NCBI RefSeq assembly: GCF_000732725.1 | Contig: NZ_JPNB01000002.1 | Location: 1,178,001-1,242,000, forward strand | Source of the DNA: Kineothrix alysoides | GTDB taxonomy: Bacteria; Bacillota; Clostridia; Lachnospirales; Lachnospiraceae | DNA length: 64,000 nucleotides | Reading direction: 5' to 3' | In this document: in pieces, positions 1 through 64,000 of the stretch | How positions within the stretch are numbered: position 1 is the stretch's first letter | Layout of the letters: each line of letters starts with the position of its first letter | Translations under genes and position numbers: made by a program | The notes under the pieces: generated by a model | The model's database searches: none | What the model saw: only the letters and a program-made list of their open reading frames with translations | Told to the model about the DNA's origin: nothing

Positions 1-1
1 C

Positions 2-298
2 GAATACCGGATTTATCTTAAGATTATGCTTCCGCTGTCAAAGCCCGCGCTATCCACGCTCACTATTTTTACTTTCGTTAACACGTGGAATGACTACTTG
101 GGACCGTTGATTTACTTAAAAACAGAGACGAAAAAGACCATACAGCTAGGATTGAAAATGTTCATCGGACAGTATTCGGCAGAATACGGGCTGATTATGG
201 CGGGTTCCGTGGTATCCCTGGTTCCGGTTATTTTGGTATTTCTCTGCTTGCAGAAATACTTTGTGGAGGGTGTTGCTTCTACCGGATTGAAAGGTTAA
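2..298 (+). CDS. Carbohydrate ABC transporter permease, C-terminal part (5' cut by window edge)
   Basis: This is the last 98 codons of an inner-membrane permease of the MalG/binding-protein-dependent family. The reading frame is open from base 2, and the residues EYRIYLKIMLPLSKPAL are the tail of the EAA loop that docks on the ATPase. After it come a hydrophobic segment around TIFTFVNTWNDYLGPLIYL and a final membrane helix (GSVVSLVPVILVFLCLQKYFVEG), the usual ending of this family, with GLKG as a typical C-terminus. The GH88 gene follows after 50 bp, so the transporter probably imports the unsaturated uronyl oligosaccharide. The substrate is inferred from neighbours only. Confidence 0.9.
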   Translation, partial: EYRIYLKIMLPLSKPALSTLTIFTFVNTWNDYLGPLIYLKTETKKTIQLGLKMFIGQYSAEYGLIMAGSVVSLVPVILVFLCLQKYFVEGVASTGLKG

Positions 299-348
299 AA
301 TTATGGATAAGTGAAGAAGACCGATTGATTTGAAAAGGAGGCAAGAAC

Positions 349-1512
349 ATGTTATTTGACAACATGCCGGTAATTACCGGGGAAGAAATAAAGCGGGCGC
401 TTCAGTTCGGCTCGGAGCAGGTAATCCGCAATCTGCCCGAATTTACCGACAAATTTCAGAACGCTTACAGTGAGAACAATTTTTATAAGCCCATAGAGAA
501 TAACTATTGGACTACGGGCTTCTGGACGGGAGAAATATGGCTGGCCTACGAGTACACGAGAGACGAGAGGCTGAAGAAAGCCGGAGAAATCCAGATAGAC
601 AGCTTTTTGGACAGAATCGACAATAAAATAGAAGTGGATCACCACGACATGGGTTTTCTGTATTCACCCTCCTGCGTTGCCGGTTATAAGCTGGTTGGAA
701 GCAAAAAGGGAAGGGAAGCAGCGATAAAAGCTGCGGACCAGCTGCTCACCAGATTTCATCCGATAGGTGAATTTATCCAGGCGTGGGGACCTATGGATGC
801 GCCGGAGAACTATAGGCTTATCATAGACTGTCTGTTGAATCTGCCCCTTCTATATTGGGCCTCGGAGGAAACGGGGGACGGTAAATATAGAGACATTGCT
901 GAGAAGCATATACATACAGCGATTCGAAATGTGATCCGTGAGGACTATTCCACATGGCATACCTTCTTTTTCGACATGAAGACAGGAGCGCCGGACCATG
1001 GATCGACTTGTCAGGGCTACAAGGACGGGTCTGCATGGGCGAGAGGACAGGCATGGGGAATCTATGGAAGTGCACTGGCTTATAAGTATACGAAGAGGGA
1101 AGAGTATATTGATATATTTAAGAACGTAACACAGTACTTTTTGGAGCATTTGCCGAAAGACATGGTCCCTTTCTGGGATTTGGAATTTACAGACGGGGAT
1201 GACCAGCCGAGAGATTCGTCTTCGGCTTCTATTGCTGCCTGTGGTATGCTGGAAATGGTTAAGTCTATGGATGGAGAGGATGCGAACGTATACAAGAAGC
1301 TGGCGATGCAGCTTATGAAGTCTGTGTATGACAATTATGCGGTGAAGGATGCCAAGTTTTCCAACGGACTGGTGCTGCACAGTACCTATTCCAATAAATC
1401 GCCTTACAATACGTGCAACCATTACGGAGTGGATGAATGTAATTCGTGGGGAGATTATTTTTATATGGAAGCTCTTATGAGACTTGACAGAGACTGGATA
1501 TTATATTGGTAA
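349..1512 (+). CDS. Unsaturated glucuronyl hydrolase, GH88 family
   Basis: A 387-residue cytoplasmic glycoside hydrolase of family 88. These enzymes hydrate the 4,5-double bond at the non-reducing uronate of oligosaccharides made by polysaccharide lyases, releasing 5-keto-4-deoxyuronate. The two conserved aspartates are visible: D100 in HHDMGF and D160 in IIDCLLNLPLL, about the spacing known for the Bacillus GL1 enzyme (D88/D149). Aromatic (alpha/alpha)6-barrel motifs such as YWTTGFWTGE and WARGQAWGIYG are present, and there is no signal peptide, as expected. AAAGGAGG precedes the ATG. The stop lies just before the DUF2264 gene, so the two are one operon. The polymer (glycosaminoglycan, pectin or other) cannot be decided. 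Confidence 0.93.
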   Translation: MLFDNMPVITGEEIKRALQFGSEQVIRNLPEFTDKFQNAYSENNFYKPIENNYWTTGFWTGEIWLAYEYTRDERLKKAGEIQIDSFLDRIDNKIEVDHHDMGFLYSPSCVAGYKLVGSKKGREAAIKAADQLLTRFHPIGEFIQAWGPMDAPENYRLIIDCLLNLPLLYWASEETGDGKYRDIAEKHIHTAIRNVIREDYSTWHTFFFDMKTGAPDHGSTCQGYKDGSAWARGQAWGIYGSALAYKYTKREEYIDIFKNVTQYFLEHLPKDMVPFWDLEFTDGDDQPRDSSSASIAACGMLEMVKSMDGEDANVYKKLAMQLMKSVYDNYAVKDAKFSNGLVLHSTYSNKSPYNTCNHYGVDECNSWGDYFYMEALMRLDRDWILYW

Positions 1513-1526
1513 ACGGAGGTATGAGC

Positions 1527-3251
1527 ATGAAGACGGACTGGGATGGAAAGCTAAGCAGTAAGGAAGAGTTCCGGGAGCTGCTATTGGAGATTGTGAATCC
1601 TCTGATTCCCTATTACAGTGAGGAAAAAGCGGAGCTTAATTTAGGTGTGACGGCAACGACTTATGGGAGAAGAACAATTGAATTAGAAGCATTTTCACGC
1701 CCCTTATGGGGCTTGGTCCCTTTCTGGGCAGGCGGCGGAAAAGCACCTGAATTTGAAGAAATATACAGGAAGGGCCTGGCAGCAGGTACGAACCCCGATA
1801 GCCCGGAATACTGGGGAGGCTTTCGTTCTTTCGATCAGCGGTTTGTAGAAATGGCGGCAATTTCCTACGGACTGATTTTGTCACCGGAAAAGACGTGGGA
1901 TCCGCTTTGTGAAACAGAGAAGGATAATCTGGCGAACTGGCTCTATGGAATCAATGAATATAACCTTCCTATCTGCAACTGGATTTTGTTTGCAGTTCTC
2001 GTGAATGTTGCGCTGAAAAAGCTGGGAAGAAAATATGATGCCAAGAAGCTGGAATATTATTTGAACGGCGCAGATACCTTTTATCTGGGGGACGGCTGGT
2101 ATCAGGACGGAGATTCCGGGCAGAAGGATTATTATGTGTCCTTTGCCATTCATTTTTATACCCTCTTTTATGCCAGAGTCATGGAGGAAGAGGATAAGGA
2201 GCGAAGTCAGATTTACAAAAAGCGGGCGGAACTTTTCGCAAAGCAGTTTATCTACTGGTTCGATGATAACGGAGCGGCTCTGCCTTACGGACGGTCTTTG
2301 TCCTACCGCTTTTCTCAGGTCAGCTTCTGGTGCGCATGCCTGATCGCAGATGTGACGCCTTTTCCGGTAGGAGTGATAAAAGGCTTGATAGTAAGACATT
2401 TATGTGACTGGATGAAAAAGCCGATTTTTGACAGAGACGGCGTTCTGACCATAGGCTACGGATATCCCAACCTTGTTATGGGAGAGCGTTACAACGGCCC
2501 AGGCTCTCCTTATTGGGCGCTGAAGACCTTCGCGGTTTTGATGCTGCCGGACGACCATCCTTTTTGGCCGGCAAAGGCGGAACCTATGCCTGAACTGGAG
2601 ACACAGATACAGCTTCCCTATGCCGATATGATGATATACCGTTATGAAAATCATACTACCGCTTTTGTACCGGGGAAATACAGTCCCTCCGGTCACGGAC
2701 AGACTCCCGCCAAATACGGGAAGTTTGCCTATGATACGCGGTTTGCCGTTAACATGGCGAAATCCACATGTGAAATCCATGAGGCTGCACCGGACAGCAT
2801 GCTGGCTTTTTATATCAACGGGTATGTGTATGTACGCAGAGGATGCCAGGACTTTAGCTTGTCTCAGGAGGGCGTGATTTCCAGATGGTCGCCTTATCCG
2901 GGAATATCGGTGGAGACAGTAATTACGCCCACATCTGCCGGACATATCAGGAAGCATACGATAGAAAGCGACGTGGAATGTGAAGCCTATGACTGCGGAT
3001 TTGCGGTAGAAATCGATGTGGAGGGAGAAAAGCTGACCGAAAGCGGTTCTATGGCAAGAGTGGAGAACTGTTACTGCTTTTGTGAGGTTACGGCAAAGGG
3101 AGGTGAAGGCAGAGGAAATGTGATTGGAGCCGACCCGAACACCAATTTGCTCCATCCAATGACGAGAATCCCTGCGGTCTGCTATTCCATAAGCAAAGGA
3201 AGAAATAAAATCGTTACGGAGGTAACAGCGCAGTACGACAGAAAGTGGTAA
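1527..3251 (+). CDS. DUF2264 family protein, probable glycoside hydrolase
   Basis: A 574-residue protein of the DUF2264 type. The N-terminal half is an alpha-helical toroid with the family signature around TYGRRTIELEAFSRPLWGLVPFWAGGG. The C-terminal part is beta-rich, resembling heparinase-like proteins. I recall some DUF2264 proteins being placed in GH154 with glucuronidase activity, but that is memory, not shown here. Start choice: a TTG at 1506 overlaps the GH88 stop, and ATG 1521 abuts GGAGGT; ATG 1527 lies 6 bases after GGAGGT and is preferred. There is no signal peptide, so the substrate would be an imported oligosaccharide. It follows the GH88 gene directly and probably works with it on uronate-containing glycans. 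Confidence 0.82.
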   Translation: MKTDWDGKLSSKEEFRELLLEIVNPLIPYYSEEKAELNLGVTATTYGRRTIELEAFSRPLWGLVPFWAGGGKAPEFEEIYRKGLAAGTNPDSPEYWGGFRSFDQRFVEMAAISYGLILSPEKTWDPLCETEKDNLANWLYGINEYNLPICNWILFAVLVNVALKKLGRKYDAKKLEYYLNGADTFYLGDGWYQDGDSGQKDYYVSFAIHFYTLFYARVMEEEDKERSQIYKKRAELFAKQFIYWFDDNGAALPYGRSLSYRFSQVSFWCACLIADVTPFPVGVIKGLIVRHLCDWMKKPIFDRDGVLTIGYGYPNLVMGERYNGPGSPYWALKTFAVLMLPDDHPFWPAKAEPMPELETQIQLPYADMMIYRYENHTTAFVPGKYSPSGHGQTPAKYGKFAYDTRFAVNMAKSTCEIHEAAPDSMLAFYINGYVYVRRGCQDFSLSQEGVISRWSPYPGISVETVITPTSAGHIRKHTIESDVECEAYDCGFAVEIDVEGEKLTESGSMARVENCYCFCEVTAKGGEGRGNVIGADPNTNLLHPMTRIPAVCYSISKGRNKIVTEVTAQYDRKW

Positions 3252-3268
3252 AATAAGAGGAGGAAGGT

Positions 3269-3904
3269 ATGGCGAATTTATTTCATTATGACAATCCCAT
3301 TTGGAGATTTATGGGGAAGGTGGCAGATATTTTCTTTCTGACCGTCCTTTGGACACTTCTAAGTCTGCCTGTGGTGACGATCGGTGCCGCCTCCTCTGCG
3401 CTCTGTTACGTATCCTTGAAAATGGCGCGAAACGAGGAAAGTTATATCTTTCAGTCATTTTGGAAGGCCTTTAAAGAAAACCTCAGGCAATCCACCGCCT
3501 TATGGCTGATTATGCTTGGTCTCGGTTTCTTTTTCGCAGGCGGCTTATATATATGGCACCGTGCAACCTTCGAGGGAGCAGCCTTTATTTTCTGGCTGTA
3601 CCTCGTATTTGCGGTGCTTTATCTATGCATGCTCATGCTTGTGTTTCCGCTTGCAGCCCGCTTGGATACGAATCTTAAGAATCTGTTCTTCATGACCTTC
3701 ATGGTGATGCTTAAAAACCTCTCCTGGGTGTTTTTCATGGCGGTTATCGCCGGTTGCATCATCGCTCTGGGCATATTTGTCTTCTGGCCGATACTGTTTT
3801 TCAGTGCAGGCGGAATCTCTTTTATTCATTCTAAAATACTGGAATACATCATTTTCCCCAAATATGGCTGGGACAGCGTCTCCGGAGCCGAGTCTAAGAA
3901 TTGA
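3269..3904 (+). CDS. YesL-like DUF624 membrane protein
   Basis: A 211-residue integral membrane protein with about five hydrophobic helices (residues ~20-45, 75-95, 100-125, 145-170 and 170-195). The start NPIWRFMGKVADIFFLTVLWTLLSLPVVTIGAA is typical of the DUF624/YesL family. Genes of this family commonly sit in carbohydrate-utilisation operons of Firmicutes, as yesL does in the Bacillus rhamnogalacturonan cluster, but their biochemical role is unknown. It ends the first operon. Its last 11 bases overlap the end of the convergent AraC gene. RBS AGGAGG lies about 8 bases before the ATG. Confidence 0.85.
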   Translation: MANLFHYDNPIWRFMGKVADIFFLTVLWTLLSLPVVTIGAASSALCYVSLKMARNEESYIFQSFWKAFKENLRQSTALWLIMLGLGFFFAGGLYIWHRATFEGAAFIFWLYLVFAVLYLCMLMLVFPLAARLDTNLKNLFFMTFMVMLKNLSWVFFMAVIAGCIIALGIFVFWPILFFSAGGISFIHSKILEYIIFPKYGWDSVSGAESKN

Positions 3905-4751
3905 ACTGCGCGTATTTCTTAGGAGATATTCCTACGGCCTTGGTAAAAGCCTTTAAGAAGTTGCTGTAATCGTTGAAGCCGCATTGACCGCAAACTTCCG
4001 TAACGGAAATTCCCTCGTTCAGCAGAGCCTTGGCGATGGTGATTCTTCTTGCGGTAATATATTTGTTGATAGTAGTGCCTGTGGTAGATTTGAAAATGCG
4101 GCACAAATAAGAGGAGCTTAAATAGAAATATTCAGAAAGCCGTTCTAAGGTAATGTCTTCAGAAATATGCCGGTTAATGTAGCTGAGAATATCATCCACC
4201 TGCGCATGGTTAGTAACAGGCGTCTCCGTATATTCCCTATGGCAGGACTCATAAAAGGTTCGGTTGAGAAAGACCATGAGGTCGGAAAACGCAGCGCGCT
4301 CCATTAAATCGCAGCCGAAGCCTTCGCTATCGGCTATTTTATGTATCAAATAAATAAAGCGTTTGCTCATTTCCGGGTCCAAATGAAGCTTGTGAGGGAG
4401 CACGTCGAATCTATGAGTAAAGCAATAGCTTAAATCGGTCTGATCAGAGGAAATCTCCTGCAAATAATCAGGATGTACAGAAAGAACAATCCTCTCGTGT
4501 ACGCCGGTATCTACCTGCGTCAAATAATGGCTTTCATATTGATTGATAAAGAAAATATCTCCGGGCTCGATATCATAAAAGCGGTTGTCTATTAAAAACT
4601 GCTTTCCTCCGGATATGGAATAATAGATTTCGCAGCAGTCATGAATGTGCATGTCCATCGTCTTTTCATCGCTATAAAGATGCGCAAGAGCAAAATACTT
4701 ATTGGTAATACAATGCTGGGTTGCCATTTTACACGATGTAAATTCCTTCAT
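3894..4751 (-). CDS. AraC family transcriptional regulator
   Basis: A 285-residue regulator. The N-terminal cupin sensor domain (about residues 25-110) shows MHIHDCCEIYYSISGGKQ and DIEPGDIFFINQYESHYL. The C-terminal AraC-type double helix-turn-helix (about residues 185-285) shows ITLERLSEYFYLSSSYLCRIF and VTEVCGQCGFNDYSNFLKAF followed by GISPKKY. It is transcribed divergently from kduI across a 212-bp gap and is convergent with the YesL-like gene, overlapping it by 11 bp. It most likely senses a uronate or oligosaccharide intermediate and activates the flanking operons; this is inferred from position. AAAGGATTG lies ahead of the ATG on the minus strand. Confidence 0.92.
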   Translation of the reverse strand: MKEFTSCKMATQHCITNKYFALAHLYSDEKTMDMHIHDCCEIYYSISGGKQFLIDNRFYDIEPGDIFFINQYESHYLTQVDTGVHERIVLSVHPDYLQEISSDQTDLSYCFTHRFDVLPHKLHLDPEMSKRFIYLIHKIADSEGFGCDLMERAAFSDLMVFLNRTFYESCHREYTETPVTNHAQVDDILSYINRHISEDITLERLSEYFYLSSSYLCRIFKSTTGTTINKYITARRITIAKALLNEGISVTEVCGQCGFNDYSNFLKAFTKAVGISPKKYAQFNS

Positions 4752-4820
4752 AATAGTTCAATCCTTTCCATGGTTTTCCTAATTTTCCTGATTCTTAATT
4801 TCATTATAAGGGGTGTGTTC

Positions 4821-4836
4821 AATATTTGCAATATTT
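4821..4836. promoter_or_regulatory. Direct repeat in AraC/kduI divergent region
   Basis: AATATTT occurs twice, separated by GC (4821-4827 and 4830-4836), in the intergenic region between the AraC gene and kduI. AraC proteins usually bind direct repeats, so this is a candidate half-site pair. The region is AT-rich and chance occurrence is possible. Confidence 0.25.
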
Positions 4837-4963
4837 ATGAAAACATAAAACAAGAATTGGAATAAATAGTATGATAGGATAAAGGCATAACGGATAGAAG
4901 AGTTCAGATGATTTTATAAGACATTTTTAAGTTGAAGATTAAAACAGGAAGGATGGGAAAAGT

Positions 4964-5827
4964 ATGGAACTTAGAACAGCGGTTTCGCCGAGAGATGTGA
5001 AACACTATACGACAGAGAGATTGAGAGAAGAATTTCTGATTCGGGATTTATTTGTAGAGGATGAAATTAAGCTTGTATACAGCCATATCGACCGTATTAT
5101 TACGGGAGCGGCGACACCTGTTTCGAAAATGCTTAAGCTGACGGCAGGGGACGAGCTGCGGGCGGAATATTTTCTTCAGAGAAGGGAAATGGGCGTAATC
5201 AATATCGGCGGTGCAGGAACGATTATCATTGACGGAAAAAGCTATCAGGTAGGCTTCAAAGAAGGAATGTACATTGGTATGGGCGCAAAAGATATCTCCT
5301 TCGAAAGTAAGGATGCTTCCTGCCCCGCTAAATTTTATATCAACAGCGCACCCGCCCATAAGCCTTATCCTACCGTATTGATAAAGCCCGAAGGAGAACC
5401 CGAATCGGGTGTAGTTATTGTAAAGGATGAGAATAAGGTGGAGCTAGGCTGCTTGGAGGATGCGAACCATAGAGTTATCTGCAAATATATTCTTCCGGGG
5501 CAGGTAGAGAGTTGCCAGCTCGTTATGGGCATGACAAAGCTTGAGCCGGGAAGCGTATGGAATACGATGCCTTGCCATACTCACGACAGGCGCATGGAGG
5601 TATACCTTTATTTCGAAATGCAGCAGGATGCCTTCGTTATGCACTATATGGGAGAACCCAGCGAAACGAGGCATATCGTAATGAGAAACGAAGAAGCGAT
5701 AATATCGCCGAGCTGGTCCATCCATTCCGGCTGTGGTTCCAGAGCATATACCTTTATCTGGGGAATGGTGGGAGAGAATCAGGCGTTCGATGATATGGAC
5801 ACTGTAGATATGAAGGATTTGATGTAA
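4964..5827 (+). CDS. kduI: 5-dehydro-4-deoxy-D-glucuronate isomerase (KduI)
   Basis: A 287-residue cupin-fold isomerase that converts 5-keto-4-deoxyuronate (DKI) to 3-deoxy-D-glycero-2,5-hexodiulosonate. The zinc ligands are readable as H205, H207 and E212 (CHTHDRRMEVY) and H254 (WSIHSG). Each is shifted +9 from the E. coli ligands H196, H198, E203 and H245. RBS AGGAAGG precedes the ATG. The next gene, 142 bp on, is the KduD dehydrogenase for the following step. A second, unrelated isomerase candidate for the same reaction lies at 7320-7961. Confidence 0.96.
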   Translation: MELRTAVSPRDVKHYTTERLREEFLIRDLFVEDEIKLVYSHIDRIITGAATPVSKMLKLTAGDELRAEYFLQRREMGVINIGGAGTIIIDGKSYQVGFKEGMYIGMGAKDISFESKDASCPAKFYINSAPAHKPYPTVLIKPEGEPESGVVIVKDENKVELGCLEDANHRVICKYILPGQVESCQLVMGMTKLEPGSVWNTMPCHTHDRRMEVYLYFEMQQDAFVMHYMGEPSETRHIVMRNEEAIISPSWSIHSGCGSRAYTFIWGMVGENQAFDDMDTVDMKDLM

Positions 5828-5878
5828 GGATTTTGTGCAGTTAAGCGAAGGTTAGAGAAAACCCGGAAGTTACAGCGC

Positions 5879-5903
5879 GAAATTATGGGGAATCCATAAT
5901 TTC
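5879..5903 (+). promoter_or_regulatory. Perfect 10-bp hairpin between kduI and kduD
   Basis: GAAATTATGG (5879-5888) and CCATAATTTC (5894-5903) form a perfect stem with the loop GGAAT. No T-run follows, so it is unlikely to be a terminator; it may stabilise or process the kduI-kduD transcript. A second possible pairing, TTGTTAC with GTAAC(G)AACAA, lies in the 50 bases downstream. Confidence 0.5.
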
Positions 5904-5975
5904 TGTATATCATTTGTTACCGTGGGGCCAAAGGCTGATGAGTAACGAACAACAAAAAGAAAAGGAGATATGAAT

Positions 5976-6782
5976 ATGAGCGGATTAATGAACAAATTTT
6001 CACTGGAAGGCAAAGTAGCATTGATAACAGGAGCTTCTTACGGAATCGGCTTTTCGATTGCCGCTGCCTATGCGGAAGCGGGAGCGACTATTGTATTTAA
6101 CGATATTAAACAGGAATTAGTGGATAAAGGCCTTGCGGCATATGAGGAAAAAGGAATCAAAGCTCACGGCTATGTATGCGACGTGACGAACGAAGAGCAG
6201 GTACAGGAAATGACAGCGCTTATTGAGAAGGAAGTAGGAGTAATCGATATTCTTGTAAATAATGCAGGAATTATTAAGCGTGTTCCTATGTGCGATATGA
6301 CGGCAGCGGAGTTCCGTCAGGTAATCGATGTGGATCTGAATGCGCCCTTTATCGTCTCCAAGGCGGTAATTCCCGGCATGATCAAAAAAGGACATGGCAA
6401 GATTATAAACATCTGCTCCATGATGAGTGAGCTGGGACGCGAGACGGTATCTGCTTACGCGGCTGCCAAGGGCGGACTGAAGATGTTAACTAAGAATATC
6501 GCTTCTGAATACGGTGAATTCAATATTCAGTGCAACGGTATCGGGCCCGGCTATATCGCTACGCCTCAGACGGCACCTCTTCGCGAGATTCAGGCTGACG
6601 GCTCCAAGCATCCTTTTGACCAGTTCATTATCTCTAAGACTCCGGCGGCGCGTTGGGGAGAAGCGGAGGATTTGCAGGGACCGGCAGTGTTCCTTGCATC
6701 GGATGCTTCGGATTTTGTGAATGGGCATGTGCTTTATGTGGATGGTGGTATTCTTGCTTATATTGGGAAGCAGCCGCAGTAA
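5976..6782 (+). CDS. kduD: 2-deoxy-D-gluconate 3-dehydrogenase, SDR family (KduD)
   Basis: A 268-residue classical short-chain dehydrogenase. It would reduce 3-deoxy-D-glycero-2,5-hexodiulosonate to 2-keto-3-deoxygluconate with NAD(P)H. Visible features are the TGASYGIG nucleotide-binding loop (residues 18-25), NNAG at 95-98 and the catalytic S148, Y161 and K165 (YAAAK). The C-terminus carries the usual VNGHVLYVDGGI. ATG 5976 lies 8 bases after AAAGGAG, whereas ATG 5970 lies only 2 bases after it, so 5976 is chosen. An annotation as gluconate 5-dehydrogenase is possible by similarity alone, but kduI upstream and KDG kinase and aldolase downstream favour KduD. Confidence 0.92.
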   Translation: MSGLMNKFSLEGKVALITGASYGIGFSIAAAYAEAGATIVFNDIKQELVDKGLAAYEEKGIKAHGYVCDVTNEEQVQEMTALIEKEVGVIDILVNNAGIIKRVPMCDMTAAEFRQVIDVDLNAPFIVSKAVIPGMIKKGHGKIINICSMMSELGRETVSAYAAAKGGLKMLTKNIASEYGEFNIQCNGIGPGYIATPQTAPLREIQADGSKHPFDQFIISKTPAARWGEAEDLQGPAVFLASDASDFVNGHVLYVDGGILAYIGKQPQ

Positions 6783-6821
6783 TGTTTCAATGGGTGGTTG
6801 AGGTTGTTGGGGGGTTGTGAG

Positions 6822-7107
6822 AATTTTATGTACAATTGAGGGGTGCTGAGGGCTTTCTTCGGTGTATTCGGTTTCTGTTCCGGCGCGAACGGCTGTATTT
6901 TCTAAAGGAAACCGGGAGTGTGTCGGTAACGGACGGGCCGGCAGCAAAGTACATCCATGTACTGTGCTGCCTAAATGCCGCATCCATGCGGCATTTTCCC
7001 TGGGTGTTGAAGGTTTCCTTAAGAAAATGCAAGCCGTTGGCTTAAAGAACTGAAACCGAATACACCGAAGAAAGCCCCGGGAAGGCTGTGAAATTGTACA
7101 TAAAATT
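6822..7107. repeat. 286-bp nested inverted-repeat element (MITE-like or structured RNA)
   Basis: The 536-bp gap between kduD and the RpiB-like gene holds a large imperfect palindrome. The outermost arms are perfect: AATTTTATGTACAATT (6822-6837) and its complement (7092-7107). Inside, about 25 bases at 6850-6874 (starting GGGCTTTCTTCGG) pair with 7053-7076. Further in, a 6896-6913 segment ending AAAGGAAACC pairs with a 7011-7027 segment. The central part has two smaller hairpins: GGCAGCA/TGCTGCC (with inner AGTACAT/ATGTACT) and AATGCCGCA/TGCGGCATT. No transposase is present. The regularity suggests a small non-autonomous mobile element or a long structured RNA. The rest of the gap (7108-7319) shows no gene. 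Confidence 0.8.
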
Positions 7108-7319
7108 AGCGAAGGTTACGGGTTTTGTAATTGTTTTTGATACATTATGTTAGAGAAAAAGAATGATGAAGGGTTAATGGGTATTTAAAAATAAAACTGA
7201 TTTAAGAAAGAAAATAGGGTAATGCGGAGAAGGAAATATAGAGAAGGGAATACGGAAAAGGCAACATAGAGAGGGATGTGTTGTCATGTGGATGTTAAGG
7301 AAAGGAGTATGGAAGAAAA

Positions 7320-7961
7320 ATGAAGATAGCTTTAATAAATGAAAACAGTCAGGCGGCTAAGAATGGGTTGGTTTGTGATACTTTGAAAAAGGTGGTGGAG
7401 CCTCTTGGTCATGAGGTATATAACTATGGTATGTATAGTGCGGAGGATGTGAATGTGCTTACCTATGTGCAGAATGGTATTCTTGCGGCTGTGCTTTTAA
7501 ATGCGGGGGCGGCTGATTATGTGGTGACGGGTTGCGGTACGGGGGAAGGGGCTATGCTGGCTTGTAATTCTTTTCCGGGAGTGTTGTGCGGACATATTGT
7601 GGATCCTTCGGATGCATATATGTTTGCGCAGATTAATGATGGAAATGCAATTGCGCTTCCTTTTGCGAAGGGTTTTGGCTGGGGGGCGGAGCTGAATCTT
7701 GCATATATTTTTGAGAAGTTGTTTTCCTGTGAAGGGGGGCAGGGTTATCCGAAGGATAGGGTTATACCGGAACAGAGGAATAAGAAGATTCTGGATGAGG
7801 TAAAGAAGATAACGCATCAGGATATGGTAACGATTTTGAAGAATCTGGATAGGGAGTTGGTGAAGGGAGCCTTGGCAGGGGAGCGGTTCGAGGAATATTT
7901 CTTCGCAAATTGCAGGGAGGATGGGATAGCAGCCTGCGTAAGAGAGATTTTGGAAGGTTAA
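7320..7961 (+). CDS. RpiB/LacAB family isomerase, DhuI-like
   Basis: A 213-residue protein of the ribose-5-phosphate isomerase B family, longer than housekeeping RpiB (about 150 residues). The N-terminus MKIALINENSQAAKN and the segments VVTGCGTGEGAMLACNSFPGV and YPKDRVIPEQRNKK resemble what I recall of the DhuI proteins of streptococci. Those convert 4-deoxy-L-threo-5-hexosulose uronate, the KduI reaction. The context (KduI, KduD, KdgK, aldolase) supports a uronate role rather than pentose phosphate metabolism. The C-terminal 50 residues are helical and peculiar to this subfamily. RBS AAAGGAG lies about 12 bases before the ATG. Function is inferred, the family is fairly sure. Confidence 0.85.
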   Translation: MKIALINENSQAAKNGLVCDTLKKVVEPLGHEVYNYGMYSAEDVNVLTYVQNGILAAVLLNAGAADYVVTGCGTGEGAMLACNSFPGVLCGHIVDPSDAYMFAQINDGNAIALPFAKGFGWGAELNLAYIFEKLFSCEGGQGYPKDRVIPEQRNKKILDEVKKITHQDMVTILKNLDRELVKGALAGERFEEYFFANCREDGIAACVREILEG

Positions 7962-7974
7962 ATGGGGTGAAGAT

Positions 7975-8763
7975 ATGGCGGTTCTGGCACTTAAGGTTCT
8001 CGATAAAAACGGAAAGACAGTATGTGTAAGCAGCGGGGAAGATTATGTTAGTCTCGTATGTACTAAGGAATATGCGGAGGGTGACCGTATTGTCCTGGAA
8101 ACCTCGGAGAAAAATATTCATGTAATATTGCAGGTGGACGATGCTATGGGACCGGCCTTTGTATATATTACAGATAATGTGTCGTATCAGATTCCTTTCG
8201 GAGAAAAGCGGATTTGCTACTCGCCCAAGGTATTTTACGGAAGCAGGCATTATTTATATGCGCGGATGGCAAGGGAAGATGAAATAAAGAGTTATAGGAA
8301 CCTTGCGCTGAATGTATGTGATCAGCATGGAGAGACAAATTGTTATCCTCATGCGGAGGCTAATGTGGAGACGAGAGGAGAATCTGTTTTTGCTGCCCGC
8401 AACGCCATTGACGGCGTATGTGAGAACCGTTCTCATGGAGAATGGCCCTATGAATCGTGGGGAATCAATAGGCGGGAGGATGCGTATATGAGCGTGGATT
8501 TCGGGCATGAGGTGGAGACGGACAAAATCGTTTTGTATACCCGTTCCGATTTTCCTCATGATAACTGGTGGAAACAGGTAACGCTGACGTTTTCCGATGG
8601 AACGAGCATAGAGTGGGACTTGGAAAAAAGCAGTCTGCCTCATATTCTGGAATTCGGGAAAAAACGGATCACATGGGTGCGCTTCGGCAATTTAATAAAG
8701 TCGGATGACCCCTCGCCGTTTCCGGCATTGAGCCAGATAGAGGTATACGGAACAATTGTGTAA
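7975..8763 (+). CDS. Cytoplasmic discoidin-like (galactose-binding fold) protein
   Basis: A 262-residue protein without signal peptide or membrane segment. The N-terminal ~100 residues are beta-rich and unfamiliar. The C-terminal ~160 residues look like an F5/8-type C (discoidin) domain: RNLALN at the start, FAARNAIDGVCENRSHGEWPYESWGINRREDAYMSVDFG, then VETDKIVLYTRSDFPHDNWWKQVTLTFSDG and a final ALSQIEVYG strand. Such domains usually bind carbohydrate. It lies 13 bp after the RpiB-like gene and 18 bp before the aldolase, inside the uronate operon. It might be a sugar-binding accessory or an unrecognised enzyme; the function is unknown. Confidence 0.7.
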   Translation: MAVLALKVLDKNGKTVCVSSGEDYVSLVCTKEYAEGDRIVLETSEKNIHVILQVDDAMGPAFVYITDNVSYQIPFGEKRICYSPKVFYGSRHYLYARMAREDEIKSYRNLALNVCDQHGETNCYPHAEANVETRGESVFAARNAIDGVCENRSHGEWPYESWGINRREDAYMSVDFGHEVETDKIVLYTRSDFPHDNWWKQVTLTFSDGTSIEWDLEKSSLPHILEFGKKRITWVRFGNLIKSDDPSPFPALSQIEVYGTIV

Positions 8764-8781
8764 AAGGAGGAAGATTCAGAC

Positions 8782-9744
8782 ATGAATTCGATAATTGAAG
8801 AAATTGGTAAGATAGGTATTGTGCCCGTAATCGCTTTAGATGATGCGAAGGATGCGAAGCCTCTTGCGGAAGCGCTGTTCAAAGGGGGACTACCCGTCGC
8901 TGAAGTGACATTCCGAACGGATGCGGCGGAGGAATCTATCCGTATTATGGCGAGGGAATTTCCCGACATGCTTGTAGGAGCAGGGACAGTCCTTACGATA
9001 GAGCAGGTGGATCGCGCTGTTTCGGCCGGAGCGAAGTTCATCGTAAGCCCCGGACTGAACCCCAGGGTGGTTTTCTATTGCGTAGGGAAAAATATTCCGG
9101 TGCTCCCGGGAACCTCCAGTCCAAGTGATGTGGAAGCCGCTATCGAGCTGGGACTCGATACGGTAAAGTTTTTTCCCGCAGAGGCGGCAGGCGGAATCGA
9201 TATGATCAAGGCGATGAGCGCACCGTACAGCAAGGTGAAGTTTATGCCCACAGGAGGAATTACGGCGGATAACTTAAAAGAATATCTGGACTTTGATAAA
9301 ATTGTTGCATGCGGCGGAAGCTGGATGGTAAAAAAGGATTTGGTAGCTGCGGGGAGCTTTGATAAGATTGAAGCTCTGACCAGGGAAGCCGTAACGAAAA
9401 TGCTGGGATTCGAGCTGAAGCATGTGGGAATCAACGAGACGGACGAGGAGTCTGCCGATCATACGGCAGGAACTTTTGAAGCAATTTTTGGAATGACGAA
9501 AAAGGCAGGGGCTAACTCTATCTTTGCAGGAACGGGTATCGAAGTGATGAAGACCCCGTACCTTGGAGCAAACGGACATATCGCAATCGGTACGAATTAT
9601 ATAGAAAGAGCTATTTATCATCTGGAAAGGCAGGGTGTAATATTCGATGAAGCGACTGCCAAGAGAGACGATAAGGGCAAGCTGAAGGCCATTTACTTAA
9701 AGGATGAAATCGGCGGTTTCGCGGTGCACCTCATTCAGAAATAG
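8782..9744 (+). CDS. KDPG/KHG aldolase with C-terminal extension
   Basis: A 320-residue protein. Residues 1-210 are a class I aldolase of the Eda family, splitting 2-keto-3-deoxy-6-phosphogluconate into pyruvate and glyceraldehyde-3-phosphate. The catalytic E41 (VAEVTFRT), the phosphate-binding GTSSPSD loop, the Schiff-base K129 (TVKFFPAEAAGG) and MPTGGI are visible. Residues ~215-320 are an additional domain (KHVGINE ... GANGHIAIGTNYIERAIYHLE ... GGFAVHLIQ) with the pattern of a vicinal-oxygen-chelate (glyoxalase-like) module. Plain Eda is about 210 residues. RBS AAAGGAGGA precedes the ATG. It supplies the last step of the uronate pathway. Confidence 0.92.
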   Translation: MNSIIEEIGKIGIVPVIALDDAKDAKPLAEALFKGGLPVAEVTFRTDAAEESIRIMAREFPDMLVGAGTVLTIEQVDRAVSAGAKFIVSPGLNPRVVFYCVGKNIPVLPGTSSPSDVEAAIELGLDTVKFFPAEAAGGIDMIKAMSAPYSKVKFMPTGGITADNLKEYLDFDKIVACGGSWMVKKDLVAAGSFDKIEALTREAVTKMLGFELKHVGINETDEESADHTAGTFEAIFGMTKKAGANSIFAGTGIEVMKTPYLGANGHIAIGTNYIERAIYHLERQGVIFDEATAKRDDKGKLKAIYLKDEIGGFAVHLIQK

Positions 9745-9763
9745 AAGGGAGAATAAAGAATTT

Positions 9764-10789
9764 ATGAGTAAAAAGACAGTAACTTTCGGTGAAATTATGT
9801 TAAGGCTGGCACCGGATGGCTATTACCGTTTCGTTCAGGCGGGGAGCTATGGAGCTACTTACGGAGGCGGAGAGGCCAATGTAGCGGTATCCCTTGCAAA
9901 TTATGGTTTGGATTCCTCTTTTGTGACAAAACTCCCGGCACATGAAATCGGTCAGGCTGGTATCAATTCCCTGAGGCAGTTTGGTGTGGATACGAAAGAT
10001 ATCGTGCGGGGCGGTAAGAGGGTAGGAATTTACTTCCTGGAAAAAGGAGCTTCCCAAAGGCCTTCCAAGGTTATTTATGATAGAGCGGGTTCTTCTATTG
10101 CCGAGGCGGTAAAAGAGGATTTTGACTGGGATGCGATTTTTGAAGGTGCGGACTGGTTTCATTTCACGGGAATTACCCCTGCGCTGGGAGACAATATTGC
10201 AAAAATATGCTTGGAAGCCTGCAAGAAGGCGAAGGAAAAGGGAATTACCGTAAGCTGTGACTTGAATTATAGAAACAAGCTGTGGAGCAAGGAGAAAGCC
10301 GGTGAAGTAATGGGCGAGCTGTGTAAATATGTGGACGTATGCATCGCCAACGAAGAGGATGCCGGTGACGTATTCGGCATAAAAGCGCCAGACACCGATG
10401 TAACCACAGGGAAAGTAAACCATGAAGGTTATAAAGATGTGGCAAAGCGCCTTGCAGACCGCTTCGGATTTCAGAAGGTGGCGATTACTCTAAGAGAGTC
10501 TCTTTCCGCCAATGACAACAACTGGGCGGGAATGCTATATACTGAAGGCGAATATTATTTCAGCAAGAAATATATGATGCATATCGTAGACCGTGTGGGA
10601 GGAGGAGATTCCTTCGGAGCAGGGTTGATTTATGCCAGTCTCGTGGGTATGAATGCGCAGGAGATCATAGAGTTCGCAGTGGCGGCAAGCTGTTTAAAGC
10701 ACAGCATCGAAGGAGACTTTAACCAAGTGAGTGTAGATGAGGTGAAGAAACTTGCGGGTGGAGATGCTTCCGGAAGAGTGCAAAGATAA
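9764..10789 (+). CDS. kdgK: 2-keto-3-deoxygluconate kinase, PfkB family
   Basis: A 341-residue ribokinase-fold sugar kinase. It would phosphorylate 2-keto-3-deoxygluconate to KDPG, the substrate of the preceding aldolase. PfkB features are YGGGEANVAVSLANYG near the N-terminus and the C-terminal signature VDRVGGGDSFGAGLIYA with the catalytic aspartate. The start is ATG 9764, preceded by AAGGGAG; longer forms beginning near 9704 would run into the aldolase gene. It is the last gene of the operon, and a terminator hairpin follows. The KDG assignment rests on context; related fructokinases share the motifs. Confidence 0.9.
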   Translation: MSKKTVTFGEIMLRLAPDGYYRFVQAGSYGATYGGGEANVAVSLANYGLDSSFVTKLPAHEIGQAGINSLRQFGVDTKDIVRGGKRVGIYFLEKGASQRPSKVIYDRAGSSIAEAVKEDFDWDAIFEGADWFHFTGITPALGDNIAKICLEACKKAKEKGITVSCDLNYRNKLWSKEKAGEVMGELCKYVDVCIANEEDAGDVFGIKAPDTDVTTGKVNHEGYKDVAKRLADRFGFQKVAITLRESLSANDNNWAGMLYTEGEYYFSKKYMMHIVDRVGGGDSFGAGLIYASLVGMNAQEIIEFAVAASCLKHSIEGDFNQVSVDEVKKLAGGDASGRVQR

Positions 10790-10835
10790 CAGGAGATGGA
10801 CTTCACTGAAGAACTCGGTTAATGAGAGAGGTTAC

Positions 10836-10870
10836 AAAAAGGGCAACCTAAAAGCAGGCTGCCCTTTTTT
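10836..10870. terminator. Intrinsic terminator between convergent genes
   Basis: AAAAAGGGCAACCT (10836-10849) pairs with AGGCTGCCCTTTTTT (10856-10870), forming a stem with A-tract and T-tract flanks. It can stop transcription from the kdgK operon, and from the opposite strand the dehydrogenase gene at 10913-11959. Confidence 0.88.
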
Positions 10871-10912
10871 GTATTATTATTTTCCGGTTCCCGTTGATAT
10901 GGTAGATATACA

Positions 10913-11959
10913 TCAACAGATTTTGATGACAGATTTTACGATATTTGCTTTGTCCGCTACGCTCGCATCCATTGCATTCTGGATATCGTCAAAGTCAAAG
11001 ACATTAGTAACGATTCCTTTCAAATTAATACTGCCGCCTGCAACCGCATCGATAGCAATCGGATAAATATGGCGGTAACGGAAAATTGTTTTGAAGGTCA
11101 ATTCTTTATCCAGCGCCAGACCGCTTGGCATAGTAAGAGTTCCATCTGCGCTGTACCCGACTAAAACAATTGTTCCGCCTTTTTTTGAAGCATGAATCAG
11201 TTGTTTTGTGGTAATATCCGTGCCTGCTGTTTCAAAGGAAACATCACATCCCTTTCCGCCTGTAAGTTTTCTTATTTCTTCAATAGTATCTTGTGTCTTG
11301 CCGTTGATTACTGCAGTGGCTCCCAGTTCAAGGGCTTTATCCAATCTTTTTTCCATAATATCTACTACGATGATATTTGTGATACCCATTGCTTTTAAGG
11401 CAAGAAGGGTTACCAGACCAATACATCCGGCTCCGGTAATGACAGCTGTCTGGCCGATACGGATGCCGCTTTCGATTGCTGCGTGGAAGCCTACGGCAAG
11501 TGGTTCTATTAAAGCACCTTCCATTGTATCTACATTTTCGGGGAGCTTGAAACACAGTCCGGCTTCATGCGCTACGTATTCCTGAAATACTCCGTCCACA
11601 GGGGGAGTTGCAAAAAAGATAACATCAGGACAGAGATTGTATTTACCCTGCTTGCAGAATTCGCAATGACCGCAGGTTTTTCCCGGTTCTAATGCAACAC
11701 GGTCGCCGGGTTTTAGATGAGTGACATTTTTTCCTGCCTCCACTACGGTTCCTGCCGGTTCATGCCCAAGGACAAAAGGTGGATTTACAATGCAGGAGCC
11801 GATGCGCCCTGCTTCATAATAGTGAAGGTCAGAACCGCATATTCCTACATATTCCAGTTTGACTAATACCTCATCATCTTTGGGAACTGGAATATCTCTT
11901 TCTGCAAAACCCATTTTTCCGATTCCTTCCATAATTGCTACTTTCATTTTTTTGCTCAT
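10913..11959 (-). CDS. Zinc-dependent polyol dehydrogenase (sorbitol/xylitol dehydrogenase type)
   Basis: A 348-residue medium-chain dehydrogenase. The catalytic zinc ligands are Cys in GICGSDLHYYE, the His-Glu pair in GHEPAGTV and a downstream Glu in LIEPLAVG. The structural zinc loop CGHCEFCKQGKYNLC is complete. The Rossmann motif is GAGCIGL. The HYYEAGRIGS segment and overall pattern are those of L-iditol/sorbitol and xylitol dehydrogenases, which oxidise a polyol to a ketose with NAD+. It is transcribed divergently from a second dehydrogenase across a 239-bp control region. RBS AAGGAG lies 7 bases before the chosen ATG. The exact polyol is unknown. Confidence 0.9.
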   Translation of the reverse strand: MSKKMKVAIMEGIGKMGFAERDIPVPKDDEVLVKLEYVGICGSDLHYYEAGRIGSCIVNPPFVLGHEPAGTVVEAGKNVTHLKPGDRVALEPGKTCGHCEFCKQGKYNLCPDVIFFATPPVDGVFQEYVAHEAGLCFKLPENVDTMEGALIEPLAVGFHAAIESGIRIGQTAVITGAGCIGLVTLLALKAMGITNIIVVDIMEKRLDKALELGATAVINGKTQDTIEEIRKLTGGKGCDVSFETAGTDITTKQLIHASKKGGTIVLVGYSADGTLTMPSGLALDKELTFKTIFRYRHIYPIAIDAVAGGSINLKGIVTNVFDFDDIQNAMDASVADKANIVKSVIKIC

Positions 11960-12011
11960 TTTATAACTCCTTTCTTTGCTGAGGGCTTTTTTTGCCTATC
12001 GGTGATAGCGG

Positions 12012-12047
12012 AACAAATATTGTTAAATGTTTCAACAATATTGTTGA
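12012..12047. promoter_or_regulatory. Twin AACAA(A/T)ATTGTT-type palindromes in divergent promoter region
   Basis: AACAAATATTGTT (12012-12024) and the perfect palindrome TCAACAATATTGTTGA (12032-12047) lie side by side. The second overlaps the -35 hexamer of the rightward promoter. Their shape suggests binding sites for a dimeric repressor that differs from the LacI-type sites further right. Confidence 0.55.
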
Positions 12048-12072
12048 CAAGAACATAGGGGAATGATATAAT
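12044..12072 (+). promoter_or_regulatory. Consensus sigma-A promoter for the polyol/ABC operon
   Basis: TTGACA (12044-12049) and TATAAT (12067-12072) are separated by 17 bp, a full match to the vegetative consensus. It reads toward the dehydrogenase at 12199 and the ABC transporter. Such a strong promoter, covered by palindromes on both sides, suggests tight repression. Confidence 0.85.
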
Positions 12073-12078
12073 TCACTT

Positions 12079-12170
12079 GATAAAACGTTTTATCTTTTAC
12101 AAACTAGATTATACATCATTTTACAAAAAATGTAAACAAGTCATTTAAGAAAAAGATAAAGCGATTTATC
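12079..12170. promoter_or_regulatory. Pair of LacI-type operators
   Basis: GATAAAACGTTTTATC (12079-12094) is a perfect 16-bp palindrome with a central CG, as in LacI/PurR family sites. GATAAAGCGATTTATC (12155-12170) is a near copy. Their centres are 76 bp apart, compatible with looping. The first sits at the expected transcription start. The likely ligand is the LacI family regulator encoded at 17154-18170. Confidence 0.75.
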
Positions 12171-12198
12171 ATTTAAAACACTTTAAGGAGGAAAAAAG

Positions 12199-13248
12199 AT
12201 GAAAGCATTAGTGTATGATAAGCCCGGGCGTAAATTTTCCGGTATAAGAGAAGTTCCATATCCGATATGCGGAGATGATGATGTGATTATTAAAGTTATG
12301 TCTGCGAGTATTTGTAAAGGGGTGGAACATGACCATGACAGGGAGAATGTAGGGACTGACCTGGCGGTTTACCCGGTAACACCGGGACATGAGTTTTCCG
12401 GTTATATAGAAGAAATCGGAAAGAATGTTACCAAGTTTCAAAAAGGAGACAGGGTATGTGCGGATAATACGGAATATTGCGGGGACTGCTACTACTGCAG
12501 AAAAGAAGAATCCAATTATTGTCCCACCTTCGGTTCTTTGGGACACAATATTGACGGAGGATTTGCGGAATTTGTCCGTGTAAAGAAAGAAAAGGTGTTT
12601 CCTATTCCGGATTCTCTCTCATTTAATGCGGCAGCTCTCGGTGAACCTGTAGCCTGCTGCCTGCATGCAGTGGATAGATGCGAAGTGAAATACGGAGATG
12701 TAGTTGCAGTAATAGGTGCAGGCCCTATGGGACTCATTCTTGCACAGCTTTTAAATCATTCAAATGCAAGTGAAGTGATCATGATAGCTTCCACGCAGAG
12801 CAAATTGGATATGGCACAGAAAATGGGAATTCAAAATACCATCTTGATGGATAGAAAAGATTATTCAGTGCATACGGACAAATTAAAAGAAAAATATCCT
12901 CTCGGAGTAGATCTGATCGTAGATGCAACAGGGAGCGTAGATATAATTCGGCATAGCATGACACTTCTTAAAAAAGGAGGACGTCTTGTGCAGTATGCGG
13001 TGGTTCACAGTGATGAGCAAGTAAGCCTTGATCCAAGATTAATGTTTAATAATGAACTTACATATACGACAAGCTTCTGTCAGTCACATAACTTCGGCAG
13101 AGCGGTAGAAGCCCTGAACGACGGACGTGTAAAAGGTGACTTGCTTGTAACACATGAATATACCTTGGATCAGTTCTACGAAGCCTTGGATGAAAATGTA
13201 AATAATAGAGATTCTATTAAAGTAGTAATACATCCGAACAAGGAATAG
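12199..13248 (+). CDS. Zinc-dependent alcohol/polyol dehydrogenase
   Basis: A 349-residue medium-chain dehydrogenase, a distant paralogue of the divergent neighbour. It shows GHEFSGYIEEIG, the structural zinc cysteines CGDCYYCRKEESNYC, the EPVACCLHAVD segment and the Rossmann motif GAGPMGL. The catalytic Cys of the usual GICGSD motif appears as SICKGVEHDHD. It resembles galactitol-1-phosphate or other sugar-phosphate/polyol dehydrogenases, but the substrate cannot be fixed. AAGGAGG precedes the ATG. It is the first gene of the operon that continues with the ribose-type ABC transporter, so it presumably oxidises the imported polyol. Confidence 0.87.
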   Translation: MKALVYDKPGRKFSGIREVPYPICGDDDVIIKVMSASICKGVEHDHDRENVGTDLAVYPVTPGHEFSGYIEEIGKNVTKFQKGDRVCADNTEYCGDCYYCRKEESNYCPTFGSLGHNIDGGFAEFVRVKKEKVFPIPDSLSFNAAALGEPVACCLHAVDRCEVKYGDVVAVIGAGPMGLILAQLLNHSNASEVIMIASTQSKLDMAQKMGIQNTILMDRKDYSVHTDKLKEKYPLGVDLIVDATGSVDIIRHSMTLLKKGGRLVQYAVVHSDEQVSLDPRLMFNNELTYTTSFCQSHNFGRAVEALNDGRVKGDLLVTHEYTLDQFYEALDENVNNRDSIKVVIHPNKE

Positions 13249-13255
13249 AGGCAGA

Positions 13256-13365
13256 ATGCAGAAAAAATTATTTCTGCGCGGGGGTTTCTGACTTTGAAAG
13301 GAATATGGTTATAAGGTTGAAAGAAAAACGCTTTCAACTATTGATTTTGAGCCCGCCAAAGCGGG
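13256..13365 (+). promoter_or_regulatory. Three hairpins ahead of the ABC ATPase gene
   Basis: GCAGAAA/TTTCTGC (13256-13276), GTTGAAAG/CTTTCAAC (13316-13338, loop 7) and CCCGC/GCGGG (13352-13365) occur in the 130 bp between the dehydrogenase and the ABC transporter. No T-run follows any of them. They may be transcript processing or attenuation signals, or the second may be an operator. Confidence 0.4.
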
Positions 13366-13378
13366 TATGGGGTATAAA

Positions 13379-14908
13379 ATGGAAAAGCATGCTGAATATA
13401 TTGTAGAAATGAAAAACTGCAGAAAAGTTTTTCCCGGGGTGGTTGCAGTAAATGATGTATCTTTATGCCTGAAGAGGGGCGAAGTACATGCTCTGATCGG
13501 AGAAAACGGGGCAGGAAAATCGACCATTATGAAAATACTTGCAGGTATCTTGCCGTTAGATGGCGGTGAAATATTGTATGAGGGAGAGCCTTTCCAGCCC
13601 AAAAATCCGATGCAGGTACTGCAGAAAGGTATTTCCATGATCCATCAGGAACTGGATTTGATTCCAGAGATGACGGTATGGGAAAATATTTATTCCGGTC
13701 AGGAAAAAAAGCGGATACTTGGGATTATTGACAGAAAAGCGATGATTTCCGAGACAAAAGAACTTTTTAAAGATTTAGAGATAAATATTAATCCGTGCGT
13801 TAAGATAAAAACGCTGAGCGTGGCTCAGATGCAGATGGTTACGATCGTAAAGGCCATTGCATTCAATGCGGAGGTTATCATCATGGACGAGCCTACGTCC
13901 GCTATAACGGACAGGGAGGTCGCTCAATTATTTGAGGTGATAGACAAGCTGAAAAAGCAGAATAAAGCTATTATCTATATTTCTCATAAAATGGATGAGA
14001 TTTTTAAAATAGCCGATATGATAACGGTCATGAGAGACGGCAGCCATATTGCTACAAAAAAAGCATCTGAATTAAGCAGAGAGGATGTAATACGGTTGAT
14101 GGTAGGCCGTGAACTGTCCAACTTATATACAAAAGACGGAGAAAAAAGCGAAGAATATAATCCGGAAGAAATCATGATGGAAGTAAGAGGATTAACCAAA
14201 TACGGTCAGTTTAAAGACATTAGTTTTGAACTGAGAAAAGGAGAAATCCTTGGGGTATCCGGACTGATGGGAGCCGGAAGGACAGAGGTGATGGAAACCA
14301 TCTTCGGGCTGAGAAAAGCTGACGAAGGAAGTATATGTATTAGGGGTAAAGAGGTAAAAATTAAAAATCCTTATACGGCTATTGCCAACGGACTTGCTTT
14401 TGTTTCTGAGGACAGAAAGCTGTATGGTTTGAATTTAAAAGGCACTATTAAAACAAACATATCCATGGCATATTTGAAAATGCTGCTGATAGGCAGACTG
14501 GTCGTGAACATAGGAAAAGAGAAAAAGATAGTAGATGATCTGATGAAACAGCTCAAAGTGAAAGCTACTTCAAGAGAAACAATTGTGAACAACTTAAGCG
14601 GGGGCAATCAGCAAAAGGTCATTATTGCCAAGTGGCTTATGGGTGAGCCGGATATTTTTATCATGGATGAGCCTACCAGAGGAATTGATGTAGGTGCCAA
14701 AGCGGAAATATATAAAATTATGGATACGCTGGCGAAACGGGGAAAATCGATCATTATGATATCATCCGAAATGCCGGAACTTCTCGGTATGAGTGATAGA
14801 GTGATTGTCATGCATGAAGGTAAAATTACCGGAAAGCTTGCAAGAGAAGAATGCAATCAGGAAATATTAATGACTTGTTCTGTGGGAGGAAACGTAAATG
14901 AAAACTAA
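13379..14908 (+). CDS. Sugar ABC transporter ATPase, two-domain (RbsA/MglA type)
   Basis: A 509-residue fusion of two ABC ATPase domains. Domain 1 has Walker A GENGAGKST (41-49), Walker B VIIMDEPTSAI and a weak signature TLSVAQMQM. Domain 2 begins near residue 260, has the degenerate P-loop GLMGAGRTE and a canonical signature LSGGNQQKV with IFIMDEPTRGIDVG. This degenerate second site is normal for the CUT2 (ribose, galactose, xylose) class. ATG 13379 follows GGGGT at a suitable distance; ATG 13367 would overlap the hairpin and is less likely. The gene overlaps the permease gene by 11 bp. Confidence 0.93.
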   Translation: MEKHAEYIVEMKNCRKVFPGVVAVNDVSLCLKRGEVHALIGENGAGKSTIMKILAGILPLDGGEILYEGEPFQPKNPMQVLQKGISMIHQELDLIPEMTVWENIYSGQEKKRILGIIDRKAMISETKELFKDLEININPCVKIKTLSVAQMQMVTIVKAIAFNAEVIIMDEPTSAITDREVAQLFEVIDKLKKQNKAIIYISHKMDEIFKIADMITVMRDGSHIATKKASELSREDVIRLMVGRELSNLYTKDGEKSEEYNPEEIMMEVRGLTKYGQFKDISFELRKGEILGVSGLMGAGRTEVMETIFGLRKADEGSICIRGKEVKIKNPYTAIANGLAFVSEDRKLYGLNLKGTIKTNISMAYLKMLLIGRLVVNIGKEKKIVDDLMKQLKVKATSRETIVNNLSGGNQQKVIIAKWLMGEPDIFIMDEPTRGIDVGAKAEIYKIMDTLAKRGKSIIMISSEMPELLGMSDRVIVMHEGKITGKLAREECNQEILMTCSVGGNVNEN

Positions 14909-15845
14909 AACAATGTATATAAAAGGCATGTTAGCCAAATATGCCATGTATATTGCCTTTGTGATACTGATTATTGTACTGTCGGTCGTTTCTCCGGTGT
15001 TTTTGACATCCACGAATGTTATTAATATTTTAAGGCAGATATCAGTAATTGGTATTATGGCGGTGGGCATGACCTTTGTTATTGCAACGGGAGGAATTGA
15101 TTTATCGGTAGGAGCAATTATGGCATTGGCGGGGGTTATTAGTACCAGCCTTGTAAAAGGTGAATCCACAACGCCGTTAATGGTCTCGCTTTTAGCCGGT
15201 TTACTGGTGGGCATCATGTGCGGGGCATTCAGCGGATTCTTTATCTCAAGACTTCAGGTCCCGGAATTTATTGCAACGCTTGCCACTATGACTATTACAA
15301 GAGGGTTCTGCTATGTATATACGAACGGAAGACCAATTACCGGTTTTAGAGACGATTATAAGATAATCGGTACCGGGTCCGTCGGCATTATACCGATTCC
15401 TGTTCTGATCTTCACGGTAATTGTACTGCTGGGCGTATTCTTTCTGAATTTTACACAATTCGGACGCCATGTTCTGGCAGTAGGAGGAAATGAAAAAGCA
15501 GCCATTGTATCAGGTATCAATGCGGCAAGAGTCAAATTTACCTGTTATATTATTTCAGGTATAACGAGTGCCACTGCGGGTATCGTGCTGGCAGCCAGGA
15601 CCCAGACCGGTCAGCCGGTAGCGGGAGAAGGCTTTGAGCTGGATGCCATTACGGCAGTTGTGATAGGCGGAGCGAGCCTGTCAGGTGGTTCCGGAAATGT
15701 CCTCGGATCTGTAGTAGGTATGCTGATTATCGGTGTTATGACAAATGGGCTGGATTTACTTAATGTTTCATCTTATTACCAGAAGGTTATAAAAGGGGCA
15801 ATTATATTAATTGCAGTATTGTCTGATAGAGCGAAGAAGAAATAA
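14898..15845 (+). CDS. Sugar ABC transporter permease (RbsC type)
   Basis: A 315-residue permease with 8-10 predicted membrane helices. Family motifs are TGGIDLSVGAIMALAGV, the VPEFIATLATM and GFCYVYTNGRPI segments, FGRHVLAVGGNEKAA and TAVVIGGASLSGGSG, all typical of CUT2 permeases such as RbsC and XylH. The start codon lies inside the ATPase gene, so translation is coupled. The substrate is probably a polyol or pentose, given the two dehydrogenases in the locus. Confidence 0.93.
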   Translation: MKTKTMYIKGMLAKYAMYIAFVILIIVLSVVSPVFLTSTNVINILRQISVIGIMAVGMTFVIATGGIDLSVGAIMALAGVISTSLVKGESTTPLMVSLLAGLLVGIMCGAFSGFFISRLQVPEFIATLATMTITRGFCYVYTNGRPITGFRDDYKIIGTGSVGIIPIPVLIFTVIVLLGVFFLNFTQFGRHVLAVGGNEKAAIVSGINAARVKFTCYIISGITSATAGIVLAARTQTGQPVAGEGFELDAITAVVIGGASLSGGSGNVLGSVVGMLIIGVMTNGLDLLNVSSYYQKVIKGAIILIAVLSDRAKKK

Positions 15846-15929
15846 AAGCAAGAAAAGAGAATGTGATAAGGGGTGGCAGCACCCGTTTAAGCAGAGAAAC
15901 TATTAATGTATTGAGTAAGGAGGAAAAAG

Positions 15930-16958
15930 ATGAAGAAGAAACTTATGAGCGTGATTTTAAGTACGGCAATGATGGTCACCATGTTAACCGGATGCGGAAA
16001 TGCCGCACCGGCATCGCAGACACCGGCACCGGCAGAAGAAGTAAAGCAAGAACCGGCGGCAGAAGAGGCAGCAACTCCGTCCGATGAAACAGCGGCAAAG
16101 AAAGACAAAATAGTAATCGGCTGGACGGATGCCAACTTATCGAATGAATCCAATGCGATTTGTGCAAATGCGGCAATCGAATATGCAAAACAGTTTGACA
16201 ATGTGGAATTAATTGTTAATGACGGTGAAGGCACTGCTGATAAACAGATTGCACAATGTGAATCTTTCGTGGCTCAGGGTGTGGATGCAGTGATTATCAG
16301 TCCTTATGATTTCGATGCATGCGTAACGGCAGCGCAGATATGTGTGGATGCAGGTATTCCCGTTTTTGTGGCAAAAGGCTTGATCGCCGATATGAATGTT
16401 GTGGAAACATATGTAGGTTCCAACGACTTTAATGCAGGAACAATGGAAATGCAGTATATCGCAGATCTTCTTGGGGGAAAAGGGAATATTGTTGTTGTGG
16501 AAGGGCCTACCGGTGTTACGGGAGCGGTTTTAAGAAATGACGGTATTCATTCGGTGCTTGAAAACTATCCTGACATTAATGTATTATATAGCCAACCTGC
16601 TGATTGGTATCGTGATAAAGCTATGGGATTAATGGAAAACTGGATTCAGTTGGGAGCTGACATTGATGCAGTGGTATCACATAACGACGAAATGGCTCTC
16701 GGTGTATATGATGCATTAGAAGCAGCAGGCATCACGGATGTTCCGGTTATTGGAATTGATGGTATTGAAGCAGCCGTAATCTCTGTAGGAGAAGGAAAGA
16801 TGAAAGCATCTATTCTTCAGGATTCCAAGACAATCGGCGAAAAGGCTATTGATGTAGCAATTGCTCTTGCTAACGGTGAGACGGTAGAAAAAGAGTATGA
16901 TATTCCTTATCAGCTTATTCTTCAAGAGAATTATGAAGACTTCCTGCCCAAGAAATAA
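15930..16958 (+). CDS. Sugar ABC transporter substrate-binding lipoprotein (RbsB type)
   Basis: A 342-residue binding protein. The N-terminus has a lipoprotein signal peptide with the lipobox LTGC (C22), followed by an Ala/Pro/Glu-rich linker. The mature part is a periplasmic-binding-protein type 1 fold: IVIGWTDANLSNESN, QGVDAVIISPYD, NVVVVEGPTG-like strand and the VISVGEGKMKASILQD hinge. It captures the sugar or polyol outside the membrane for the RbsC-type permease. AAGGAGG precedes the ATG, and a small GGGTG/CACCC hairpin lies in the 84-bp gap before the gene. A strong terminator follows. Confidence 0.93.
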   Translation: MKKKLMSVILSTAMMVTMLTGCGNAAPASQTPAPAEEVKQEPAAEEAATPSDETAAKKDKIVIGWTDANLSNESNAICANAAIEYAKQFDNVELIVNDGEGTADKQIAQCESFVAQGVDAVIISPYDFDACVTAAQICVDAGIPVFVAKGLIADMNVVETYVGSNDFNAGTMEMQYIADLLGGKGNIVVVEGPTGVTGAVLRNDGIHSVLENYPDINVLYSQPADWYRDKAMGLMENWIQLGADIDAVVSHNDEMALGVYDALEAAGITDVPVIGIDGIEAAVISVGEGKMKASILQDSKTIGEKAIDVAIALANGETVEKEYDIPYQLILQENYEDFLPKK

Positions 16959-16988
16959 GAAGACGATTGTGCCGGAAAATAGAACGAT

Positions 16989-17018
16989 AATAGGGGCGGG
17001 AATTTCCCCGCCCCTATT
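16989..17018 (+). terminator. Strong GC-rich terminator of the ABC operon
   Basis: AATAGGGGCGGG (16989-17000) pairs perfectly with CCCGCCCCTATT (17007-17018), loop AATTTC, and is followed by a short T-rich stretch. It separates the ABC operon from the lacI-type gene. Confidence 0.85.
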
Positions 17019-17049
17019 TATAGAAAGAATTCCTCAGATTACAATAAAT

Positions 17050-17117
17050 CGTTAACAGCCGCTTAATGAACTGTTAATGATTCGTTAATTGACTATTATA
17101 CAGAAATAGTTTAAAAT
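17050..17117 (+). promoter_or_regulatory. Promoter and inverted repeat before the LacI-type gene
   Basis: TTGACT (17089-17094), a 17-bp spacer and TAAAAT (17112-17117) make a good sigma-A promoter for the regulator gene. Upstream, CGTTAACAG (17050-17058) and CTGTTAATG (17071-17079) form an 8/9 inverted repeat that could bind a regulator. Confidence 0.6.
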
Positions 17118-17153
17118 TTTCTAAAATATAAAAATGTAAATGGGGCTGAAAAT

Positions 17154-18170
17154 ATGAAAGCAACAATTAAAAGTATTGCCAAGGAATGCAATTTATCTAT
17201 AACATCCGTTTCGCTTGTTTTAAATGGAAAACCTAATCGCATTTCGGAGGAATCAAGAAAGCTTATTATGGATACGGCAAAGAGGCAGAATTACAGTCCG
17301 AATCAAGTGGCAGTAGGACTGGTAAAAGGAAAGACCCGGACCGTAGGACTTATTTTATCGGATATCAGCAACCTATTTTTGGCGGAAATTGCTAAAATAG
17401 TGGAAGAGGAAGTAAAGAAATACGATTATACCGTAATTTTTGGAAATACAGGGGACAGCGGGAAAAGAGAGCTTGAATACATACAGGGTTTCCTGGCAAA
17501 GAATGTAGATGGTATCATGCTTTTGCATTCGTCGGATACAACGAAAGCAGAAGAGAGGAAAATATCGGAAACCATCCAAAAAAGCGGAATTCCATTTGTA
17601 ATGCTCGATAATGATATTGAAACAGCAGACATTTTCAGATGTATTTCTGATAATGAAGAAGGTGGATATGTTGCAACTTCACATTTACTTGAACTTGGGC
17701 ATAGAAGAATCGGGAGCCTGTTAGGCCCTATGGGACAATGCAGCGTAAGGGACAGGCTTAAGGGGTATAAGAGAGCACTTGCAAAGTGGCAGGTACCGTT
17801 TGAAGAAGAGCTGCTGTATCAGGGAGATTTTACGATTCAATCAGGTATTTCGGCAATGCCCTATTTTCTTGAGAAAAATGTATCGGCAATCTTTAGCTAT
17901 AATGATATGATGACATACGGGCTATATACATATGCACGTGAAAATAATATAAAGATTGGGCAGGAAATATCTATTGTGAGCTACGATGACTGTTTTATAA
18001 ATAATATTTTGGATGTTCCGCTTACTTCAATAAAACAACCCAGGGTAGAGATGGCCAGAAAGGCAACAGAGTGCCTGATGGATTTGATAAAAAATGAAAC
18101 AAAGGATAGTGGTTCCATTGTTTTTAAACCAAAGCTGGAAATCAGGAATAGTACGGGACGACTGCCTTGA
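17154..18170 (+). CDS. LacI family transcriptional repressor
   Basis: A 338-residue regulator. Residues 1-50 are the LacI helix-turn-helix and hinge (ATIKSIAKECNLSITSVSLVLNGKP ... RQNYSPNQVAVGL). Residues 60-335 form the sugar-binding core with TVGLILSDISNLFLAEIAK, DGIMLLHSSD, LLELGHRRIGSLLGP and the SIVSYDDCFINN segment. It follows the ABC transporter operon and most likely represses it via the two GATAAA-type palindromes at 12079-12170, with the transported sugar as inducer. GGGGCT serves as RBS. The stop codon overlaps the -35 hexamer of the downstream riboswitch promoter. Confidence 0.93.
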   Translation: MKATIKSIAKECNLSITSVSLVLNGKPNRISEESRKLIMDTAKRQNYSPNQVAVGLVKGKTRTVGLILSDISNLFLAEIAKIVEEEVKKYDYTVIFGNTGDSGKRELEYIQGFLAKNVDGIMLLHSSDTTKAEERKISETIQKSGIPFVMLDNDIETADIFRCISDNEEGGYVATSHLLELGHRRIGSLLGPMGQCSVRDRLKGYKRALAKWQVPFEEELLYQGDFTIQSGISAMPYFLEKNVSAIFSYNDMMTYGLYTYARENNIKIGQEISIVSYDDCFINNILDVPLTSIKQPRVEMARKATECLMDLIKNETKDSGSIVFKPKLEIRNSTGRLP

Positions 18171-18195
18171 CAAACTCTACCTGCTATGGTATGGT
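18167..18195 (+). promoter_or_regulatory. Promoter of the manganese riboswitch transcript
   Basis: TTGACA (18167-18172) and TATGGT (18190-18195) with 17-bp spacing. The -35 hexamer overlaps the TGA of the lacI-type gene. Predicted initiation near 18201 is just where the riboswitch begins. Confidence 0.75.
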
Positions 18196-18200
18196 TTTAG

Positions 18201-18333
18201 GGTTGAAAGGGAGTAGTTCTAGTGCGAAATCAACATGCTGACCGGGTAATCGGTCTGGTTTTGCAACCTTTTTCAGGTAATGAGACTTTTAACATATTTC
18301 TTTTTATTGAGAAATATGTTAAAAGTTTTTTTT
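18201..18333 (+). ncRNA. yybP-ykoY manganese riboswitch with terminator platform
   Basis: The conserved halves of the Mn2+-sensing yybP-ykoY aptamer are present: AAAGGGAGTAG (18206-18216), the TCAACATGCTGACC region and CAGGTAATGAGACTTTT (18274-18290). The last part runs directly into a perfect 17-bp terminator stem (18285-18301 with 18310-18326, loop 8) ending in a T-run. The overlap of ACTTTT between aptamer and terminator gives a clear switch: bound Mn2+ would sequester it and prevent termination. Downstream is a Gdt1/UPF0016 gene, a classic target of this riboswitch. Confidence 0.9.
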
Positions 18334-18437
18334 GTCCTATAAATAATGTAAGGCTTTTCGAAAAAAGCATGCGGCCTGCAATTTTTATAAGGGCAAAGGA
18401 GGATGATTTATAGCAATTATAGTAAGGAGAGAATGAA

Positions 18438-19127
18438 ATGGACACACAAATGATGCCCTTTTTGTTTGCTGTTGCGGCGGTAGTACTGGCCGAAATGGGG
18501 GACAAAACACAGTTGCTGGCGATGGCTTTTGCTACGAAATACAAGGCCGGCAAAGTAATGCTCGGCGTATTGATCGCCACAGTTTTGAATCATGGCTTAG
18601 CAGTTGCCGTTGGTAACTTTATTACCCGCTTTGATTCCATTCAGATTTGGATTCAGATTATTGCCTCTCTATCGTTTATCTTTTTTGGTCTTTGGACGAT
18701 TCGGGGAGACAAGCTGGAGGGAGAGGAGAACCGAACCACGAAGTATGGAGCGGTGGTAACCGTGGCAATTGCTTTCTTCATTGCGGAAATGGGAGATAAG
18801 ACACAGCTTGCAACGATAGCGATTGCGACCAAGTTTCCTACGGCACCGTTAGAGATACTGGCAGGGACGACCACCGGTATGCTTATAGCTGACGGCATCG
18901 GTATCATCATCGGTATCATCTTATGTAAGAAAATACCTGAGAGAACCGTTAAGCTGGTTTCGGCAGGGGCCTTCATCTTATTCGGTCTGATTGGTACCTA
19001 TCAGGTTGCTCATGGTGACTTGAATCTGTCTATAGCGGTCACTGCTTTGATATTAATTGTACTTTTGGTGATTACAGCAGCAGCGGTATATGCTATTATT
19101 AAGAAAGAAAAGAGAAATAATAAATAA
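18438..19127 (+). CDS. UPF0016/Gdt1 family manganese exporter
   Basis: A 229-residue membrane protein with six or seven helices in two homologous halves. Each half has the family signature E-x-G-D-K-(T/S): AEMGDKTQLLAMAFATKYK near residue 22 and AEMGDKTQLATIAIATKF near residue 120. Bacterial members (MneA, Mnx) export Mn2+, and the eukaryotic TMEM165/Gdt1 proteins move Mn2+/Ca2+. The yybP-ykoY riboswitch upstream strongly supports Mn2+ export. The RBS AAGGAGA lies 7 bases before the ATG. The 104 bases between the terminator and the start (18334-18437) hold nothing else that I can identify. Confidence 0.93.
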   Translation: MDTQMMPFLFAVAAVVLAEMGDKTQLLAMAFATKYKAGKVMLGVLIATVLNHGLAVAVGNFITRFDSIQIWIQIIASLSFIFFGLWTIRGDKLEGEENRTTKYGAVVTVAIAFFIAEMGDKTQLATIAIATKFPTAPLEILAGTTTGMLIADGIGIIIGIILCKKIPERTVKLVSAGAFILFGLIGTYQVAHGDLNLSIAVTALILIVLLVITAAAVYAIIKKEKRNNK

Positions 19128-19132
19128 TCTTT

Positions 19133-19160
19133 AAGCCTGCGGCCCACAGCCGCAGGCTTT
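19133..19160 (+). terminator. Terminator after the manganese exporter gene
   Basis: AAGCCTGCGG (19133-19142) pairs perfectly with CCGCAGGCTT (19150-19159), loop CCCACAG. The T-tail is short, so termination may be partial before the next gene. Confidence 0.7.
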
Positions 19161-19182
19161 AAAGAAGGGAGTGGCTGTTGAG

Positions 19183-20142
19183 ATGAAAGTCGTAATTTTG
19201 GAGAGGAATACGGTAGGCAGGGACGTATCGGTAGATTGTCTGAATGGATTGGGTGAAGTGACGATATACCCTAATACCTTGCCGGGAGAGGTAGCTGCCA
19301 GAATAGAAGATGCGGAAATTATTATTGCGAATAAATCCCCTTTAAATAAAGGCACGCTGAAGGATGCGAAGAGTGTAAAACTGATTTGTGAATTTGCTAC
19401 CGGCTATGACAACGTAGATTTGGATTATTGCAAGGAGAGAGGAATCAAGGTAGCTAATGTAGTGAATTACTCTACGGCAGCGGTAGCACAGCATACCTTC
19501 GCCCTTTGCTTCTACGTATTGGAAAAGCTGCACCATTATGACGAATATGTAAAGTCAGGAGAATATGCAAGGCAGAGTGGTTTTTCCAATTTTGACCTTC
19601 CCTTTACGGAATTAGAGGGAAAGACATGGGGAATTATCGGTATGGGCAATATCGGGAAAAAGGTGGCGAAGATAGCGGAGGCGTTCGGCTGTAAGGTCAT
19701 TTTCTATTCCTCATCAGGAAATAGCTCCTGCAAGGATTATGAAAGGGTAGATTTCGATGATTTGCTTCGTGAGTCTGATTTTCTCTCGCTTCATTGTCCG
19801 TTAAGCGACAAGACGAGGAACCTGATTGACTTAGAGGCGCTTAAGAAGATGAAGAAGACGGCCATTCTCATCAATGTAGCGAGGGGCCCTGTAGTAAGCG
19901 ATGCAGACCTCCATACGGCATTGACGCAGGACATGATTGCCGGTGCCGGACTGGATGTAACCGGCACGGAGCCTATGCGGGAGGAGAATCCGCTAAGCGG
20001 AATCATGGACAGCAATAAACTGATCATTACACCCCATCTCGCATGGGCAAGCACGGAAGCGAGAAATCGCGTTGTAGAAGAGACGTACAAGAATATAGAA
20101 GCCTTCTTAAATGGGAAGGATAGAAATATTGTAAATCTCTGA
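19183..20142 (+). CDS. D-2-hydroxyacid dehydrogenase, NAD-dependent
   Basis: A 319-residue dehydrogenase of the D-isomer-specific family. It has the N-terminal catalytic domain with IIANKSPLNKG, the NAD-binding Rossmann motif GMGNIGKKVAKIAEAFG, and the catalytic residues Arg (NVARGP), Glu (TGTEPM) and His (ITPHLAW). It reduces a 2-oxoacid to a D-hydroxyacid or the reverse; D-lactate, glycerate and hydroxypyruvate enzymes share the motifs. ATG 19183 is chosen; a GTG at 19171 directly abuts the RBS-like AAGGGA and would leave no spacing. It stands alone between two terminators, so the context gives no hint to the substrate. Confidence 0.88.
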   Translation: MKVVILERNTVGRDVSVDCLNGLGEVTIYPNTLPGEVAARIEDAEIIIANKSPLNKGTLKDAKSVKLICEFATGYDNVDLDYCKERGIKVANVVNYSTAAVAQHTFALCFYVLEKLHHYDEYVKSGEYARQSGFSNFDLPFTELEGKTWGIIGMGNIGKKVAKIAEAFGCKVIFYSSSGNSSCKDYERVDFDDLLRESDFLSLHCPLSDKTRNLIDLEALKKMKKTAILINVARGPVVSDADLHTALTQDMIAGAGLDVTGTEPMREENPLSGIMDSNKLIITPHLAWASTEARNRVVEETYKNIEAFLNGKDRNIVNL

Positions 20143-20276
20143 CTTATAGTTTGTGAGTACAATGAATAATTAATAACTTATCCAGGGGTAACCATAGAGA
20201 GATATCCGTTAACAGTATCGATGCCGCGCTGGTGTTAGCAGCACTGTCAGATAATAATATTGGTATATGGACATAA

Positions 20277-20308
20277 TTAAAGGAGGGATGTAATTCTCCC
20301 TCCTTTAA
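20277..20308. terminator. Bidirectional terminator
   Basis: TTAAAGGAGGGA (20277-20288) and TCCCTCCTTTAA (20297-20308) form a perfect 12-bp stem with an 8-base loop, between the hydroxyacid dehydrogenase and the convergent gene at 20344. Confidence 0.85.
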
Positions 20309-20343
20309 AATTCGCAATTGAAAACGATAATGATTCGTTATGC

Positions 20344-21216
20344 TTATTTTGTTCGATACTTTTCTGAGAGCAGAACATATAGCGTTACCCATTTATTGGG
20401 TTGACCCACCATACCCACATTGAAATAAGGCTCAGCGAAAGATTGGCTAAGAATATATTTACTCTCGATATCTTTTTTGCTGTCTAATAATGCCCATGCT
20501 TTTTCACAATTAGGATGATTCGCCTCACCAAGAACCGAAAGCCCATACATAATCATCTGTAAACCCATGTGTACATGATCAATCGGATAAAACGTCCCGG
20601 CCATATCTTCGATAATTACCTTTTCGGGAGCGTCAGAGTGGAATGCAACATAGTGGTTCATATAAAATTTTATTAATGGTTCAAATTGTGGCAGAATAAT
20701 GCCTATCTTTTTCAGCTCTGCCCCAAGTAAAAGATATGTAGTAGTTTGTCTATAGCAACCCATATCCAACAACTTAGAGTCATTTGTTTTTTTAGTTTTA
20801 TCCAGGCATCGAACTGTGCCGTCTTGCCGTATCGTAGAAAAAACCAAAGGTATTTGTTCTTGCACCCACGGATGCTCGTAATATCCAAGGGCTACCAAAT
20901 TTCTCAACAATAATATTTTTGCACACTTCATACTCAAATTCATATTTTTGATGATACGTTCAATATATTCATCAATAGGTACATCAATGCGTGTTAAACC
21001 AAACTCTGTGAGCGCCAACAAAGCGTTGATATCCTCCCACTTTTTATTAAGTTTGAATTTATCCATGACTAAGCTAAGTATTTTTGAGTCTAATAGATTT
21101 TCATAAGCCTTTTTCACCTCAAGCTCGTCTTTTGACATACCGAGAAGCTCTGTCATTGCACGGTATTTTACCTCTGGGGTGTCATCTTTAAGAAGCCAAT
21201 TGATTATATTATTCAT
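20344..21216 (-). CDS. Hypothetical protein, terpenoid-cyclase-like helical repeat
   Basis: A 290-residue soluble, mostly helical protein with no signal peptide. I do not recognise a defined family. The pattern of alternating helices, DGTVRCLDKT and GCYRQTTTYLLLGAEL suggests an (alpha/alpha) toroid like prenyltransferase/squalene-cyclase proteins, and HEAT-like features occur at the N-terminus (TPEVKYRAMTELLG). The gene begins 4 bp after the stop of a RidA-like remnant on the same strand, so the two were probably once co-transcribed. AT content is higher than in the sugar loci. A second protein of similar style lies at 26706-27599. Confidence 0.6.
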   Translation of the reverse strand: MNNIINWLLKDDTPEVKYRAMTELLGMSKDELEVKKAYENLLDSKILSLVMDKFKLNKKWEDINALLALTEFGLTRIDVPIDEYIERIIKNMNLSMKCAKILLLRNLVALGYYEHPWVQEQIPLVFSTIRQDGTVRCLDKTKKTNDSKLLDMGCYRQTTTYLLLGAELKKIGIILPQFEPLIKFYMNHYVAFHSDAPEKVIIEDMAGTFYPIDHVHMGLQMIMYGLSVLGEANHPNCEKAWALLDSKKDIESKYILSQSFAEPYFNVGMVGQPNKWVTLYVLLSEKYRTK

Positions 21217-21220
21217 TGAT

Positions 21221-21319
21221 TTATCCTTTATAAGCTATTGCGTCTATTTGTATTTGAAGACCGTCTACACCGCCTTTGTTCGCGAATTCGGTGGAAATGG
21301 TTTTCCTTGCCGGATACAG
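21221..21319 (-). pseudogene. C-terminal remnant of a RidA (YjgF)-like gene
   Basis: Reading the minus strand from 21319 to a TAA at 21221-21223 gives 32 residues containing YPARKTISTEF, then GLQIQIDAIAYKG. The PAR(T/K)T(I/V) segment and the terminal (V/L)xI(E/Q)IxAIA strand are those of RidA-type deaminase proteins, but a stop lies directly upstream and the rest (~95 residues) is missing. It therefore looks like the tail of a truncated gene. Identification rests on a short match and is tentative. Confidence 0.45.
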
Positions 21320-21392
21320 TTACCTCTAGGCATTGGATTAATATGCCTTTATTGCTAAGTGTGATAGGTTTTAAACATAATGGGAAGCTGGG

Positions 21393-21590
21393 TTACTTCG
21401 CTTTTGTAAAATATTGTGAAGATAATTGATATAAGTATGACCTATTCATTACATGATTTTTTAGCTGATACTCATGTAGCGGATACAATAGACCGGTTTC
21501 TCCATTGTGCTCAATAAGGATGGAGTATAGTTCGATGCTTCTACCAGTATTGTCTCTGAATGTTTTCGTTAATAACTTTACGAGTGTCAT
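21393..21590 (-). CDS. Small protein, possibly integrase N-terminal fragment
   Basis: 65 residues preceded by a good RBS (AGAGGGTG, about 5 bases from ATG). TKTFRDNTGRSIELYSILIEHNGETGLLYPLHEYQL resembles the extreme N-terminus of some tyrosine recombinases, before the SAM-like domain, and the protein then stops. It may be the leftover of a mobile element that truncated the neighbouring RidA-like gene, or an independent small protein. The 193 bases to the right (21591-21783) contain no gene that I can support. Confidence 0.35.
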   Translation of the reverse strand: MTLVKLLTKTFRDNTGRSIELYSILIEHNGETGLLYPLHEYQLKNHVMNRSYLYQLSSQYFTKAK

Positions 21591-21783
21591 TATTCACCCT
21601 CTATTTATAGTATTTCATAATTGGTATATGGTATATATTTTACCTATAATAATGTAGGTCAATAAAAAAATGCAGCCTTCATTTAATATAAAGACTGTAT
21701 TAGTAGTTAAATTATATAGTTTTGGTATAGTTCTTTACCTGTAATAATGTAATTCCCTCCTTTTTAAACGCATTTACTTATTC

Positions 21784-22311
21784 TTATTTAACATATACAT
21801 CATTGGTAAACTTTACTAAATCAAGTTTGAGATTATTAAATGTAAACCCTTCCTTTTCTATATGCGTCTGCTTTAACCCAAGTTTTTTTAAAATAGCTAT
21901 ACTTGCAGAATTTATAGATACTGCATCAGCATTAATTATTGCATTAGGAAAAACATCTTTTAGATATTGTATATATGCCTTAGCCGCTTCGCTAATATAA
22001 CCTTGTCCCCAATATGTTCTTGAAAGCTGATAATATAATCCAAAATTTTCATTCTCCATATTTATGATAGGAGAACCAATTATTCCAATAGCTTTATTAT
22101 CTAACAGTATTACAAAATTATTAGGAAACTTTTCATCTGTATAATTTATGAACATTTCTATCTTACACTTACATTCATTAATTGAATTGAGTAATGACAT
22201 GTATGTGTATTTGATAACTTCAAAATCACTCCACAACTCAAGCAAATCTAAGGCATACTTTGTATCGAATTCTACGAGTTGAAGCCTTTCTGTTTTAATA
22301 ATAACAATCAC
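21784..22311 (-). CDS. GNAT family N-acetyltransferase (RimJ/RimL type)
   Basis: A 175-residue acetyltransferase of the Acetyltransf_3 kind: ETERLQLVEFD-like start (IKTERLQLVEFD), the beta4-alpha3 acetyl-CoA region YYQLSRTYWGQGYISEAAKAYIQYL, and the C-terminal NSASIAILKKLGLKQ. It would transfer acetyl from acetyl-CoA to an amine, often a protein N-terminus or antibiotic; the substrate is unknown. The start is GTG after AAGGAG. Very AT-rich codon use (many AAT, ATA, TTA) contrasts with the sugar and sporulation genes and suggests acquisition by transfer. Confidence 0.85.
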   Translation of the reverse strand: MIVIIKTERLQLVEFDTKYALDLLELWSDFEVIKYTYMSLLNSINECKCKIEMFINYTDEKFPNNFVILLDNKAIGIIGSPIINMENENFGLYYQLSRTYWGQGYISEAAKAYIQYLKDVFPNAIINADAVSINSASIAILKKLGLKQTHIEKEGFTFNNLKLDLVKFTNDVYVK

Positions 22312-22401
22312 TCTTCTCCTTCAAATATTTTCGCTTGCTGCTTTCCCGGAAATTCATAGCAGATTGGAAAAGCCGCACACATCGGCAAGTTATAATAATT
22401 G

Positions 22402-23118
22402 TTAATTATTCGTTGTACCTGTTAAGCCGGTAATCACGTGAGCTACGAGCTTAGCACAGTCGGCAGCAGCCTTCCGTTCGAAGGCGGGATAATCTATCTC
22501 AGCACTCTCATCGGCTTTATCGGAGATAGCGCGTATAATGACGAAGGGAATGCTGTTCAAGGTAGCAGCCTGAGCAATCGCCGTTCCCTCCATTTCGGTA
22601 CATAGGCCTCCAAATACATTTACCAGACGTTCTTTTACGGATTTATCGCTGACAAACTGGTCACCGCTGACAATCCTTCCCGGATATACATGAATATCGG
22701 GATTCACTTCTGCGCAGGCTGTCTGAGTCAATTCCACCAGAATTGCATCTGCTATAAATTCACGCTGTCCCATCTGAGGAATCTCACCGGGCTGATAGCC
22801 GAATACGGTGGCATCCACATCATGATACATGGTATCGGTGGAAATAACAATATCACCGATGTCTATTTTGGCATTAAGGGAGCCCGCTACACCGGTATTG
22901 ATGATATGGGTAACCTGAAACAAATCTGCCAGAATCTGAACACAGATACCGGCATTTACCTTACCTACACCACTGCGGACAATCACTACGCTGACACCAT
23001 TCAGGCTTCCCTCATAGAAATCCATGGAGGCTTTTTGCACAATATTAGCTACCGTCATTTTTTCTTTTAAGGTCTCCACTTCCAGTTCCATGGCACCTAT
23101 AATTCCGACTTTATTCAT
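22402..23118 (-). CDS. mtnN: 5'-methylthioadenosine/S-adenosylhomocysteine nucleosidase
   Basis: A 238-residue nucleosidase (Pfs/MTAN). It cleaves adenine from S-adenosylhomocysteine, methylthioadenosine and 5'-deoxyadenosine. The N-terminal IGAMELEVETL carries the catalytic base region. GVAGSLNAKIDIGDIVISTDTMYHDVDATVFGYQPGEIPQM is the family core, MEGTAIAQAA holds the ribose-binding Met-Glu, and AISDKAD holds the catalytic aspartate. It lies 42 bp downstream of luxS on the same strand, so the two steps from SAH to homocysteine plus AI-2 precursor are encoded together. RBS GAAAGGA. Confidence 0.96.
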   Translation of the reverse strand: MNKVGIIGAMELEVETLKEKMTVANIVQKASMDFYEGSLNGVSVVIVRSGVGKVNAGICVQILADLFQVTHIINTGVAGSLNAKIDIGDIVISTDTMYHDVDATVFGYQPGEIPQMGQREFIADAILVELTQTACAEVNPDIHVYPGRIVSGDQFVSDKSVKERLVNVFGGLCTEMEGTAIAQAATLNSIPFVIIRAISDKADESAEIDYPAFERKAAADCAKLVAHVITGLTGTTNN

Positions 23119-23160
23119 TATCTAAAAAGTTATCCTTTCGTATTTGAATTCACGACCAGC

Positions 23161-23640
23161 TTATTGGGGATAGATCAAACGGCTGTCATCGATATCGCAG
23201 AGAACGTTGTCGAGATATTTTCTCGCAAGGTATTTTGCCATATTGAGGTTCATGTCCAAGTAATTTCCGCAGTCCTTTGCGCTGGCACCCGGCACATCGC
23301 CTTCGAAATCGCGGACGAACTCGTACATCTCCGTTACCAGAGGGACGATATCCTTGGAAGTATAGTCTCCGGCTAAGAGGAGATAGAATCCGGTGCGGCA
23401 TCCCATGGGGCCGAAGTAAATGGTCTTATCCTTATAATCCGCATGATTGCGCAGAAAAGTAGCGGCCAGATGTTCGATAGTGTGCATCTCCGCAGTGTTC
23501 ATAACAGGCTCTTCATTGGGAGCGGTCATTCTTAAGTCGAAGGTGGAAATCGTATTATCTCCTACGGTGTCTTTGCGTGATACATATACACCGGGCTGTA
23601 ATTTTAAGTGATTGATGGTGAAGCTGGCTATTTTTTCCAT
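23161..23640 (-). CDS. luxS: S-ribosylhomocysteine lyase (LuxS)
   Basis: A 159-residue metalloenzyme that splits S-ribosylhomocysteine into homocysteine and DPD, the precursor of autoinducer AI-2. The metal ligands are H53 and H57 (HTIEH) and C124 (AKDCGNY), and the catalytic C81 lies in GPMGCRTGFY. Length and motifs are standard. Ahead of mtnN in a two-gene operon. The gene serves methyl-cycle detoxification in any case; a signalling role cannot be judged from sequence. ATG preceded by AAAGGAG. Confidence 0.97.
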   Translation of the reverse strand: MEKIASFTINHLKLQPGVYVSRKDTVGDNTISTFDLRMTAPNEEPVMNTAEMHTIEHLAATFLRNHADYKDKTIYFGPMGCRTGFYLLLAGDYTSKDIVPLVTEMYEFVRDFEGDVPGASAKDCGNYLDMNLNMAKYLARKYLDNVLCDIDDSRLIYPQ

Positions 23641-23729
23641 ATTGTCTCCTTTGCTTATAGGTTTTGTTCTTATCTTACACCGATTATAACATATGGCAAG
23701 TAAAAAAGTCTGCTTTTATTTTGTTAACA

Positions 23730-24113
23730 TCAAGCAGAGCCTGCCTTTTTAATTGGAAGTCCGATATGCTTATCTAAGCGCCACTGCGGAGCAGAACCAT
23801 CGTCGCCCCAGTATTCGTCGAGAGATGCTATTTTACCGTTTTCAATTCTGAAAAAAGATACCACATGAAAGGATAAGCTTTTTTCGGTCGTATATACATT
23901 TACTGCGGTAATCATCAGATTGCCGAGCTCCTCGATCCGTTCGACGACACCGCTCCATTCTCCGGGATATTCACAGTTTGCCTTAATGTATTCCTCTACG
24001 TTAAAATGCTCATTGGTGCAATGCCAGTTGATATAGGCATCTGCCGTAAAGTATTTTCTGATTTCTCCCGCATTTTGTTTTAATACCTCTTCCCAAAACA
24101 ATTTTATATTCAT
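23730..24113 (-). CDS. SnoaL-like nuclear-transport-factor-2 fold protein
   Basis: A 127-residue protein of the NTF2-like superfamily. The pattern EEVLKQNAGEIRKYFTADAYINWHCTNEHFNVEEYIKANCEYPGEW, the SLSFHVVSFFRIENGKIASLDEYWGDDGSAPQWR ending and length fit small SnoaL-like domain proteins, which form a cone-shaped pocket and act as isomerases, hydrolases or ligand binders. Its start lies only 3 bp after the stop of the Panacea-type antitoxin, so translation is likely coupled to the toxin-antitoxin operon. Why it is there is unknown. Confidence 0.8.
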   Translation of the reverse strand: MNIKLFWEEVLKQNAGEIRKYFTADAYINWHCTNEHFNVEEYIKANCEYPGEWSGVVERIEELGNLMITAVNVYTTEKSLSFHVVSFFRIENGKIASLDEYWGDDGSAPQWRLDKHIGLPIKKAGSA

Positions 24114-24116
24114 TAT

Positions 24117-25133
24117 TTATTTTACCCCCGTGAATTCTGCTTTATCTCTGATATATTCATTTAAGCCTTCTGCTGTGGCTATTTCATAGTGCATTGCAAT
24201 ATCTTTAAAATAGGATTTCATATCCGCCTTCGGAATGATTCTGCTGGAAGGCTCAGCTTCATTTAGCCCGATTCTGGCATCCAGCCAAGGCCTTTCTTTA
24301 TGAGTGACCGATTCTAAAACTTTTCCGCTGTAAATTCCGAAGCTGCCTGCTACAAGGCCGATTACTTTCACTTCATCAGAGCCAAGCGCTTTGTTTCTCA
24401 CCGTAAATAGTGAGAAACGGTTATCCTCGATAGGGTTATATTTGAAGTCCTTAAAAAGATTGTATATTTCCCCATAAGCAGGTCCGTGTATCCAGGCACG
24501 GCAATCCTCTTCGAAGAGTTCCCTATCGAACAGCGCCAGATGGATGCCCTGAATGAAATAAAGCATTTTCTGCAGTGCCAGGGGTGTGATTTCCTGAACT
24601 TCATTAAAAATATGAGAGATAGTCATGCGCATTTCATTGGAGATATCGAACAATGCTTTGAGGTCGGAAACGGCCTTCATTGATTTCTTATAGGCAGAAT
24701 TACCCAATTTTTCAGCGTTTGCAGTCAGCAGTTCTTCCATATATCCTGGGGAGGATAAGGCCTCCTTCATAATATCGGAATAAGCCTTAGATGGCATCTG
24801 ACCTTCCAAATAGCGGGTGACTGTGATTTCACCGAAGCCTAAGGCTAATGATAGAGGAGCTTTTCCCAAATGGTATAGTTCCATTAGTTTTTTAATGTCA
24901 TCTATGGAAATAATATCCTCCTGCCTGCGGTATTGTTCGTCGAACGACTTTAAATCGTAGTTTAACAGCCCGGGGACGCTCATTTCTTCTCCGCACTCAG
25001 AACAATACGCAGCCAACGTCTCGTATTCATATTCTTTATCTTTCACCGTTCTTCTTTGCATAACTTTTTTCAAAATGTATTCGGTATCTTTTCTGCATTC
25101 AATGCAAAAGTCTATTCGTTTTACGTCTGCCAT
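24117..25133 (-). CDS. Antitoxin-like protein: zinc finger, HTH and Panacea (DUF4065) domain
   Basis: A 338-residue three-part protein. Residues 1-60 hold an MqsA/YgiT-type zinc finger with CIEC and YCSEC pairs. Residues ~75-130 look like an XRE helix-turn-helix (LGKAPLSLALGFGEITVTRYLEGQMPS). Residues ~165-310 are a SocA/Panacea-like domain (ITPLALQKMLYFIQGIHLALFD ... CRAWIHGPAYGEIYNLFKDF), a domain reported to neutralise varied toxins. The upstream gene is an MqsR-like toxin, in the toxin-first order of mqsRA. ATG 25133 is preferred because GGAGGA lies 7 bases upstream; an ATG at 25148 would add five residues. Confidence 0.85.
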   Translation of the reverse strand: MADVKRIDFCIECRKDTEYILKKVMQRRTVKDKEYEYETLAAYCSECGEEMSVPGLLNYDLKSFDEQYRRQEDIISIDDIKKLMELYHLGKAPLSLALGFGEITVTRYLEGQMPSKAYSDIMKEALSSPGYMEELLTANAEKLGNSAYKKSMKAVSDLKALFDISNEMRMTISHIFNEVQEITPLALQKMLYFIQGIHLALFDRELFEEDCRAWIHGPAYGEIYNLFKDFKYNPIEDNRFSLFTVRNKALGSDEVKVIGLVAGSFGIYSGKVLESVTHKERPWLDARIGLNEAEPSSRIIPKADMKSYFKDIAMHYEIATAEGLNEYIRDKAEFTGVK

Positions 25134-25181
25134 ATGAGATTCCTCCATTCTCTTCCCAAATTAATAATATTTATCAATTGA

Positions 25182-25562
25182 TTATCTAAATGCATAATCT
25201 AAAGGATATTCTTGCCTATGGAAGGATACAACAATAATGAATTGATTCTCCAAATTATTGAGCTTTATATATAATGGAACATTTTCTTCGAGGCACCCAA
25301 AGCGCAGCAGCAGTTTCACATTCTTACCGAAAATATACAGCCATTCGTGCTCAAATCCTGAGTGTTCGTTTCTCACTACTTCAGAAAAATCATAAGCAGT
25401 GAGACTGAGCAGGATCTCTTTACTTTTGGCTTCATCGATGACATAATCGCTGAATAAGTGCCTGTTTTTCTGCCGACGGATATTCAAGGCTATCCGGCAG
25501 CGCCCGGAACGGATTGATTTCTTAACATCATTTAAATAGTATTCTACATGATCGATATCCAT
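25182..25562 (-). CDS. MqsR-like toxin (mRNA interferase)
   Basis: A 126-residue protein whose C-terminal 90 residues follow the MqsR/RelE-like pattern: ILLSLTAYDFSEVVRNEHSG, the HEWLYIFG strand and LYIKLNNLENQFIIVVSFH, comparable to the GLSESDFYKSM and LYLKI...LIVSFK strands of E. coli MqsR. MqsR cleaves mRNA at GCU. The N-terminus is longer than E. coli MqsR (98 residues). Located 48 bp upstream of a protein with an MqsA-type zinc finger and HTH, so a type II toxin-antitoxin pair is very likely. The catalytic residues were not aligned. Confidence 0.75.
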   Translation of the reverse strand: MDIDHVEYYLNDVKKSIRSGRCRIALNIRRQKNRHLFSDYVIDEAKSKEILLSLTAYDFSEVVRNEHSGFEHEWLYIFGKNVKLLLRFGCLEENVPLYIKLNNLENQFIIVVSFHRQEYPLDYAFR

Positions 25563-25587
25563 TGATAATTAAATACCTTCTTTCTTA

Positions 25588-25665
25588 ATGGAATCTATCG
25601 TGATAGAATATTTTAAATTTCCTATCATAAATATAACATATGATAAGAATTTGTCAATAATCTAT
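25588..25665 (-). promoter_or_regulatory. Toxin-antitoxin promoter with operator palindromes
   Basis: On the minus strand, TTGACA is followed after 16 bp by TATATT, then by the toxin gene. Two inverted repeats cover the promoter: TCTATC-gt-GATAGA (25594-25607) downstream of the -10, and CTATCATA/TATGATAAG arms around 25622-25645 between -35 and -10. A third CTATCACTGAT sequence lies near 25663. Such sites suit autorepression by the HTH of the antitoxin. Confidence 0.7.
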
Positions 25666-25689
25666 CACTGATTTTTTAATTAGCTACAG

Positions 25690-25960
25690 GTGTGTTATTC
25701 GGAGTTGAAAGACAAGAGTAAGGGATAAAAGCGAAAGACAGAAATGGATGATAAAAGTAAGGGACGAAAGCAAGAAGTAAAGGTAAGAGGGAAAAGTAAG
25801 AGGAAAAAGTAAGAGGGAAAAGTAAGAGGTAAAGGCAAGAGGCAAAAGTAAGAAGTAAAGGTAAGAGACAAACGTAAGGGAAAAAATAAGGGGTAAAAGC
25901 AAGAAACAAAAGAAGAAAATAAAAGCAAGAGATAAAATTGGAAGACAAAATTGAGGAATA
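25690..25960. repeat. Purine-rich degenerate tandem repeat tract
   Basis: About 270 bp of nearly pure A/G on the plus strand built from units of about 12-14 bases such as AAGTAAGAGG, AAAGGTAAGAGG and GAAAAGTAAGAGG. No gene is supported on either strand here; the long minus-strand frames translate to low-complexity F/L/S/P. The tract lies between the toxin gene and the HD-domain gene (the whole 25563-26082 gap). The strong strand asymmetry suggests slippage-prone expansion. Confidence 0.85.
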
Positions 25961-26082
25961 AAATTGAAAGTAACTCTATAAAATAAAATTTGGAACAAGA
26001 GGAACGAAGTATGATAAAATATTTTTGAACGAAGTTGTGTTGATAGGAAGATGATACTATGAAATGTTCAGGAGGAGTTTTT

Positions 26083-26625
26083 ATGAAAGATAAAATGAGC
26101 ACATACAGCGGATTGCAGTTCAATCCTATGGAAATAGAAGGAAAGGATGTTCTTATCGAGGATATAGGGCACGCACTCAGCTTGCTTTGCAGAGGAGGCG
26201 GGCATTTGAAATATTTTTATTCCGTAGGCCAACATTCCATCAATTGTGCGAAGGAAGCAGAGGCAAGGGGATGGACGAAGCGCGTAATCCTGACATGCCT
26301 GCTTCATGATGCCAGTGAGGCGTATATCTCGGATATTATCCGTCCGGTAAAAAAGTATTTGACGAATTACCTGGAAATCGAAGAGGGAATCATGGATGTA
26401 ATTTTTGAGAAATTTGAACTGCAAGATTTGAGCGAAGAGGAGAAAAGGCAGGTAAAGGAAATCGACGATCAAATGCTGGCAAGTGAACTTTCGGAGCTGA
26501 TAGCAGGGGGAGAGGAGATAGAAGTTTCTCGCTTACATGCAGTGCCCGATCTGGAGCTTAGAGATTTTATGGATGTAGAAGAGGAATTTATAGCGATAGC
26601 AAACAGATTTCTGGCACGTAAATAA
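26083..26625 (+). CDS. HD-domain phosphohydrolase (YfbR-like)
   Basis: A 180-residue HD-superfamily hydrolase. Metal ligands fit H in VGQHSINCAKEAEARG, HD in LLHDASEAYISDI and D in EIDDQMLASE. It resembles phage and bacterial proteins annotated as 5'-deoxynucleotidase or HD hydrolase beginning with TYSGLQFNPMEI, which refers to DNA metabolism in many phages. ATG 26083 lies 7 bases after GGAGG; an upstream ATG at 26059 lacks an RBS. The neighbourhood is accessory, and the precise nucleotide substrate is unknown. Confidence 0.87.
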   Translation: MKDKMSTYSGLQFNPMEIEGKDVLIEDIGHALSLLCRGGGHLKYFYSVGQHSINCAKEAEARGWTKRVILTCLLHDASEAYISDIIRPVKKYLTNYLEIEEGIMDVIFEKFELQDLSEEEKRQVKEIDDQMLASELSELIAGGEEIEVSRLHAVPDLELRDFMDVEEEFIAIANRFLARK

Positions 26626-26705
26626 AACTCTATTTGGGAAACAAACTTATAATTGAGTGATAAAATCTGCTTATTTGTCGAGGAAACAGAGAAAAAACCG
26701 TCATA

Positions 26706-27599
26706 GTGAAAACGGAAAATAATGATATAGATTTTACTCGGGAGGTACTGAACTTGCATAAGGATTCGAAATGGGCAAATCAAATAATTTCATTACAGGA
26801 GGAGGATGGGAAGTGGGGATGGTTTCATTCTCTCTCTCAGTTCTATGACTCACAGATAACCACCGAGCAGGCGTTACGGCGGCTGATGTATCTGGGCTAT
26901 ACAATAGAGGATGAATGTATAAGAAAAGCAGTTTCCTATATGAATGATTGTCTGACTGGTAAAAATGAAATCCCCGACAGAAGAGAAAAACTGCATGACT
27001 GGAATGTATTCACAAGTCTTATACTGTCTGCTTGGATAAGAGTCTTTACAAAAGACAATCCTGCGGCAAATAAGGTGGCGGGACAATGGGCGGAGATTAT
27101 TTCTGCTGCTTTTACAGACGGCAAATACGAGCATGATAAATATGTAAATGCCTATTGCGAAGTACTGGGTTTAAAGCCCAAGGGAGGAAGATTGATTGAT
27201 TTTACAAACTTCTATCCGATTACACTTTTGGCTGACTGTCTGGATGAAAATACAGAGAAAGCTTTTATCGAACATATCCTGAATAGGGAAAAAGGAATTT
27301 ACTATATATATGATAGGAAAATCATTATACCACCACAAGAATTCGAAAGCAAGACGGCCAGTCATTACCTTGCGGCTGCGGAGCTGCTTGCAAAATATAA
27401 AACAAGCAAAGTAAAGCTGCAATTTGTCTTGGATTGGCTGGAAGCTAATAAGAATCAGAACGGGAAATGGGATATGGGAAGCGCTGTGAATGATAAAGTA
27501 TATTTTCCCCTTTCCGATGACTGGAGGAAAAGGGAAACGAGAGAGGCCGATTGTACGGAGCGCATTATAAATTTGAGAAGAGCATTGGCCCTTTCATAA
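26706..27599 (+). CDS. Hypothetical protein, prenyltransferase-like (alpha/alpha) toroid
   Basis: A 297-residue soluble protein starting at GTG. Repeated helices with tryptophan/glycine motifs, WANQIISLQEEDGKWGWFHSL near the N-terminus and WLEANKNQNGKWDMG near the C-terminus, are typical of the terpenoid cyclase/prenyltransferase alpha-alpha toroid. The catalytic DxDD of real cyclases is absent. No neighbour explains it. I do not know the function; it resembles in style, but does not obviously match, the protein at 20344-21216. The start is uncertain because no strong RBS is visible. Confidence 0.6.
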   Translation: MKTENNDIDFTREVLNLHKDSKWANQIISLQEEDGKWGWFHSLSQFYDSQITTEQALRRLMYLGYTIEDECIRKAVSYMNDCLTGKNEIPDRREKLHDWNVFTSLILSAWIRVFTKDNPAANKVAGQWAEIISAAFTDGKYEHDKYVNAYCEVLGLKPKGGRLIDFTNFYPITLLADCLDENTEKAFIEHILNREKGIYYIYDRKIIIPPQEFESKTASHYLAAAELLAKYKTSKVKLQFVLDWLEANKNQNGKWDMGSAVNDKVYFPLSDDWRKRETREADCTERIINLRRALALS

Positions 27600-27782
27600 A
27601 TGTGAGTATGTGAAAAAATCTCTGTAAATAAAGATCAGTAAGATTATCTATGACGTTTAAATTAGTAGCAGGCATCATTTGTATGTTGTCTGCTCTTTTC
27701 ATATCCTACTAAGATACCTTTGAAAAGTCAATATTTTGTGCGAAATCTGATTGACGAAACTATATGAAACTGATATTTTGTG

Positions 27783-28466
27783 TTAGAATAGATATTTTCC
27801 ATTGAACAAGTAGAAAACCGTATCGACAAGAAGTGCAACGGCAACAGACAAAAGCAGAAAATAGAATACATGAGAGATGGTCTTCAATTTTTTCTCTTTA
27901 AATTTTTCTACAAACACAGTCAACTTATCCAATATGTTCAATTCGTTTGCAATATAAATGATGACAGCCATAAACTGGCTGACAATAAACCAGATGGTTA
28001 AAAGTAGTGTTGCATTGAAGAAGTCGCCGGACTCTCCGCTCATGAGGATAACGGCATAAAATGTTGGATCAGTGAAAGAAGTAATGGCAAACACAAGTCC
28101 TGTGGTAATGTATTTGAACCAGCCTCCGCCGATAGGTTCTTTCTCTTCTTCTTTCTTCTTACCTTTGGCAAACAGTTTTCTGATAACCCATACGAATATG
28201 AAAATAGAAATGCCAAAATTCAAGATTGCCCAAAAATAACTGTTGTCACCAGGCATAATATTTTTCAGAAAATTTACCGCTGTAGCAGCGAAAATTGCCG
28301 ATAGAGCTGCACCGCCAAAGATGCTGAATCCGGCAAAAGAGAGGAAGAACAAAGTTATGCGTGACTTCTTTTCTTTTCGAAGTCCCATAGACATAAGGTA
28401 AACGGCTGTAATGGGGTCAACGCCGAGGACACCAAGACCGATAGTACTGATGATTTTGTGTAACAT
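27783..28466 (-). CDS. Multi-spanning membrane protein, LysE/GAP-like transporter
   Basis: A 227-residue integral membrane protein with six predicted helices: residues ~5-25, 38-62, 75-95, 118-135, 145-170 and 200-222. A charged KGKKKEEEKEP loop lies between the third and fourth helix. The layout recalls the LysE/GAP superfamily of small exporters, but I see no diagnostic motif. It starts 6 bp after the MarR gene on the same strand, so it is probably the effector of that regulator, for instance a drug or metabolite exporter. The 183 bases beyond its end (27600-27782) are empty. Confidence 0.6.
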   Translation of the reverse strand: MLHKIISTIGLGVLGVDPITAVYLMSMGLRKEKKSRITLFFLSFAGFSIFGGAALSAIFAATAVNFLKNIMPGDNSYFWAILNFGISIFIFVWVIRKLFAKGKKKEEEKEPIGGGWFKYITTGLVFAITSFTDPTFYAVILMSGESGDFFNATLLLTIWFIVSQFMAVIIYIANELNILDKLTVFVEKFKEKKLKTISHVFYFLLLSVAVALLVDTVFYLFNGKYLF

Positions 28467-28472
28467 GGTTAT

Positions 28473-28910
28473 TTACAGTTGCTCAACCTTGCTGCGAAAA
28501 GTTTCAAAGTATTTTTTGACTAAGCGAAGAATTTCTTCGTGTTCTTCGTGAGTCATTTCTTCAAATACTTCACTTTCCGCATGCTCGATTGGCAAAATCC
28601 TTTCCTTTACGATTTGTTCTCCATTGACAGTCAGATGAATTTTTAGTTCTCGTCCATTGCCTGGCTGAAAATCTATCAACCCATCTTGATGCAGTTTCTT
28701 TACTGATGAGCTCACAGTCTGTTTGTTAAGAAGAGTGTGCTTGTAAATCTGTGTTTGGGTACAGCCATCACCAAGAACAAGGACGGCTTGCAGTATCGCA
28801 TAAGCACTATGGGAAAGCCCTTGCTTCACACAAATTTCATGATAAAATTCATCAATCAAATTATTTAATCGGTCAAATTCCTGTAAGACCGGATGTTGTA
28901 TAAACTTCAT
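28473..28910 (-). CDS. MarR family transcriptional regulator
   Basis: A 145-residue winged-helix regulator. LSHSAYAILQAVLVLGDGCTQTQIYKHTLLNKQTVSSSVKKLHQDGLIDFQPGNGRELKIHLT covers the HTH and wing of the MarR fold. An upstream ATG (28961) would place the start inside the operator; GGGGGA just before ATG 28910 decides for the shorter form. Two palindromic operators cover its own promoter, so it represses itself and the membrane protein gene that follows 6 bp later. The ligand is unknown; MarR proteins often sense phenolics or oxidants. Confidence 0.9.
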   Translation of the reverse strand: MKFIQHPVLQEFDRLNNLIDEFYHEICVKQGLSHSAYAILQAVLVLGDGCTQTQIYKHTLLNKQTVSSSVKKLHQDGLIDFQPGNGRELKIHLTVNGEQIVKERILPIEHAESEVFEEMTHEEHEEILRLVKKYFETFRSKVEQL

Positions 28911-28923
28911 AGTAATCCCCCAT

Positions 28924-28972
28924 AAGTATGAAATCATACTTATATTATAGTATGATTTCATACTTGAGTCAA
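28924..28972 (-). promoter_or_regulatory. MarR promoter with two identical operators
   Basis: AAGTATGAAATCATACT (28924-28940) and its exact reverse complement (28949-28965) are separated by 8 bp. Each half is itself a palindrome AGTATG-N4-CATACT. On the minus strand TTGACT (28972-28967), 17 bp and TATAAT (28949-28944) form a near-consensus promoter lying between and within the operators. This is a textbook autorepression layout. Confidence 0.9.
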
Positions 28973-29130
28973 CCGTTTCAAGAAAAGTTTATATTTGAAA
29001 GCAGAGCGTGGCCAAGTCTTCTGTTTACAAATGACTTTGATTGGAGGGGTGATATTGCTATGCATCAGTCGAAAAAAGTTTGTCAACTATCAAGCATAAC
29101 ACCAATTTTGTGTACGGTGGAACTACAACG

Positions 29131-29167
29131 AGAGGTGGAAGGCATAAAAAGCCTACCACCTCTTTTC
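29131..29167. terminator. Hairpin with T-tail beside the transposase remnant
   Basis: AGAGGTGG-aa-GGC (29131-29143) pairs with GCC-ta-CCACCTCT (29151-29163) and TTTT follows on the plus strand. It may stop plus-strand readthrough or belong to the insertion-sequence remnant. The 28973-29130 stretch to its left shows no gene. Confidence 0.55.
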
Positions 29168-29183
29168 TGCTTGATAAAAAGAA

Positions 29184-29537
29184 CTACTCTGGAAGTCTAC
29201 CTTCGTACATGATACTCATTTCACCGTAGACCTGTCCCCAGTTTCTTATAGGCAGGGTCCACTTCTTTGTGGCCTCAAAAGTAGCCAGATAAAGAGCCTT
29301 GAGCAAGGCGGTATCGCTCGGAAATACGCTTCTTTGGAGAATGTCTTTTACACCACGGGTTTTAAGTTCATTAAGCACAGAGAGCCAGTACTTGGCACTC
29401 TCATTATCGCCTACGTTTATCGATAGTACTTCCTTCTTGCCGGCTACACTAATACCTAAAATAACATATGCAGCAAGCTTTTTAATAACCCCATTATCCC
29501 TTACAGAATAGTGTATACGGGTTTCTTCTCTTGCCAT
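29184..29537 (-). pseudogene. IS256-family (mutator) transposase, internally deleted
   Basis: 117 residues remain of a roughly 400-residue transposase. The first part IHYSVRDNGVIKKLAAYVILGI ... GDNESAKYWLSVLNELKTRGVKDIL comes from the catalytic domain following the first aspartate. It is joined directly to QRSVFPSDTALLKALYLATFEATKKW ... WGQVYGEMSIMYEGRLPE, the usual C-terminus. The intervening catalytic Asp/Glu region and the N-terminal half are missing, so it cannot be active. Right of it, an IS-end-like sequence TTTACAGAAAAACTTTCACA (29595-29614) remains. Confidence 0.88.
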
Positions 29538-29665
29538 AATAAAAAGGCCTCCTATGATTTATTTCGTCATAGAAGACCTCACAATCAATTCTTATTTACA
29601 GAAAAACTTTCACACCCCCATAAATGTGAAGACTTGAAACCGACCGCCAATGTAGATTTCATTTT

Positions 29666-30082
29666 CTATAATTTAAAGCTTTCTGTTTTTAAATCACAAT
29701 AATATCTGCCGCTTTGAGCGGTAAATTTTAAGACACAATAATCAGGGTCCGTCACGCCCTTTTTATAAAAAAGGGTATCGCCCCTTTTCCAAAGCATGTT
29801 TTTGGATTGTTGGTCCGTTAAGATTTCCATCTTCCCAATCAACATAACACCGGTGTACTTTATCAATCCCTTGTGATAGAAATAGATACAGGCATTGGGA
29901 TTGTTTTTATATTGCTCGACACGTATGGAAGAAGTATTTGTTGAAAAATAAAATTCTTTCAAACCGTTTCTTTTTCTTGGCATCAGCATTGCTTTTATGT
30001 TTGGAAAGCAGCCGCTATCTATGGAACAGATAAAGCTTACCTTCTGCTTATCGATAAATTTTTCTATGTTTTTGATTTGCAT
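29666..30082 (-). CDS. Pyridoxamine 5'-phosphate oxidase family (flavin-binding) protein
   Basis: A 138-residue split-barrel protein. QKVSFICSIDSGCFPNIKAML and KEFYFSTNTSSIRVEQYKNNPNACIYFYHK are the FMN-binding strands of the PNPOx-like/general stress protein 26 family. These small relatives bind FMN, heme or F420 and are seldom true PNP oxidases. RBS GGGGGG before the ATG. No operon partner; AT-rich like the neighbouring acetyltransferases, so probably part of the acquired block. The 247 bases to the right (30083-30329) carry no gene. Confidence 0.85.
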   Translation of the reverse strand: MQIKNIEKFIDKQKVSFICSIDSGCFPNIKAMLMPRKRNGLKEFYFSTNTSSIRVEQYKNNPNACIYFYHKGLIKYTGVMLIGKMEILTDQQSKNMLWKRGDTLFYKKGVTDPDYCVLKFTAQSGRYYCDLKTESFKL

Positions 30083-30329
30083 GCTTCCCCCCTGTACTTC
30101 TAATTTATGTATATGCTATAATTTTACTTTAGCATATTTGTGAATAGAGTAAAAGTAGTTTTAAAGTATACTTATTAGGCATTCCAAACAAGAACGCAGG
30201 ATGGCATGCAAAAATTGGGAAGATGCAATACGGTAATTTCAAAAATAATATTTTATGTTATTAAATTATTGATAAATAAAGATAGAAATTCAAGCAGAAA
30301 AATGACTTATAATATTGGGGAGGAAAGAT

Positions 30330-31013
30330 ATGAATGCAGGAGAAATTGAACAGTATAATCAGATAAATGCAACAACAAAAGCAATTCCCAATTATGACCT
30401 AAGCAAAAGAGAAAAATGGATTGAACTATATTTTGATTCACTAGGAAATGTTTTAATTGTTGGTGTTGTAGATAATAATTATATCCATTGGATATCCAAA
30501 ACGTCAATCGAAAGCGTTAAAATAAATGAGGTAATATTTAATCATTTAGCAAATGATAATTATTTGTTTGTATCACATATATCTCAGGCATTAAAGCCAT
30601 TAGGAATTGAATTCGAAGACTTAAAGCAATATTATAAGGTTACTTTAATACATGATAAGGAATATGGACATGAATGGAAAACTCCTTTCGGGCATTATTA
30701 TGGAAAAGGTCAAGTAAAGGATAACGGAAGATTTTTTGCAAATGATGTAAAGAACTTTTTAGCATATATTCAATATAAATGTGAACTTCGGGAATGTGAA
30801 GCACAATACTCAAATGTATTAGAAAGCTATATTGATATTTTATCTAAAATCGATTTCATGTATTATGATTCCAGGGTAAAACCACTTCAGGAGTTGTTGG
30901 AAGAAGAATCGTATTTGAGGATTTCTACAAATAACAAAATAAAAGATTTATATATCGAATGTATGGACAGGATTTCTGACTTGTATAACCGGTATATGTC
31001 GGCGGTTAGATAA
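30330..31013 (+). CDS. Hypothetical protein, AT-rich
   Basis: A 227-residue soluble protein that I do not recognise. The N-terminal 100 residues are mixed alpha/beta (KWIELYFDSLGNVLIVGVVDNNYIHWISKTSIE). The C-terminal 90 residues are predicted helical with heptad-like spacing (YSNVLESYIDILSKIDFMYYD ... IKDLYIECMDRISDLYNRYM), perhaps a coiled coil. ATG 30330 follows GGAGGAAAG; a TTG at 30315 lies in the RBS itself. Codon use is strongly AT-rich, unlike the flanking core genes, which fits a transferred gene. Confidence 0.6.
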   Translation: MNAGEIEQYNQINATTKAIPNYDLSKREKWIELYFDSLGNVLIVGVVDNNYIHWISKTSIESVKINEVIFNHLANDNYLFVSHISQALKPLGIEFEDLKQYYKVTLIHDKEYGHEWKTPFGHYYGKGQVKDNGRFFANDVKNFLAYIQYKCELRECEAQYSNVLESYIDILSKIDFMYYDSRVKPLQELLEEESYLRISTNNKIKDLYIECMDRISDLYNRYMSAVR

Positions 31014-31097
31014 TTGCGGGAATCTCATTGATGATTCTATTTGTTAAAAGGTCTTTGTCACTCCGGTTCCATAGCCGAATGAAAGTAGAGGGATATC

Positions 31098-31574
31098 ATG
31101 AATTATACGATTAGAGAGCTTAGAGAGGAAGAATATTACCTGCTTGAAGATTTTTTATATGAAGCAATTTTCCAGCCGGACGAAACGGATTTAGTGCCGA
31201 AATCAATTATTTATAAGCCGGAACTTCACATATATATTGAGCATTTTGGCGAGAAAACAGAAGATTTTTGTTTATGTGCGGAAGTTGATAATAAGGTGGT
31301 TGGCGCCGTATGGGTAAGAAATATTAACGGGTATGGTAAGGTTGATGAAGTTACTCCTGAGTTTGCCATATCGCTTTATAAAGATTTTCGTGGATATGGA
31401 ATTGGCACCGAACTGATGCAGGAAATGTTAAAACATTTGAAGCAAGCAGGACACATAAAAGTATCATTGGCGGTACAGAAAGCAAATTATGCAAGGAATC
31501 TGTATAAAAAGGTTGGCTTTCAAATTGTTGATGAGAATGAAGAAGAGTATATAATGGTAAGGTCGATCCAATAA
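31098..31574 (+). CDS. GNAT family N-acetyltransferase
   Basis: A 158-residue acetyltransferase. The sequence starts YTIRELREEEYYLLEDFLYEAIF, has strand FCLCAEVDNKVVGAVWVR and the acetyl-CoA pyrophosphate loop DFRGYGIGTELMQEML (R/Q-x-x-G-x-G/A type), then VSLAVQKANYARNLYKKVGFQIV. The substrate is unknown. Its 3' end overlaps the end of the convergent acetyltransferase gene by 55 bp. It is one of three acetyltransferase genes between 31098 and 32855. Confidence 0.9.
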   Translation: MNYTIRELREEEYYLLEDFLYEAIFQPDETDLVPKSIIYKPELHIYIEHFGEKTEDFCLCAEVDNKVVGAVWVRNINGYGKVDEVTPEFAISLYKDFRGYGIGTELMQEMLKHLKQAGHIKVSLAVQKANYARNLYKKVGFQIVDENEEEYIMVRSIQ

Positions 31575-32083
31575 ACGTTCATCATTCTGCCGTCAAGGTA
31601 AGGCTTTACTTCTGCTAACCTGCCATCGCACGTTTCAATCGTCTTTTTTGATGCAAGATTGTCAGAATAGCATCCCAGCATAACACTGGATAAACCAAGG
31701 CCTCTTGCGTAATCTAAGGCTTGCTGCAGCATCTTCGCAGCATATCCTTTTCTTCGTTCACTTGGCCTGACTGAATATCCGATATGCCCGCCATATTGGG
31801 CAAGAAATTCGTTGTTAAGGTTGTGCCTTATATCAATCATGCCGATAATCCGGCTATCACTTTCCCGTATGGCAAAGAAGGTGCTTGCGGCCACCCAATC
31901 AGCTCTGGCGGTCTTAGGATTGCTGTTGCGCTTCGTGTTCTCTAACCATTCGTCATATGCCATCTGGTCTAATAACGCACTGCCGTTAATTACGGCTTCA
32001 TTGCAATCAAAAAACTCTTTTTTGTAGCTTTCGGCTGCGCCTTTATGTTCCACTGCAGGAAAAATTAATTTTATTTTATCCAT
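31520..32083 (-). CDS. GNAT family N-acetyltransferase
   Basis: A 187-residue acetyltransferase. Motifs are RIIGMIDIRHNLNNEFLAQYGGHIGYSVRPSERRKGYAAKMLQQALDYARGLG (motif A with RRKGYA) and LGCYSDNLASKKTIETCDGRL (motif B). It is related to proteins annotated as RimJ/RimL or YjcF-like; the substrate is unknown. The C-terminal 18 codons overlap the opposite-strand gene at 31098-31574, which is unusual but both frames carry good family motifs. RBS GGGGGT precedes the ATG. Confidence 0.88.
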   Translation of the reverse strand: MDKIKLIFPAVEHKGAAESYKKEFFDCNEAVINGSALLDQMAYDEWLENTKRNSNPKTARADWVAASTFFAIRESDSRIIGMIDIRHNLNNEFLAQYGGHIGYSVRPSERRKGYAAKMLQQALDYARGLGLSSVMLGCYSDNLASKKTIETCDGRLAEVKPYLDGRMMNVYWIDLTIIYSSSFSSTI

Positions 32084-32206
32084 TTTGTACTACCCCCAAA
32101 GAACTGTTTTATGCCTTATTTGCCTGACACAAGTCAACAATTATTTATCAGTGTAAAATATCATTCTTAGCTTGTCAATTTACTTTATATTTTCTTTATC
32201 ACAATA

Positions 32207-32233
32207 GTTGCTGAGAACGGAGTGAACAGTAAC
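32207..32233. repeat. 27-bp dispersed hairpin repeat, copy 1
   Basis: A sequence beginning GTTGCTGAGAACGG and ending AGTGAACAGTAAC, 25 of 27 bases identical to 59226-59252. The ends GTTGCTG and CAGTAAC pair (one G-T wobble), giving a 7-bp stem. It lies in the 289-bp gap (32084-32372) between two acetyltransferase genes, which contains no other feature that I see. Confidence 0.65.
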
Positions 32234-32372
32234 AATATCAGAATCAGGGTGTCTTAGAACTGCTGTTATTTTATTTACAAACATGCTAAAGTGAAAATAT
32301 AATGAATCTGCGCATTGTGCTATGATAAAAAGTTCGTTATTGATCGGCAAAGAAAAATGATGGGAGCATGAC

Positions 32373-32855
32373 ATGGTGAATATAAAAAAAGCGGAAAAAA
32401 GTGATTTACAGGCGATACTTGAGCTGCAATATCTTGCTTATCAGAGCGAAGCAAAACTTTTTAACGATTCTAATATACCTCCGCTAAAACAAACGTTAGC
32501 AGAGGTATTGAGTGAGTATCAAAAAGGTATTATTTTGAAAGCATTGGATGAAAACAACGTAATGATAGGCTCCGTAAGAGCTTATTGCGAGAACGGTACT
32601 GCATATATTGGGAAATTGATCGTTCACCCTGAAAAGCAGGGAAAGGGTATTGGGACAAAGCTCCTTTTCGAAATAGAAAAAGAGTATCCGAATCAAAGAT
32701 ACGAACTGTTTACGAGGACCAGAAGCAAAAGGAATATAGCGTTATACGAACGTTTTGGATATAAAGTTTTTAAAGAGAAAGAAATTACAGAGGAATTAAA
32801 ATTTGTATACTTGCAGAAAATACCAGGCATTGTGACAATAACGGTCAAAGTATAG
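32373..32855 (+). CDS. GNAT family N-acetyltransferase
   Basis: A 160-residue acetyltransferase: VNIKKAEKSDLQAILELQYLAYQSEA at the start, VMIGSVRAYCENGTAYIGKLIVHPEKQGKGIGTKLLFEIE for the acetyl-CoA loop (QGKGIG), and ELFTRTRSKRNIALYERFGYKVFKEKEI at the end. It belongs to the common Acetyltransf_1 group; the substrate is unknown. It stands alone on the plus strand between the repeat-bearing gap and the rubrerythrin region. Confidence 0.9.
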   Translation: MVNIKKAEKSDLQAILELQYLAYQSEAKLFNDSNIPPLKQTLAEVLSEYQKGIILKALDENNVMIGSVRAYCENGTAYIGKLIVHPEKQGKGIGTKLLFEIEKEYPNQRYELFTRTRSKRNIALYERFGYKVFKEKEITEELKFVYLQKIPGIVTITVKV

Positions 32856-32944
32856 GGAAGGTTTTTAACTACTGGTTCTGAACAAATCCGTTCCTAAAGA
32901 AAATAATGGCTGTTTTACTTCTTTATTATCCATATTCAAAACAA

Positions 32945-32977
32945 AAGAGGAACAAGTACATTTGTACTCATTCCTCT
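32945..32977 (-). terminator. Terminator of the rubrerythrin gene
   Basis: AGAGGAA and AGTACA pair with TGTACT and TTCCTCT, interrupted by a CA/CA internal loop. On the minus strand the stem is followed by CCTCTTTTGTTTTG, a T-rich tail suited to termination of the gene at 33008-33547. Confidence 0.75.
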
Positions 32978-33007
32978 ATAAGGTTTAATCCCATACTATT
33001 TTTTGAT

Positions 33008-33547
33008 TTAGCCAAAGTATCTCTTCAGAAGTCCTTCAAATGCTTTGCCGTGTCTAGCCTCGTCTCTAGCCATCTCATGAACGGTATCATGGATTGCATC
33101 GAGGTTAGCAGCCTTCGCGCGCTTTGCAAGGTCGAACTTGCCTGCGGTTGCTCCGTTTTCAGCCTCTACTCTCATCTCGAGGTTCTTCTTTGTGGAATCC
33201 GTTACAACTTCGCCTAATAATTCAGCGAATTTTGCAGCGTGCTCTGCTTCTTCCCAAGCTGCTTTTTCCCAATACAGACCAATTTCAGGATAACCTTCTC
33301 TATGTGCAACTCTTGACATAGCCAGATACATGCCGACTTCGGAGCATTCTCCCTTGAAGTTGTCTCTTAAGTCCATCAAAATATCTTCGCTAACGCCCTG
33401 AGCAACGCCTACTACGTGTTCAGCAGCCCATGTCATATTATCGCTCTGCTGAGTAAATTTGGAAGCAGGTGCATTACAGATCGGACAGTTTTCCGGTGCT
33501 GCATCTCCTTCATGAACATAACCACATACTTGACATACAAATTTCAT
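33008..33547 (-). CDS. Reverse rubrerythrin (NADH peroxidase)
   Basis: A 179-residue non-heme iron peroxidase with the rubredoxin domain first: [25 protein letters not shown] holds both CxxC pairs. The ferritin-like di-iron domain (about residues 45-179) follows, with [36 protein letters not shown] and [15 protein letters not shown] supplying the Glu/His ligands. The order is the reverse of classical rubrerythrin and is typical of oxygen-protection proteins of clostridia. ATG 33547 lies after AAGGAG; an ATG ten codons earlier is less likely. PerR is encoded just beyond, on the same strand, and the pair probably belongs to one peroxide-defence response. Confidence 0.93.
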
Positions 33548-33647
33548 AATCGTATTCTCCTTTTCATTTCCATTCATTTCGATTTTTTCTATTTCGCTTG
33601 TTTGAAATAACTGCCATAGAGTAACTTAACTAATTATCCCCTAAGGA

Positions 33648-34040
33648 TTATGAAAGATTCGACTTGCAGCAGTCACCGCATAAGCCATAAAAATAAGTAA
33701 CATGGCCATCGATACGACCATTGAAGTTCTGGCGTGCAGACTCGGAAATATGTTCGATGCTCTCCATCTCCAGGTCGATAACGCTTCCGCATCCCATACA
33801 AATAAAGTGATTGTGGGGAGAGGTGTCCGCGTCAAAATGATCCACGCCGTCGCCTACGCTAATCTTCTGGATTTCTCCCCGTTCGGTGAGAAGCGTCAGA
33901 TTGCGGTATACGGTACCCAGACTTATATTAGGATATTGCTGCCGGACATTCATATATACCATGTCCGCAGTGGGGTGATCTTTTCTCGTGCAAAGGAAGT
34001 CCTTAATGACCTCCCGCTGCCTGCTGTATTTAACTGCCAT
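33648..34040 (-). CDS. perR: PerR-type Fur family peroxide regulator
   Basis: A 130-residue metalloregulator. The winged helix spans residues 1-80 (SRQREVIKDFLCTRKDHPTADMVYMNVRQQYPNISLGTVYRNLTLLTERGEI). The C-terminal dimerisation domain has HFICMGCGSVIDLE and LCGDCC, the two CxxC structural zinc pairs, and HFDADTSPHNHF, which carries His and Asp residues for the regulatory metal. Beside rubrerythrin, it is best called PerR rather than Fur or Zur. A perfect palindrome at 34059-34073 lies just upstream of its start, so autoregulation is expected. Confidence 0.88.
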   Translation of the reverse strand: MAVKYSRQREVIKDFLCTRKDHPTADMVYMNVRQQYPNISLGTVYRNLTLLTERGEIQKISVGDGVDHFDADTSPHNHFICMGCGSVIDLEMESIEHISESARQNFNGRIDGHVTYFYGLCGDCCKSNLS

Positions 34041-34058
34041 TTACTACTCCTTCAAAAT

Positions 34059-34073
34059 TAGTAATGATTACTA
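34059..34073. promoter_or_regulatory. PerR box upstream of perR
   Basis: TAGTAATGATTACTA is a perfect 7-1-7 palindrome, 19 bp upstream of the perR start and close to the PerR consensus TTATAATNATTATAA. The identical 15-mer occurs upstream of the PFOR gene (55134-55148). Confidence 0.8.
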
Positions 34074-34269
34074 CTTTTATTATAGCAAAGAAATTTATTG
34101 TGTCAAGACTATTTGATAAATATTATAGCACTAACATTATAACACTTAAAAATAATAAATAGTGAATTATTTTACAAAGATTTAATAAGTTTCTACCGTT
34201 CTTTTTATAATATAAAGGACTATCATGTGCTATAATCGTAATAATAAATAAAGTGCAGGGGAAATATCT

Positions 34270-35745
34270 ATGAAGTTTAAGACGAGATTGTTAGTTACGT
34301 TTCTTACAATTGTATTTCTGCCTCTGATGCTGACGGCCCTGGCATTCATAAGTATCGGAGGATATTTGATGAATGCACAGCGGGAATTCGGAATGGTGAA
34401 TGTCGACTACACGATGATGTCGGACCCTGCACAGACCTTCGAACTCATTTCGGAGAAGGTTTTTAAAGAAGTGAAGCAGCAGATAGCCACGGATGAGGCG
34501 AGACTGGAAGATACTGCTTATCTCAACGATATAAATAAAGGAATAGCAGACAAAGCCTCCTATATTCTCGTCCGTAAAGGAGATCAGCTATATTATGCAG
34601 GAAATACCGTAGCTGCGGATAAGATATTCAATATTCTCCCTGCGTACGGATACGCGAACGAAAGTCATGATGCGGGTTATTATTATAACAGCATGGAAAA
34701 GCTGGTAAAACAGTTGGATTTCACTTTTTCCGACGGTACGGAGGGAAGCTTTTTCATTATTACGAAGATACACACACTGATATCGAAGCAGCTTTTAGTA
34801 GACATGTTTATCGCTATTATATTAATATTGCTGTTTACCAGCGTAATGCTTACCCGCTGGATTCACATGGGTGTATTCCTGCCGGTAAACGAATTGAATA
34901 TGGCGATGAAGAGCATTGCCCGCGGCAATCTGGAATACATGCTGAATACGGATAACAAAGGCGAAATAGGGGAACTGTATAAGAATTATGAAGACATGCG
35001 CCTGCGTCTGAAGGAGAACACGGATGAAAAATTCGAACACGAGAAGCAGAACAGAGAGTTGATCAGCAACATTTCCCATGATTTAAAGACTCCCATCACT
35101 GCGATAAAGGGCTATGTGGAAGGTATCATGGATGGCGTTGCGGATACCCCTGAGAAAGTGGATAAGTATATTAAGACCATTTATAATAAGGCTAACGATA
35201 TGGACCGGCTGATCAATGAGCTTACCGTTTACTCGGGAATCGATTCCAACAGGATGCCCTATCATTTCCACCGCATCAATGTGGCGGACTACTTCGGGGA
35301 TTGTATCGAAGAGGTGGGCCTGGATCTGGAATCGAAAAATATCGAACTCAATTATTTCAACTTAGTTTCCCCGGATACGATAATCATTGCGGATCCGGAA
35401 CAGCTAAAGCGGGTAATCAGCAATATCATCGGCAACAGCGTCAAATATCTGGATAAGGAAAAGGGAGTCATCGACATCCGTATTCTGGATGAAGTGGATT
35501 CCATCCGGGTAGAGATAGAGGATAACGGAAAAGGTATTGCAACCAAAGACTTATCGAACATTTTTGAGCGTTTTTACCGCACAGACGCTTCCAGAAACTC
35601 CTCCAAGGGCGGAAGCGGAATCGGCTTATCAATTGTAAAGAAAATCGTGGAAGACCACGGTGGATATATATGGGCAACGAGTAAGGAGAACGAGGGCACA
35701 TGCCTGCACTTTGTATTCAGAAAGTACCGCGAAATAAAGGAATAA
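34270..35745 (+). CDS. Sensor histidine kinase
   Basis: A 491-residue membrane sensor. Two membrane helices (residues ~8-30 and ~175-197) flank an extracytoplasmic domain of about 145 residues. A HAMP linker follows (WIHMGVFLPVNELNMAMKSIARGNLEYML), then HisKA with phosphoacceptor H270 in SNISHDLKTPITAIKGY. The HATPase domain shows the N-box NIIGNSVKY, DNGKGI, and GSGIGLSIVKKIVEDHGG. The response regulator follows 51 bp later, so this is a two-component pair. The stimulus is unknown. RBS GGGGAA. The 196-bp gap upstream (34074-34269) is AT-rich with only poorly defined promoter elements. Confidence 0.95.
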   Translation: MKFKTRLLVTFLTIVFLPLMLTALAFISIGGYLMNAQREFGMVNVDYTMMSDPAQTFELISEKVFKEVKQQIATDEARLEDTAYLNDINKGIADKASYILVRKGDQLYYAGNTVAADKIFNILPAYGYANESHDAGYYYNSMEKLVKQLDFTFSDGTEGSFFIITKIHTLISKQLLVDMFIAIILILLFTSVMLTRWIHMGVFLPVNELNMAMKSIARGNLEYMLNTDNKGEIGELYKNYEDMRLRLKENTDEKFEHEKQNRELISNISHDLKTPITAIKGYVEGIMDGVADTPEKVDKYIKTIYNKANDMDRLINELTVYSGIDSNRMPYHFHRINVADYFGDCIEEVGLDLESKNIELNYFNLVSPDTIIIADPEQLKRVISNIIGNSVKYLDKEKGVIDIRILDEVDSIRVEIEDNGKGIATKDLSNIFERFYRTDASRNSSKGGSGIGLSIVKKIVEDHGGYIWATSKENEGTCLHFVFRKYREIKE

Positions 35746-35796
35746 CACAAAACCAAAGAGGAAAAGAATAAAATTTATAGAAAGGTGTAGTTGAAT

Positions 35797-36486
35797 ATGA
35801 GCAAAATTTTAATTGTAGAAGATGAAGAAGCAATTGCTGACTTAGAGAAAGACTATTTAGAACTGAGTGATTTTGAAGTAGAAATCGAACATTCGGGAGA
35901 TATGGGGCTGGAAAAAGCCTTGAACGGAGACTTTGATTTGATTATTCTCGACCTGATGCTTCCCGGCATCGATGGCTTCGAGGTATGTAAGAAAATCAGG
36001 GAAGAAAAAAACATCCCCATCCTTATGGTTTCGGCCAAAAAAGACGATATCGATAAGATAAGAGGGCTTGGCCTCGGTGCAGACGACTATATGACAAAGC
36101 CTTTCAGCCCCAGTGAGCTGGTAGCGAGAGTAAAAGCACATATGGCAAGATATGACAGACTTGTCGGTTCCATGCAAAAGACAAACGATATTGTTGAAAT
36201 CCGGGGAATCCGTATTGATAAGACAGCGAGAAGGGTTTATATCGACAATGAGGAGAAGACCTTTACGACAAAGGAATTCGATTTGCTCACTTTCCTGGCA
36301 GAGAATCCGAACCACGTATTTACAAAGGAAGAGTTGTTCCGTGAAATATGGGATATGGATTCGATCGGCGACATCGCTACGGTAACGGTTCATATCAAAA
36401 AGATCCGCGAGAAAATCGAATACGATACGGCAAAGCCTCAGTATATAGAGACGATCTGGGGAGTAGGCTATCGCTTTAAGGTGTAA
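35797..36486 (+). CDS. OmpR/PhoB family response regulator
   Basis: A 229-residue response regulator. The receiver domain (1-120) has the acidic pair E8/D9/E10, phosphoacceptor D52 in LIILDLMLPG, the Ser in MVSAKKDD and the Lys in YMTKPF. The C-terminal winged helix (about 130-229) ends in TVTVHIKKIREKIEYDTAKPQYIETIWGVGYRF, the standard trans_reg_C recognition helix and wing. It partners the kinase upstream. ATG 35797 is chosen; a TTG at 35791 is closer to AAAGGTG. A terminator follows. Confidence 0.96.
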   Translation: MSKILIVEDEEAIADLEKDYLELSDFEVEIEHSGDMGLEKALNGDFDLIILDLMLPGIDGFEVCKKIREEKNIPILMVSAKKDDIDKIRGLGLGADDYMTKPFSPSELVARVKAHMARYDRLVGSMQKTNDIVEIRGIRIDKTARRVYIDNEEKTFTTKEFDLLTFLAENPNHVFTKEELFREIWDMDSIGDIATVTVHIKKIREKIEYDTAKPQYIETIWGVGYRFKV

Positions 36487-36541
36487 AGTAATATCTTTAT
36501 ATATAATTGCGAAAATATAAATAATGTATAAGCTATATGAA

Positions 36542-36600
36542 AAGTAATCCCTGCGGACAAGAAGCATAATTAACTGCTGGCTGCTGCGGGGATTATTTTT
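36542..36600 (+). terminator. Terminator of the two-component operon
   Basis: AGTAATCCCTGC (36543-36554) pairs with GCGGGGATTAT near 36586-36596 around a longer loop, followed by TTTTTT. One G-T wobble is present in the stem. Confidence 0.75.
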
Positions 36601-36618
36601 TGCATTACAGAAAGTAAA

Positions 36619-37323
36619 CTATTTGATAAATAACTGTTGATATAGATTTGCACGCCGAAATATGAATCTTGCCAGAATAATAAAATCCATTCCTGCATTT
36701 TTGGCCGCAAGGCCGTCTTTCGAATAGCGGTCTCCAATCATTACAACATTTCCCGGAACTTCATGAAGCTTCTCCAATATGACATACATTGCTTTTGGAT
36801 TAGGCTTCATACAATTTATCTCCATATCGGAAGAGCAAAAAACGTAATCTGGAGAAATGCCCATAGCATCCAACTTTTCTGCCGCCGGATAATCGGAGTA
36901 AACGATAATAATAGTTCCGCTTTCCCTTAAATATTTCATATAGTCTATCAGCTTGGAATCCTTATATTTCGTAATCAACTTAAGGGGATGTTTATGCAGC
37001 CAATATAAAATAAGCTCCCGTACATGTTCCGGTGAGGTATTCATCTGTTCTGCCACATATGTATATTGCATTTCTTCTATGGAAAAAGGGACTTTTACAG
37101 CTTCCAAGACAATGCTTTCCCAATTTTCCCTGACAAGCCGGTATTTTTTTATGATTAATAGTTCTTTGATGCGAAGCGGATGAAAGATGTAATGCTTAAT
37201 TAAATCAATTGCCATAGAAAAGCGTAAAGAGGGCTGGCTGTATAGAGTCCCGTCCACATCAAGAATGACGGCGTGATATTCCATTAATTTTTTACTTATA
37301 AAAATAGCATTTTTATTTTTCAT
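36619..37323 (-). CDS. HAD family phosphatase
   Basis: A 234-residue haloacid-dehalogenase superfamily hydrolase. Motif I is DVDGTLYS (nucleophile Asp), motif II VYSDYP, motif III Lys in CMKPNPKAM, and motif IV GDRYSKDG. A helical cap lies between motifs I and II (about residues 30-120). ATG 37323 lies after AAAGGCGG; a TTG at 37359 would add 12 residues. It is the third gene of an operon with a DPPR-synthase-like UbiA enzyme and a DUF6044 membrane protein. The likely role is removal of the 5-phosphate from a polyprenyl-phosphate-phosphoribose, as inferred from this context. Confidence 0.88.
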   Translation of the reverse strand: MKNKNAIFISKKLMEYHAVILDVDGTLYSQPSLRFSMAIDLIKHYIFHPLRIKELLIIKKYRLVRENWESIVLEAVKVPFSIEEMQYTYVAEQMNTSPEHVRELILYWLHKHPLKLITKYKDSKLIDYMKYLRESGTIIIVYSDYPAAEKLDAMGISPDYVFCSSDMEINCMKPNPKAMYVILEKLHEVPGNVVMIGDRYSKDGLAAKNAGMDFIILARFIFRRANLYQQLFIK

Positions 37324-37395
37324 ATTTTTAATTACCGCCTTTCTCTCAGGACCAGACAATTTTTAGCGTCAAAACATCTAGATATTATACCAAAT

Positions 37396-38316
37396 CTATA
37401 ACTTATGGATTCTAAAATATTCAGTCATAACCGGAATATCAACAAAGGTCAAGATAAACAACATAATAATAAAAGCGAGAAGATAAAACAATAAGGATTT
37501 TTCCTTGTATAACTTTTCCGGCTTTTGAACAACCGAATCTTCCTTGAATGAAAGGTGAAAATAAAGTACAAATAAGCCGATAAGCATAGGAAGTGCCAGA
37601 ACATATTCTATCCGGTATTCAATAATAAAGATAGAGGTAAAGACGGTAGCGCACATGCTGTAAAAAAGGGAGGAACATAAAAGAGATTTTTCCGTATAAT
37701 ATCGGAATGATTTTCGGTATAAGCCCGCTGTCTCAGGGTTATTGATCATTTTATATTCCGCATATCTTTTTACTGACATAAGAAAAGCGCCGCACATCCA
37801 GTAACCGATAAGAATGCTTATAGGCGGAAAATAATGGTCTGTAATAATAAACCAGCCGAGTAAAAGACGGATAATGTTGTTTATTGATTCTGAAAGCACG
37901 TCCACATAAGGGATATCTTTTGTCCGAAACGGTTTTACATTGTATAAAAATCCCATGATTAGAAGCCAAATTTCTATCAGTACAAAATATAAATTAATAA
38001 AGAGTGAGAAACTTAATCCAAGCAAGACAAGCACGGCGTATTCTAACATAACATAGGAAAAATTTAAGCTGCTCGTTACTACCGGGCGGTTCTTTTTTAC
38101 AGGATGATATTTGTCGAAATCAGCATCCAGCCATTCATTAATCACATAATTGGCAGAAGAAATAAGACAGGTAGCAATGAATCCCAGAAAAAAATGTATA
38201 GCAAGAAAATTATGAATATCTCTGCCAAATATGAGAAGTGCCACTATAATACCGGGTATGATAAACAGATTTTTGATCCAATGGTCCGGGCGCGCTATTT
38301 TTATATAATTTTTCAT
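37396..38316 (-). CDS. UbiA-family prenyltransferase, decaprenyl-phosphate phosphoribosyltransferase-like
   Basis: A 306-residue membrane enzyme with 8-9 helices. The first Asp-rich motif NYVINEWLDADFDKYHPVKKNRP follows the N-x-x-x-D-x-x-x-D-x-x-HP-x-K-x-x-RP pattern of DPPR synthases (mycobacterial Rv3806c) rather than that of quinone prenyltransferases. RPDHWIKNLFI near the start also fits that family. DPPR synthase transfers 5-phosphoribose from PRPP to polyprenyl phosphate. The second Asp motif lies around VDVLSESINNIIR. ATG 38316 follows GAAAGGA; a TTG at 38337 would overlap the upstream gene. Partners are a HAD phosphatase and a GT-C-like protein. Confidence 0.87.
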   Translation of the reverse strand: MKNYIKIARPDHWIKNLFIIPGIIVALLIFGRDIHNFLAIHFFLGFIATCLISSANYVINEWLDADFDKYHPVKKNRPVVTSSLNFSYVMLEYAVLVLLGLSFSLFINLYFVLIEIWLLIMGFLYNVKPFRTKDIPYVDVLSESINNIIRLLLGWFIITDHYFPPISILIGYWMCGAFLMSVKRYAEYKMINNPETAGLYRKSFRYYTEKSLLCSSLFYSMCATVFTSIFIIEYRIEYVLALPMLIGLFVLYFHLSFKEDSVVQKPEKLYKEKSLLFYLLAFIIMLFILTFVDIPVMTEYFRIHKL

Positions 38317-38333
38317 GTTAAATATAAATCCTT

Positions 38334-40064
38334 TCAATTTGCTTCATATAGATAGATTGTGTATGGGGAAGAAACATCGGTATAGGTACCGCGCAAATGA
38401 AGCTTAAGCTCGTCCTCATTTGTTATCTTAATGCGGGAAAAAATATATTTTCCTTCCATTTTTTTAAAGGCATCCGCATTGATATATAAATTAGTATCTG
38501 ATATTTCCAGATTTCTTACTGGCTCGTAAACATTTTCATCCACGCCGCCAAATAAATAAGCTCTTGCGCCCCAGTGATCATAGTAAATGCGGAAGCTTTC
38601 CACCCTGTCTAAAGCCGGAGATATTATTTCCCGGAATTGTTCTTTGTACTCCTGCGGATAGTAGCTCAAGCACCCGTCTAAAGTAAAAATGCGGTTGTAT
38701 TCAAGTACTGCAGGGTGCATACCGTATGCAACAGATTTCTCTCCGGAATAATCGATATCGGACAAAATACTGTGAAACAAGTTTTCTGAATAAAATTCCT
38801 TGTAAGTCAGACTATTGGAAGGCTGCTGCTTTATGATCCGGTATGCATAATTGAAAGCGGTATGATATAAATCATTATATTTGGAACCGGTGAGCAGAAT
38901 AACGGCAATGCTCATCAATACAATGACATGGACAGTTTTCTGCTTATGATTGTCGTAGAGCCTTTTTAGAATAATAAAAAGAGCAAGGTACCAAAGAAAA
39001 GGATTGAAAAAGACTGTCCTTGAAAATTGGAAGCCTTTTAGCGGAGGAATAAGCATTTCGATAAAGCTTCTGAAATATTCCTGATAATACAGGCCGTATA
39101 TAATACTGTTAAAAACAAGAAAAGCGATAATCCAATTAAAAATATCGGTCCATATTCCCTTATAATCTCTTTCTTTTATATAACGGTAGTTTAAGAGCAG
39201 AAAATATATTATACAAATAGGCAGCACAAACCATGTGTGAACTGCCTCCGCATGAAATACACCTATGGTAAAAGCTTCTTTTATGGCAGATAATATTTCT
39301 GCATAATTATAGTTACCTTGCACCATTGTCTCACGTATGGTAGGAGTGGTATCAAATAGCATAATGCCGAACAGGCGGTATTCCCAGAGAGCGAATCCGG
39401 CAAATAAAACGCAAAAAGCGCCTGTAAGGGAAAGAGACAGCTTTTTATTTTTTATCCAAAGAAGGATGATGGCAAGAAATAAGTATGCCAGTATAAAAAA
39501 TCCAAAGAAGGTAAAGTAGGATAGAAGCGGATATAAAAATAATAAAAAATAAGCGGTAACGCCGGGCTTTTTATAAATTCTTCTGAGCAGAAGAATTACA
39601 AATGGCAGAGATACGAACGGAAAGGAAAAGGTAGGGTATAACGGAAGTATTCCGTATGCGAAGCTGCATAACACCACCACCGGCGCATATTGCTTGTAGT
39701 TATCCGCTAAAACATCTTTTGCCAGCAGGACGCAGGATATCACAGCAATTACTGTTTTTAACAAATATCCGACGACATATGCAGTAGCTGTGGGGAATAG
39801 GATATAAAGCAGGCTGTAAAGAGAATATTCCGATGCAAAGTAATCCCGGTCAATCCCATTTAAAAGAGGTAATTGTACGTTGTGGGAAAAGAAAGTGTTT
39901 GTAAAGGACAAAATATGATAGTCGGCAACATGTAAATCTAAGTTATCGTGCATGCTGACATAAATATCTTCCCCCAGAATAAAAAAGAGGGCGGCTTCAC
40001 CTGCTATAAAAAGAAAAACAAGCATATAATACCAGGGTATAATAAACAATTTTTGAAATTTCAT
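38334..40064 (-). CDS. DUF6044 family multi-spanning membrane protein, GT-C-like
   Basis: A 576-residue membrane protein with about 11 helices up to residue ~420 and an extracytoplasmic C-terminal domain of ~155 residues (beta-rich, ending HLRGTYTDVSSPYTIYLYE). The first extracytoplasmic loop carries MHDNLDLHVADYHILS with acidic residues, in the place where GT-C glycosyltransferases hold their catalytic Asp. I recall the label DUF6044 for such proteins. It is the first gene of the operon; the UbiA-type and HAD genes follow. A role as a glycosyltransferase using a lipid-linked pentose is inferred from layout, not proven. Confidence 0.65.
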   Translation of the reverse strand: MKFQKLFIIPWYYMLVFLFIAGEAALFFILGEDIYVSMHDNLDLHVADYHILSFTNTFFSHNVQLPLLNGIDRDYFASEYSLYSLLYILFPTATAYVVGYLLKTVIAVISCVLLAKDVLADNYKQYAPVVVLCSFAYGILPLYPTFSFPFVSLPFVILLLRRIYKKPGVTAYFLLFLYPLLSYFTFFGFFILAYLFLAIILLWIKNKKLSLSLTGAFCVLFAGFALWEYRLFGIMLFDTTPTIRETMVQGNYNYAEILSAIKEAFTIGVFHAEAVHTWFVLPICIIYFLLLNYRYIKERDYKGIWTDIFNWIIAFLVFNSIIYGLYYQEYFRSFIEMLIPPLKGFQFSRTVFFNPFLWYLALFIILKRLYDNHKQKTVHVIVLMSIAVILLTGSKYNDLYHTAFNYAYRIIKQQPSNSLTYKEFYSENLFHSILSDIDYSGEKSVAYGMHPAVLEYNRIFTLDGCLSYYPQEYKEQFREIISPALDRVESFRIYYDHWGARAYLFGGVDENVYEPVRNLEISDTNLYINADAFKKMEGKYIFSRIKITNEDELKLHLRGTYTDVSSPYTIYLYEAN

Positions 40065-40080
40065 ATATTGGCATCTCCGG

Positions 40081-40260
40081 AATTCTAAATAAAATTTGAA
40101 AAAAAGATACGAAAAGAAAATGCCTTTTAAAAAGCATCCCTTAACTTCACGGACAAAATTGCAGATTTACATTTCTTTTCATAGCAGAGACAAGCTAAAT
40201 TATCGATTATTTCTATCGATTAGTCTTAGCTTGCAGCCGCCCTAAAAGCTTTCACCCCGT
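40081..40260 (-). promoter_or_regulatory. Structured leader upstream of the DUF6044 operon
   Basis: The minus strand between about 40260 and 40081 can form an imperfect hairpin AAGCTAAGAC/ATTTAGCTT with an inner ATCGAT/ATCGAT stem (40190-40235), and then GATGCTTTTT/AAAAGGCAT followed by TTTTCTTTTC (40105-40140). The second is terminator-like. I could not match it to a known riboswitch. It may be an attenuated leader for the 40064 gene. Confidence 0.45.
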
Positions 40261-40440
40261 ATACTTATTAGAATACAAAGCTGTAAATAAAACCTTTACG
40301 TACAAAAATTCAACTATATATTATCTTAGCATTGACAATTTACAAGGTCAATATTACAAACATGAAGATTTTCTTAAGATTGTTCCGATTATGAATGGAC
40401 AGTGTATGCAGATTCGTGTAAAATTAGCAGGAATATTTTT

Positions 40441-40588
40441 GCTCTATAGGAAAGGTATTGATTATGATAGAGCGATGATTTCTATAGAGCAAAAACGCTC
40501 CGCTAAGGAGGCACAGCTACGCGCACGGAACAAAAGCTGTGCGGTCTAAGTATTTGGTCGCGAAGGTGTGCGAAGCACACTTTTGTTC
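40441..40588. repeat. Palindrome-rich intergenic element before the RluA gene
   Basis: Several inverted repeats are nested here: GCTCTATAG(G)AAA with TTTCTATAGAGC (40441-40491), GCACAGCT with AGCTGTGC (40511-40518/40535-40542), GAACAAAAG with CTTTTGTTC (40528-40536/40580-40588), and GTGTGCGAAGCACAC (40566-40580). No coding function is supported. It may be a mobile repeat or a leader for the following gene. Confidence 0.6.
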
Positions 40589-40619
40589 TTACGGAGGGAA
40601 AAGGAGCAAAGTTATAAAA

Positions 40620-41345
40620 ATGATTGTAAAAGCAGATAATATCATGTATGAAGACGAACAAATAATCGTTTGTCATAAGCCCTCCGGCATTGCGACACAG
40701 ACTGCCAAGCTGGGGCAGCCGGATATGGTAAGCAGTATAAAAAATTATTTAAAGACTTCTTATATCGGAGTAATACATCGTCTTGATCAACCGGTAGAGG
40801 GTATACTTGTATTTGGCAAGACAAAAGAATCCGCCGCGAAATTAAGTGCACAAAGCATGGAAAAGCTTTATTATGCCGTTGTCTTTGCAGATTCCGCCGT
40901 GGTAAAGGCAAAAGATAAGGATTATCTTAAAACAGAATTTACTTTGGTGGATTATCTGGTAAAAAACGGAGTAGATAATACGTCGAGAATAACAGAAAAA
41001 AATGATAAGGATGCGAAACGTGCGGAACTTAAGTATCGTATCTTGAAGGTGGCGGAGGAAGATAAGGACTTCAGAAATCTGCGCATGCTTACAGAAATAC
41101 TTTTGAAAACGGGAAGACATCATCAAATCAGGGTGCAGATGGCTCATGCGGGAATGCCTTTACTTGGTGATGTAAAATATGGAAGTGAGGGTTCCATGAG
41201 AAAAAGCCTTGAAGATGATATAAAGGAGGTAGCGTTATGTGCATACAGCCTCTCTTTTTTACATCCAAAGACTGGAAAGAGTATGAGTTTTTCGATTGTG
41301 CCGAAAGGAGAAGCCTTCCGTCTCTTTTTACCATTTACTCCCTAG
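40620..41345 (+). CDS. RluA family pseudouridine synthase
   Basis: A 241-residue RNA pseudouridine synthase. The catalytic Asp is D56 in VIHRLDQPVEGILVFGKT. The KPSGIATQT segment and LKTGRHHQIRVQMAHAG are family hallmarks, and LLGDVKYG follows. There is no S4 domain, so it belongs to the short RluA-like group. The target uridine (rRNA or tRNA) is not known. ATG 40620 with AAGGAG 13 bases upstream is the best start; longer forms run into the palindromic element. Confidence 0.93.
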   Translation: MIVKADNIMYEDEQIIVCHKPSGIATQTAKLGQPDMVSSIKNYLKTSYIGVIHRLDQPVEGILVFGKTKESAAKLSAQSMEKLYYAVVFADSAVVKAKDKDYLKTEFTLVDYLVKNGVDNTSRITEKNDKDAKRAELKYRILKVAEEDKDFRNLRMLTEILLKTGRHHQIRVQMAHAGMPLLGDVKYGSEGSMRKSLEDDIKEVALCAYSLSFLHPKTGKSMSFSIVPKGEAFRLFLPFTP

Positions 41346-41431
41346 AAGAAAAAGCTATAATTTACTGAAAATTATCCATCCTATAATATAGGAGTACTAA
41401 TTTTCGTAAATAAGTTTCAGGGGGAAAAGCC

Positions 41432-42484
41432 ATGGATAAAAAAGCAGTTATGAAGACAAAAGAATATGCGATTCTGGCAGCAGTTATATTAGGAGTATAT
41501 ATCGGATTCAAGTACCTGAGTCCGCTTATAACTCCTTTTCTTTTTGCGTTTGCATTCGTGAAAATTCTTCATCCGCTCTTAGAAAGGATTCAGAAAAATC
41601 TTCACATTAAAAAAGGCTTCATAATAGCCGTAATACTGCTTGTTTTATTCATAACTGCGGGAGGGGCGCTATGGGGGCTGGCGGTATTTATTTTTCAGCG
41701 AGTAGGAGAACTGTTCGGTCAGATAGGCCTATTCGAAGAAAAGTTTTGTGTTTTTGTCAGCGGATGCTGTGACGGAATGGAAAAAAAGTTTGGTCTTGAC
41801 GGCGCCGGAATCGAAATATACATTATGGAAAAGGTAAATATTTTCATCGAGAATTTTCAGGTGGAGGTCGTTCCTAAAATTATGAACGATTCGTTGGGAT
41901 ATGTGAAAAATGTGGCGGGCATCATAAGCTTTTTTGCAATCATGATTATTGCATCAATTCTTCTTGCAAAGGATTATGCAATGGTCATGAACAAGCTTCG
42001 CAGTCATGAGGAATTAGAGGGTGTGCTGGAAATCGGTAAAAGAGTATTCGGGCATATAGCTGCCTTCTTGAAGACACAGCTCATCATATTACTCATCATC
42101 AGCCTCCTTTGTGCAGTTACTCTATTTTTTACAAAAATAGAAGGGGGTATATTGCTCGGCATGTTAACGGGCTTCATGGACATGCTGCCATTTATCGGTA
42201 CAGGCATGGTCCTCATGCCACTTGCTTTTTGGCAGATTCTAAATGGGTATTATGGAAAGGCTGTGATATGTGTTGTTCTCTATATTTCTTGTATGATCAT
42301 AAGAGAAGTTTTGGAGCCAAAGCTGGTGGGAGAGCAGGTAGGAATCCTGCCGGTCTGTATACTGTTTGCCGTTTATGCGGGGGTAAAGCTGTTTGGAATC
42401 TTCGGCATTATTAAAGGGCCGCTGGCCCTCATTACAATATATGAGGTGTACCTGTATTTACGGAGAAAGCCGGAACAAAAGTAA
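41432..42484 (+). CDS. AI-2E family transporter, YtvI-like
   Basis: A 350-residue membrane protein with eight helices, in the PerM/AI-2E family. Visible parts are the N-terminal pair of helices (AILAAVILGVYIGFKYLSPLITPFLFAFAFVKIL), a long amphipathic stretch 95-150, and the conserved MLTGFMDMLPFIGTGMVLMPLAFWQIL block with VLEPKLVGEQVGI. The pattern resembles sporulation-associated YtvI of Bacillus. It need not transport AI-2: members also act as Na+/H+ antiporters. RBS GGGGGA. A solitary gene, with repeats downstream. Confidence 0.88.
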   Translation: MDKKAVMKTKEYAILAAVILGVYIGFKYLSPLITPFLFAFAFVKILHPLLERIQKNLHIKKGFIIAVILLVLFITAGGALWGLAVFIFQRVGELFGQIGLFEEKFCVFVSGCCDGMEKKFGLDGAGIEIYIMEKVNIFIENFQVEVVPKIMNDSLGYVKNVAGIISFFAIMIIASILLAKDYAMVMNKLRSHEELEGVLEIGKRVFGHIAAFLKTQLIILLIISLLCAVTLFFTKIEGGILLGMLTGFMDMLPFIGTGMVLMPLAFWQILNGYYGKAVICVVLYISCMIIREVLEPKLVGEQVGILPVCILFAVYAGVKLFGIFGIIKGPLALITIYEVYLYLRRKPEQK

Positions 42485-42857
42485 GCGGGAACATTAAAGA
42501 AGGCATGAAACGCTGAAGGAGGGCTCGGAACGCTGAGGGGGGGGTACAAACCCTTGAAGAAGGTATAGAACACCCAAGGAGGTACGGAACTTTGAGAAAG
42601 ATACAGAATACTCAAGAAGGTACGGAACTTTGAGTAAGGGACAGAACTCCGAAAGTACAGAGCTTAAGGCAGATGTTAAAAAAGATGCGGGATTGACGAA
42701 AGGGCAATGGTAAACTATGATAAATAAGTGGAGGGCACTCATGAGTAAAAAGCGTACATGAGTAAAAAGTGTACATGAGTAAAAAGCGTACATGAGTAAA
42801 AAGCGTTTATGAGTAAAAGACACTCATATGATAAAATACATGAATGGGGAATATAAG
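42485..42857. repeat. Two tandem-repeat tracts between ytvI-like and O-antigen-ligase-like genes
   Basis: 42500-42660 is purine-rich with degenerate ~36-base units; GGTACGGAACTTTGAG occurs twice (from about 42581 and 42618). 42741-42825 holds five 17-bp units ATGAGTAAAAAGCGTAC (starts 42741, 42758, 42775, 42792 and 42809), the last turning into ATGAGTAAAAGACACTCAT. The last unit matches 19 of 20 bases with units at 63380-63459. No gene is supported. Confidence 0.85.
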
Positions 42858-44480
42858 ATGTTGGAAGAAACAGAAGAGAAATTTAATCTCTTATCATTTT
42901 GTGAAGAAGCCGTTTCTTTATTGATAATGGCTTATTTGTTTATCATTTTTTCTTTCTATCCTTTTTACATGCAGAATGGTTATGTGGAAATTGGCGACGC
43001 TAAATTTTCATTTTATAAGGATATTACGCTGGGAGGCTTCGCTTTGATTGTTCCGTTGGCTATTATCTGTATGCTGTTGCGGTATAAGGAGACGAAATTC
43101 TTTGTGCGCTATAAATCGCTGTCGATTACCGACTGCGCATTTTTGTTTTATGGTGTGGCATTGGTGGTTTCCTATTTTTTTTCTGAGTTTAAGCAGGGAG
43201 CCTTTTGGGGTGAGAAAGGGTGGTATATGGGACTTGCCACTCAGTTGCTCTTTATTCTCTCTTATTTTTTGGTTTCTAGGTTTTGGGAGTACGAGGAAAA
43301 GCTTCTGATTGCCTTTATGGCGGCAGCGGCGGGTATTTTTCTGCTAGGATTGCTGAACCGTTTTTCCATATACCCTCTTTCGATTGAAGGAGTGAACAGA
43401 GAATTCATATCAACCTTGGGAAATATTAACTGGTATTGCGGCTATTTCGCCGTTCTTTTTCCGATAGGCTTTGTATGGTATTGGCTTACGGATAAAAAAT
43501 GGTTTAAGGCGGCAGGTGCATTCTATGTACTGCTGGGAATAGCGACGGGAGTTTCACAGGGCAGTAATAGCGCATTCATTGCTATATCGTCCTTATACCT
43601 TTTACTCTTTTGTCTATCCTTCCGCAGCCTGAAAAGGATGAAAAGCCTTTTCGAGCTGGGATTTCTGTTTTGTGCGGCTTGTCAGGCGCTAAGGATTTGG
43701 CGGCTGCTTTTTCCGGAAAGCTTTGACTATTACGACGGAAGCTTAAGTGACTGGATTACTGTGAGCCGTGTTACTTTATATGCTATGGTTCCTTTAGCAG
43801 TGTTCTATTTATTGATGGTTCTGGCGGAGAAGAAAAAACATATGGATATCAGCAGATATAAGATGCTCAGACAGATAATTCTTCTCGCTCTTACCATAAC
43901 GGCGGGAGTTTACGTGATGCTTCTGATACTCAATACGAGAGCAAACGGAGGCATACGTTTCATGGGTGGGCAGCAGATCCTTATTTTCAGTGAATATTGG
44001 GGAAGCTCCAGGGGCGGAACGTGGTCTGCCGGAGTGGGAGTATTTCAAGGAATACCCGGGTTGAGGAAGCTTGTAGGTGCCGGGCCGGATTGCTTCGCCT
44101 CTTATCTGTACATACTGCCGGATGTGACGGAAAGAGTTATGGATCAGTTCGGTACATCAAGGCTGACAAACGCCCATAACGAGTGGCTTACTGTCCTGGT
44201 AAACAATGGGATACTCGGCCTTATGGGCTATGCAGGAATATTTTTAAGCGTGTGGATTCGTTTCATTTATCGGGCAGAGAAGGTTACCGTGGAATTGAAG
44301 ACCAGGCTGACGGATGATAATAAGCAGCTGCTTCTATATGTTTTTGCGGCAAGTGCATTTGCCTATACCGCGCATAATATAGTAAGTTTTCAGCAGATTC
44401 TAAGTACGCCCTTTGTATTTCTATTGATTGGAATGGGGGAGAGACTGATGAGGGAAGGGAAAGGTCAGCCTCATGGCTGA
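42858..44480 (+). CDS. O-antigen ligase/polymerase family membrane protein
   Basis: A 540-residue integral membrane protein with 11-13 helices. The Wzy_C/O-antigen ligase signature is present near the C-terminus: TNAHNEWLTVLVNNGILGLMGYAGIFLSVWIRF, preceded by a long extracytoplasmic loop with VGAGPDCFASYLYI and ending in a final helix. Such proteins join or polymerise lipid-linked glycans at the outer face of the membrane. ATG 42858 after TGGGGA is the chosen start; ATGs at 42828 and 42840 are also possible. Its stop codon lies within the left copy of the target duplication of the adjacent insertion sequence, so the C-terminus is intact. Confidence 0.85.
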   Translation: MLEETEEKFNLLSFCEEAVSLLIMAYLFIIFSFYPFYMQNGYVEIGDAKFSFYKDITLGGFALIVPLAIICMLLRYKETKFFVRYKSLSITDCAFLFYGVALVVSYFFSEFKQGAFWGEKGWYMGLATQLLFILSYFLVSRFWEYEEKLLIAFMAAAAGIFLLGLLNRFSIYPLSIEGVNREFISTLGNINWYCGYFAVLFPIGFVWYWLTDKKWFKAAGAFYVLLGIATGVSQGSNSAFIAISSLYLLLFCLSFRSLKRMKSLFELGFLFCAACQALRIWRLLFPESFDYYDGSLSDWITVSRVTLYAMVPLAVFYLLMVLAEKKKHMDISRYKMLRQIILLALTITAGVYVMLLILNTRANGGIRFMGGQQILIFSEYWGSSRGGTWSAGVGVFQGIPGLRKLVGAGPDCFASYLYILPDVTERVMDQFGTSRLTNAHNEWLTVLVNNGILGLMGYAGIFLSVWIRFIYRAEKVTVELKTRLTDDNKQLLLYVFAASAFAYTAHNIVSFQQILSTPFVFLLIGMGERLMREGKGQPHG

Positions 44481-46274
44481 GTTAAATATTATCCTCAATT
44501 GTAAATCGAGATGCAACCCATCTCAATTCAACTAAGAATTAATTAAGTAAAATATTATTTATACACCAGGAGGTTGCATCCTGGCTTACAAAAGATTGGC
44601 TAATAACCAGTCTTTTTGTTTGCACTTTTATTTTGTTACATATATCCTATGATAGTTGGCGGCAGATTGGAGGATATATGTCTAAATTTTTTACATATGA
44701 AGAAAGACTTGATCTGCAAAAGTTTCTAAAGGAAAGTCTTTCATTTAAAGAAATAAGCCGCAGATTGGATAAGAATCCAACAACCATATCACGTGAGGTA
44801 CGTAAGTATAGTTCTGAAATTGCCACTGGTTATCCCGGCTATCCATTCAACTTGTGTAAAAACAGATTTAACTGTCGTAAGAAAGGCCTGTGTGGTAAGG
44901 ACTGCACTCGTAAATCCGCACAGTATTGTAAACTATGTCAGTCCTGCAATCCGAATTGTGATGAGTATGTTGAGGAAGTCTGTACTGCCAGATTTAGAGT
45001 TCCGTATGTCTGCAATGGTTGTGACACCATAAGAAAATGTACATTGCTAAAAAATATATATGATGCAGAACACGCTCATATTAAATCCCATGAAACGATT
45101 ACCCAGTCACGAAGCGGGCTATGCGTATCAGAGGAAGAAATCAGCAGGTTGAATAAAATCATCTCACCATTAATTCAGAATGGACAGTCTGTAAATCAGG
45201 TTTACATCAATCATGAAGATGAGCTTATGTGTAGTGAAAAAACAATCTATAACTACATTGATGCATGTATGTTTGATGTAAGAAATATTGATCTTCCAAG
45301 AAAAGTTAAGTTTCGTGAAAGATATAAAAAGCCTGAGTTCAAAGTTGATAAAGGATGCCGTATTGGTCGTAATTATGAAGCCTTTACTGCGTATATGGAG
45401 AAGAATCCAGATACACCTGTTGTACAAATGGATTCTGTTATTGGTAGCAAAGGTGGTAAATGCCTTCTTACGATTCATTTTGTTGAATGTAGTTTAATGC
45501 TTGCATTTGTTAGAGATGCTAATACTTCCAAATCTGTAACTGATATTTTTAATGGTTTGGATATACTTTTAGGAAAAGAAGAATTCAGTCAACTTTTTCA
45601 AGTAATCCTAACAGACAATGGAAGTGAGTTCTCTAATCCAAAGGCAATTGAGTATCGTGAAACAACACCATTATGGCGAACCAAAGTATATTATTGTGAT
45701 GCTGGAAGTCCCTATCAAAAAGGTTCCTGCGAAGTAAACCATGAATTAATAAGAAGAGTCCTTTCAAAAGGAACAGGCTTTGATCAGCTTACACAGGAAG
45801 AAGTGAATTTAATGATGAATCACATTAATTCTTACAAAAGAAAAAAGCTGAATAATCGTAGCCCATACGAAACATTCAGCTTTTATCATGGAGAAGAGGT
45901 TTTGGAAAAACTTGGATGCAAACCGGTAGCAGCCGGAGACATCATGTTAAAACCTGCACTTCTCAAAAAATAATTATTAACGTGCCGCCAACCAATCATC
46001 TGACTAAGGAATGAAGGGGTGGATTCTCCGATTACAAAAAAATCGAGAGGGAGTCGACCTCCCTTTGGCATGCCTGTAATTATCATAATACAGCAGAAAA
46101 AGCTGAAAATCAAACTGCATTTGGATTACAAATATGGCTTCTCAATTACAAAACTCTATATTTCACTTACAAAAGTGGCTTTTCGTTTACAAAACTTTAC
46201 TTCTCAAATACAAAAACTGCGTTTTGAATTACAAAGTGGCATCTCGCCTTACAATTCACTGAGTTAAATATTAT
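44477..46274 (+). mobile_element. Insertion sequence with IS30-like transposase and 16-bp target duplication
   Basis: CTGAGTTAAATATTAT is repeated at 44477-44492 and 46259-46274. Just inside, the ends match as inverted repeats: TCAATTGTAA-x-x-CGAGATGC (from 44495) against TGAATTGTAA-x-x-CGAGATGC read leftward from 46258. The element is about 1766 bp. The right end (46110-46258) carries six or seven TTACAAA motifs spaced about 21 bp, probably transposase sites. A terminator-like hairpin AAAGATTGG/CCAGTCTTT lies at 44588-44613. The long duplication is unlike classical IS30 (2-3 bp) and closer to the IS1202/ISTde1 type. Confidence 0.88.
44678..45973 (+). CDS. IS30-like DDE transposase
   Basis: A 431-residue transposase. 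An N-terminal HTH_38 domain (FTYEERLDLQKFLKESLSFKEISRRLDKNPTTISREV) is followed by a cysteine-rich region (residues ~60-125, about a dozen Cys, likely zinc binding). The catalytic domain has D in VVQMDSVIGS, D in ILTDNGSEFSNP and E in KGSCEVNHELIRR. It appears intact. GGAGGA lies just upstream of ATG 44678; a TTG at 44633 is unlikely. The Cys-rich insertion is not seen in plain IS30 transposases. Confidence 0.9.
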   Translation: MSKFFTYEERLDLQKFLKESLSFKEISRRLDKNPTTISREVRKYSSEIATGYPGYPFNLCKNRFNCRKKGLCGKDCTRKSAQYCKLCQSCNPNCDEYVEEVCTARFRVPYVCNGCDTIRKCTLLKNIYDAEHAHIKSHETITQSRSGLCVSEEEISRLNKIISPLIQNGQSVNQVYINHEDELMCSEKTIYNYIDACMFDVRNIDLPRKVKFRERYKKPEFKVDKGCRIGRNYEAFTAYMEKNPDTPVVQMDSVIGSKGGKCLLTIHFVECSLMLAFVRDANTSKSVTDIFNGLDILLGKEEFSQLFQVILTDNGSEFSNPKAIEYRETTPLWRTKVYYCDAGSPYQKGSCEVNHELIRRVLSKGTGFDQLTQEEVNLMMNHINSYKRKKLNNRSPYETFSFYHGEEVLEKLGCKPVAAGDIMLKPALLKK

Positions 46275-46423
46275 TAAGGTTATTATTAAGGTTATTAATG
46301 TCTATTATTGCTCATAGTAAATATATAACATATATAATTTAACGATAAACATTAAATTTAAGTTGAAATGTACATAAATATGCAGTATAATAACATCATA
46401 TTTAAAGAAAAGAGGTTATTTGC

Positions 46424-46966
46424 ATGGACAGCTTAAAAGATAAAATACAAAAGAGCAGCAAGACAATGGCATTCATTACAAAAATATTATGTATTTCACT
46501 TATTATTGGATTATGTGTCCCTATTATTGTTCTGGTATGGTATACTGTTGCACCAGACACTAACTTTTTTGCATTACGCGAACTGGGATTCTACTCTTCA
46601 ACAGGGCAATTAGTGAAATCAACAGGAGAACTTATTGCAGAAATGCTCACAATTATTGTGTCTGGAGTATTTGTTCTCGATATTTTGCTTATAGCTAATC
46701 GTATATTTCATTCAATAGGTATAGATATTATGCCATTTAGTCGGGAAAATGCAATGAATCTTAAAAAAATAGCGAAAGTGTTATTGGTTTATTCCATAGT
46801 TGAACCAATTTCAAAAGCTGGTTTTTACAGTTCTTTCGTTCCTGAAGTTCAAATGCAGTCATCTTTGAATATAGTATCTATTATACTTGCTTTCGTTTTT
46901 TTCTTTGTTTCGGTTGTGTTTGCGTATGGGGCGGAATTGCAAAGACAATTTGATGAAACACTTTAG
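46424..46966 (+). CDS. DUF2975-type four-helix membrane protein
   Basis: A 180-residue membrane protein with four helices (about residues 17-42, 75-100, 117-135, 145-170). It belongs by appearance to the DUF2975 family, small membrane proteins usually paired with a YozG-like XRE regulator, as here (47619-47843). The biochemical role of the family is unknown. It ends 11 bp before the start of a similar protein, with which it shares the C-terminal pattern LQ(R)Q..DETL. The 149 bases upstream are AT-rich without a clear promoter. Confidence 0.75.
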   Translation: MDSLKDKIQKSSKTMAFITKILCISLIIGLCVPIIVLVWYTVAPDTNFFALRELGFYSSTGQLVKSTGELIAEMLTIIVSGVFVLDILLIANRIFHSIGIDIMPFSRENAMNLKKIAKVLLVYSIVEPISKAGFYSSFVPEVQMQSSLNIVSIILAFVFFFVSVVFAYGAELQRQFDETL

Positions 46967-46977
46967 AGGTGCTGGAG

Positions 46978-47598
46978 ATGATAATTATTTCAAGGCTACA
47001 CCGTATGATGGCGGAAAAAATCTACAATAAAAAAACTATGTTTTGGATACATGGTCTATTTTACTTGTTTTTTTGCATCACTATTTATAAGTTCATTATA
47101 AGCTTGTTTTCTATGATTCAAAATCTAATTTTTCCAGGTTCAGTTTCCCTGATAAATACCGGATATTCTTATAGATTTGGTATGCTGCTTGGATATGGAC
47201 AGATTAGTTTTGAGAATCTGCCGCCTATTCATACCATTCAGGATGAACATATTTTTATTGTGACAGTAATCGCGGTGGGTATTCTTGCAGTCGATCTTCC
47301 GTTCATAGCTATTATGATTTACGGGAGAAAGATTTTAAGAACTATCTCCAATTCTTACACCCCCTTTCATCCCGATATGCCAGTGTATTTTAGAAAAATC
47401 GGTATCATATTCATACTCGTAGGATTTTTCGGGAAGTTAATTATTCAGTTACTTCCAAGTCTTGTAAATTTCCACAAGGTATATTTTAATAATCCGACAC
47501 AGTTTGAATGGATTTTTGTAGGTTTGCTTATTATTCTATTAAGCGATATTTTTAAAAAGGGTGTGAAGCTTCAGCAAAGCGAAGATGAAACATTATGA
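46978..47598 (+). CDS. DUF2975-type membrane protein, paralogue
   Basis: A 206-residue membrane protein with four helices (about residues 22-45, 85-110, 137-160, 172-192), probably a diverged paralogue of the preceding gene. Both end with an LQ..xDETL tail (KLQQSEDETL here and ELQRQFDETL there). AGAGG lies 8 bases before ATG 46978; a GTG at 46969 is possible. It ends 20 bp before the XRE regulator. Two paralogues in series with one regulator suggest a heteromeric membrane complex; the function is unknown. Confidence 0.7.
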   Translation: MIIISRLHRMMAEKIYNKKTMFWIHGLFYLFFCITIYKFIISLFSMIQNLIFPGSVSLINTGYSYRFGMLLGYGQISFENLPPIHTIQDEHIFIVTVIAVGILAVDLPFIAIMIYGRKILRTISNSYTPFHPDMPVYFRKIGIIFILVGFFGKLIIQLLPSLVNFHKVYFNNPTQFEWIFVGLLIILLSDIFKKGVKLQQSEDETL

Positions 47599-47618
47599 TG
47601 AGATATGGAGAAAAATAG

Positions 47619-47843
47619 ATGGCAATTATATTAAGATTAGATCGCGTAATGGCAGACCGCAAGATGTCCTTAAATGAGTTGTCTGATAAGGTAGGCGTTT
47701 CCAATGTGAATCTGTCTAAAATAAAAACGGGAAAAATCAGTGCGATTCGCTTTTCGACGCTGGAAGCAATATGTGAGGTTCTGGATTGTCAGCCCGGAGA
47801 TATTCTTGAATATCAAAGAACAAAGGAAGATGAACTAATTTGA
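47619..47843 (+). CDS. YozG-like XRE family regulator
   Basis: A 74-residue Cro/C1-type helix-turn-helix protein: LRLDRVMADRKMSLNELSDKVGVSNVNLSKIKTGKISAIRFSTLEAICEVLDCQPGDILEY covers the whole HTH_3-like domain. Small regulators of this type commonly follow DUF2975 genes, and probably control the cassette. The downstream gene is separated by a T-box promoter. Confidence 0.9.
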   Translation: MAIILRLDRVMADRKMSLNELSDKVGVSNVNLSKIKTGKISAIRFSTLEAICEVLDCQPGDILEYQRTKEDELI

Positions 47844-47893
47844 TTTTATCTCTTCAAATGTAAATATGGAAAATGTAAATATTATATAAATAG

Positions 47894-47922
47894 TTGACAA
47901 ATTCCTATTTATCTCCTAAAAT
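47894..47922 (+). promoter_or_regulatory. Promoter of the proS T-box transcript
   Basis: TTGACA (47894-47899), a 17-bp spacer and TAAAAT (47917-47922), just upstream of T-box stem I. Confidence 0.8.
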
Positions 47923-47934
47923 CTCTAATAACGA

Positions 47935-48212
47935 ATAATAAGCAGCGAAGAAGAGGAATAGTACGGATAAGCAAGCGTATCAGAGAGAGAACCGTTTGGT
48001 GTGAGGTTCTTACGAGTGTATCCTGAACCGGCCTTGGAGCTCTGTATGAAGACAAGTACGGCGTAGCACCGGCGTTAACGGTAGGATAAGAAGAATGCAG
48101 TTATAATGCGGCACGAAGGAGATAGAAAGCACGGAGGCCGCAGAAGCATTAATTAAGGGTGGTAACGCCGAGTTTTCGGTCCCTATTGGGATGAGGCTCC
48201 GGCGTTTTTTTG
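47935..48212 (+). ncRNA. T-box leader with proline (CCG) specifier
   Basis: Stem I begins about 47938 with the AG-bulge sequence GAAGAGGAATAGTAC. GAGAACC (47984-47993) pairs with the GGTTC of the distal loop. The specifier segment TGAA-CCG-GCCTTGGAGC puts codon CCG (48028-48030) in the specifier loop. The antiterminator has AGGGTGGTAACGCCG (48156-48170), whose TGGT bulge matches the ACCA end of tRNA-Pro. The terminator stem AACGCCG/CGGCGTT (48164-48170/48199-48206) ends in a T-run. Uncharged tRNA-Pro would release transcription of proS, but an insertion sequence now lies between them. Confidence 0.93.
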
Positions 48213-48350
48213 TGTAAAGAGTTGGTTAAACCCACTTTTGTTAAAAAATCAAACTGGTGCTAGAATCTAAATAGTACAAGTCAAAATGAGAAAATCCTAT
48301 ATAGAAAAATATGATACAATAGAGGTATCGTACTTAAGGAGGATTTCATT

Positions 48351-48635
48351 ATGCCGAAACATTTTGACAAGCAGTTTAAGCTGGATGCAGTTCAGTATTA
48401 TCAGGATCACAAGGAACTAGGTCTTGTCGGTTGTGCTACAAATATGGGAATCAGTCAGCAGACTCTTTCCAGATGGCAAAAAGAACTACGTGAAACCGGT
48501 GACATTAAAAGCCGTGGATCCGGAAATTATTCTTCTGATGAAGCGAAGGAAATCGCTCATCTCAAGCGTGAACTACGTGATACTCAGGATGCTCTTGACG
48601 TACTAAAAAAAGCCATCAGCATTCTGGGAAAATGA
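48351..48635 (+). CDS. IS3-family transposase OrfA
   Basis: A 94-residue helix-turn-helix protein (HFDKQFKLDAVQYYQDHKELGLVGCATNMGISQQTLSRWQKE) with a C-terminal leucine-zipper-like helix (EIAHLKRELRDTQDALDVLKKAISIL). A run of seven A (48605-48611) in the frame A-AAA-AAA is a likely -1 frameshift site that would fuse OrfA to OrfB, as is usual in this family. The gene overlaps orfB by 4 bp (ATGA). AAGGAGG precedes the ATG. Confidence 0.93.
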   Translation: MPKHFDKQFKLDAVQYYQDHKELGLVGCATNMGISQQTLSRWQKELRETGDIKSRGSGNYSSDEAKEIAHLKRELRDTQDALDVLKKAISILGK

Positions 48636-49546
48636 CAGAAGCCATTTACCTTGAAGTCTCCGAAAAGACAGACGCTGCCATGAAAGCTAATCGCCAGGTT
48701 TCTGTCTCCGGGATGCTGAAAATCCTTGGCGTTTCACGGTCTGGATATCGTGCATGGCAAAACCGTATGCCTTCTAATACACAGCAACGTAGAGAGGCTG
48801 TTAAAGTAAAGATCATGGACATTTACGATGATTCCAAACAGAACTACGGCGCTCCGAAAATTGCAAAAAAGTTGCAACAAGAAGGCGAAATTATTTCTGA
48901 ACGCACGGTAGGCAAATACATGTCCCAGCTAGGAATCAGGGCTCAATGGGTAAAACCATGGACAATTACCACCAAAGATTCCTATTTCAGCAATGAACTT
49001 CAAAATATATTAAATGAGCAATTCAACCCAGAGCGTCCAAATGCAGTGTGGTGCAGTGACATTACATATATCTGGACGACAGAAGGCTTCACATATCTGA
49101 CAAGCATTATGGACTTATTTTCAAGAAAAATAGTCGCATGGACTTTATCTGATTCAATGGGTGTAGCATGCGTTATTGATACCATTAACAAAGCAAAAGC
49201 CAGACGTAACACGGAACAACCGCTTATTCTGCACAGCGATCGCGGAAGCCAGTATGTGTCAAACGAATATCGGAAAGCAACTGCAAATATGCAGCGGAGC
49301 TATTCGAAAAAGGCATTTCCCTGGGACAACGCCTGTATTGAATCCTTCCATTCCTTAATCAAAAGAGAATGGCTGAATCGCTTCAAAATCGGTAATTATG
49401 AGCAAGCGTACCGGTTAGTATTTGAATACATTGAAGCATTCTACAACACAAAGCGAATCCATAGTCATTGCGATTATATATCGCCCAATGAATTCGAAAA
49501 GCTTTATGAAAAGGCACTCGAGGATGGTTTACAGCTGGTAGGTTAG
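48632..49546 (+). CDS. IS3-family transposase OrfB (DDE integrase core)
   Basis: A 304-residue integrase-core protein of the IS150 type. An N-terminal HTH_21 region (VSVSGMLKILGVSRSGYRAWQNR ... YGAPKIAKKLQQEG) precedes the catalytic triad: D in VWCSDITYIWT, D in ILHSDRGSQYVS and E in NACIESFHSLIKREWL. It appears intact, so the element may be mobile. Its frame is -1 relative to orfA, as needed for frameshift fusion. Confidence 0.94.
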   Translation: MTEAIYLEVSEKTDAAMKANRQVSVSGMLKILGVSRSGYRAWQNRMPSNTQQRREAVKVKIMDIYDDSKQNYGAPKIAKKLQQEGEIISERTVGKYMSQLGIRAQWVKPWTITTKDSYFSNELQNILNEQFNPERPNAVWCSDITYIWTTEGFTYLTSIMDLFSRKIVAWTLSDSMGVACVIDTINKAKARRNTEQPLILHSDRGSQYVSNEYRKATANMQRSYSKKAFPWDNACIESFHSLIKREWLNRFKIGNYEQAYRLVFEYIEAFYNTKRIHSHCDYISPNEFEKLYEKALEDGLQLVG

Positions 49547-49625
49547 AGGAGGATTATTTTATCATTTTAACTTGTACTAAATCTTGACATAGGACCAAAC
49601 ATATAGTAGTGAGAGGAGAAAGAAA

Positions 49626-51056
49626 ATGGCTGATAAGAAATTAGTAGAAGCGATAACGTCCATGGATGAGGACTTCGCACAGTGGTATACGGATGTAGTT
49701 AAAAAAGCAGAGCTGATTGACTATTCCAACGTAAAGGGCTGCATGGTTTTCAAGCCGGCAGGCTATGCGATTTGGGAATTGATACAAAGACAGCTTGATG
49801 ATATGTTCAAGGCGACGGGAGTGGAGAATGTATATATGCCTATGTTCATCCCTGAGAGCCTGCTGGAAAAGGAAAAGGATCACGTAGAAGGCTTTGCCCC
49901 TGAAGTAGCGTGGGTAACTCACGGGGGGCTTAATCCTTTGCAGGAAAGAATGTGCGTAAGGCCTACCTCTGAGACTCTCTTCTGTGATTTTTATAAAGGA
50001 GATATCCACTCCTACAGAGATTTACCAAGAGTTTATAACCAGTGGTGCAGCGTAGTGCGCTGGGAGAAGGAGACGAGACCCTTCCTTCGCTCCAGAGAAT
50101 TCTTATGGCAGGAGGGCCATACCGCCCATAGCACTGCACAGGAGGCGCAGGAGAGAACAGAACAGATGCTTAACGTGTATGCGCAGTTCTGCGAGGAAGT
50201 GCTGGCGATTCCTGTAGTAAAAGGACGCAAGACCGATAAGGAGAAATTCGCCGGAGCTGAGGCAACCTATACCATCGAGGCACTTATGCACGACGGTAAA
50301 GCTCTTCAATCAGGAACCAGCCATAATTTCGGAGACGGCTTCGCAAAAGCCTTCGGTATCCAGTTCACAGATAAAGATAATACGCTTAAATATGTGCATC
50401 AGACCTCTTGGGGCATGTCCACAAGAATTATCGGTGCCATTATCATGGTTCATGGCGACAATTCCGGTCTGGTACTGCCGCCCAGGGTTGCGCCTACTCA
50501 GGTCATGATTGTTCCTATTCAGCAGAAAAAAGAAGGAGTGCTGGATAAAGCCTACGAGTTGAAAGAAAAGCTTGGAAACTTTCGTGTGAAGGTTGACGAT
50601 TCCGACAAGAGCCCCGGCTGGAAGTTCTCTGAGCAGGAGATGAGAGGTATTCCCATCCGAATCGAAATCGGGCCTAAGGATATCGAAGCGGGCAAGTGTG
50701 TAGTCTGCCGCCGCGATAACGGAGAAAAGACAGAGGTCAATCTGGCGGATTTGGAGAAAGAGGTAGCCGATATTCTTCAGGATATTCAGGAAAGCATGTA
50801 CAACAAAGCGAAAGCACATTTGGCATCTCACATCTACGAAGCGAGAACGAAGGAGGAGTTCGTAAAGACCTTCGCTGAAAAATCCGGTTTCGTGAAAGCG
50901 ATGTGGTGCGGAGAAAGGGAATGTGAGGAAAAGATTAAAGAAGATATGAGCGTAACCAGCCGCTGTATGCCTTACGAGCAGGAATGCTTGTCCGATACGT
51001 GCGTATATTGCGGAAAACCTGCAAAGAAGATGGTTTACTGGGGAAGGGCTTATTAA
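49626..51056 (+). CDS. proS: Prolyl-tRNA synthetase, archaeal/eukaryote-type
   Basis: A 476-residue class II aminoacyl-tRNA synthetase of the short ProS type 3, lacking the editing domain of E. coli ProS. Class II motif 2 shows [32 protein letters not shown]. Motif 3 is [22 protein letters not shown]. The anticodon-binding domain follows, then a C-terminal zinc-binding region with four cysteines ([13 protein letters not shown] ... CVYCGKP) and the terminal WGRAY typical of this group. It charges tRNA-Pro. The gene is preceded by a proline T-box but separated from it by an IS3 element. RBS GAGAGGAGA. Confidence 0.97.
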
Positions 51057-51125
51057 TATTCACGGAGACAACGGGCCAGGCGGGTATGCTTACATGTCCA
51101 TTTGGCGGCTGTCCGTGTGTAAAAT

Positions 51126-51170
51126 AAACTGCCGGAGACGATTCACGTCCCCGGCAGTTTTCATTCTTTT
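51126..51170. terminator. Bidirectional terminator between proS and rubredoxin
   Basis: AAACTGCCGG (51126-51135) and CCGGCAGTTT (51151-51160), extended by GAC/GTC, form a strong stem followed by TTCATTCTTTTTTC on the plus strand. It serves proS; from the opposite side it can end the PFOR-rubredoxin transcript. Confidence 0.85.
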
Positions 51171-51189
51171 TTCTTATGCTTTTTTCTAC

Positions 51190-51348
51190 TTATGCTTCTT
51201 CGAAGGAGTCTTTTCCAACACCGCAGAGAGGACAGGTCCAGTCGTCAGGAAGGTCTTCAAAAGCTGTTCCAGGAGCGATATCTCCATCAGAATCTCCAAT
51301 TTCAGGGTCATAGATGTAACCACATGCAGTACATACATACTTTTTCAT
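51190..51348 (-). CDS. Rubredoxin
   Basis: A 52-residue iron protein that is easily missed because of its size. The reading frame gives [17 protein letters not shown] and, later, [15 protein letters not shown]. The two CxxCGY/CxxCG pairs bind one iron in an FeS4 centre. [12 protein letters not shown] is the usual intermediate segment. It probably donates electrons to rubrerythrin or superoxide reductase in oxygen detoxification. It lies 102 bp after the PFOR gene on the same strand, with AAAGGATAAA before the ATG. A hairpin ATAGGAAAT/ATTTCCTAT lies in the gap between the two. Confidence 0.97.
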
Positions 51349-51450
51349 AGTTTATTTATCCTTTCTTTAATATTTTATATAAATAGGAAATATTTCTGAA
51401 TTTCCTATCTGTATTGATGATAAGGCTATCCGGTATTATCAGTCAGCCAT

Positions 51451-54400
51451 TTATTCTTCGGAGCTGTGCAGCTTGACGAGCCTGCTCAAGTATTCAAACC
51501 GTTCTTTCGCATTCTCCGCTGCTGCGCTGAATAGTTCCGCAGCCTTTTCAGGGTTTGATCTCCTTAGTACATCATATCTGTTTTCTCCCGCAAGGAACTC
51601 TTCGTATGCGAGAGTAGGCTCTTTGCTGTCCAGAATAAACGGATTCTTGCCTTCATCTTTCAGAGCAGGATTGTAACGGAACAAATGCCAGTATCCTGAT
51701 TCCACAGCCTTAGCCTCTTCGTGCTGTGAGCTTCCCATGCCGGAACGGATTCCGTGGCTGATACAAGGTGCATAAGCGATGATCAAGGAAGGACCGTCAT
51801 ATTTTTCTGCTTCCGCAATAACCTTTACTGTCTGACTGTAGTCAGCGCCCATGGCAATCTGTGCTACATATACATAGCCATAACTCATAGCGATGCTTGC
51901 CAGATCTTTCTTCTTCATTATCTTACCGCCTGAAGCGAACTTAGCAGTAGAACCGGTAGGAGTAGCCTTCGAGGACTGTCCGCCTGTATTGGAATATACC
52001 TCTGTATCGAATACCATGATATTGATATCCTGACCGCTTGCAATTACATGGTCGAGACCGCCGAAACCGATATCGTATGCCCATCCGTCTCCGCCGAAGA
52101 TCCACTGCGACTTCTTGGAGAAGAAATCCTTCTCTTCCAACAGTTCTTTTGCTTCGGGGGAAGTGCTGTCTTCCAGCGCGCTGATCAATTTGTCGGTAGC
52201 AGCGCCGTTTAACGCTCCATCGGCAAAGGTATCAAGCCATCCGGCAGCGGCGTCTTTCAAGTCGCCTGCTGCGCTGTCTGCTAACGTCTCGATTTCTTCT
52301 TTCAGACGTCCGCGAATCGCTTTCTGAGCGAGAGTCATGCCGTAGCCGAATTCAGCAGCATCCTCAAAGAGGGAGTTAGACCATGCCGGTCCCTGACCCA
52401 GTTCGTTCACCGTATACGGAGTGGAAGGAGAAGAGTTGCCCCAGATAGAAGAACATCCGGTAGCATTTGCAATATACATTCTGTCTCCGAACAACTGAGT
52501 TACCAATCTGGCATAAGGGGTTTCACCACAGCCCGCACATGCGCCGGAGAACTCCAGAAGCGGACGTTTGAACTGGCTGCCCTTTACGGTAGTTTCTTTA
52601 AACTTTTCTACAGCTTCCGTCTTTACAGGAAGAGATTTCGCATAATCGAAATACTGCTGTCTCTGTTCGTGCTCGTTAATCGGGCACATAGCGAGAGCCT
52701 TCTGCCCCTGCTTGCCCGGGCATACCGCGGCACAAGAGCCGCAGCCGGTACAATCTACTTCGGAAACGTTGATGGAGAATACATATCCGGGCATACCGAG
52801 CATAGGGATGGACATCATGCCTTCGGGTGCATTTGCTATTTCTTCCTCAGTCATAGCCGCAGGGCGGATAACAGCGTGAGGACAGACGAAAGCACAACGG
52901 TTACACTGGATACAGTTTTCGGGTATCCATTCCGGTACTTCTGTCGTTACATATCTTCTCTCATGAGCGGCAGAGCCGGAAGGAGTGGAGCCATCCACAT
53001 ATTTAGCAAAAGTAGATACCGGAAGAGTATTTCCTTCCTGCGCGTTTACTATTTTCTGTACATGTTCTACGAAATCGATAACCTCTTCACGATCAGGAAG
53101 CAGCTTCGCATCCAGAGGCTCGTACTCTGCGTCCAGCCATTCTTTGGGGACGTTAACCTTCACTAATCCTTCGATACCTCTGTCGATAGCATCGAAGTTC
53201 ATCTGAACGATCTTGTCGCCCTTCTTGCGGTAGCTGACATCAGCAGCATCTTTCATGAGCTGACTAACCTCTTCGATTGGCATAATATTCGCAAGGCGGA
53301 AAAATGCTGCCTGCAAAATCGTACTTATTTTATCGTTCAAGCCTATTTCTTTACCGATTTCAATAGCGTCGATAATATAGAAATTGATGTTATGCTCCGC
53401 AATATAACGCTTTACTTGTCCGGGAATGTTCTCTTCCAGGTCTTTTTCCTTCCAGTAGCAGTTGAGCAGGAAGGTACCACCGTCTTTCACATCCTGAACC
53501 ATATTGTATTTATGGAGATAGGTCGGATTGTGGCAGGCAACGAAATCAGCCCGGTTAATTAAATAGGTGGAGCGGATAGGTGCATCGCCGAATCTTAAGT
53601 GGGATACGGTAATACCCCTGGATTTCTTGGAGTCATAATCGAAATATGCCTGAACATATTTGTTTGTATGGTTTCCGATAATCTTAATGGAGCTCTTGTT
53701 GGCGCTGACAGTTCCGTCGCCGCCCAGACCCCAGAATTTGCATCCGATAGTTCCTTCCGGAGCGGTATGCAGTTTCTCATCGATATTCAGAGACAAGTGA
53801 GTCAAATCGTCAACGATACCGATGGTAAATACTTTTTTGCCGTTTTCCGGATTATTCTTGAACACAGCATTAATCTGGTCGGGCGTGGTATTCTTGGAGC
53901 CAAGTCCGTATCTTCCGGAGAGAACGGGAACATTGTGGAACTTCGTGTCGCGCAGAGCAGCGATAACATCCAAATAAAGAGGTTCGCCTATGGCGCCGGG
54001 TTCCTTTGTACGATCCAGTACGGTTATCTGGCCTACGGAATCGGGAATAACGCTAAGCAGATGCTTTGCGCTGAAAGGACGATAAAGATGTACTTCAACC
54101 AGACCGGTCTTCTGGCCGCTCTTATTTAAATAATCGATCGTCTCTTTGATTGTCTCGCATACGGAACCCATGGCAACGATAATGTGGGTTGCATCCTGTG
54201 CTCCATAGTAATTGAACAGGCCGTAATTCGTTCCGATTTTGTCATTGACTTTCTTCATATAAGATTCTACCAGTTCAGGCAGCGTGATATAATAGCTATT
54301 GCTTGCTTCCCTTGCCTGGAAATAGATATCCGGATTCTGTGCAGAGCCCATCATTCTGGCATGGTTAGGATTCAAAGCATTTTTTCTGAATTCCATAACA

Positions 54401-54996
54401 GCATCCATATCCAAAAGGCTCTTTAATTCTTCATAATCCCATACATCGATCTTCTGCATCTCATGAGATGTACGGAAGCCGTCAAAGAAGTTGATGAAAG
54501 GAACCTTTCCCTTGATTGCGGTGAGATGGGCGATGGGTGTCAGGTCCATAACCTCCTGAACACTGCCGCTGGCCAACATTGCCACGCCAGTCTGACGACA
54601 GGAATAAATGTCGGAGTGATCTCCGAAAATAGAAAGTGCATGGGTAGCTATGGTTCTTGCCGCAACGTTAAAGACACCGGGCAAAAGCTCGCCGGCAATT
54701 TTATATAAGTTGGGTATCATAAGCAAAAGGCCCTGAGATGCGGTAAAAGTAGTAGTCAGTGCACCGGCAGCTAAGGAACCGTGAACAGCGCCGGCAGCAC
54801 CGGCTTCTGATTGCATTTCCGTCACTTTGACAGTCTGACCAAAGATATTTTTTCTTCCTTCGGTAGCCCATTCATCTGTTACTTCCGCCATAGTGGAAGA
54901 TGGGGTAATTGGGTAAATTGCAGCCACATCGCTATAAGCATAGGACACGTGTGCAGCAGCTTGGTTACCATCCATTGTTTTCTTTTTTCGTGCCAT
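51451..54996 (-). CDS. nifJ: Pyruvate:ferredoxin (flavodoxin) oxidoreductase
   Basis: A 1181-residue homodimeric-type PFOR. It oxidises pyruvate to acetyl-CoA and CO2, reducing ferredoxin. N-terminal pyruvate-binding domains (GNQAAAHVSYAYSDVAAIYPITPSS; PFINFFDGFRTSHE), two 4Fe-4S motifs in a ferredoxin domain (CIQCNRCAFVCPHAV and CTGCGSCAAVCPGK), a further cysteine pair (SGACAGCGETPY) and the TPP-binding region GGDGWAYDIGFGGLDHV ... DTEVYSNTGGQSSKATP are all present. Length fits the family. Divergent from ackA, with a PerR-type palindrome 137 bp upstream. AAGGAGG precedes the ATG. Confidence 0.97.
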   Translation of the reverse strand: MARKKKTMDGNQAAAHVSYAYSDVAAIYPITPSSTMAEVTDEWATEGRKNIFGQTVKVTEMQSEAGAAGAVHGSLAAGALTTTFTASQGLLLMIPNLYKIAGELLPGVFNVAARTIATHALSIFGDHSDIYSCRQTGVAMLASGSVQEVMDLTPIAHLTAIKGKVPFINFFDGFRTSHEMQKIDVWDYEELKSLLDMDAVMEFRKNALNPNHARMMGSAQNPDIYFQAREASNSYYITLPELVESYMKKVNDKIGTNYGLFNYYGAQDATHIIVAMGSVCETIKETIDYLNKSGQKTGLVEVHLYRPFSAKHLLSVIPDSVGQITVLDRTKEPGAIGEPLYLDVIAALRDTKFHNVPVLSGRYGLGSKNTTPDQINAVFKNNPENGKKVFTIGIVDDLTHLSLNIDEKLHTAPEGTIGCKFWGLGGDGTVSANKSSIKIIGNHTNKYVQAYFDYDSKKSRGITVSHLRFGDAPIRSTYLINRADFVACHNPTYLHKYNMVQDVKDGGTFLLNCYWKEKDLEENIPGQVKRYIAEHNINFYIIDAIEIGKEIGLNDKISTILQAAFFRLANIMPIEEVSQLMKDAADVSYRKKGDKIVQMNFDAIDRGIEGLVKVNVPKEWLDAEYEPLDAKLLPDREEVIDFVEHVQKIVNAQEGNTLPVSTFAKYVDGSTPSGSAAHERRYVTTEVPEWIPENCIQCNRCAFVCPHAVIRPAAMTEEEIANAPEGMMSIPMLGMPGYVFSINVSEVDCTGCGSCAAVCPGKQGQKALAMCPINEHEQRQQYFDYAKSLPVKTEAVEKFKETTVKGSQFKRPLLEFSGACAGCGETPYARLVTQLFGDRMYIANATGCSSIWGNSSPSTPYTVNELGQGPAWSNSLFEDAAEFGYGMTLAQKAIRGRLKEEIETLADSAAGDLKDAAAGWLDTFADGALNGAATDKLISALEDSTSPEAKELLEEKDFFSKKSQWIFGGDGWAYDIGFGGLDHVIASGQDINIMVFDTEVYSNTGGQSSKATPTGSTAKFASGGKIMKKKDLASIAMSYGYVYVAQIAMGADYSQTVKVIAEAEKYDGPSLIIAYAPCISHGIRSGMGSSQHEEAKAVESGYWHLFRYNPALKDEGKNPFILDSKEPTLAYEEFLAGENRYDVLRRSNPEKAAELFSAAAENAKERFEYLSRLVKLHSSEE

Positions 54997-55133
54997 GTTG
55001 AAACCTCCTTTTGTTTGTTTAAAAAGTAGCCATTATTATTAGAATCCTCGGGAAAAAACTATTTTCCGGGAAAGTGCCCATCCTTTATTTAAAGTTTTAA
55101 AATAAGGAAATTTTAGAGATAGACAATAATTAA

Positions 55134-55148
55134 TAGTAATGATTACTA
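55134..55148. promoter_or_regulatory. PerR-type palindrome between PFOR and ackA genes
   Basis: TAGTAATGATTACTA, identical over 15 bases to the palindrome upstream of perR (34059-34073), placed 137 bp before the PFOR start. The 339-bp gap is otherwise AT-rich, and promoter elements for either gene are not distinct. Confidence 0.7.
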
Positions 55149-55335
55149 TAATTATAATAGTATCATACTAAATTTTCTATTACTATAGGATTTTTTGCAC
55201 TTTTTGTACTTTTTATAATACAAATTATAAAACAAATTAGGGTAGAAATAAAGCCCATATTATTGTAAAATATTTAACATAAATTACGGAGCAGGAAACG
55301 TACTTGCATTACCGGCATAGAATAAGGAGAATAGC

Positions 55336-56538
55336 ATGAATATATTGGTTATAAACTGTGGAAGTTCATCTCTTAAATATCAATTGATTGACAGCGAAAA
55401 TGAGAAAGTTCTTGCAAAAGGGCTTTGTGAAAGAATTGGAATAGATGCAAGTTCCATAACCCATCAGCCTGCGGACAGAGAAAAGTGGAAAAAAGAGGTG
55501 GACATGCAGGATCACACGGCAGCCGTGAAGCTGGTGATAGAAACTTTGACGGATAAGGAGATAGGAGTCATCCATTCTCTTGGCGAAATAGATGCTGTGG
55601 GTCACCGTATTGTTCATGGCGGGGAGAGATTCGCGTCCTCCGTTATCGTTACTGAAGAAGTACAAAGACAGGTGGAAGAATGCAATGATTTAGCACCCCT
55701 TCACAATCCGGCTAATTTAATCGGTATTCGATCCTGCAAAGAGGTAATGCCCGATGTGCCTATGGTAGGTGTATTCGATACCGCTTTTCATCAGACGATG
55801 CCGAAGAAGGCGTATATGTACGGCCTTCCTTATGAATACTATGAGAATTATAAGGTGAGACGTTACGGCTTTCATGGAACGAGCCATGATTTTGTTTCCA
55901 GAAGGGCGGCAGAAATTCTGGGGAAAGACAGGAAAGATTTGAAAATCATCGTTTGCCATTTAGGAAACGGCGCCAGCGTATCCGCAGTCAAGAACGGACA
56001 GTCCGTGGATACTTCCATGGGCCTGACTCCTCTGGAAGGCTTGATCATGGGAACGAGAAGCGGGGATATCGATCCTGCGATCATTACTTTTATTAGTAAA
56101 AAGGAAAATATCTCTGCGGAAGAGGTAATCGATATATGCAATAAAAAATCAGGAGTTCTTGGATTGTCAGATGGTTTTTCCAGCGATTTCAGGGATTTGG
56201 CGGAGGCTGCTGCGGACGGAAACGAAAGCGCCCGGACAGCACTGGAAACCTATGCTTACCGCGTGGGAAAGTATATCGGTGCCTATGCGGCAGCGATGAA
56301 CGGCGTGGATGTCATCGCTTTTACTGCGGGAGCGGGGGAAAATAACGCGGAGGTACGCAAACTGATTGGACAGTACATCGGTTTTCTCGGAACCAATATC
56401 GACGAGGAGAAAAATAAGCTTCGGGGAAAAGAAGTAATCCTGTCCGATGCGGGCGCCAGAGTGGCTGCGATGGTAGTGCCTACGGACGAGGAACTGGCAA
56501 TAGCGCGGGAGACGGTAAGGCTGGTCAAAGGCGTGTAA
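55336..56538 (+). CDS. ackA: Acetate kinase
   Basis: A 400-residue kinase that makes ATP and acetate from acetyl phosphate. Signature 1 is ILVINCGSSSLKYQLID at the N-terminus and signature 2 is VGHRIVHGGERF. The catalytic core shows FDTAFHQTMPKKAYMYGLPYE, RRYGFHGTSHDFVS and CHLGNGASV, and the C-terminus has FTAGAGENNAEVR. Divergent from PFOR; together they form the pyruvate-to-acetate route, although pta is not in the window. RBS AAGGAGA. Confidence 0.97.
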   Translation: MNILVINCGSSSLKYQLIDSENEKVLAKGLCERIGIDASSITHQPADREKWKKEVDMQDHTAAVKLVIETLTDKEIGVIHSLGEIDAVGHRIVHGGERFASSVIVTEEVQRQVEECNDLAPLHNPANLIGIRSCKEVMPDVPMVGVFDTAFHQTMPKKAYMYGLPYEYYENYKVRRYGFHGTSHDFVSRRAAEILGKDRKDLKIIVCHLGNGASVSAVKNGQSVDTSMGLTPLEGLIMGTRSGDIDPAIITFISKKENISAEEVIDICNKKSGVLGLSDGFSSDFRDLAEAAADGNESARTALETYAYRVGKYIGAYAAAMNGVDVIAFTAGAGENNAEVRKLIGQYIGFLGTNIDEEKNKLRGKEVILSDAGARVAAMVVPTDEELAIARETVRLVKGV

Positions 56539-56601
56539 CTGACGCAAATTTGTGCCTGCGGTAATGAGCTTGCAGGTAATGGAAAGGGCATAGTCATTTT
56601 T

Positions 56602-57939
56602 ATGTATATTGAACTGCCGGAAAAGGTAAGAGAAATTATAACGGTCATAGAGGAGGCAGGATACGAGGCCTATGCGGTGGGCGGCTGTGTGAGAGATTCT
56701 ATTCTGGGACGTAAACCGGACGATTGGGACATTACCACCTCGGCCAAGCCGGATAAAATCAAAGAGCTTTTTAGAAGAACCGTAGATACCGGAATTAAGC
56801 ACGGCACGGTTACCGTCCTCATGGATAAAGAAGGCTTCGAGGTAACCACGTATCGGATAGACGGGGAATATGAGGACAGCAGGCACCCTAAGGAAGTCGT
56901 TTTTACCGCCGATATTGTGGAAGATTTGAAGCGCCGGGATTTTACTGTTAACGCCATGGCGTATAACGACAGCCGCGGCCTGATCGACGTATTCGGCGGA
57001 ATCCGGGATATCGGAGAAAAGGTCATACGCTGTGTAGGGAATCCCAGGGAAAGGTTTTCTGAGGATGCCCTGCGCATGATGCGGGCGGTTCGCTTCTCGG
57101 CGCAGTTGGGATATACCATTCACGAGGATACGAAGAAGGCCATCGCCGAGATGGCAAAGAACTTGATAAATATAAGCGCGGAGCGGATTCAGACGGAGTT
57201 AGTAAAGCTGATTCTTTCCCCTCATCCGGATTATCTTAAGGTATGCTATGAGACAGGAATCACGAGAGTTATCCTGCCGGAGTTCGACCGTTGTATGGTG
57301 ACTTCCCAGAATAATCCGCATCATATCTATTCGGTAGGAGAGCATACTTTGCATTCCATGCAGGAAATAGAGGCGGATAAGGTACTGCGTCTGACGATGC
57401 TGTTTCACGATGTAGGAAAGCCGGAGACGAGAACTACGGACGATACGGGTACAGACCATTTTTATAATCACGGGACGGTAGGCGAGGATATTTCCAAGGC
57501 AGTGCTGCGCCGGTTGAAATTCGATAACGACACAATCTATAAGGTGTCAAGACTGATACGCTATCACGATTATGATGTGCATTTATCCGCCAGAGGCGTT
57601 CGAAGAGCCATATATAAAATAGGAGAAGATATTTTCCCTTATCTTTTTGCCGTTAAACTTGCGGATACCATGGCCCAAAGCGATTACGAGAGGGAGGAAA
57701 AGCTTAGCACCCTTTCACAGCTTCATCGTATTTATGAGCAGGTATTGGAAGCGAAGGAGTGCGTTTCTCTTAAGACCCTGGCCGTAACGGGCAGTGACCT
57801 CATCGCTGACGGGATGGCCCCGGGAAAGGAACTGGGAGCGGTCTTGAACCGGTTGCTGGAGATAGTATTAGAGGAGCCTGAACGTAACAATAAAGAAGAA
57901 CTTTTGAAGTACGCGAGAGAGATAAAGCCGCAAAATTGA
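56602..57939 (+). CDS. cca: CCA tRNA nucleotidyltransferase with HD domain
   Basis: A 445-residue class II nucleotidyltransferase. The catalytic head has YAVGGCVRDSILGRKPDDWDI (the GxxVRD and DxD motif). The neck region RRDFTVNAMAYN with nucleotide-selecting RFSEDALRMMRAVRFSAQLGY follows. Then comes an HD domain, where LTMLFHDVGKPETRT carries the His-Asp pair. It adds or repairs the 3'-CCA of tRNAs. Some clostridia split A- and CC-adding activities; this single enzyme appears complete. It follows ackA by 63 bp, perhaps in the same operon. Confidence 0.94.
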   Translation: MYIELPEKVREIITVIEEAGYEAYAVGGCVRDSILGRKPDDWDITTSAKPDKIKELFRRTVDTGIKHGTVTVLMDKEGFEVTTYRIDGEYEDSRHPKEVVFTADIVEDLKRRDFTVNAMAYNDSRGLIDVFGGIRDIGEKVIRCVGNPRERFSEDALRMMRAVRFSAQLGYTIHEDTKKAIAEMAKNLINISAERIQTELVKLILSPHPDYLKVCYETGITRVILPEFDRCMVTSQNNPHHIYSVGEHTLHSMQEIEADKVLRLTMLFHDVGKPETRTTDDTGTDHFYNHGTVGEDISKAVLRRLKFDNDTIYKVSRLIRYHDYDVHLSARGVRRAIYKIGEDIFPYLFAVKLADTMAQSDYEREEKLSTLSQLHRIYEQVLEAKECVSLKTLAVTGSDLIADGMAPGKELGAVLNRLLEIVLEEPERNNKEELLKYAREIKPQN

Positions 57940-58026
57940 ATTCCAATTATGTGAAAAACAATAGATGAATACTTTTCTATATCACCTCATAAGATAGGAT
58001 AGAACTACGATATGGGGGGTATTCAC

Positions 58027-59067
58027 GTGAATGACAGGACAGTTGGCGTTCTTGAAAATTATGATATAAACGTGCTTCGAACGTGGAAAGGAAGAGGAGC
58101 CATTCTGTGCGACTCTGACAAGGGTCTGCTGATTTTAAAGGAATATGCAGGTCCCAGGGATAAGATATTTTTTCAGGATGCGCTGCTTAATTCCATAAAA
58201 AAGCAGGGGTTTAATATGGTGGAGTCCATTTTGAAGGCTAAGGATGGTGAGCTGGTCGTATATGATCAGGATAAGGTGCCATACATATTAAAAACCTACT
58301 TTGACGGCAGGGAATGTAACGTTCGCGACACCAAGGAATGTATACAAGCCGTAAAAACATTGGCCCTCCTTCATAATGCCTCTGATATGCCCGATTTTCA
58401 GGGAAGCTACGAGGACGCAGGCTTTAAAATTGATAAGGAATATGAGAAGCATAATAAAGAGCTGCGCAAGGTAAGAAAGTTTCTTAGGGAGAAGAGCCAG
58501 AAGACGAACTTCGAGATATTTCTATTAAAGCATTATGACTATTTCTTCGACCTTGCACTTCAGGTAACGGAAGAGGTTCGCTTTTATTTGAGGGAAACGG
58601 CTCCCGGACAGGAGAAGAGCTCCGGCGTCATATGCCACGGTGATTACCAGTATCACAACATTCTCGTTCCCTCCGCCAATGCTGTCTGGAATAATGACGG
58701 GCAGAGCTTTGCGGTCATCAACTTCGAGAAATGTATCAAAGATAGTCCGGTGCGGGACTTGTATCTTTTTATGCGCAAGCTGTTAGAAAAGAGTGACTGG
58801 TCGAAGGAACTTGGAATAACTCTGCTGGAGTCGTACAGCAGCGAGAAATCTATGTCTCCTGCGGATTATACCCATCTGTATTACCGTTTCATATATCCTG
58901 AGAAGTTCTGGAAAATTGTGAATTTCTACTATAATTCCGGAAAAGCGTGGATTCCGGGGCGCAATCTGGAGAAGCTGGAGAAGCTTTTGGAGCAGGAGCA
59001 AGCTAAGATCAGCTTTCTGGAAAATTATAAAAGTACTTACGGATGCTTTTCTTTTAAGGCATATTAG
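58027..59067 (+). CDS. CotS family spore coat protein (kinase-like)
   Basis: A 346-residue protein of the CotS/YtaA family, which has a protein-kinase/aminoglycoside-phosphotransferase fold. GILENYDINV-like start (VGVLENYDINVLRTWKGRGAILCDSDKGLLILKEYAG), the catalytic-loop HGDYQYHNILV and VINFEKCIKDSPVRDLYLFMRKLLEK are typical. Members are found in the spore coat of Bacillus and clostridia. GTG 58027 follows GGGGGT and is preferred over ATG 58012, which lies before that RBS. It fits the sporulation genes further right. Confidence 0.9.
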   Translation: MNDRTVGVLENYDINVLRTWKGRGAILCDSDKGLLILKEYAGPRDKIFFQDALLNSIKKQGFNMVESILKAKDGELVVYDQDKVPYILKTYFDGRECNVRDTKECIQAVKTLALLHNASDMPDFQGSYEDAGFKIDKEYEKHNKELRKVRKFLREKSQKTNFEIFLLKHYDYFFDLALQVTEEVRFYLRETAPGQEKSSGVICHGDYQYHNILVPSANAVWNNDGQSFAVINFEKCIKDSPVRDLYLFMRKLLEKSDWSKELGITLLESYSSEKSMSPADYTHLYYRFIYPEKFWKIVNFYYNSGKAWIPGRNLEKLEKLLEQEQAKISFLENYKSTYGCFSFKAY

Positions 59068-59129
59068 TATATAATAACAAGGATATAAGGAAGATTTCGA
59101 TAAGCAAATGGAAATATAAGTTAATTTTT

Positions 59130-59252
59130 ACACAGCATCTTAACACTTGCTGTTAAGATGTGTAAGAACGTGATTCAGGAGATGATCTCTGCTTCGCAAA
59201 GCGAATTGAAATGCAGAAATCATGGGTTGCTGTGAATGGAGTGAACAGTAAC
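59130..59252. repeat. Hairpin cluster carrying dispersed repeat copy 2
   Basis: CATCTTAACA (59136-59145) pairs perfectly with TGTTAAGATG (59151-59160). A second stem TCTGC/GCAGA brackets GCTTCGCAAAGC (59186-59216). The end 59226-59252 is a 27-bp repeat beginning GTTGCTGTGAATGG and 25/27 identical to 32207-32233. It lies in the 208-bp gap upstream of the PEGA protein gene. Confidence 0.6.
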
Positions 59253-59275
59253 ACTACAAATGAGGAGGTGTATTC

Positions 59276-60688
59276 ATGCGCGGTAATTCTGGGAAAAGGA
59301 CTGGAAAGGGCAGACCGATTATTTTTACGGCGGCGGTGCTTTTGATATTGACTGCGGGCATGGTTGCGGCAGGCGGTATTCCAATCGAAGGTAAGATAGG
59401 TATGGCGCATGAAGCTGCGGATGAAAGCTACAATTCGGGATTCGTTATCGCAAAGCCCGGAAGCTATGACTCGGTGGATACGGCTGTTATAAGGAAGCTG
59501 GATATAGAGAACGGCAGCATTACCTTTATGAATATAGAAACGGGAAGGGACTATACGCTTACCTACGACGGCACGACCGTCATTATGGATAAGTACGGCA
59601 GTGCGCTTGCGATGACTCAGATGAAGAGCGGGGACATCGTAGATGTAACCTTCCTGAAAACGAAGAAGAAGCTGGCACAGATAAATTTGTCAGCAAAAGC
59701 ATGGGTTTTTGAAAATGTAGAGAAGTATAATTTTGATACCATAAATAGAAACGCTGCAATCGGCGGCAGCGTTTACAGTTTGAGAAACGACGTAGTGGTT
59801 ACCTCTGAAGGCAAGGAAGCTCAGCTCGAGGACATTGTAAAAGGTGATATCGTAACGATAAGCGGCGTAGGCAATACGGTATACAGCGTATTGGTAGAGC
59901 GGGGGCACGGTTATCTGAGCCTCAGCGACGATGAATATCTGAAGGGCGGCTGGATTGAGGTAGGCCAGAGCGTTATCTGTCAGATTGCAGAGGATATGCT
60001 TCTGGCAGTGCCGGAGGGAACCTATGATGTGCATCTGACAGCTGCAGGTATTGATGAGACAAAGAAAGTTACTGTTTACAGGAACCAGGAGGTTACCTTA
60101 GATGTCAGTGACGTAAAAGTGGAGGCTCCTAAGACCGGTAAGATTATTTTTGCCGTAACGCCAAGTGAGGCCACCGTTTACATCGATGGCGGCGAGGTAG
60201 ATATTACCGGCCCGGTGGAGCTGGAATATGGCGTACATCAGATGATTGCCAAGGCGGACGGCTACGAGACGGTTACCCAATATATTAAGATAGGTCAGGA
60301 ATTGGCCAGCATCAGCGTCGCCTTAGAGGAGGGAGAAACGGAAGAGGAAGATAATTCCTCCAGCGTATCCGCCAACGAATTGACCAGTTCATACAGAGTA
60401 TATATCGATTCGCCTTCCGACGTGGAGGTATATGTGGACGGTATTTACATAGGAATGTCGCCGGTTAATTTCAAGAAAGAGGCGGGAACTCATACGATAA
60501 CTTTCAGAAAGTCCGGCTATGTAACGAAGAGCTATACGGTTCAGATTGACGATGAGGATAAGGACGTGACCTATTCCTTTACGGATTTAGTGAAGGAGGA
60601 CGGCACTACAGTGAGCAGCAACAGCTCCTCCGGCAGCAGTACGGTAAGCGGTAATTCTGTGAGCGGTAACTCCGTAAGCGGCAATTAA
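59276..60688 (+). CDS. Membrane-anchored PEGA-domain surface protein with VSGN tail
   Basis: A 470-residue protein with an N-terminal membrane segment (residues ~14-34, IIFTAAVLLILTAGMVAAGG). The exterior part is beta-rich and contains at least two PEGA domains: GKIIFAVTPSEATVYIDGGEVDITGPVELEYGVHQM and VYIDSPSDVEVYVDGIYIGMSPVNFKKEAGTHTITFRKSGY. The C-terminal ~30 residues are Ser/Gly/Asn-rich and end in repeated VSGN units, a tail common in Lachnospiraceae proteins as I recall. Likely binds cell envelope components. GAGGAGGT precedes the ATG. It is followed 10 bp later by mazG. Confidence 0.85.
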   Translation: MRGNSGKRTGKGRPIIFTAAVLLILTAGMVAAGGIPIEGKIGMAHEAADESYNSGFVIAKPGSYDSVDTAVIRKLDIENGSITFMNIETGRDYTLTYDGTTVIMDKYGSALAMTQMKSGDIVDVTFLKTKKKLAQINLSAKAWVFENVEKYNFDTINRNAAIGGSVYSLRNDVVVTSEGKEAQLEDIVKGDIVTISGVGNTVYSVLVERGHGYLSLSDDEYLKGGWIEVGQSVICQIAEDMLLAVPEGTYDVHLTAAGIDETKKVTVYRNQEVTLDVSDVKVEAPKTGKIIFAVTPSEATVYIDGGEVDITGPVELEYGVHQMIAKADGYETVTQYIKIGQELASISVALEEGETEEEDNSSSVSANELTSSYRVYIDSPSDVEVYVDGIYIGMSPVNFKKEAGTHTITFRKSGYVTKSYTVQIDDEDKDVTYSFTDLVKEDGTTVSSNSSSGSSTVSGNSVSGNSVSGN

Positions 60689-60698
60689 CGGGAGAAAT

Positions 60699-61415
60699 AT
60701 GGACAGACAATATTCTATAGAAGATTTTATTCGAATAGTGGAGACTTTAAGAAGTGAGGAGGGCTGCTCTTGGGACAGAGTGCAGACTCATGCCAGCTTA
60801 AAGCCTTGTATGATGGAGGAGGCGGCGGAGCTCGTTGCCTCCATCCGTATTTATGACAAGACCGGAGACGCGGAAAATATGCGGGAGGAATTGGGAGATA
60901 TTCTCCTGCAGGTAGTAATGCACTCTCAGATAGCCAAAGAGGAAGGCCTCTTTACGCTTGAGGATGTCATTGATGAAATAAGCAGAAAAATGATAAGAAG
61001 ACATCCTCACGTCTTTGTCCGAAGCGAGGCAAAGGATGAGGAGAGTATCCGAAGCAGCTGGGAAGAGATAAAGAAGAAGGAAAAAGAGGGCAAGGCGTGG
61101 ATAGAATCTCCGTTACGTGAGATTCCCATGGAACTTCCTGCGCTTACGAGAGCGTCAAAGGTGTTAAAAAAGGCGGACAAGCTCTACGGAGCGGGAGACG
61201 ATTACGCCTCAAACGTGAGTGCGCTTGAGGATGCCGTTAAAAAAATAGCAGAATTTCAACCGGAGAAAGAAAATAATGAGGCGGAGAAAGTAATAGGAGA
61301 TATGCTCATAAATATATGTGATATAGCCGGACGGTTCAAGGCGTCAGGCGAACAGATTCTGACCGATAGGATAGAAGATATTATCGATAAATATGAACCA
61401 CGGGAAAAACCTTGA
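60699..61415 (+). CDS. mazG: Nucleoside triphosphate pyrophosphohydrolase MazG
   Basis: A 238-residue all-alpha NTP pyrophosphohydrolase that hydrolyses noncanonical NTPs. The N-terminal MazG domain has GCSWDRVQTHASLKPCMMEEAAELVASI and the EELGDILLQVVMH metal-binding EExxD motif. A second, weaker repeat has ALEDAVKKIAEFQPEKENNEAEKVIGDMLINICDIAGRF. Length and order fit. RBS GGGAGA lies 4 bases before the ATG. It directly follows the PEGA protein gene and precedes the HU promoter. Confidence 0.94.
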   Translation: MDRQYSIEDFIRIVETLRSEEGCSWDRVQTHASLKPCMMEEAAELVASIRIYDKTGDAENMREELGDILLQVVMHSQIAKEEGLFTLEDVIDEISRKMIRRHPHVFVRSEAKDEESIRSSWEEIKKKEKEGKAWIESPLREIPMELPALTRASKVLKKADKLYGAGDDYASNVSALEDAVKKIAEFQPEKENNEAEKVIGDMLINICDIAGRFKASGEQILTDRIEDIIDKYEPREKP

Positions 61416-61443
61416 AAAATAGGGCAAAAAAGCTAGATTTCCC

Positions 61444-61490
61444 TTGACAAATGGGTGGAAAACGTCTATAAATATGTATAGGCGTTTCCA
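61444..61490 (+). promoter_or_regulatory. HU promoter overlapped by an inverted repeat
   Basis: TTGACA (61444-61449), 17 bp and TATAAA (61467-61472). An inverted repeat TGGAAAACGTCTATA / TATAGGCGTTTCCA (61455-61469 and 61477-61490) centres on the -10 element, so it could be an operator or a hairpin at the transcript 5' end. Confidence 0.75.
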
Positions 61491-61547
61491 CGAGGGGATT
61501 GCTAAGAAGAATAATACGAAAACTCATTATAACAGGAGGAGTTCATC

Positions 61548-61823
61548 ATGAACAAAACAGAATTGGTTGCAGCTATGGCTGATCAGGCTGGATTATCCAA
61601 AAAAGACGCAGAGAAGGCTTTAAAGGCTTTTACGGATGTAGTAGCAGACGAATTAAAGAAAGATGGTAAAGTGCAGTTAGTAGGATTCGGTACATTTGAA
61701 GTTTCCAAGAGAGCGGCAAGAGAAGGTAGAAATCCCCAGAGCGGCGAAGTTATGAAAATTGCAGCTTCCAAGGCTCCTAAATTCAAAGCAGGTAAAGCTT
61801 TGAAGGATATGGTTAACGCATAA
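61548..61823 (+). CDS. hup: HU family DNA-binding protein
   Basis: A 91-residue histone-like protein: MNKTELVAAMADQAGLSKKDAEKALKAF, then VQLVGFGTFEVSKRAAREGRNPQSGEVMKI with the signature GFGTFExxxRxxRxGRNPxTG and the C-terminal PKFKAGKALKDMV. It bends and packages DNA. AGGAGG lies before the ATG. A strong promoter and terminator isolate it as a single-gene unit. Confidence 0.98.
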   Translation: MNKTELVAAMADQAGLSKKDAEKALKAFTDVVADELKKDGKVQLVGFGTFEVSKRAAREGRNPQSGEVMKIAASKAPKFKAGKALKDMVNA

Positions 61824-61841
61824 TAGCGAATGCTGAATGTT

Positions 61842-61872
61842 AAGAGAATCTGGAGACAGATTCTCTTTTTTT
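61842..61872 (+). terminator. HU terminator
   Basis: AAGAGAATCTG (61842-61852) pairs with CAGATTCTCTT (61857-61867), loop GAGA, followed by a run of T. Confidence 0.92.
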
Positions 61873-61902
61873 CTTTAATATATAAATAAAGGAGAACAAG
61901 AG

Positions 61903-62142
61903 ATGCGGCTGGACAAATATTTAAAGGTTTCGCGCCTTATCAAGAGGCGCACGGTAGCGAACGAAGCGTGCGATGCCGGAAGAGTGCTTATCAACGATAA
62001 GCCGGCAAAGGCCTCCTCCAATGTGAAGCAGGGTGATATCATTACGATTCAGTTCGGCAACAAGGATGTGAAGGTGGAAGTGCTGGACGTACAGGAAACC
62101 GTGAAAAAAGATGAAGCGAAGGAATTGTTTCGGTATATTTAA
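61903..62142 (+). CDS. rqcP: S4-domain RNA-binding protein RqcP (YabO)
   Basis: A 79-residue S4-domain protein (MRLDKYLKVSRLIKRRTVANEACDAGRVLINDKPAKASSNVKQGDIITIQFG). RqcP assists RqcH in poly-alanine tailing during ribosome-associated quality control. It is located before yabP and yabQ as in Bacillus (yabO-yabP-yabQ-divIC), which supports this identity over Hsp15. RBS AAGGAGAA. Confidence 0.92.
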   Translation: MRLDKYLKVSRLIKRRTVANEACDAGRVLINDKPAKASSNVKQGDIITIQFGNKDVKVEVLDVQETVKKDEAKELFRYI

Positions 62143-62169
62143 AAAAGGCCCCTCATATAATCTATAAGA

Positions 62170-62235
62170 GAAATGTGAGAAGAAGTTCTAAGGCGGTAAA
62201 GTACACTGCCTGATAATTTCTAAATTTCACATAAG
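62170..62235 (+). promoter_or_regulatory. Hairpin in the rqcP-yabP gap
   Basis: AGGCGGT/ACTGCCT (62190-62212 area) is enclosed by ATGTGA/TCACAT (62175-62230 area). This may be a 5' leader structure of the sporulation operon. Confidence 0.35.
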
Positions 62236-62248
62236 AGGGGGTTCTTTT

Positions 62249-62539
62249 ATGGAGGATTTGAATACTGCGAAGCAGCGTACACATAAATTGATGCTTACAA
62301 ATAGGAGGACATGTACTATCAGCGGCGTAAGCGACGTGCTGTCTTTCGATATCAAAGAGGTGCTGCTGGAAACCGACCAGGGGATGCTGATGATCAAGGG
62401 CGGAGATCTGCATGTCAGCCGGCTGACACTGGATAAGGGAGAGGTGGATATCGACGGCAAGATAGACAGTCTTACCTATTCGGAAGTAACGGGGTATGGC
62501 GGCAAGGGTGAATCCCTTATTTCAAGGCTGTTTAAATAG
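62249..62539 (+). CDS. yabP: Sporulation protein YabP
   Basis: A 96-residue protein of the YabP/YqfC family (HKLMLTNRRTCTISGVSDVLSFDIKEVLLETDQGMLMIKGGDLHVSRLTLDKGEVDIDGKIDSLTYSE). In Bacillus, yabP is transcribed with yabQ in the mother cell and is part of forespore engulfment and cortex assembly. AGAGGGGG precedes the ATG. yabQ starts 7 bp after its stop. Confidence 0.95.
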   Translation: MEDLNTAKQRTHKLMLTNRRTCTISGVSDVLSFDIKEVLLETDQGMLMIKGGDLHVSRLTLDKGEVDIDGKIDSLTYSEVTGYGGKGESLISRLFK

Positions 62540-62546
62540 GTGAGGC

Positions 62547-63035
62547 ATGAGTCAGGACATTATAAACGAAGTGTACTTTCTGCTCAGTTCTATTTTGATG
62601 GGAATTATTATTACCTTTGTATACGATTTTTTGCTCATTTGGAGGAGGCTTCTTCGGCACAGTCCCTTTTTCGTGTCCTTGGAGGACTTCGTATTCTGGG
62701 TAGCCTGCGCTATCGCTGTATTTTATATGCTCTATGAGGAAAATGACGGCATACTCAGGTGGTTCGCGGTTTTTGGAGCAGCTATGGGCATGCTTATATA
62801 TAAAAGAGTCATCGGTAATCATTTTGTAAAAATTATATCAACCTGTATAGAGAAAGAAATATATGTGATCCGAAAAATATTAGGTTTTCTATTCAAGCCG
62901 ATAATCTGGCTATTAAAAAAATTAAAGAAATTTTGCACTGATTTGCTAAAAAAACAGCGAAAATTGGCAAAATATACAAAAAAGAAGTTGACGGTTTGCA
63001 TAAAAATGCTTAAAATAACATTATGTAAACATTAG
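62547..63035 (+). CDS. yabQ: Spore cortex biosynthesis protein YabQ
   Basis: A 162-residue membrane protein with four hydrophobic segments in residues 8-105 and a basic, lysine-rich C-terminal tail (KKLKKFCTDLLKKQRKLAKYTKKKLTVC). IINEVYFLLSSILMGIIITFVYDFLLIWRRLLRHSPFFVSLEDFVFWVACAI fits YabQ, an outer forespore membrane protein needed for spore cortex. Starts 7 bp after yabP. RBS AGGTGAGG. Confidence 0.94.
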   Translation: MSQDIINEVYFLLSSILMGIIITFVYDFLLIWRRLLRHSPFFVSLEDFVFWVACAIAVFYMLYEENDGILRWFAVFGAAMGMLIYKRVIGNHFVKIISTCIEKEIYVIRKILGFLFKPIIWLLKKLKKFCTDLLKKQRKLAKYTKKKLTVCIKMLKITLCKH

Positions 63036-63077
63036 GGAGCTTATACGCAATACGTAAAGAAAGGCAGGGAGGCTATT

Positions 63078-63383
63078 ATGGCGAGGCGGGCAGCATACCG
63101 TAAGAGAAATCAGAATAAGTTTGGCATGTTTCTGGTGACAACGGTAGTCGTTATGTTGCTTGTTGTGGTAGCCATAAACAGCATTGAGCTGAAGCAGAAG
63201 ATTGCCATATACGAAGCGAGGGAGCAGGTGCTTACAGGGCAGCTTGCGGATGAGCAGAAGAGGGCTGAAGAAATTGCTGAATATGAGAAATATACTCAAA
63301 CCAAAAAGTACATAGAAGAAGTGGCAAAGGATAAGCTGGGTCTTGTACATGAAGGTGAGATTATTTTTAAGGATGATAAATGA
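63078..63383 (+). CDS. divIC: Cell-division protein DivIC/FtsB family
   Basis: A 101-residue septum formation initiator. A short basic cytoplasmic tail is followed by one membrane helix (residues ~14-37, FGMFLVTTVVVMLLVVVAINSIELK) and a coiled coil (ELKQKIAIYEAREQVLTGQLADEQKRAEEIAEYEKYTQTKKYIEEVAKDKLGLVHEGE) ending in the family block KLGLVxxGE. It works with DivIB and FtsL in septal cell wall synthesis. The stop codon is part of the first unit of a tandem repeat. Confidence 0.94.
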   Translation: MARRAAYRKRNQNKFGMFLVTTVVVMLLVVVAINSIELKQKIAIYEAREQVLTGQLADEQKRAEEIAEYEKYTQTKKYIEEVAKDKLGLVHEGEIIFKDDK

Positions 63384-63459
63384 GTGAAAGACACTCATAA
63401 TGAGTAAAAGACAATCATAATGAGTGAAAGACACTCATAATGAGCATAAGGTGCTTATA
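63380..63459. repeat. Four 20-bp tandem hairpin repeats
   Basis: Units ATGAGTGAAAGACACTCATA start at 63380, 63400, 63420 and 63440, with the fourth degenerate. ATGAGTG and CACTCAT within a unit are complementary, so each can form a small hairpin. The same unit occurs once at 42809-42828. The first unit overlaps the divIC stop codon. Confidence 0.85.
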
Positions 63460-63462
63460 ATG

Positions 63463-63500
63463 AATGCAGATAACCGGAGTCAGCGGTATCTGCATTTTTT
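63463..63500 (+). terminator. Terminator of the yabP-yabQ-divIC operon
   Basis: AATGCAGATA (63463-63472) pairs with TATCTGCATT (63487-63496), with CCGG..GCGG in the loop region, followed by six T. Confidence 0.85.
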
Positions 63501-63565
63501 GTCGCAATAAAAATCGGATTCTTGTCCCGGTTTTGACAAATACGGCAAAGTACTTCTTGTATAAT
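63500..63565 (+). promoter_or_regulatory. spoIIE promoter with 21-bp spacing and Spo0A-box-like sites
   Basis: TTGACA (63533-63538) and TATAAT (63560-63565) are separated by 21 bp, too long for unaided sigma-A. TGTCGCA (63500-63506) and TGACAAA (63534-63540) resemble Spo0A boxes (TGNCGAA). This is the layout of Spo0A-activated promoters such as spoIIE and spoIIG of Bacillus subtilis. A palindrome GTGAATGATTCAC lies at 63585-63597, near the expected start. Confidence 0.7.
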
Positions 63566-63664
63566 ATTCCCTTACAAGAGTAGTGTGAATGATTCACGCG
63601 GTAAATTTGTATTGTTGCCCGGATTTACAGGCGGCAGGTGAAGATTATAGTGGAGGGATGCGGA

Positions 63665-64000
63665 GTGAGAAAACAGCTTGTAAACGGGGAGGCGCCCTTT
63701 GACAGCGTATTGCCGGAATATGGAAAAAAGAAACTTTTAATGTATGCAGATTCCTTTCGGGATCTGGCGAATACATTTACCGATATGCAAAGAGAGGAAG
63801 AGGACGAGCAGGCACAGGTAAACGATAGACAGGAGTTTCTGTGGAAAAGGAGGCTTGTGGAAAATCGCGACTTGATGGCGGATCATTTAAATGAAATGGC
63901 TCAGATTATGACACAGGTGGCTGAAGAGGCTTATAAACCAATATATATAAGTGAACGCAAAATCAAGCAATTGGCCCATGCCCTGAAGGAAGAGGATGTG
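63665..64000 (+). CDS. spoIIE: Stage II sporulation protein E, N-terminal part (cut by window edge)
   Basis: 112 codons from a GTG start, open to the end of the window. RKQLVNGEAPFDSVLPEYGKKKLLMYADSFRDLANTF and later YKPIYISERKIKQLAHALKEEDV resemble the central (FtsZ-interacting) region of SpoIIE, which precedes the PP2C phosphatase domain. The position after divIC is where spoIIE lies in Firmicutes. No transmembrane region precedes this segment, whereas Bacillus SpoIIE begins with about ten membrane helices. GGAGG lies 8 bases before GTG. Identification is by pattern and position. Confidence 0.75.
   Translation, partial: MRKQLVNGEAPFDSVLPEYGKKKLLMYADSFRDLANTFTDMQREEEDEQAQVNDRQEFLWKRRLVENRDLMADHLNEMAQIMTQVAEEAYKPIYISERKIKQLAHALKEEDV

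Follow-up and report, generated by a model that had tools for sequence, protein, structure and literature searches.

MITEs are short elements that have no transposase gene, carry inverted repeats, are accompanied by target duplications and reach many copies. CsrB- and RsmZ-type RNAs, which sequester CsrA, collect many CsrA sites within one RNA. As of 2014, the only CsrA-sequestering RNAs on record were said to come from Gammaproteobacteria (PMC4333381, in its available text). The CsrA idea for the TwoAYGGAY family (RF01731) is already in print in the same text, where the family was matched to the CsrA motif, with validation called in progress, and where sequestration was proposed by the RMfam authors; putative binding is plausible. 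The available text of the discovery paper describes TwoAYGGAY as probably an RNA and scores cis-regulation 'n', probably not (PMC2864571), and the Rfam type for RF01731 is Cis-reg. For CsrA, the available text of a 2020 review gives the SELEX consensus RUACARGGAUGU, in which ACA and GGA are invariant and GGA lies mostly in hairpin loops, and leaves it an open question whether FliW and sequestering RNAs act jointly in any species (PMC7652899). In yet another setting, double changes that restore hairpin pairing in one event have been explained by template switching in replication (PMC8794818, in its available text).

The window analysed here is a 64,000-nt stretch of the Kineothrix alysoides genome (G000). 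An initial annotation recognized a nested palindrome at 6822-7107, and an inverted-repeat search of 6700-7250 confirmed it, with three arm pairs enclosing two central hairpins. We conclude that this element is probably a non-autonomous transposon-like palindrome with a TwoAYGGAY centre, of which the dispersed copies are candidate CsrA decoys and the arms are probably kept matched by template switching. The features of the region are as follows, with G299 denoting another genome of the genus.

5970-6782, plus strand: upstream gene, SDR family, gluconate 5-dehydrogenase/KduD-like (profile matches)
6786-7299, no strand: stretch absent from G299, an insertion in this lineage or a secondarily enlarged gap
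6809-7134, no strand: approximate extent of the dispersed repeat (long nucleotide matches in G000 and G299)
6822-6837, no strand: left arm of the outer inverted repeat, AATTTTATGTACAATT, 16 nt, 100% complementary to 7092-7107
6850-6880, no strand: left middle palindromic arm, 31 nt, 97% complementary to 7047-7077
6882-7044, minus strand: TwoAYGGAY RNA core (RF01731), 96 bits, E 1.8e-17, model positions 1-168 of 168
6940-6971, minus strand: hairpin 2, loop AUGGAU at 6953-6958, context GUACAUGGAUGUAC (sequence and predicted fold)
6973-6996, minus strand: hairpin 1, loop AUGGAU at 6982-6987 (sequence and predicted fold)
7047-7077, no strand: right middle palindromic arm, partner of 6850-6880
7092-7107, no strand: right arm of the outer inverted repeat, partner of 6822-6837
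7320-7961, plus strand: downstream gene, RpiB/LacAB-like (PRK09273; profile match)

Membership of the core in TwoAYGGAY is settled: its 96 bits stand against an Rfam cut-off of 43, and the entire model length is covered. Both AYGGAY loops required of the family are present, each as AUGGAU on the minus strand, and the context of hairpin 2 is a single base away from the CsrA SELEX consensus (PMC7652899, available text). Both loops resemble CsrA sites and are predicted to bind CsrA. Minimum folds reach -162 kcal/mol on the plus strand and -143 kcal/mol on the minus strand, whereas shuffled sequences average -88 and -70, respectively (z about -13 and -14), and 0 of 100 shuffles equalled the native fold on either strand. 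The fold is strong on both strands because the DNA is nearly palindromic, including a third, innermost inverted repeat at 6894-6913/7012-7031 (20 nt, 90%). Although both strands fold, the minus strand alone matches the known RNA, and because the neighbouring genes lie on the plus strand, a TwoAYGGAY RNA would be antisense to them. Mechanically called open reading frames (ORFs) of at least 80 aa overlap the cores at 9 of 14 loci (15 cores); these span 85-183 aa, except for one of 370 aa that reaches 66 nt into its core (L021), and in the window a minus-strand ORF of 165 aa overlaps the core.

The limits 6822-7107 hold for the palindrome but not for the shared repeat, which is wider. A query covering 6400-7700 gave long matches that start at query positions 410-423 and end at 721-735, corresponding to roughly 6809-7134, with one match in G299 that continues to 751 (window position 7150). 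The perfect 16-bp inverted repeat of the window copy sits some 13-27 bp inside these edges, its outermost ends being worn, and this inverted repeat is recognizable only in a subset of copies. Promoter-like matches in 6600-7400 are no more frequent than chance (2 versus 1.4 expected); the core contains neither, and one, at 7264-7235 on the minus strand, is upstream of it. A terminator reading was rejected: terminator-like matches number 3 against 0.9 expected, which does not explain the family.

The upstream gene had been called kduD. A KduD-like SDR is indeed encoded there, but the KduD models among the matches shown fall below cut-off, and the best match is to gluconate 5-dehydrogenase (NF005488, over cut-off). 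From its stop codon to the ATG of the rpiB-like gene the distance is 537 nt in the window versus 14 nt in G299, where the 3′ part of the upstream gene is 90% identical to that in the window. In four further relatives (G309, G310, G311 and G312) the two genes are also neighbours, separated by other gaps, none of which matches the element; G301, G304 and G306 match the upstream gene only. Given the 14-nt gap in G299 and the lack of an element in the other relatives, the window copy is most simply a lineage insertion. A target duplication was sought by comparison with the empty site in G299 and none was recognized, the outer ends of the copy being worn. The gap also holds DNA beyond the shared repeat, with about 23 nt to its left and some 165 nt to its right. 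The right-hand piece (7135-7299) is purine-rich and absent from G299. Elsewhere in the uronate cluster, a 262-aa ORF at 7975-8763 has no NCBIfam match at E 0.001.

About 16 distinct copies of the element occur in this genome. A nucleotide search returned 29 matches, comprising 17 places and 12 weaker opposite-strand entries that arise because a palindrome matches itself reversed. The Rfam model gives 16 hits over cut-off, 15 of them distinct, and one further copy comes from BLAST only. C1:4273 and C2:1930494 probably represent a single copy, since their flanks agree and both are located roughly 4 kb from the end of a contig; the second was left out of the counts as a duplicate. The start of C1 and the end of C2 apparently overlap there (same TwoAYGGAY copy, flanks with small indels), so these contigs are probably adjacent. 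The abundance of copies disposes of the objection that the palindrome might be unique and, together with the empty site, led us to drop a degraded gene duplication as the origin of the arms. The right end of the element (7083-7137) also matches two solitary places (C2:480460 and C1:525180), possibly remnants of half-lost copies.

Across the genus, 12 of 16 genomes carry the family, with 3-58 hits each by the Rfam model: G300, 58; G307, 53; G311, 28; G302, 21; G306, 17; G000, 16; G309, 14; G312, 13; G303, 10; G301, 6; G299, 4; and G310, 3. The remaining four genomes scanned (G304, G305, G308 and G313) gave zero hits. For the comparisons below, 42 of the 58 copies in G300 and 22 of the 53 in G307 were fetched, mostly the best-scoring ones, and one row (G168, locus L124, core misplaced near a contig start) was left out, such that 156 of 157 rows were kept in later counts.

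For relatives of the window copy in two sister genomes, G300 and G307, there is good support for MITE-like mobility; for the window copy itself we infer it. Many G300 copies terminate in CACGGAAATCAATTTT and its complement, which form 16-bp terminal repeats. The 13-mer GGAAATCAATTTT occurs 41 times in G300, 30 times in G307 and 0 times in G000, with a reversed control at 0 in each; the lack of exact matches in G000 indicates that the subfamily of the window copy has other ends. Target duplications of 8-9 bp are evident in 16 of 48 rows from G300 and G307, where at least 8 of 9 flank bases match (4 perfect), compared with a mean of 0.36 and a maximum of 4 when right flanks were shuffled in 2,000 trials. 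In the remaining 32 rows the flanks agree at 2-7 of 9 positions, and the 48 rows contain locus L236 twice, one reading being spurious.

Derivatives with the same ends also exist among the terminal-repeat sites of G300, where the inspection covered second ends and cores. Locus L245 measures about 50 bp, scarcely more than two ends, and has a target duplication, which suggests that the element ends suffice for spread. L230 is a truncated derivative, and L235 (G300:C1:1394500-1398500, at about 1843-2223) retains typical ends and arms, but the sequence they enclose is unrelated and lacks the core. The palindrome of L235 extends about 14 bp into its flanks. The initial annotation had offered a MITE-like element, an extended structured RNA and a domesticated regulatory cruciform as alternatives. 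The first two apply jointly, as a dispersed element with a catalogued RNA core; what had not been foreseen is that the family already stands in Rfam and that its RNA would run antisense to the operon.

The arms are matched within a copy rather than conserved between copies. In G300, the arms of 40 of 42 copies align over 60-142 bp beyond the core (51 and 10 bp in the remaining two), and they are at least 90% complementary in 34 of the 42 with gaps counted, and 74-90% in the rest. For two subfamilies (13 and 14 copies, picked for long, well-paired arms), arm identity within a copy is 0.950 and 0.965, whereas between copies it is 0.770 and 0.769, against 0.752 and 0.727 for shuffled sequence; core identity between copies of the same subfamilies is 0.879 and 0.853. 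Core-adjacent arms in G000 are more alike between copies. One G300 pair (C2:470641 versus C2:240761) shows 11 mirrored differences and 1 mirrored indel with 0 one-sided changes over 93 bp. Three copy pairs that are at least 90% alike, and that are not independent, total 16 mirrored and 9 unmirrored differences; mirrored counts lean upward because copies were preselected with arms at least 85% complementary.

The initial annotation looked to covariation in the stems as a sign of structured RNA. Double changes are plentiful: 32 of 33 predicted core pairs have one in at least 1 of 28 sequences, and 290 changed cells are double versus 7 one-sided. However, this covariation lacks the G.U intermediates that selection on an RNA would be expected to leave. 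Among arm pairs from the 146 of 157 copies that could be aligned, with G.U not scored as a match, 9,255 are Watson-Crick, 206 G.U, 204 A.C and 241 other (for G300 alone, 70 G.U and 75 A.C). The core pairs of 28 cores from 27 genomes comprise 807 Watson-Crick, 12 G.U, 18 A.C and 72 other (p 0.36). If RNA pairing on one strand were under selection, G.U should outnumber A.C; the missing bias speaks against such selection and points to DNA template switching instead.

These arm and core counts support maintenance of the stems at the DNA level, and template switching between arms during replication is the simplest cause of the matched arms, to which misalignment could contribute, as could weak selection acting on individual pairs of long stems. 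A tRNA control of 6 tRNAs in the fetched DNA has 8 G.U and 0 A.C (Fisher p 0.003 versus the core and 0.007 versus the arms), although few tRNAs were counted and ARAGORN favours stems that pair. For the two core hairpins with the loop fixed by letters alone, G.U and A.C number 17 versus 9 (p 0.17), or 15 versus 6 when each genome, position and type is counted once (p 0.08). Three other hairpin tallies were discarded: 42 versus 7 (p 4e-7), biased because hairpins were detected with G.U counted as paired; 40 versus 55, where false hairpins had been picked; and 28 versus 43, with wrong loops in the rest-of-genus set. Stem pairing that may be driven by DNA leaves the conserved loops unexplained.

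A purely selfish MITE, in which the hairpins do nothing as RNA, the GGA loops come from an ancestor and the link with csrA reflects host lineage or motility, would account for copy numbers that range from 0 to 58 within one genus, for mixed gene orientation, for the core-free or truncated derivatives and for the lack of any G.U preference. We nevertheless consider this explanation unlikely, and conservation of the core provides one reason. At two copies common to G000 and G299, the cores are identical at 158 of 163 and 161 of 163 positions (97-99%), the arms at 84-97%, and the flanking and intervening DNA at 85-91% (1,725 of 1,960, gap columns left out). Pooled over both sites, the core is more conserved than the surrounding DNA with p 1.2e-9.

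The loops provide a second reason. Using CA-N-GGA-N-G as the search pattern, the hairpin 1 context CANGGANG was found at the expected place in 138 of 156 cores, and the same pattern occurs for hairpin 2 in 88 of 156. All four bases appear at the first N of hairpin 1, such that GGA is retained on one strand while the base preceding it may be any of the four letters. On that strand most core loops read ANGGA. The motif ACANGGATGT is present in 89 of 156 cores when the sense strand is read and in 0 when the antisense strand is read (shuffled mean, 0.05), and the strict consensus RUACARGGAUGU occurs in 4 of 156 core sense strands. GGA is absent from one or both loops in some genera; L140, for example, has CACGATG twice and neither of its loops contains GGA.

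Co-occurrence with csrA bears on the selfish explanation from both sides. Among 299 Lachnospiraceae genomes, 45 have the RNA, 154 have csrA and 44 have both (hypergeometric p 1.7e-13, ignoring phylogeny); the corresponding numbers are 36, 125 and 31 for 391 Clostridia (p 2e-12, also ignoring phylogeny). The association recurs outside Lachnospiraceae, where 25 of 30 carriers have csrA against 111 of 375 genomes overall (p 3e-10, again ignoring phylogeny). Carriers exceed the Rfam cut-off in 43 of 45 cases (Lachnospiraceae) and 27 of 36 (Clostridia), the remainder matching at E 0.001 only, and csrA genomes exceed the Pfam cut-off in 152 of 154; the RF01731 scans of both samples used stricter filters that lose weak matches. 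No csrA was detected in the Lachnospiraceae carrier G168, in five carriers of the Clostridia sample or in the genus carriers G301, G303 (97% complete) and G310. Three of the four copy-free genomes of the genus have csrA, and the link is absent inside the genus (16 genomes), an uncoupling that a selfish element would permit. FliW is found in 149 of the 299 Lachnospiraceae and in 42 of the 45 RNA carriers, so a motility or flagellar lifestyle confounds the csrA link. In the present genome, csrA encodes a 72-aa protein and lies directly behind fliW, and G300 combines csrA with its 58 TwoAYGGAY hits. Genome G143 has at least 9 hits, a weaker csrA match than usual (E 1e-14) and no FliW found, and is a possible case of the RNA standing in for FliW.

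Control of the adjacent gene by each copy, which might serve as a leader or 3′ end that responds to CsrA, is improbable. The Rfam type, the frequent position of the nearest called ORFs at about 100 nt or less from the core and the functions of some neighbours would suit a cis-acting RNA: of ten neighbour proteins scanned at 8 loci, four concern sugar uptake or glycoside breakdown, although the remainder are of varied kinds. Locus L015 (G000:C3:203000-210400) would also suit it, with cores at 2963-3125 and 4183-4345 that are inverted copies around ribH, both common to G299, the second lying between ribBA and ribH and antisense to both. Against this, the downstream neighbour runs antiparallel to 12 of the 16 G000 copies but to 15 of the 42 G300 copies, counts that are approximate because gene calls are mechanical and core-overlapping ORFs were excluded, and that do not establish every copy as intergenic. 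This mixed orientation to neighbours among the 16 and 42 copies led us to drop a fixed cis-regulatory position, and the 'n' score of the discovery paper (PMC2864571, available text) also opposes cis action. It is less credible still that the element acts inside the operon as an attenuator or processing hairpin of the plus-strand message, with no connection to CsrA. The strong fold of that strand and the position of the extra DNA, which separates the stop codon of one gene from the ribosome site of the next, would suit this reading; against it, the element is found at this place in one lineage only and the family occupies other sites in both orientations.

We therefore return to a transposon-like palindrome that disperses candidate CsrA decoys. 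Under this model, the element would have inserted between two uronate-cluster genes, antisense to both, and through its hairpin it may also slow transcription of the operon or cause the message to be cut. If the minus strand is transcribed, its two hairpins would present a pair of CsrA sites, and the dispersed copies would jointly titrate CsrA, adding to the FliW antagonist encoded beside csrA. Template switching between the arms during replication would keep them complementary at the DNA level. With fliW adjacent to csrA and about 16 putative decoys, this genome makes the question of joint action directly testable.

More tentatively, TwoAYGGAY in general may be the cargo of a self-templating mobile palindrome that scatters CsrA decoys, such that copy number tunes a CsrA buffer in Clostridia beside FliW and template switching writes much of the covariation of the RNA family. 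The element may then be a mobile means of spreading regulatory decoys. There is also a warning for RNA discovery: covariation almost without G.U intermediates can stem from repair of a DNA palindrome and need not prove RNA structure.

Like bacterial MITEs, the element is short and multi-copy, with inverted repeats and, in G300 and G307, 8-9-bp target duplications; unlike them, it has a conserved RNA-like cargo and arms that differ between copies but mirror each other inside one copy. As with the template-switch hairpins (PMC8794818, available text), double changes restore pairing; those hairpins belong to RNA genes, including rRNA, whereas here the arms of a dispersed element align over 60-142 bp in 40 of 42 G300 copies. 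The TwoAYGGAY literature, in its openly available main text, describes no variable palindromic arms, terminal repeats, target duplications or within-genome spread, and a search of such text found none tying the family to a mobile element. The window core belongs to the same family as RF01731 and has both AYGGAY loops, but the Rfam model comprises 168 positions only. Like CsrA-sequestering RNAs of the CsrB or RsmZ type, TwoAYGGAY has paired hairpins with GGA loops. In contrast to those RNAs, it would offer two putative sites per RNA at many loci, as a candidate decoy in a host that also has FliW.
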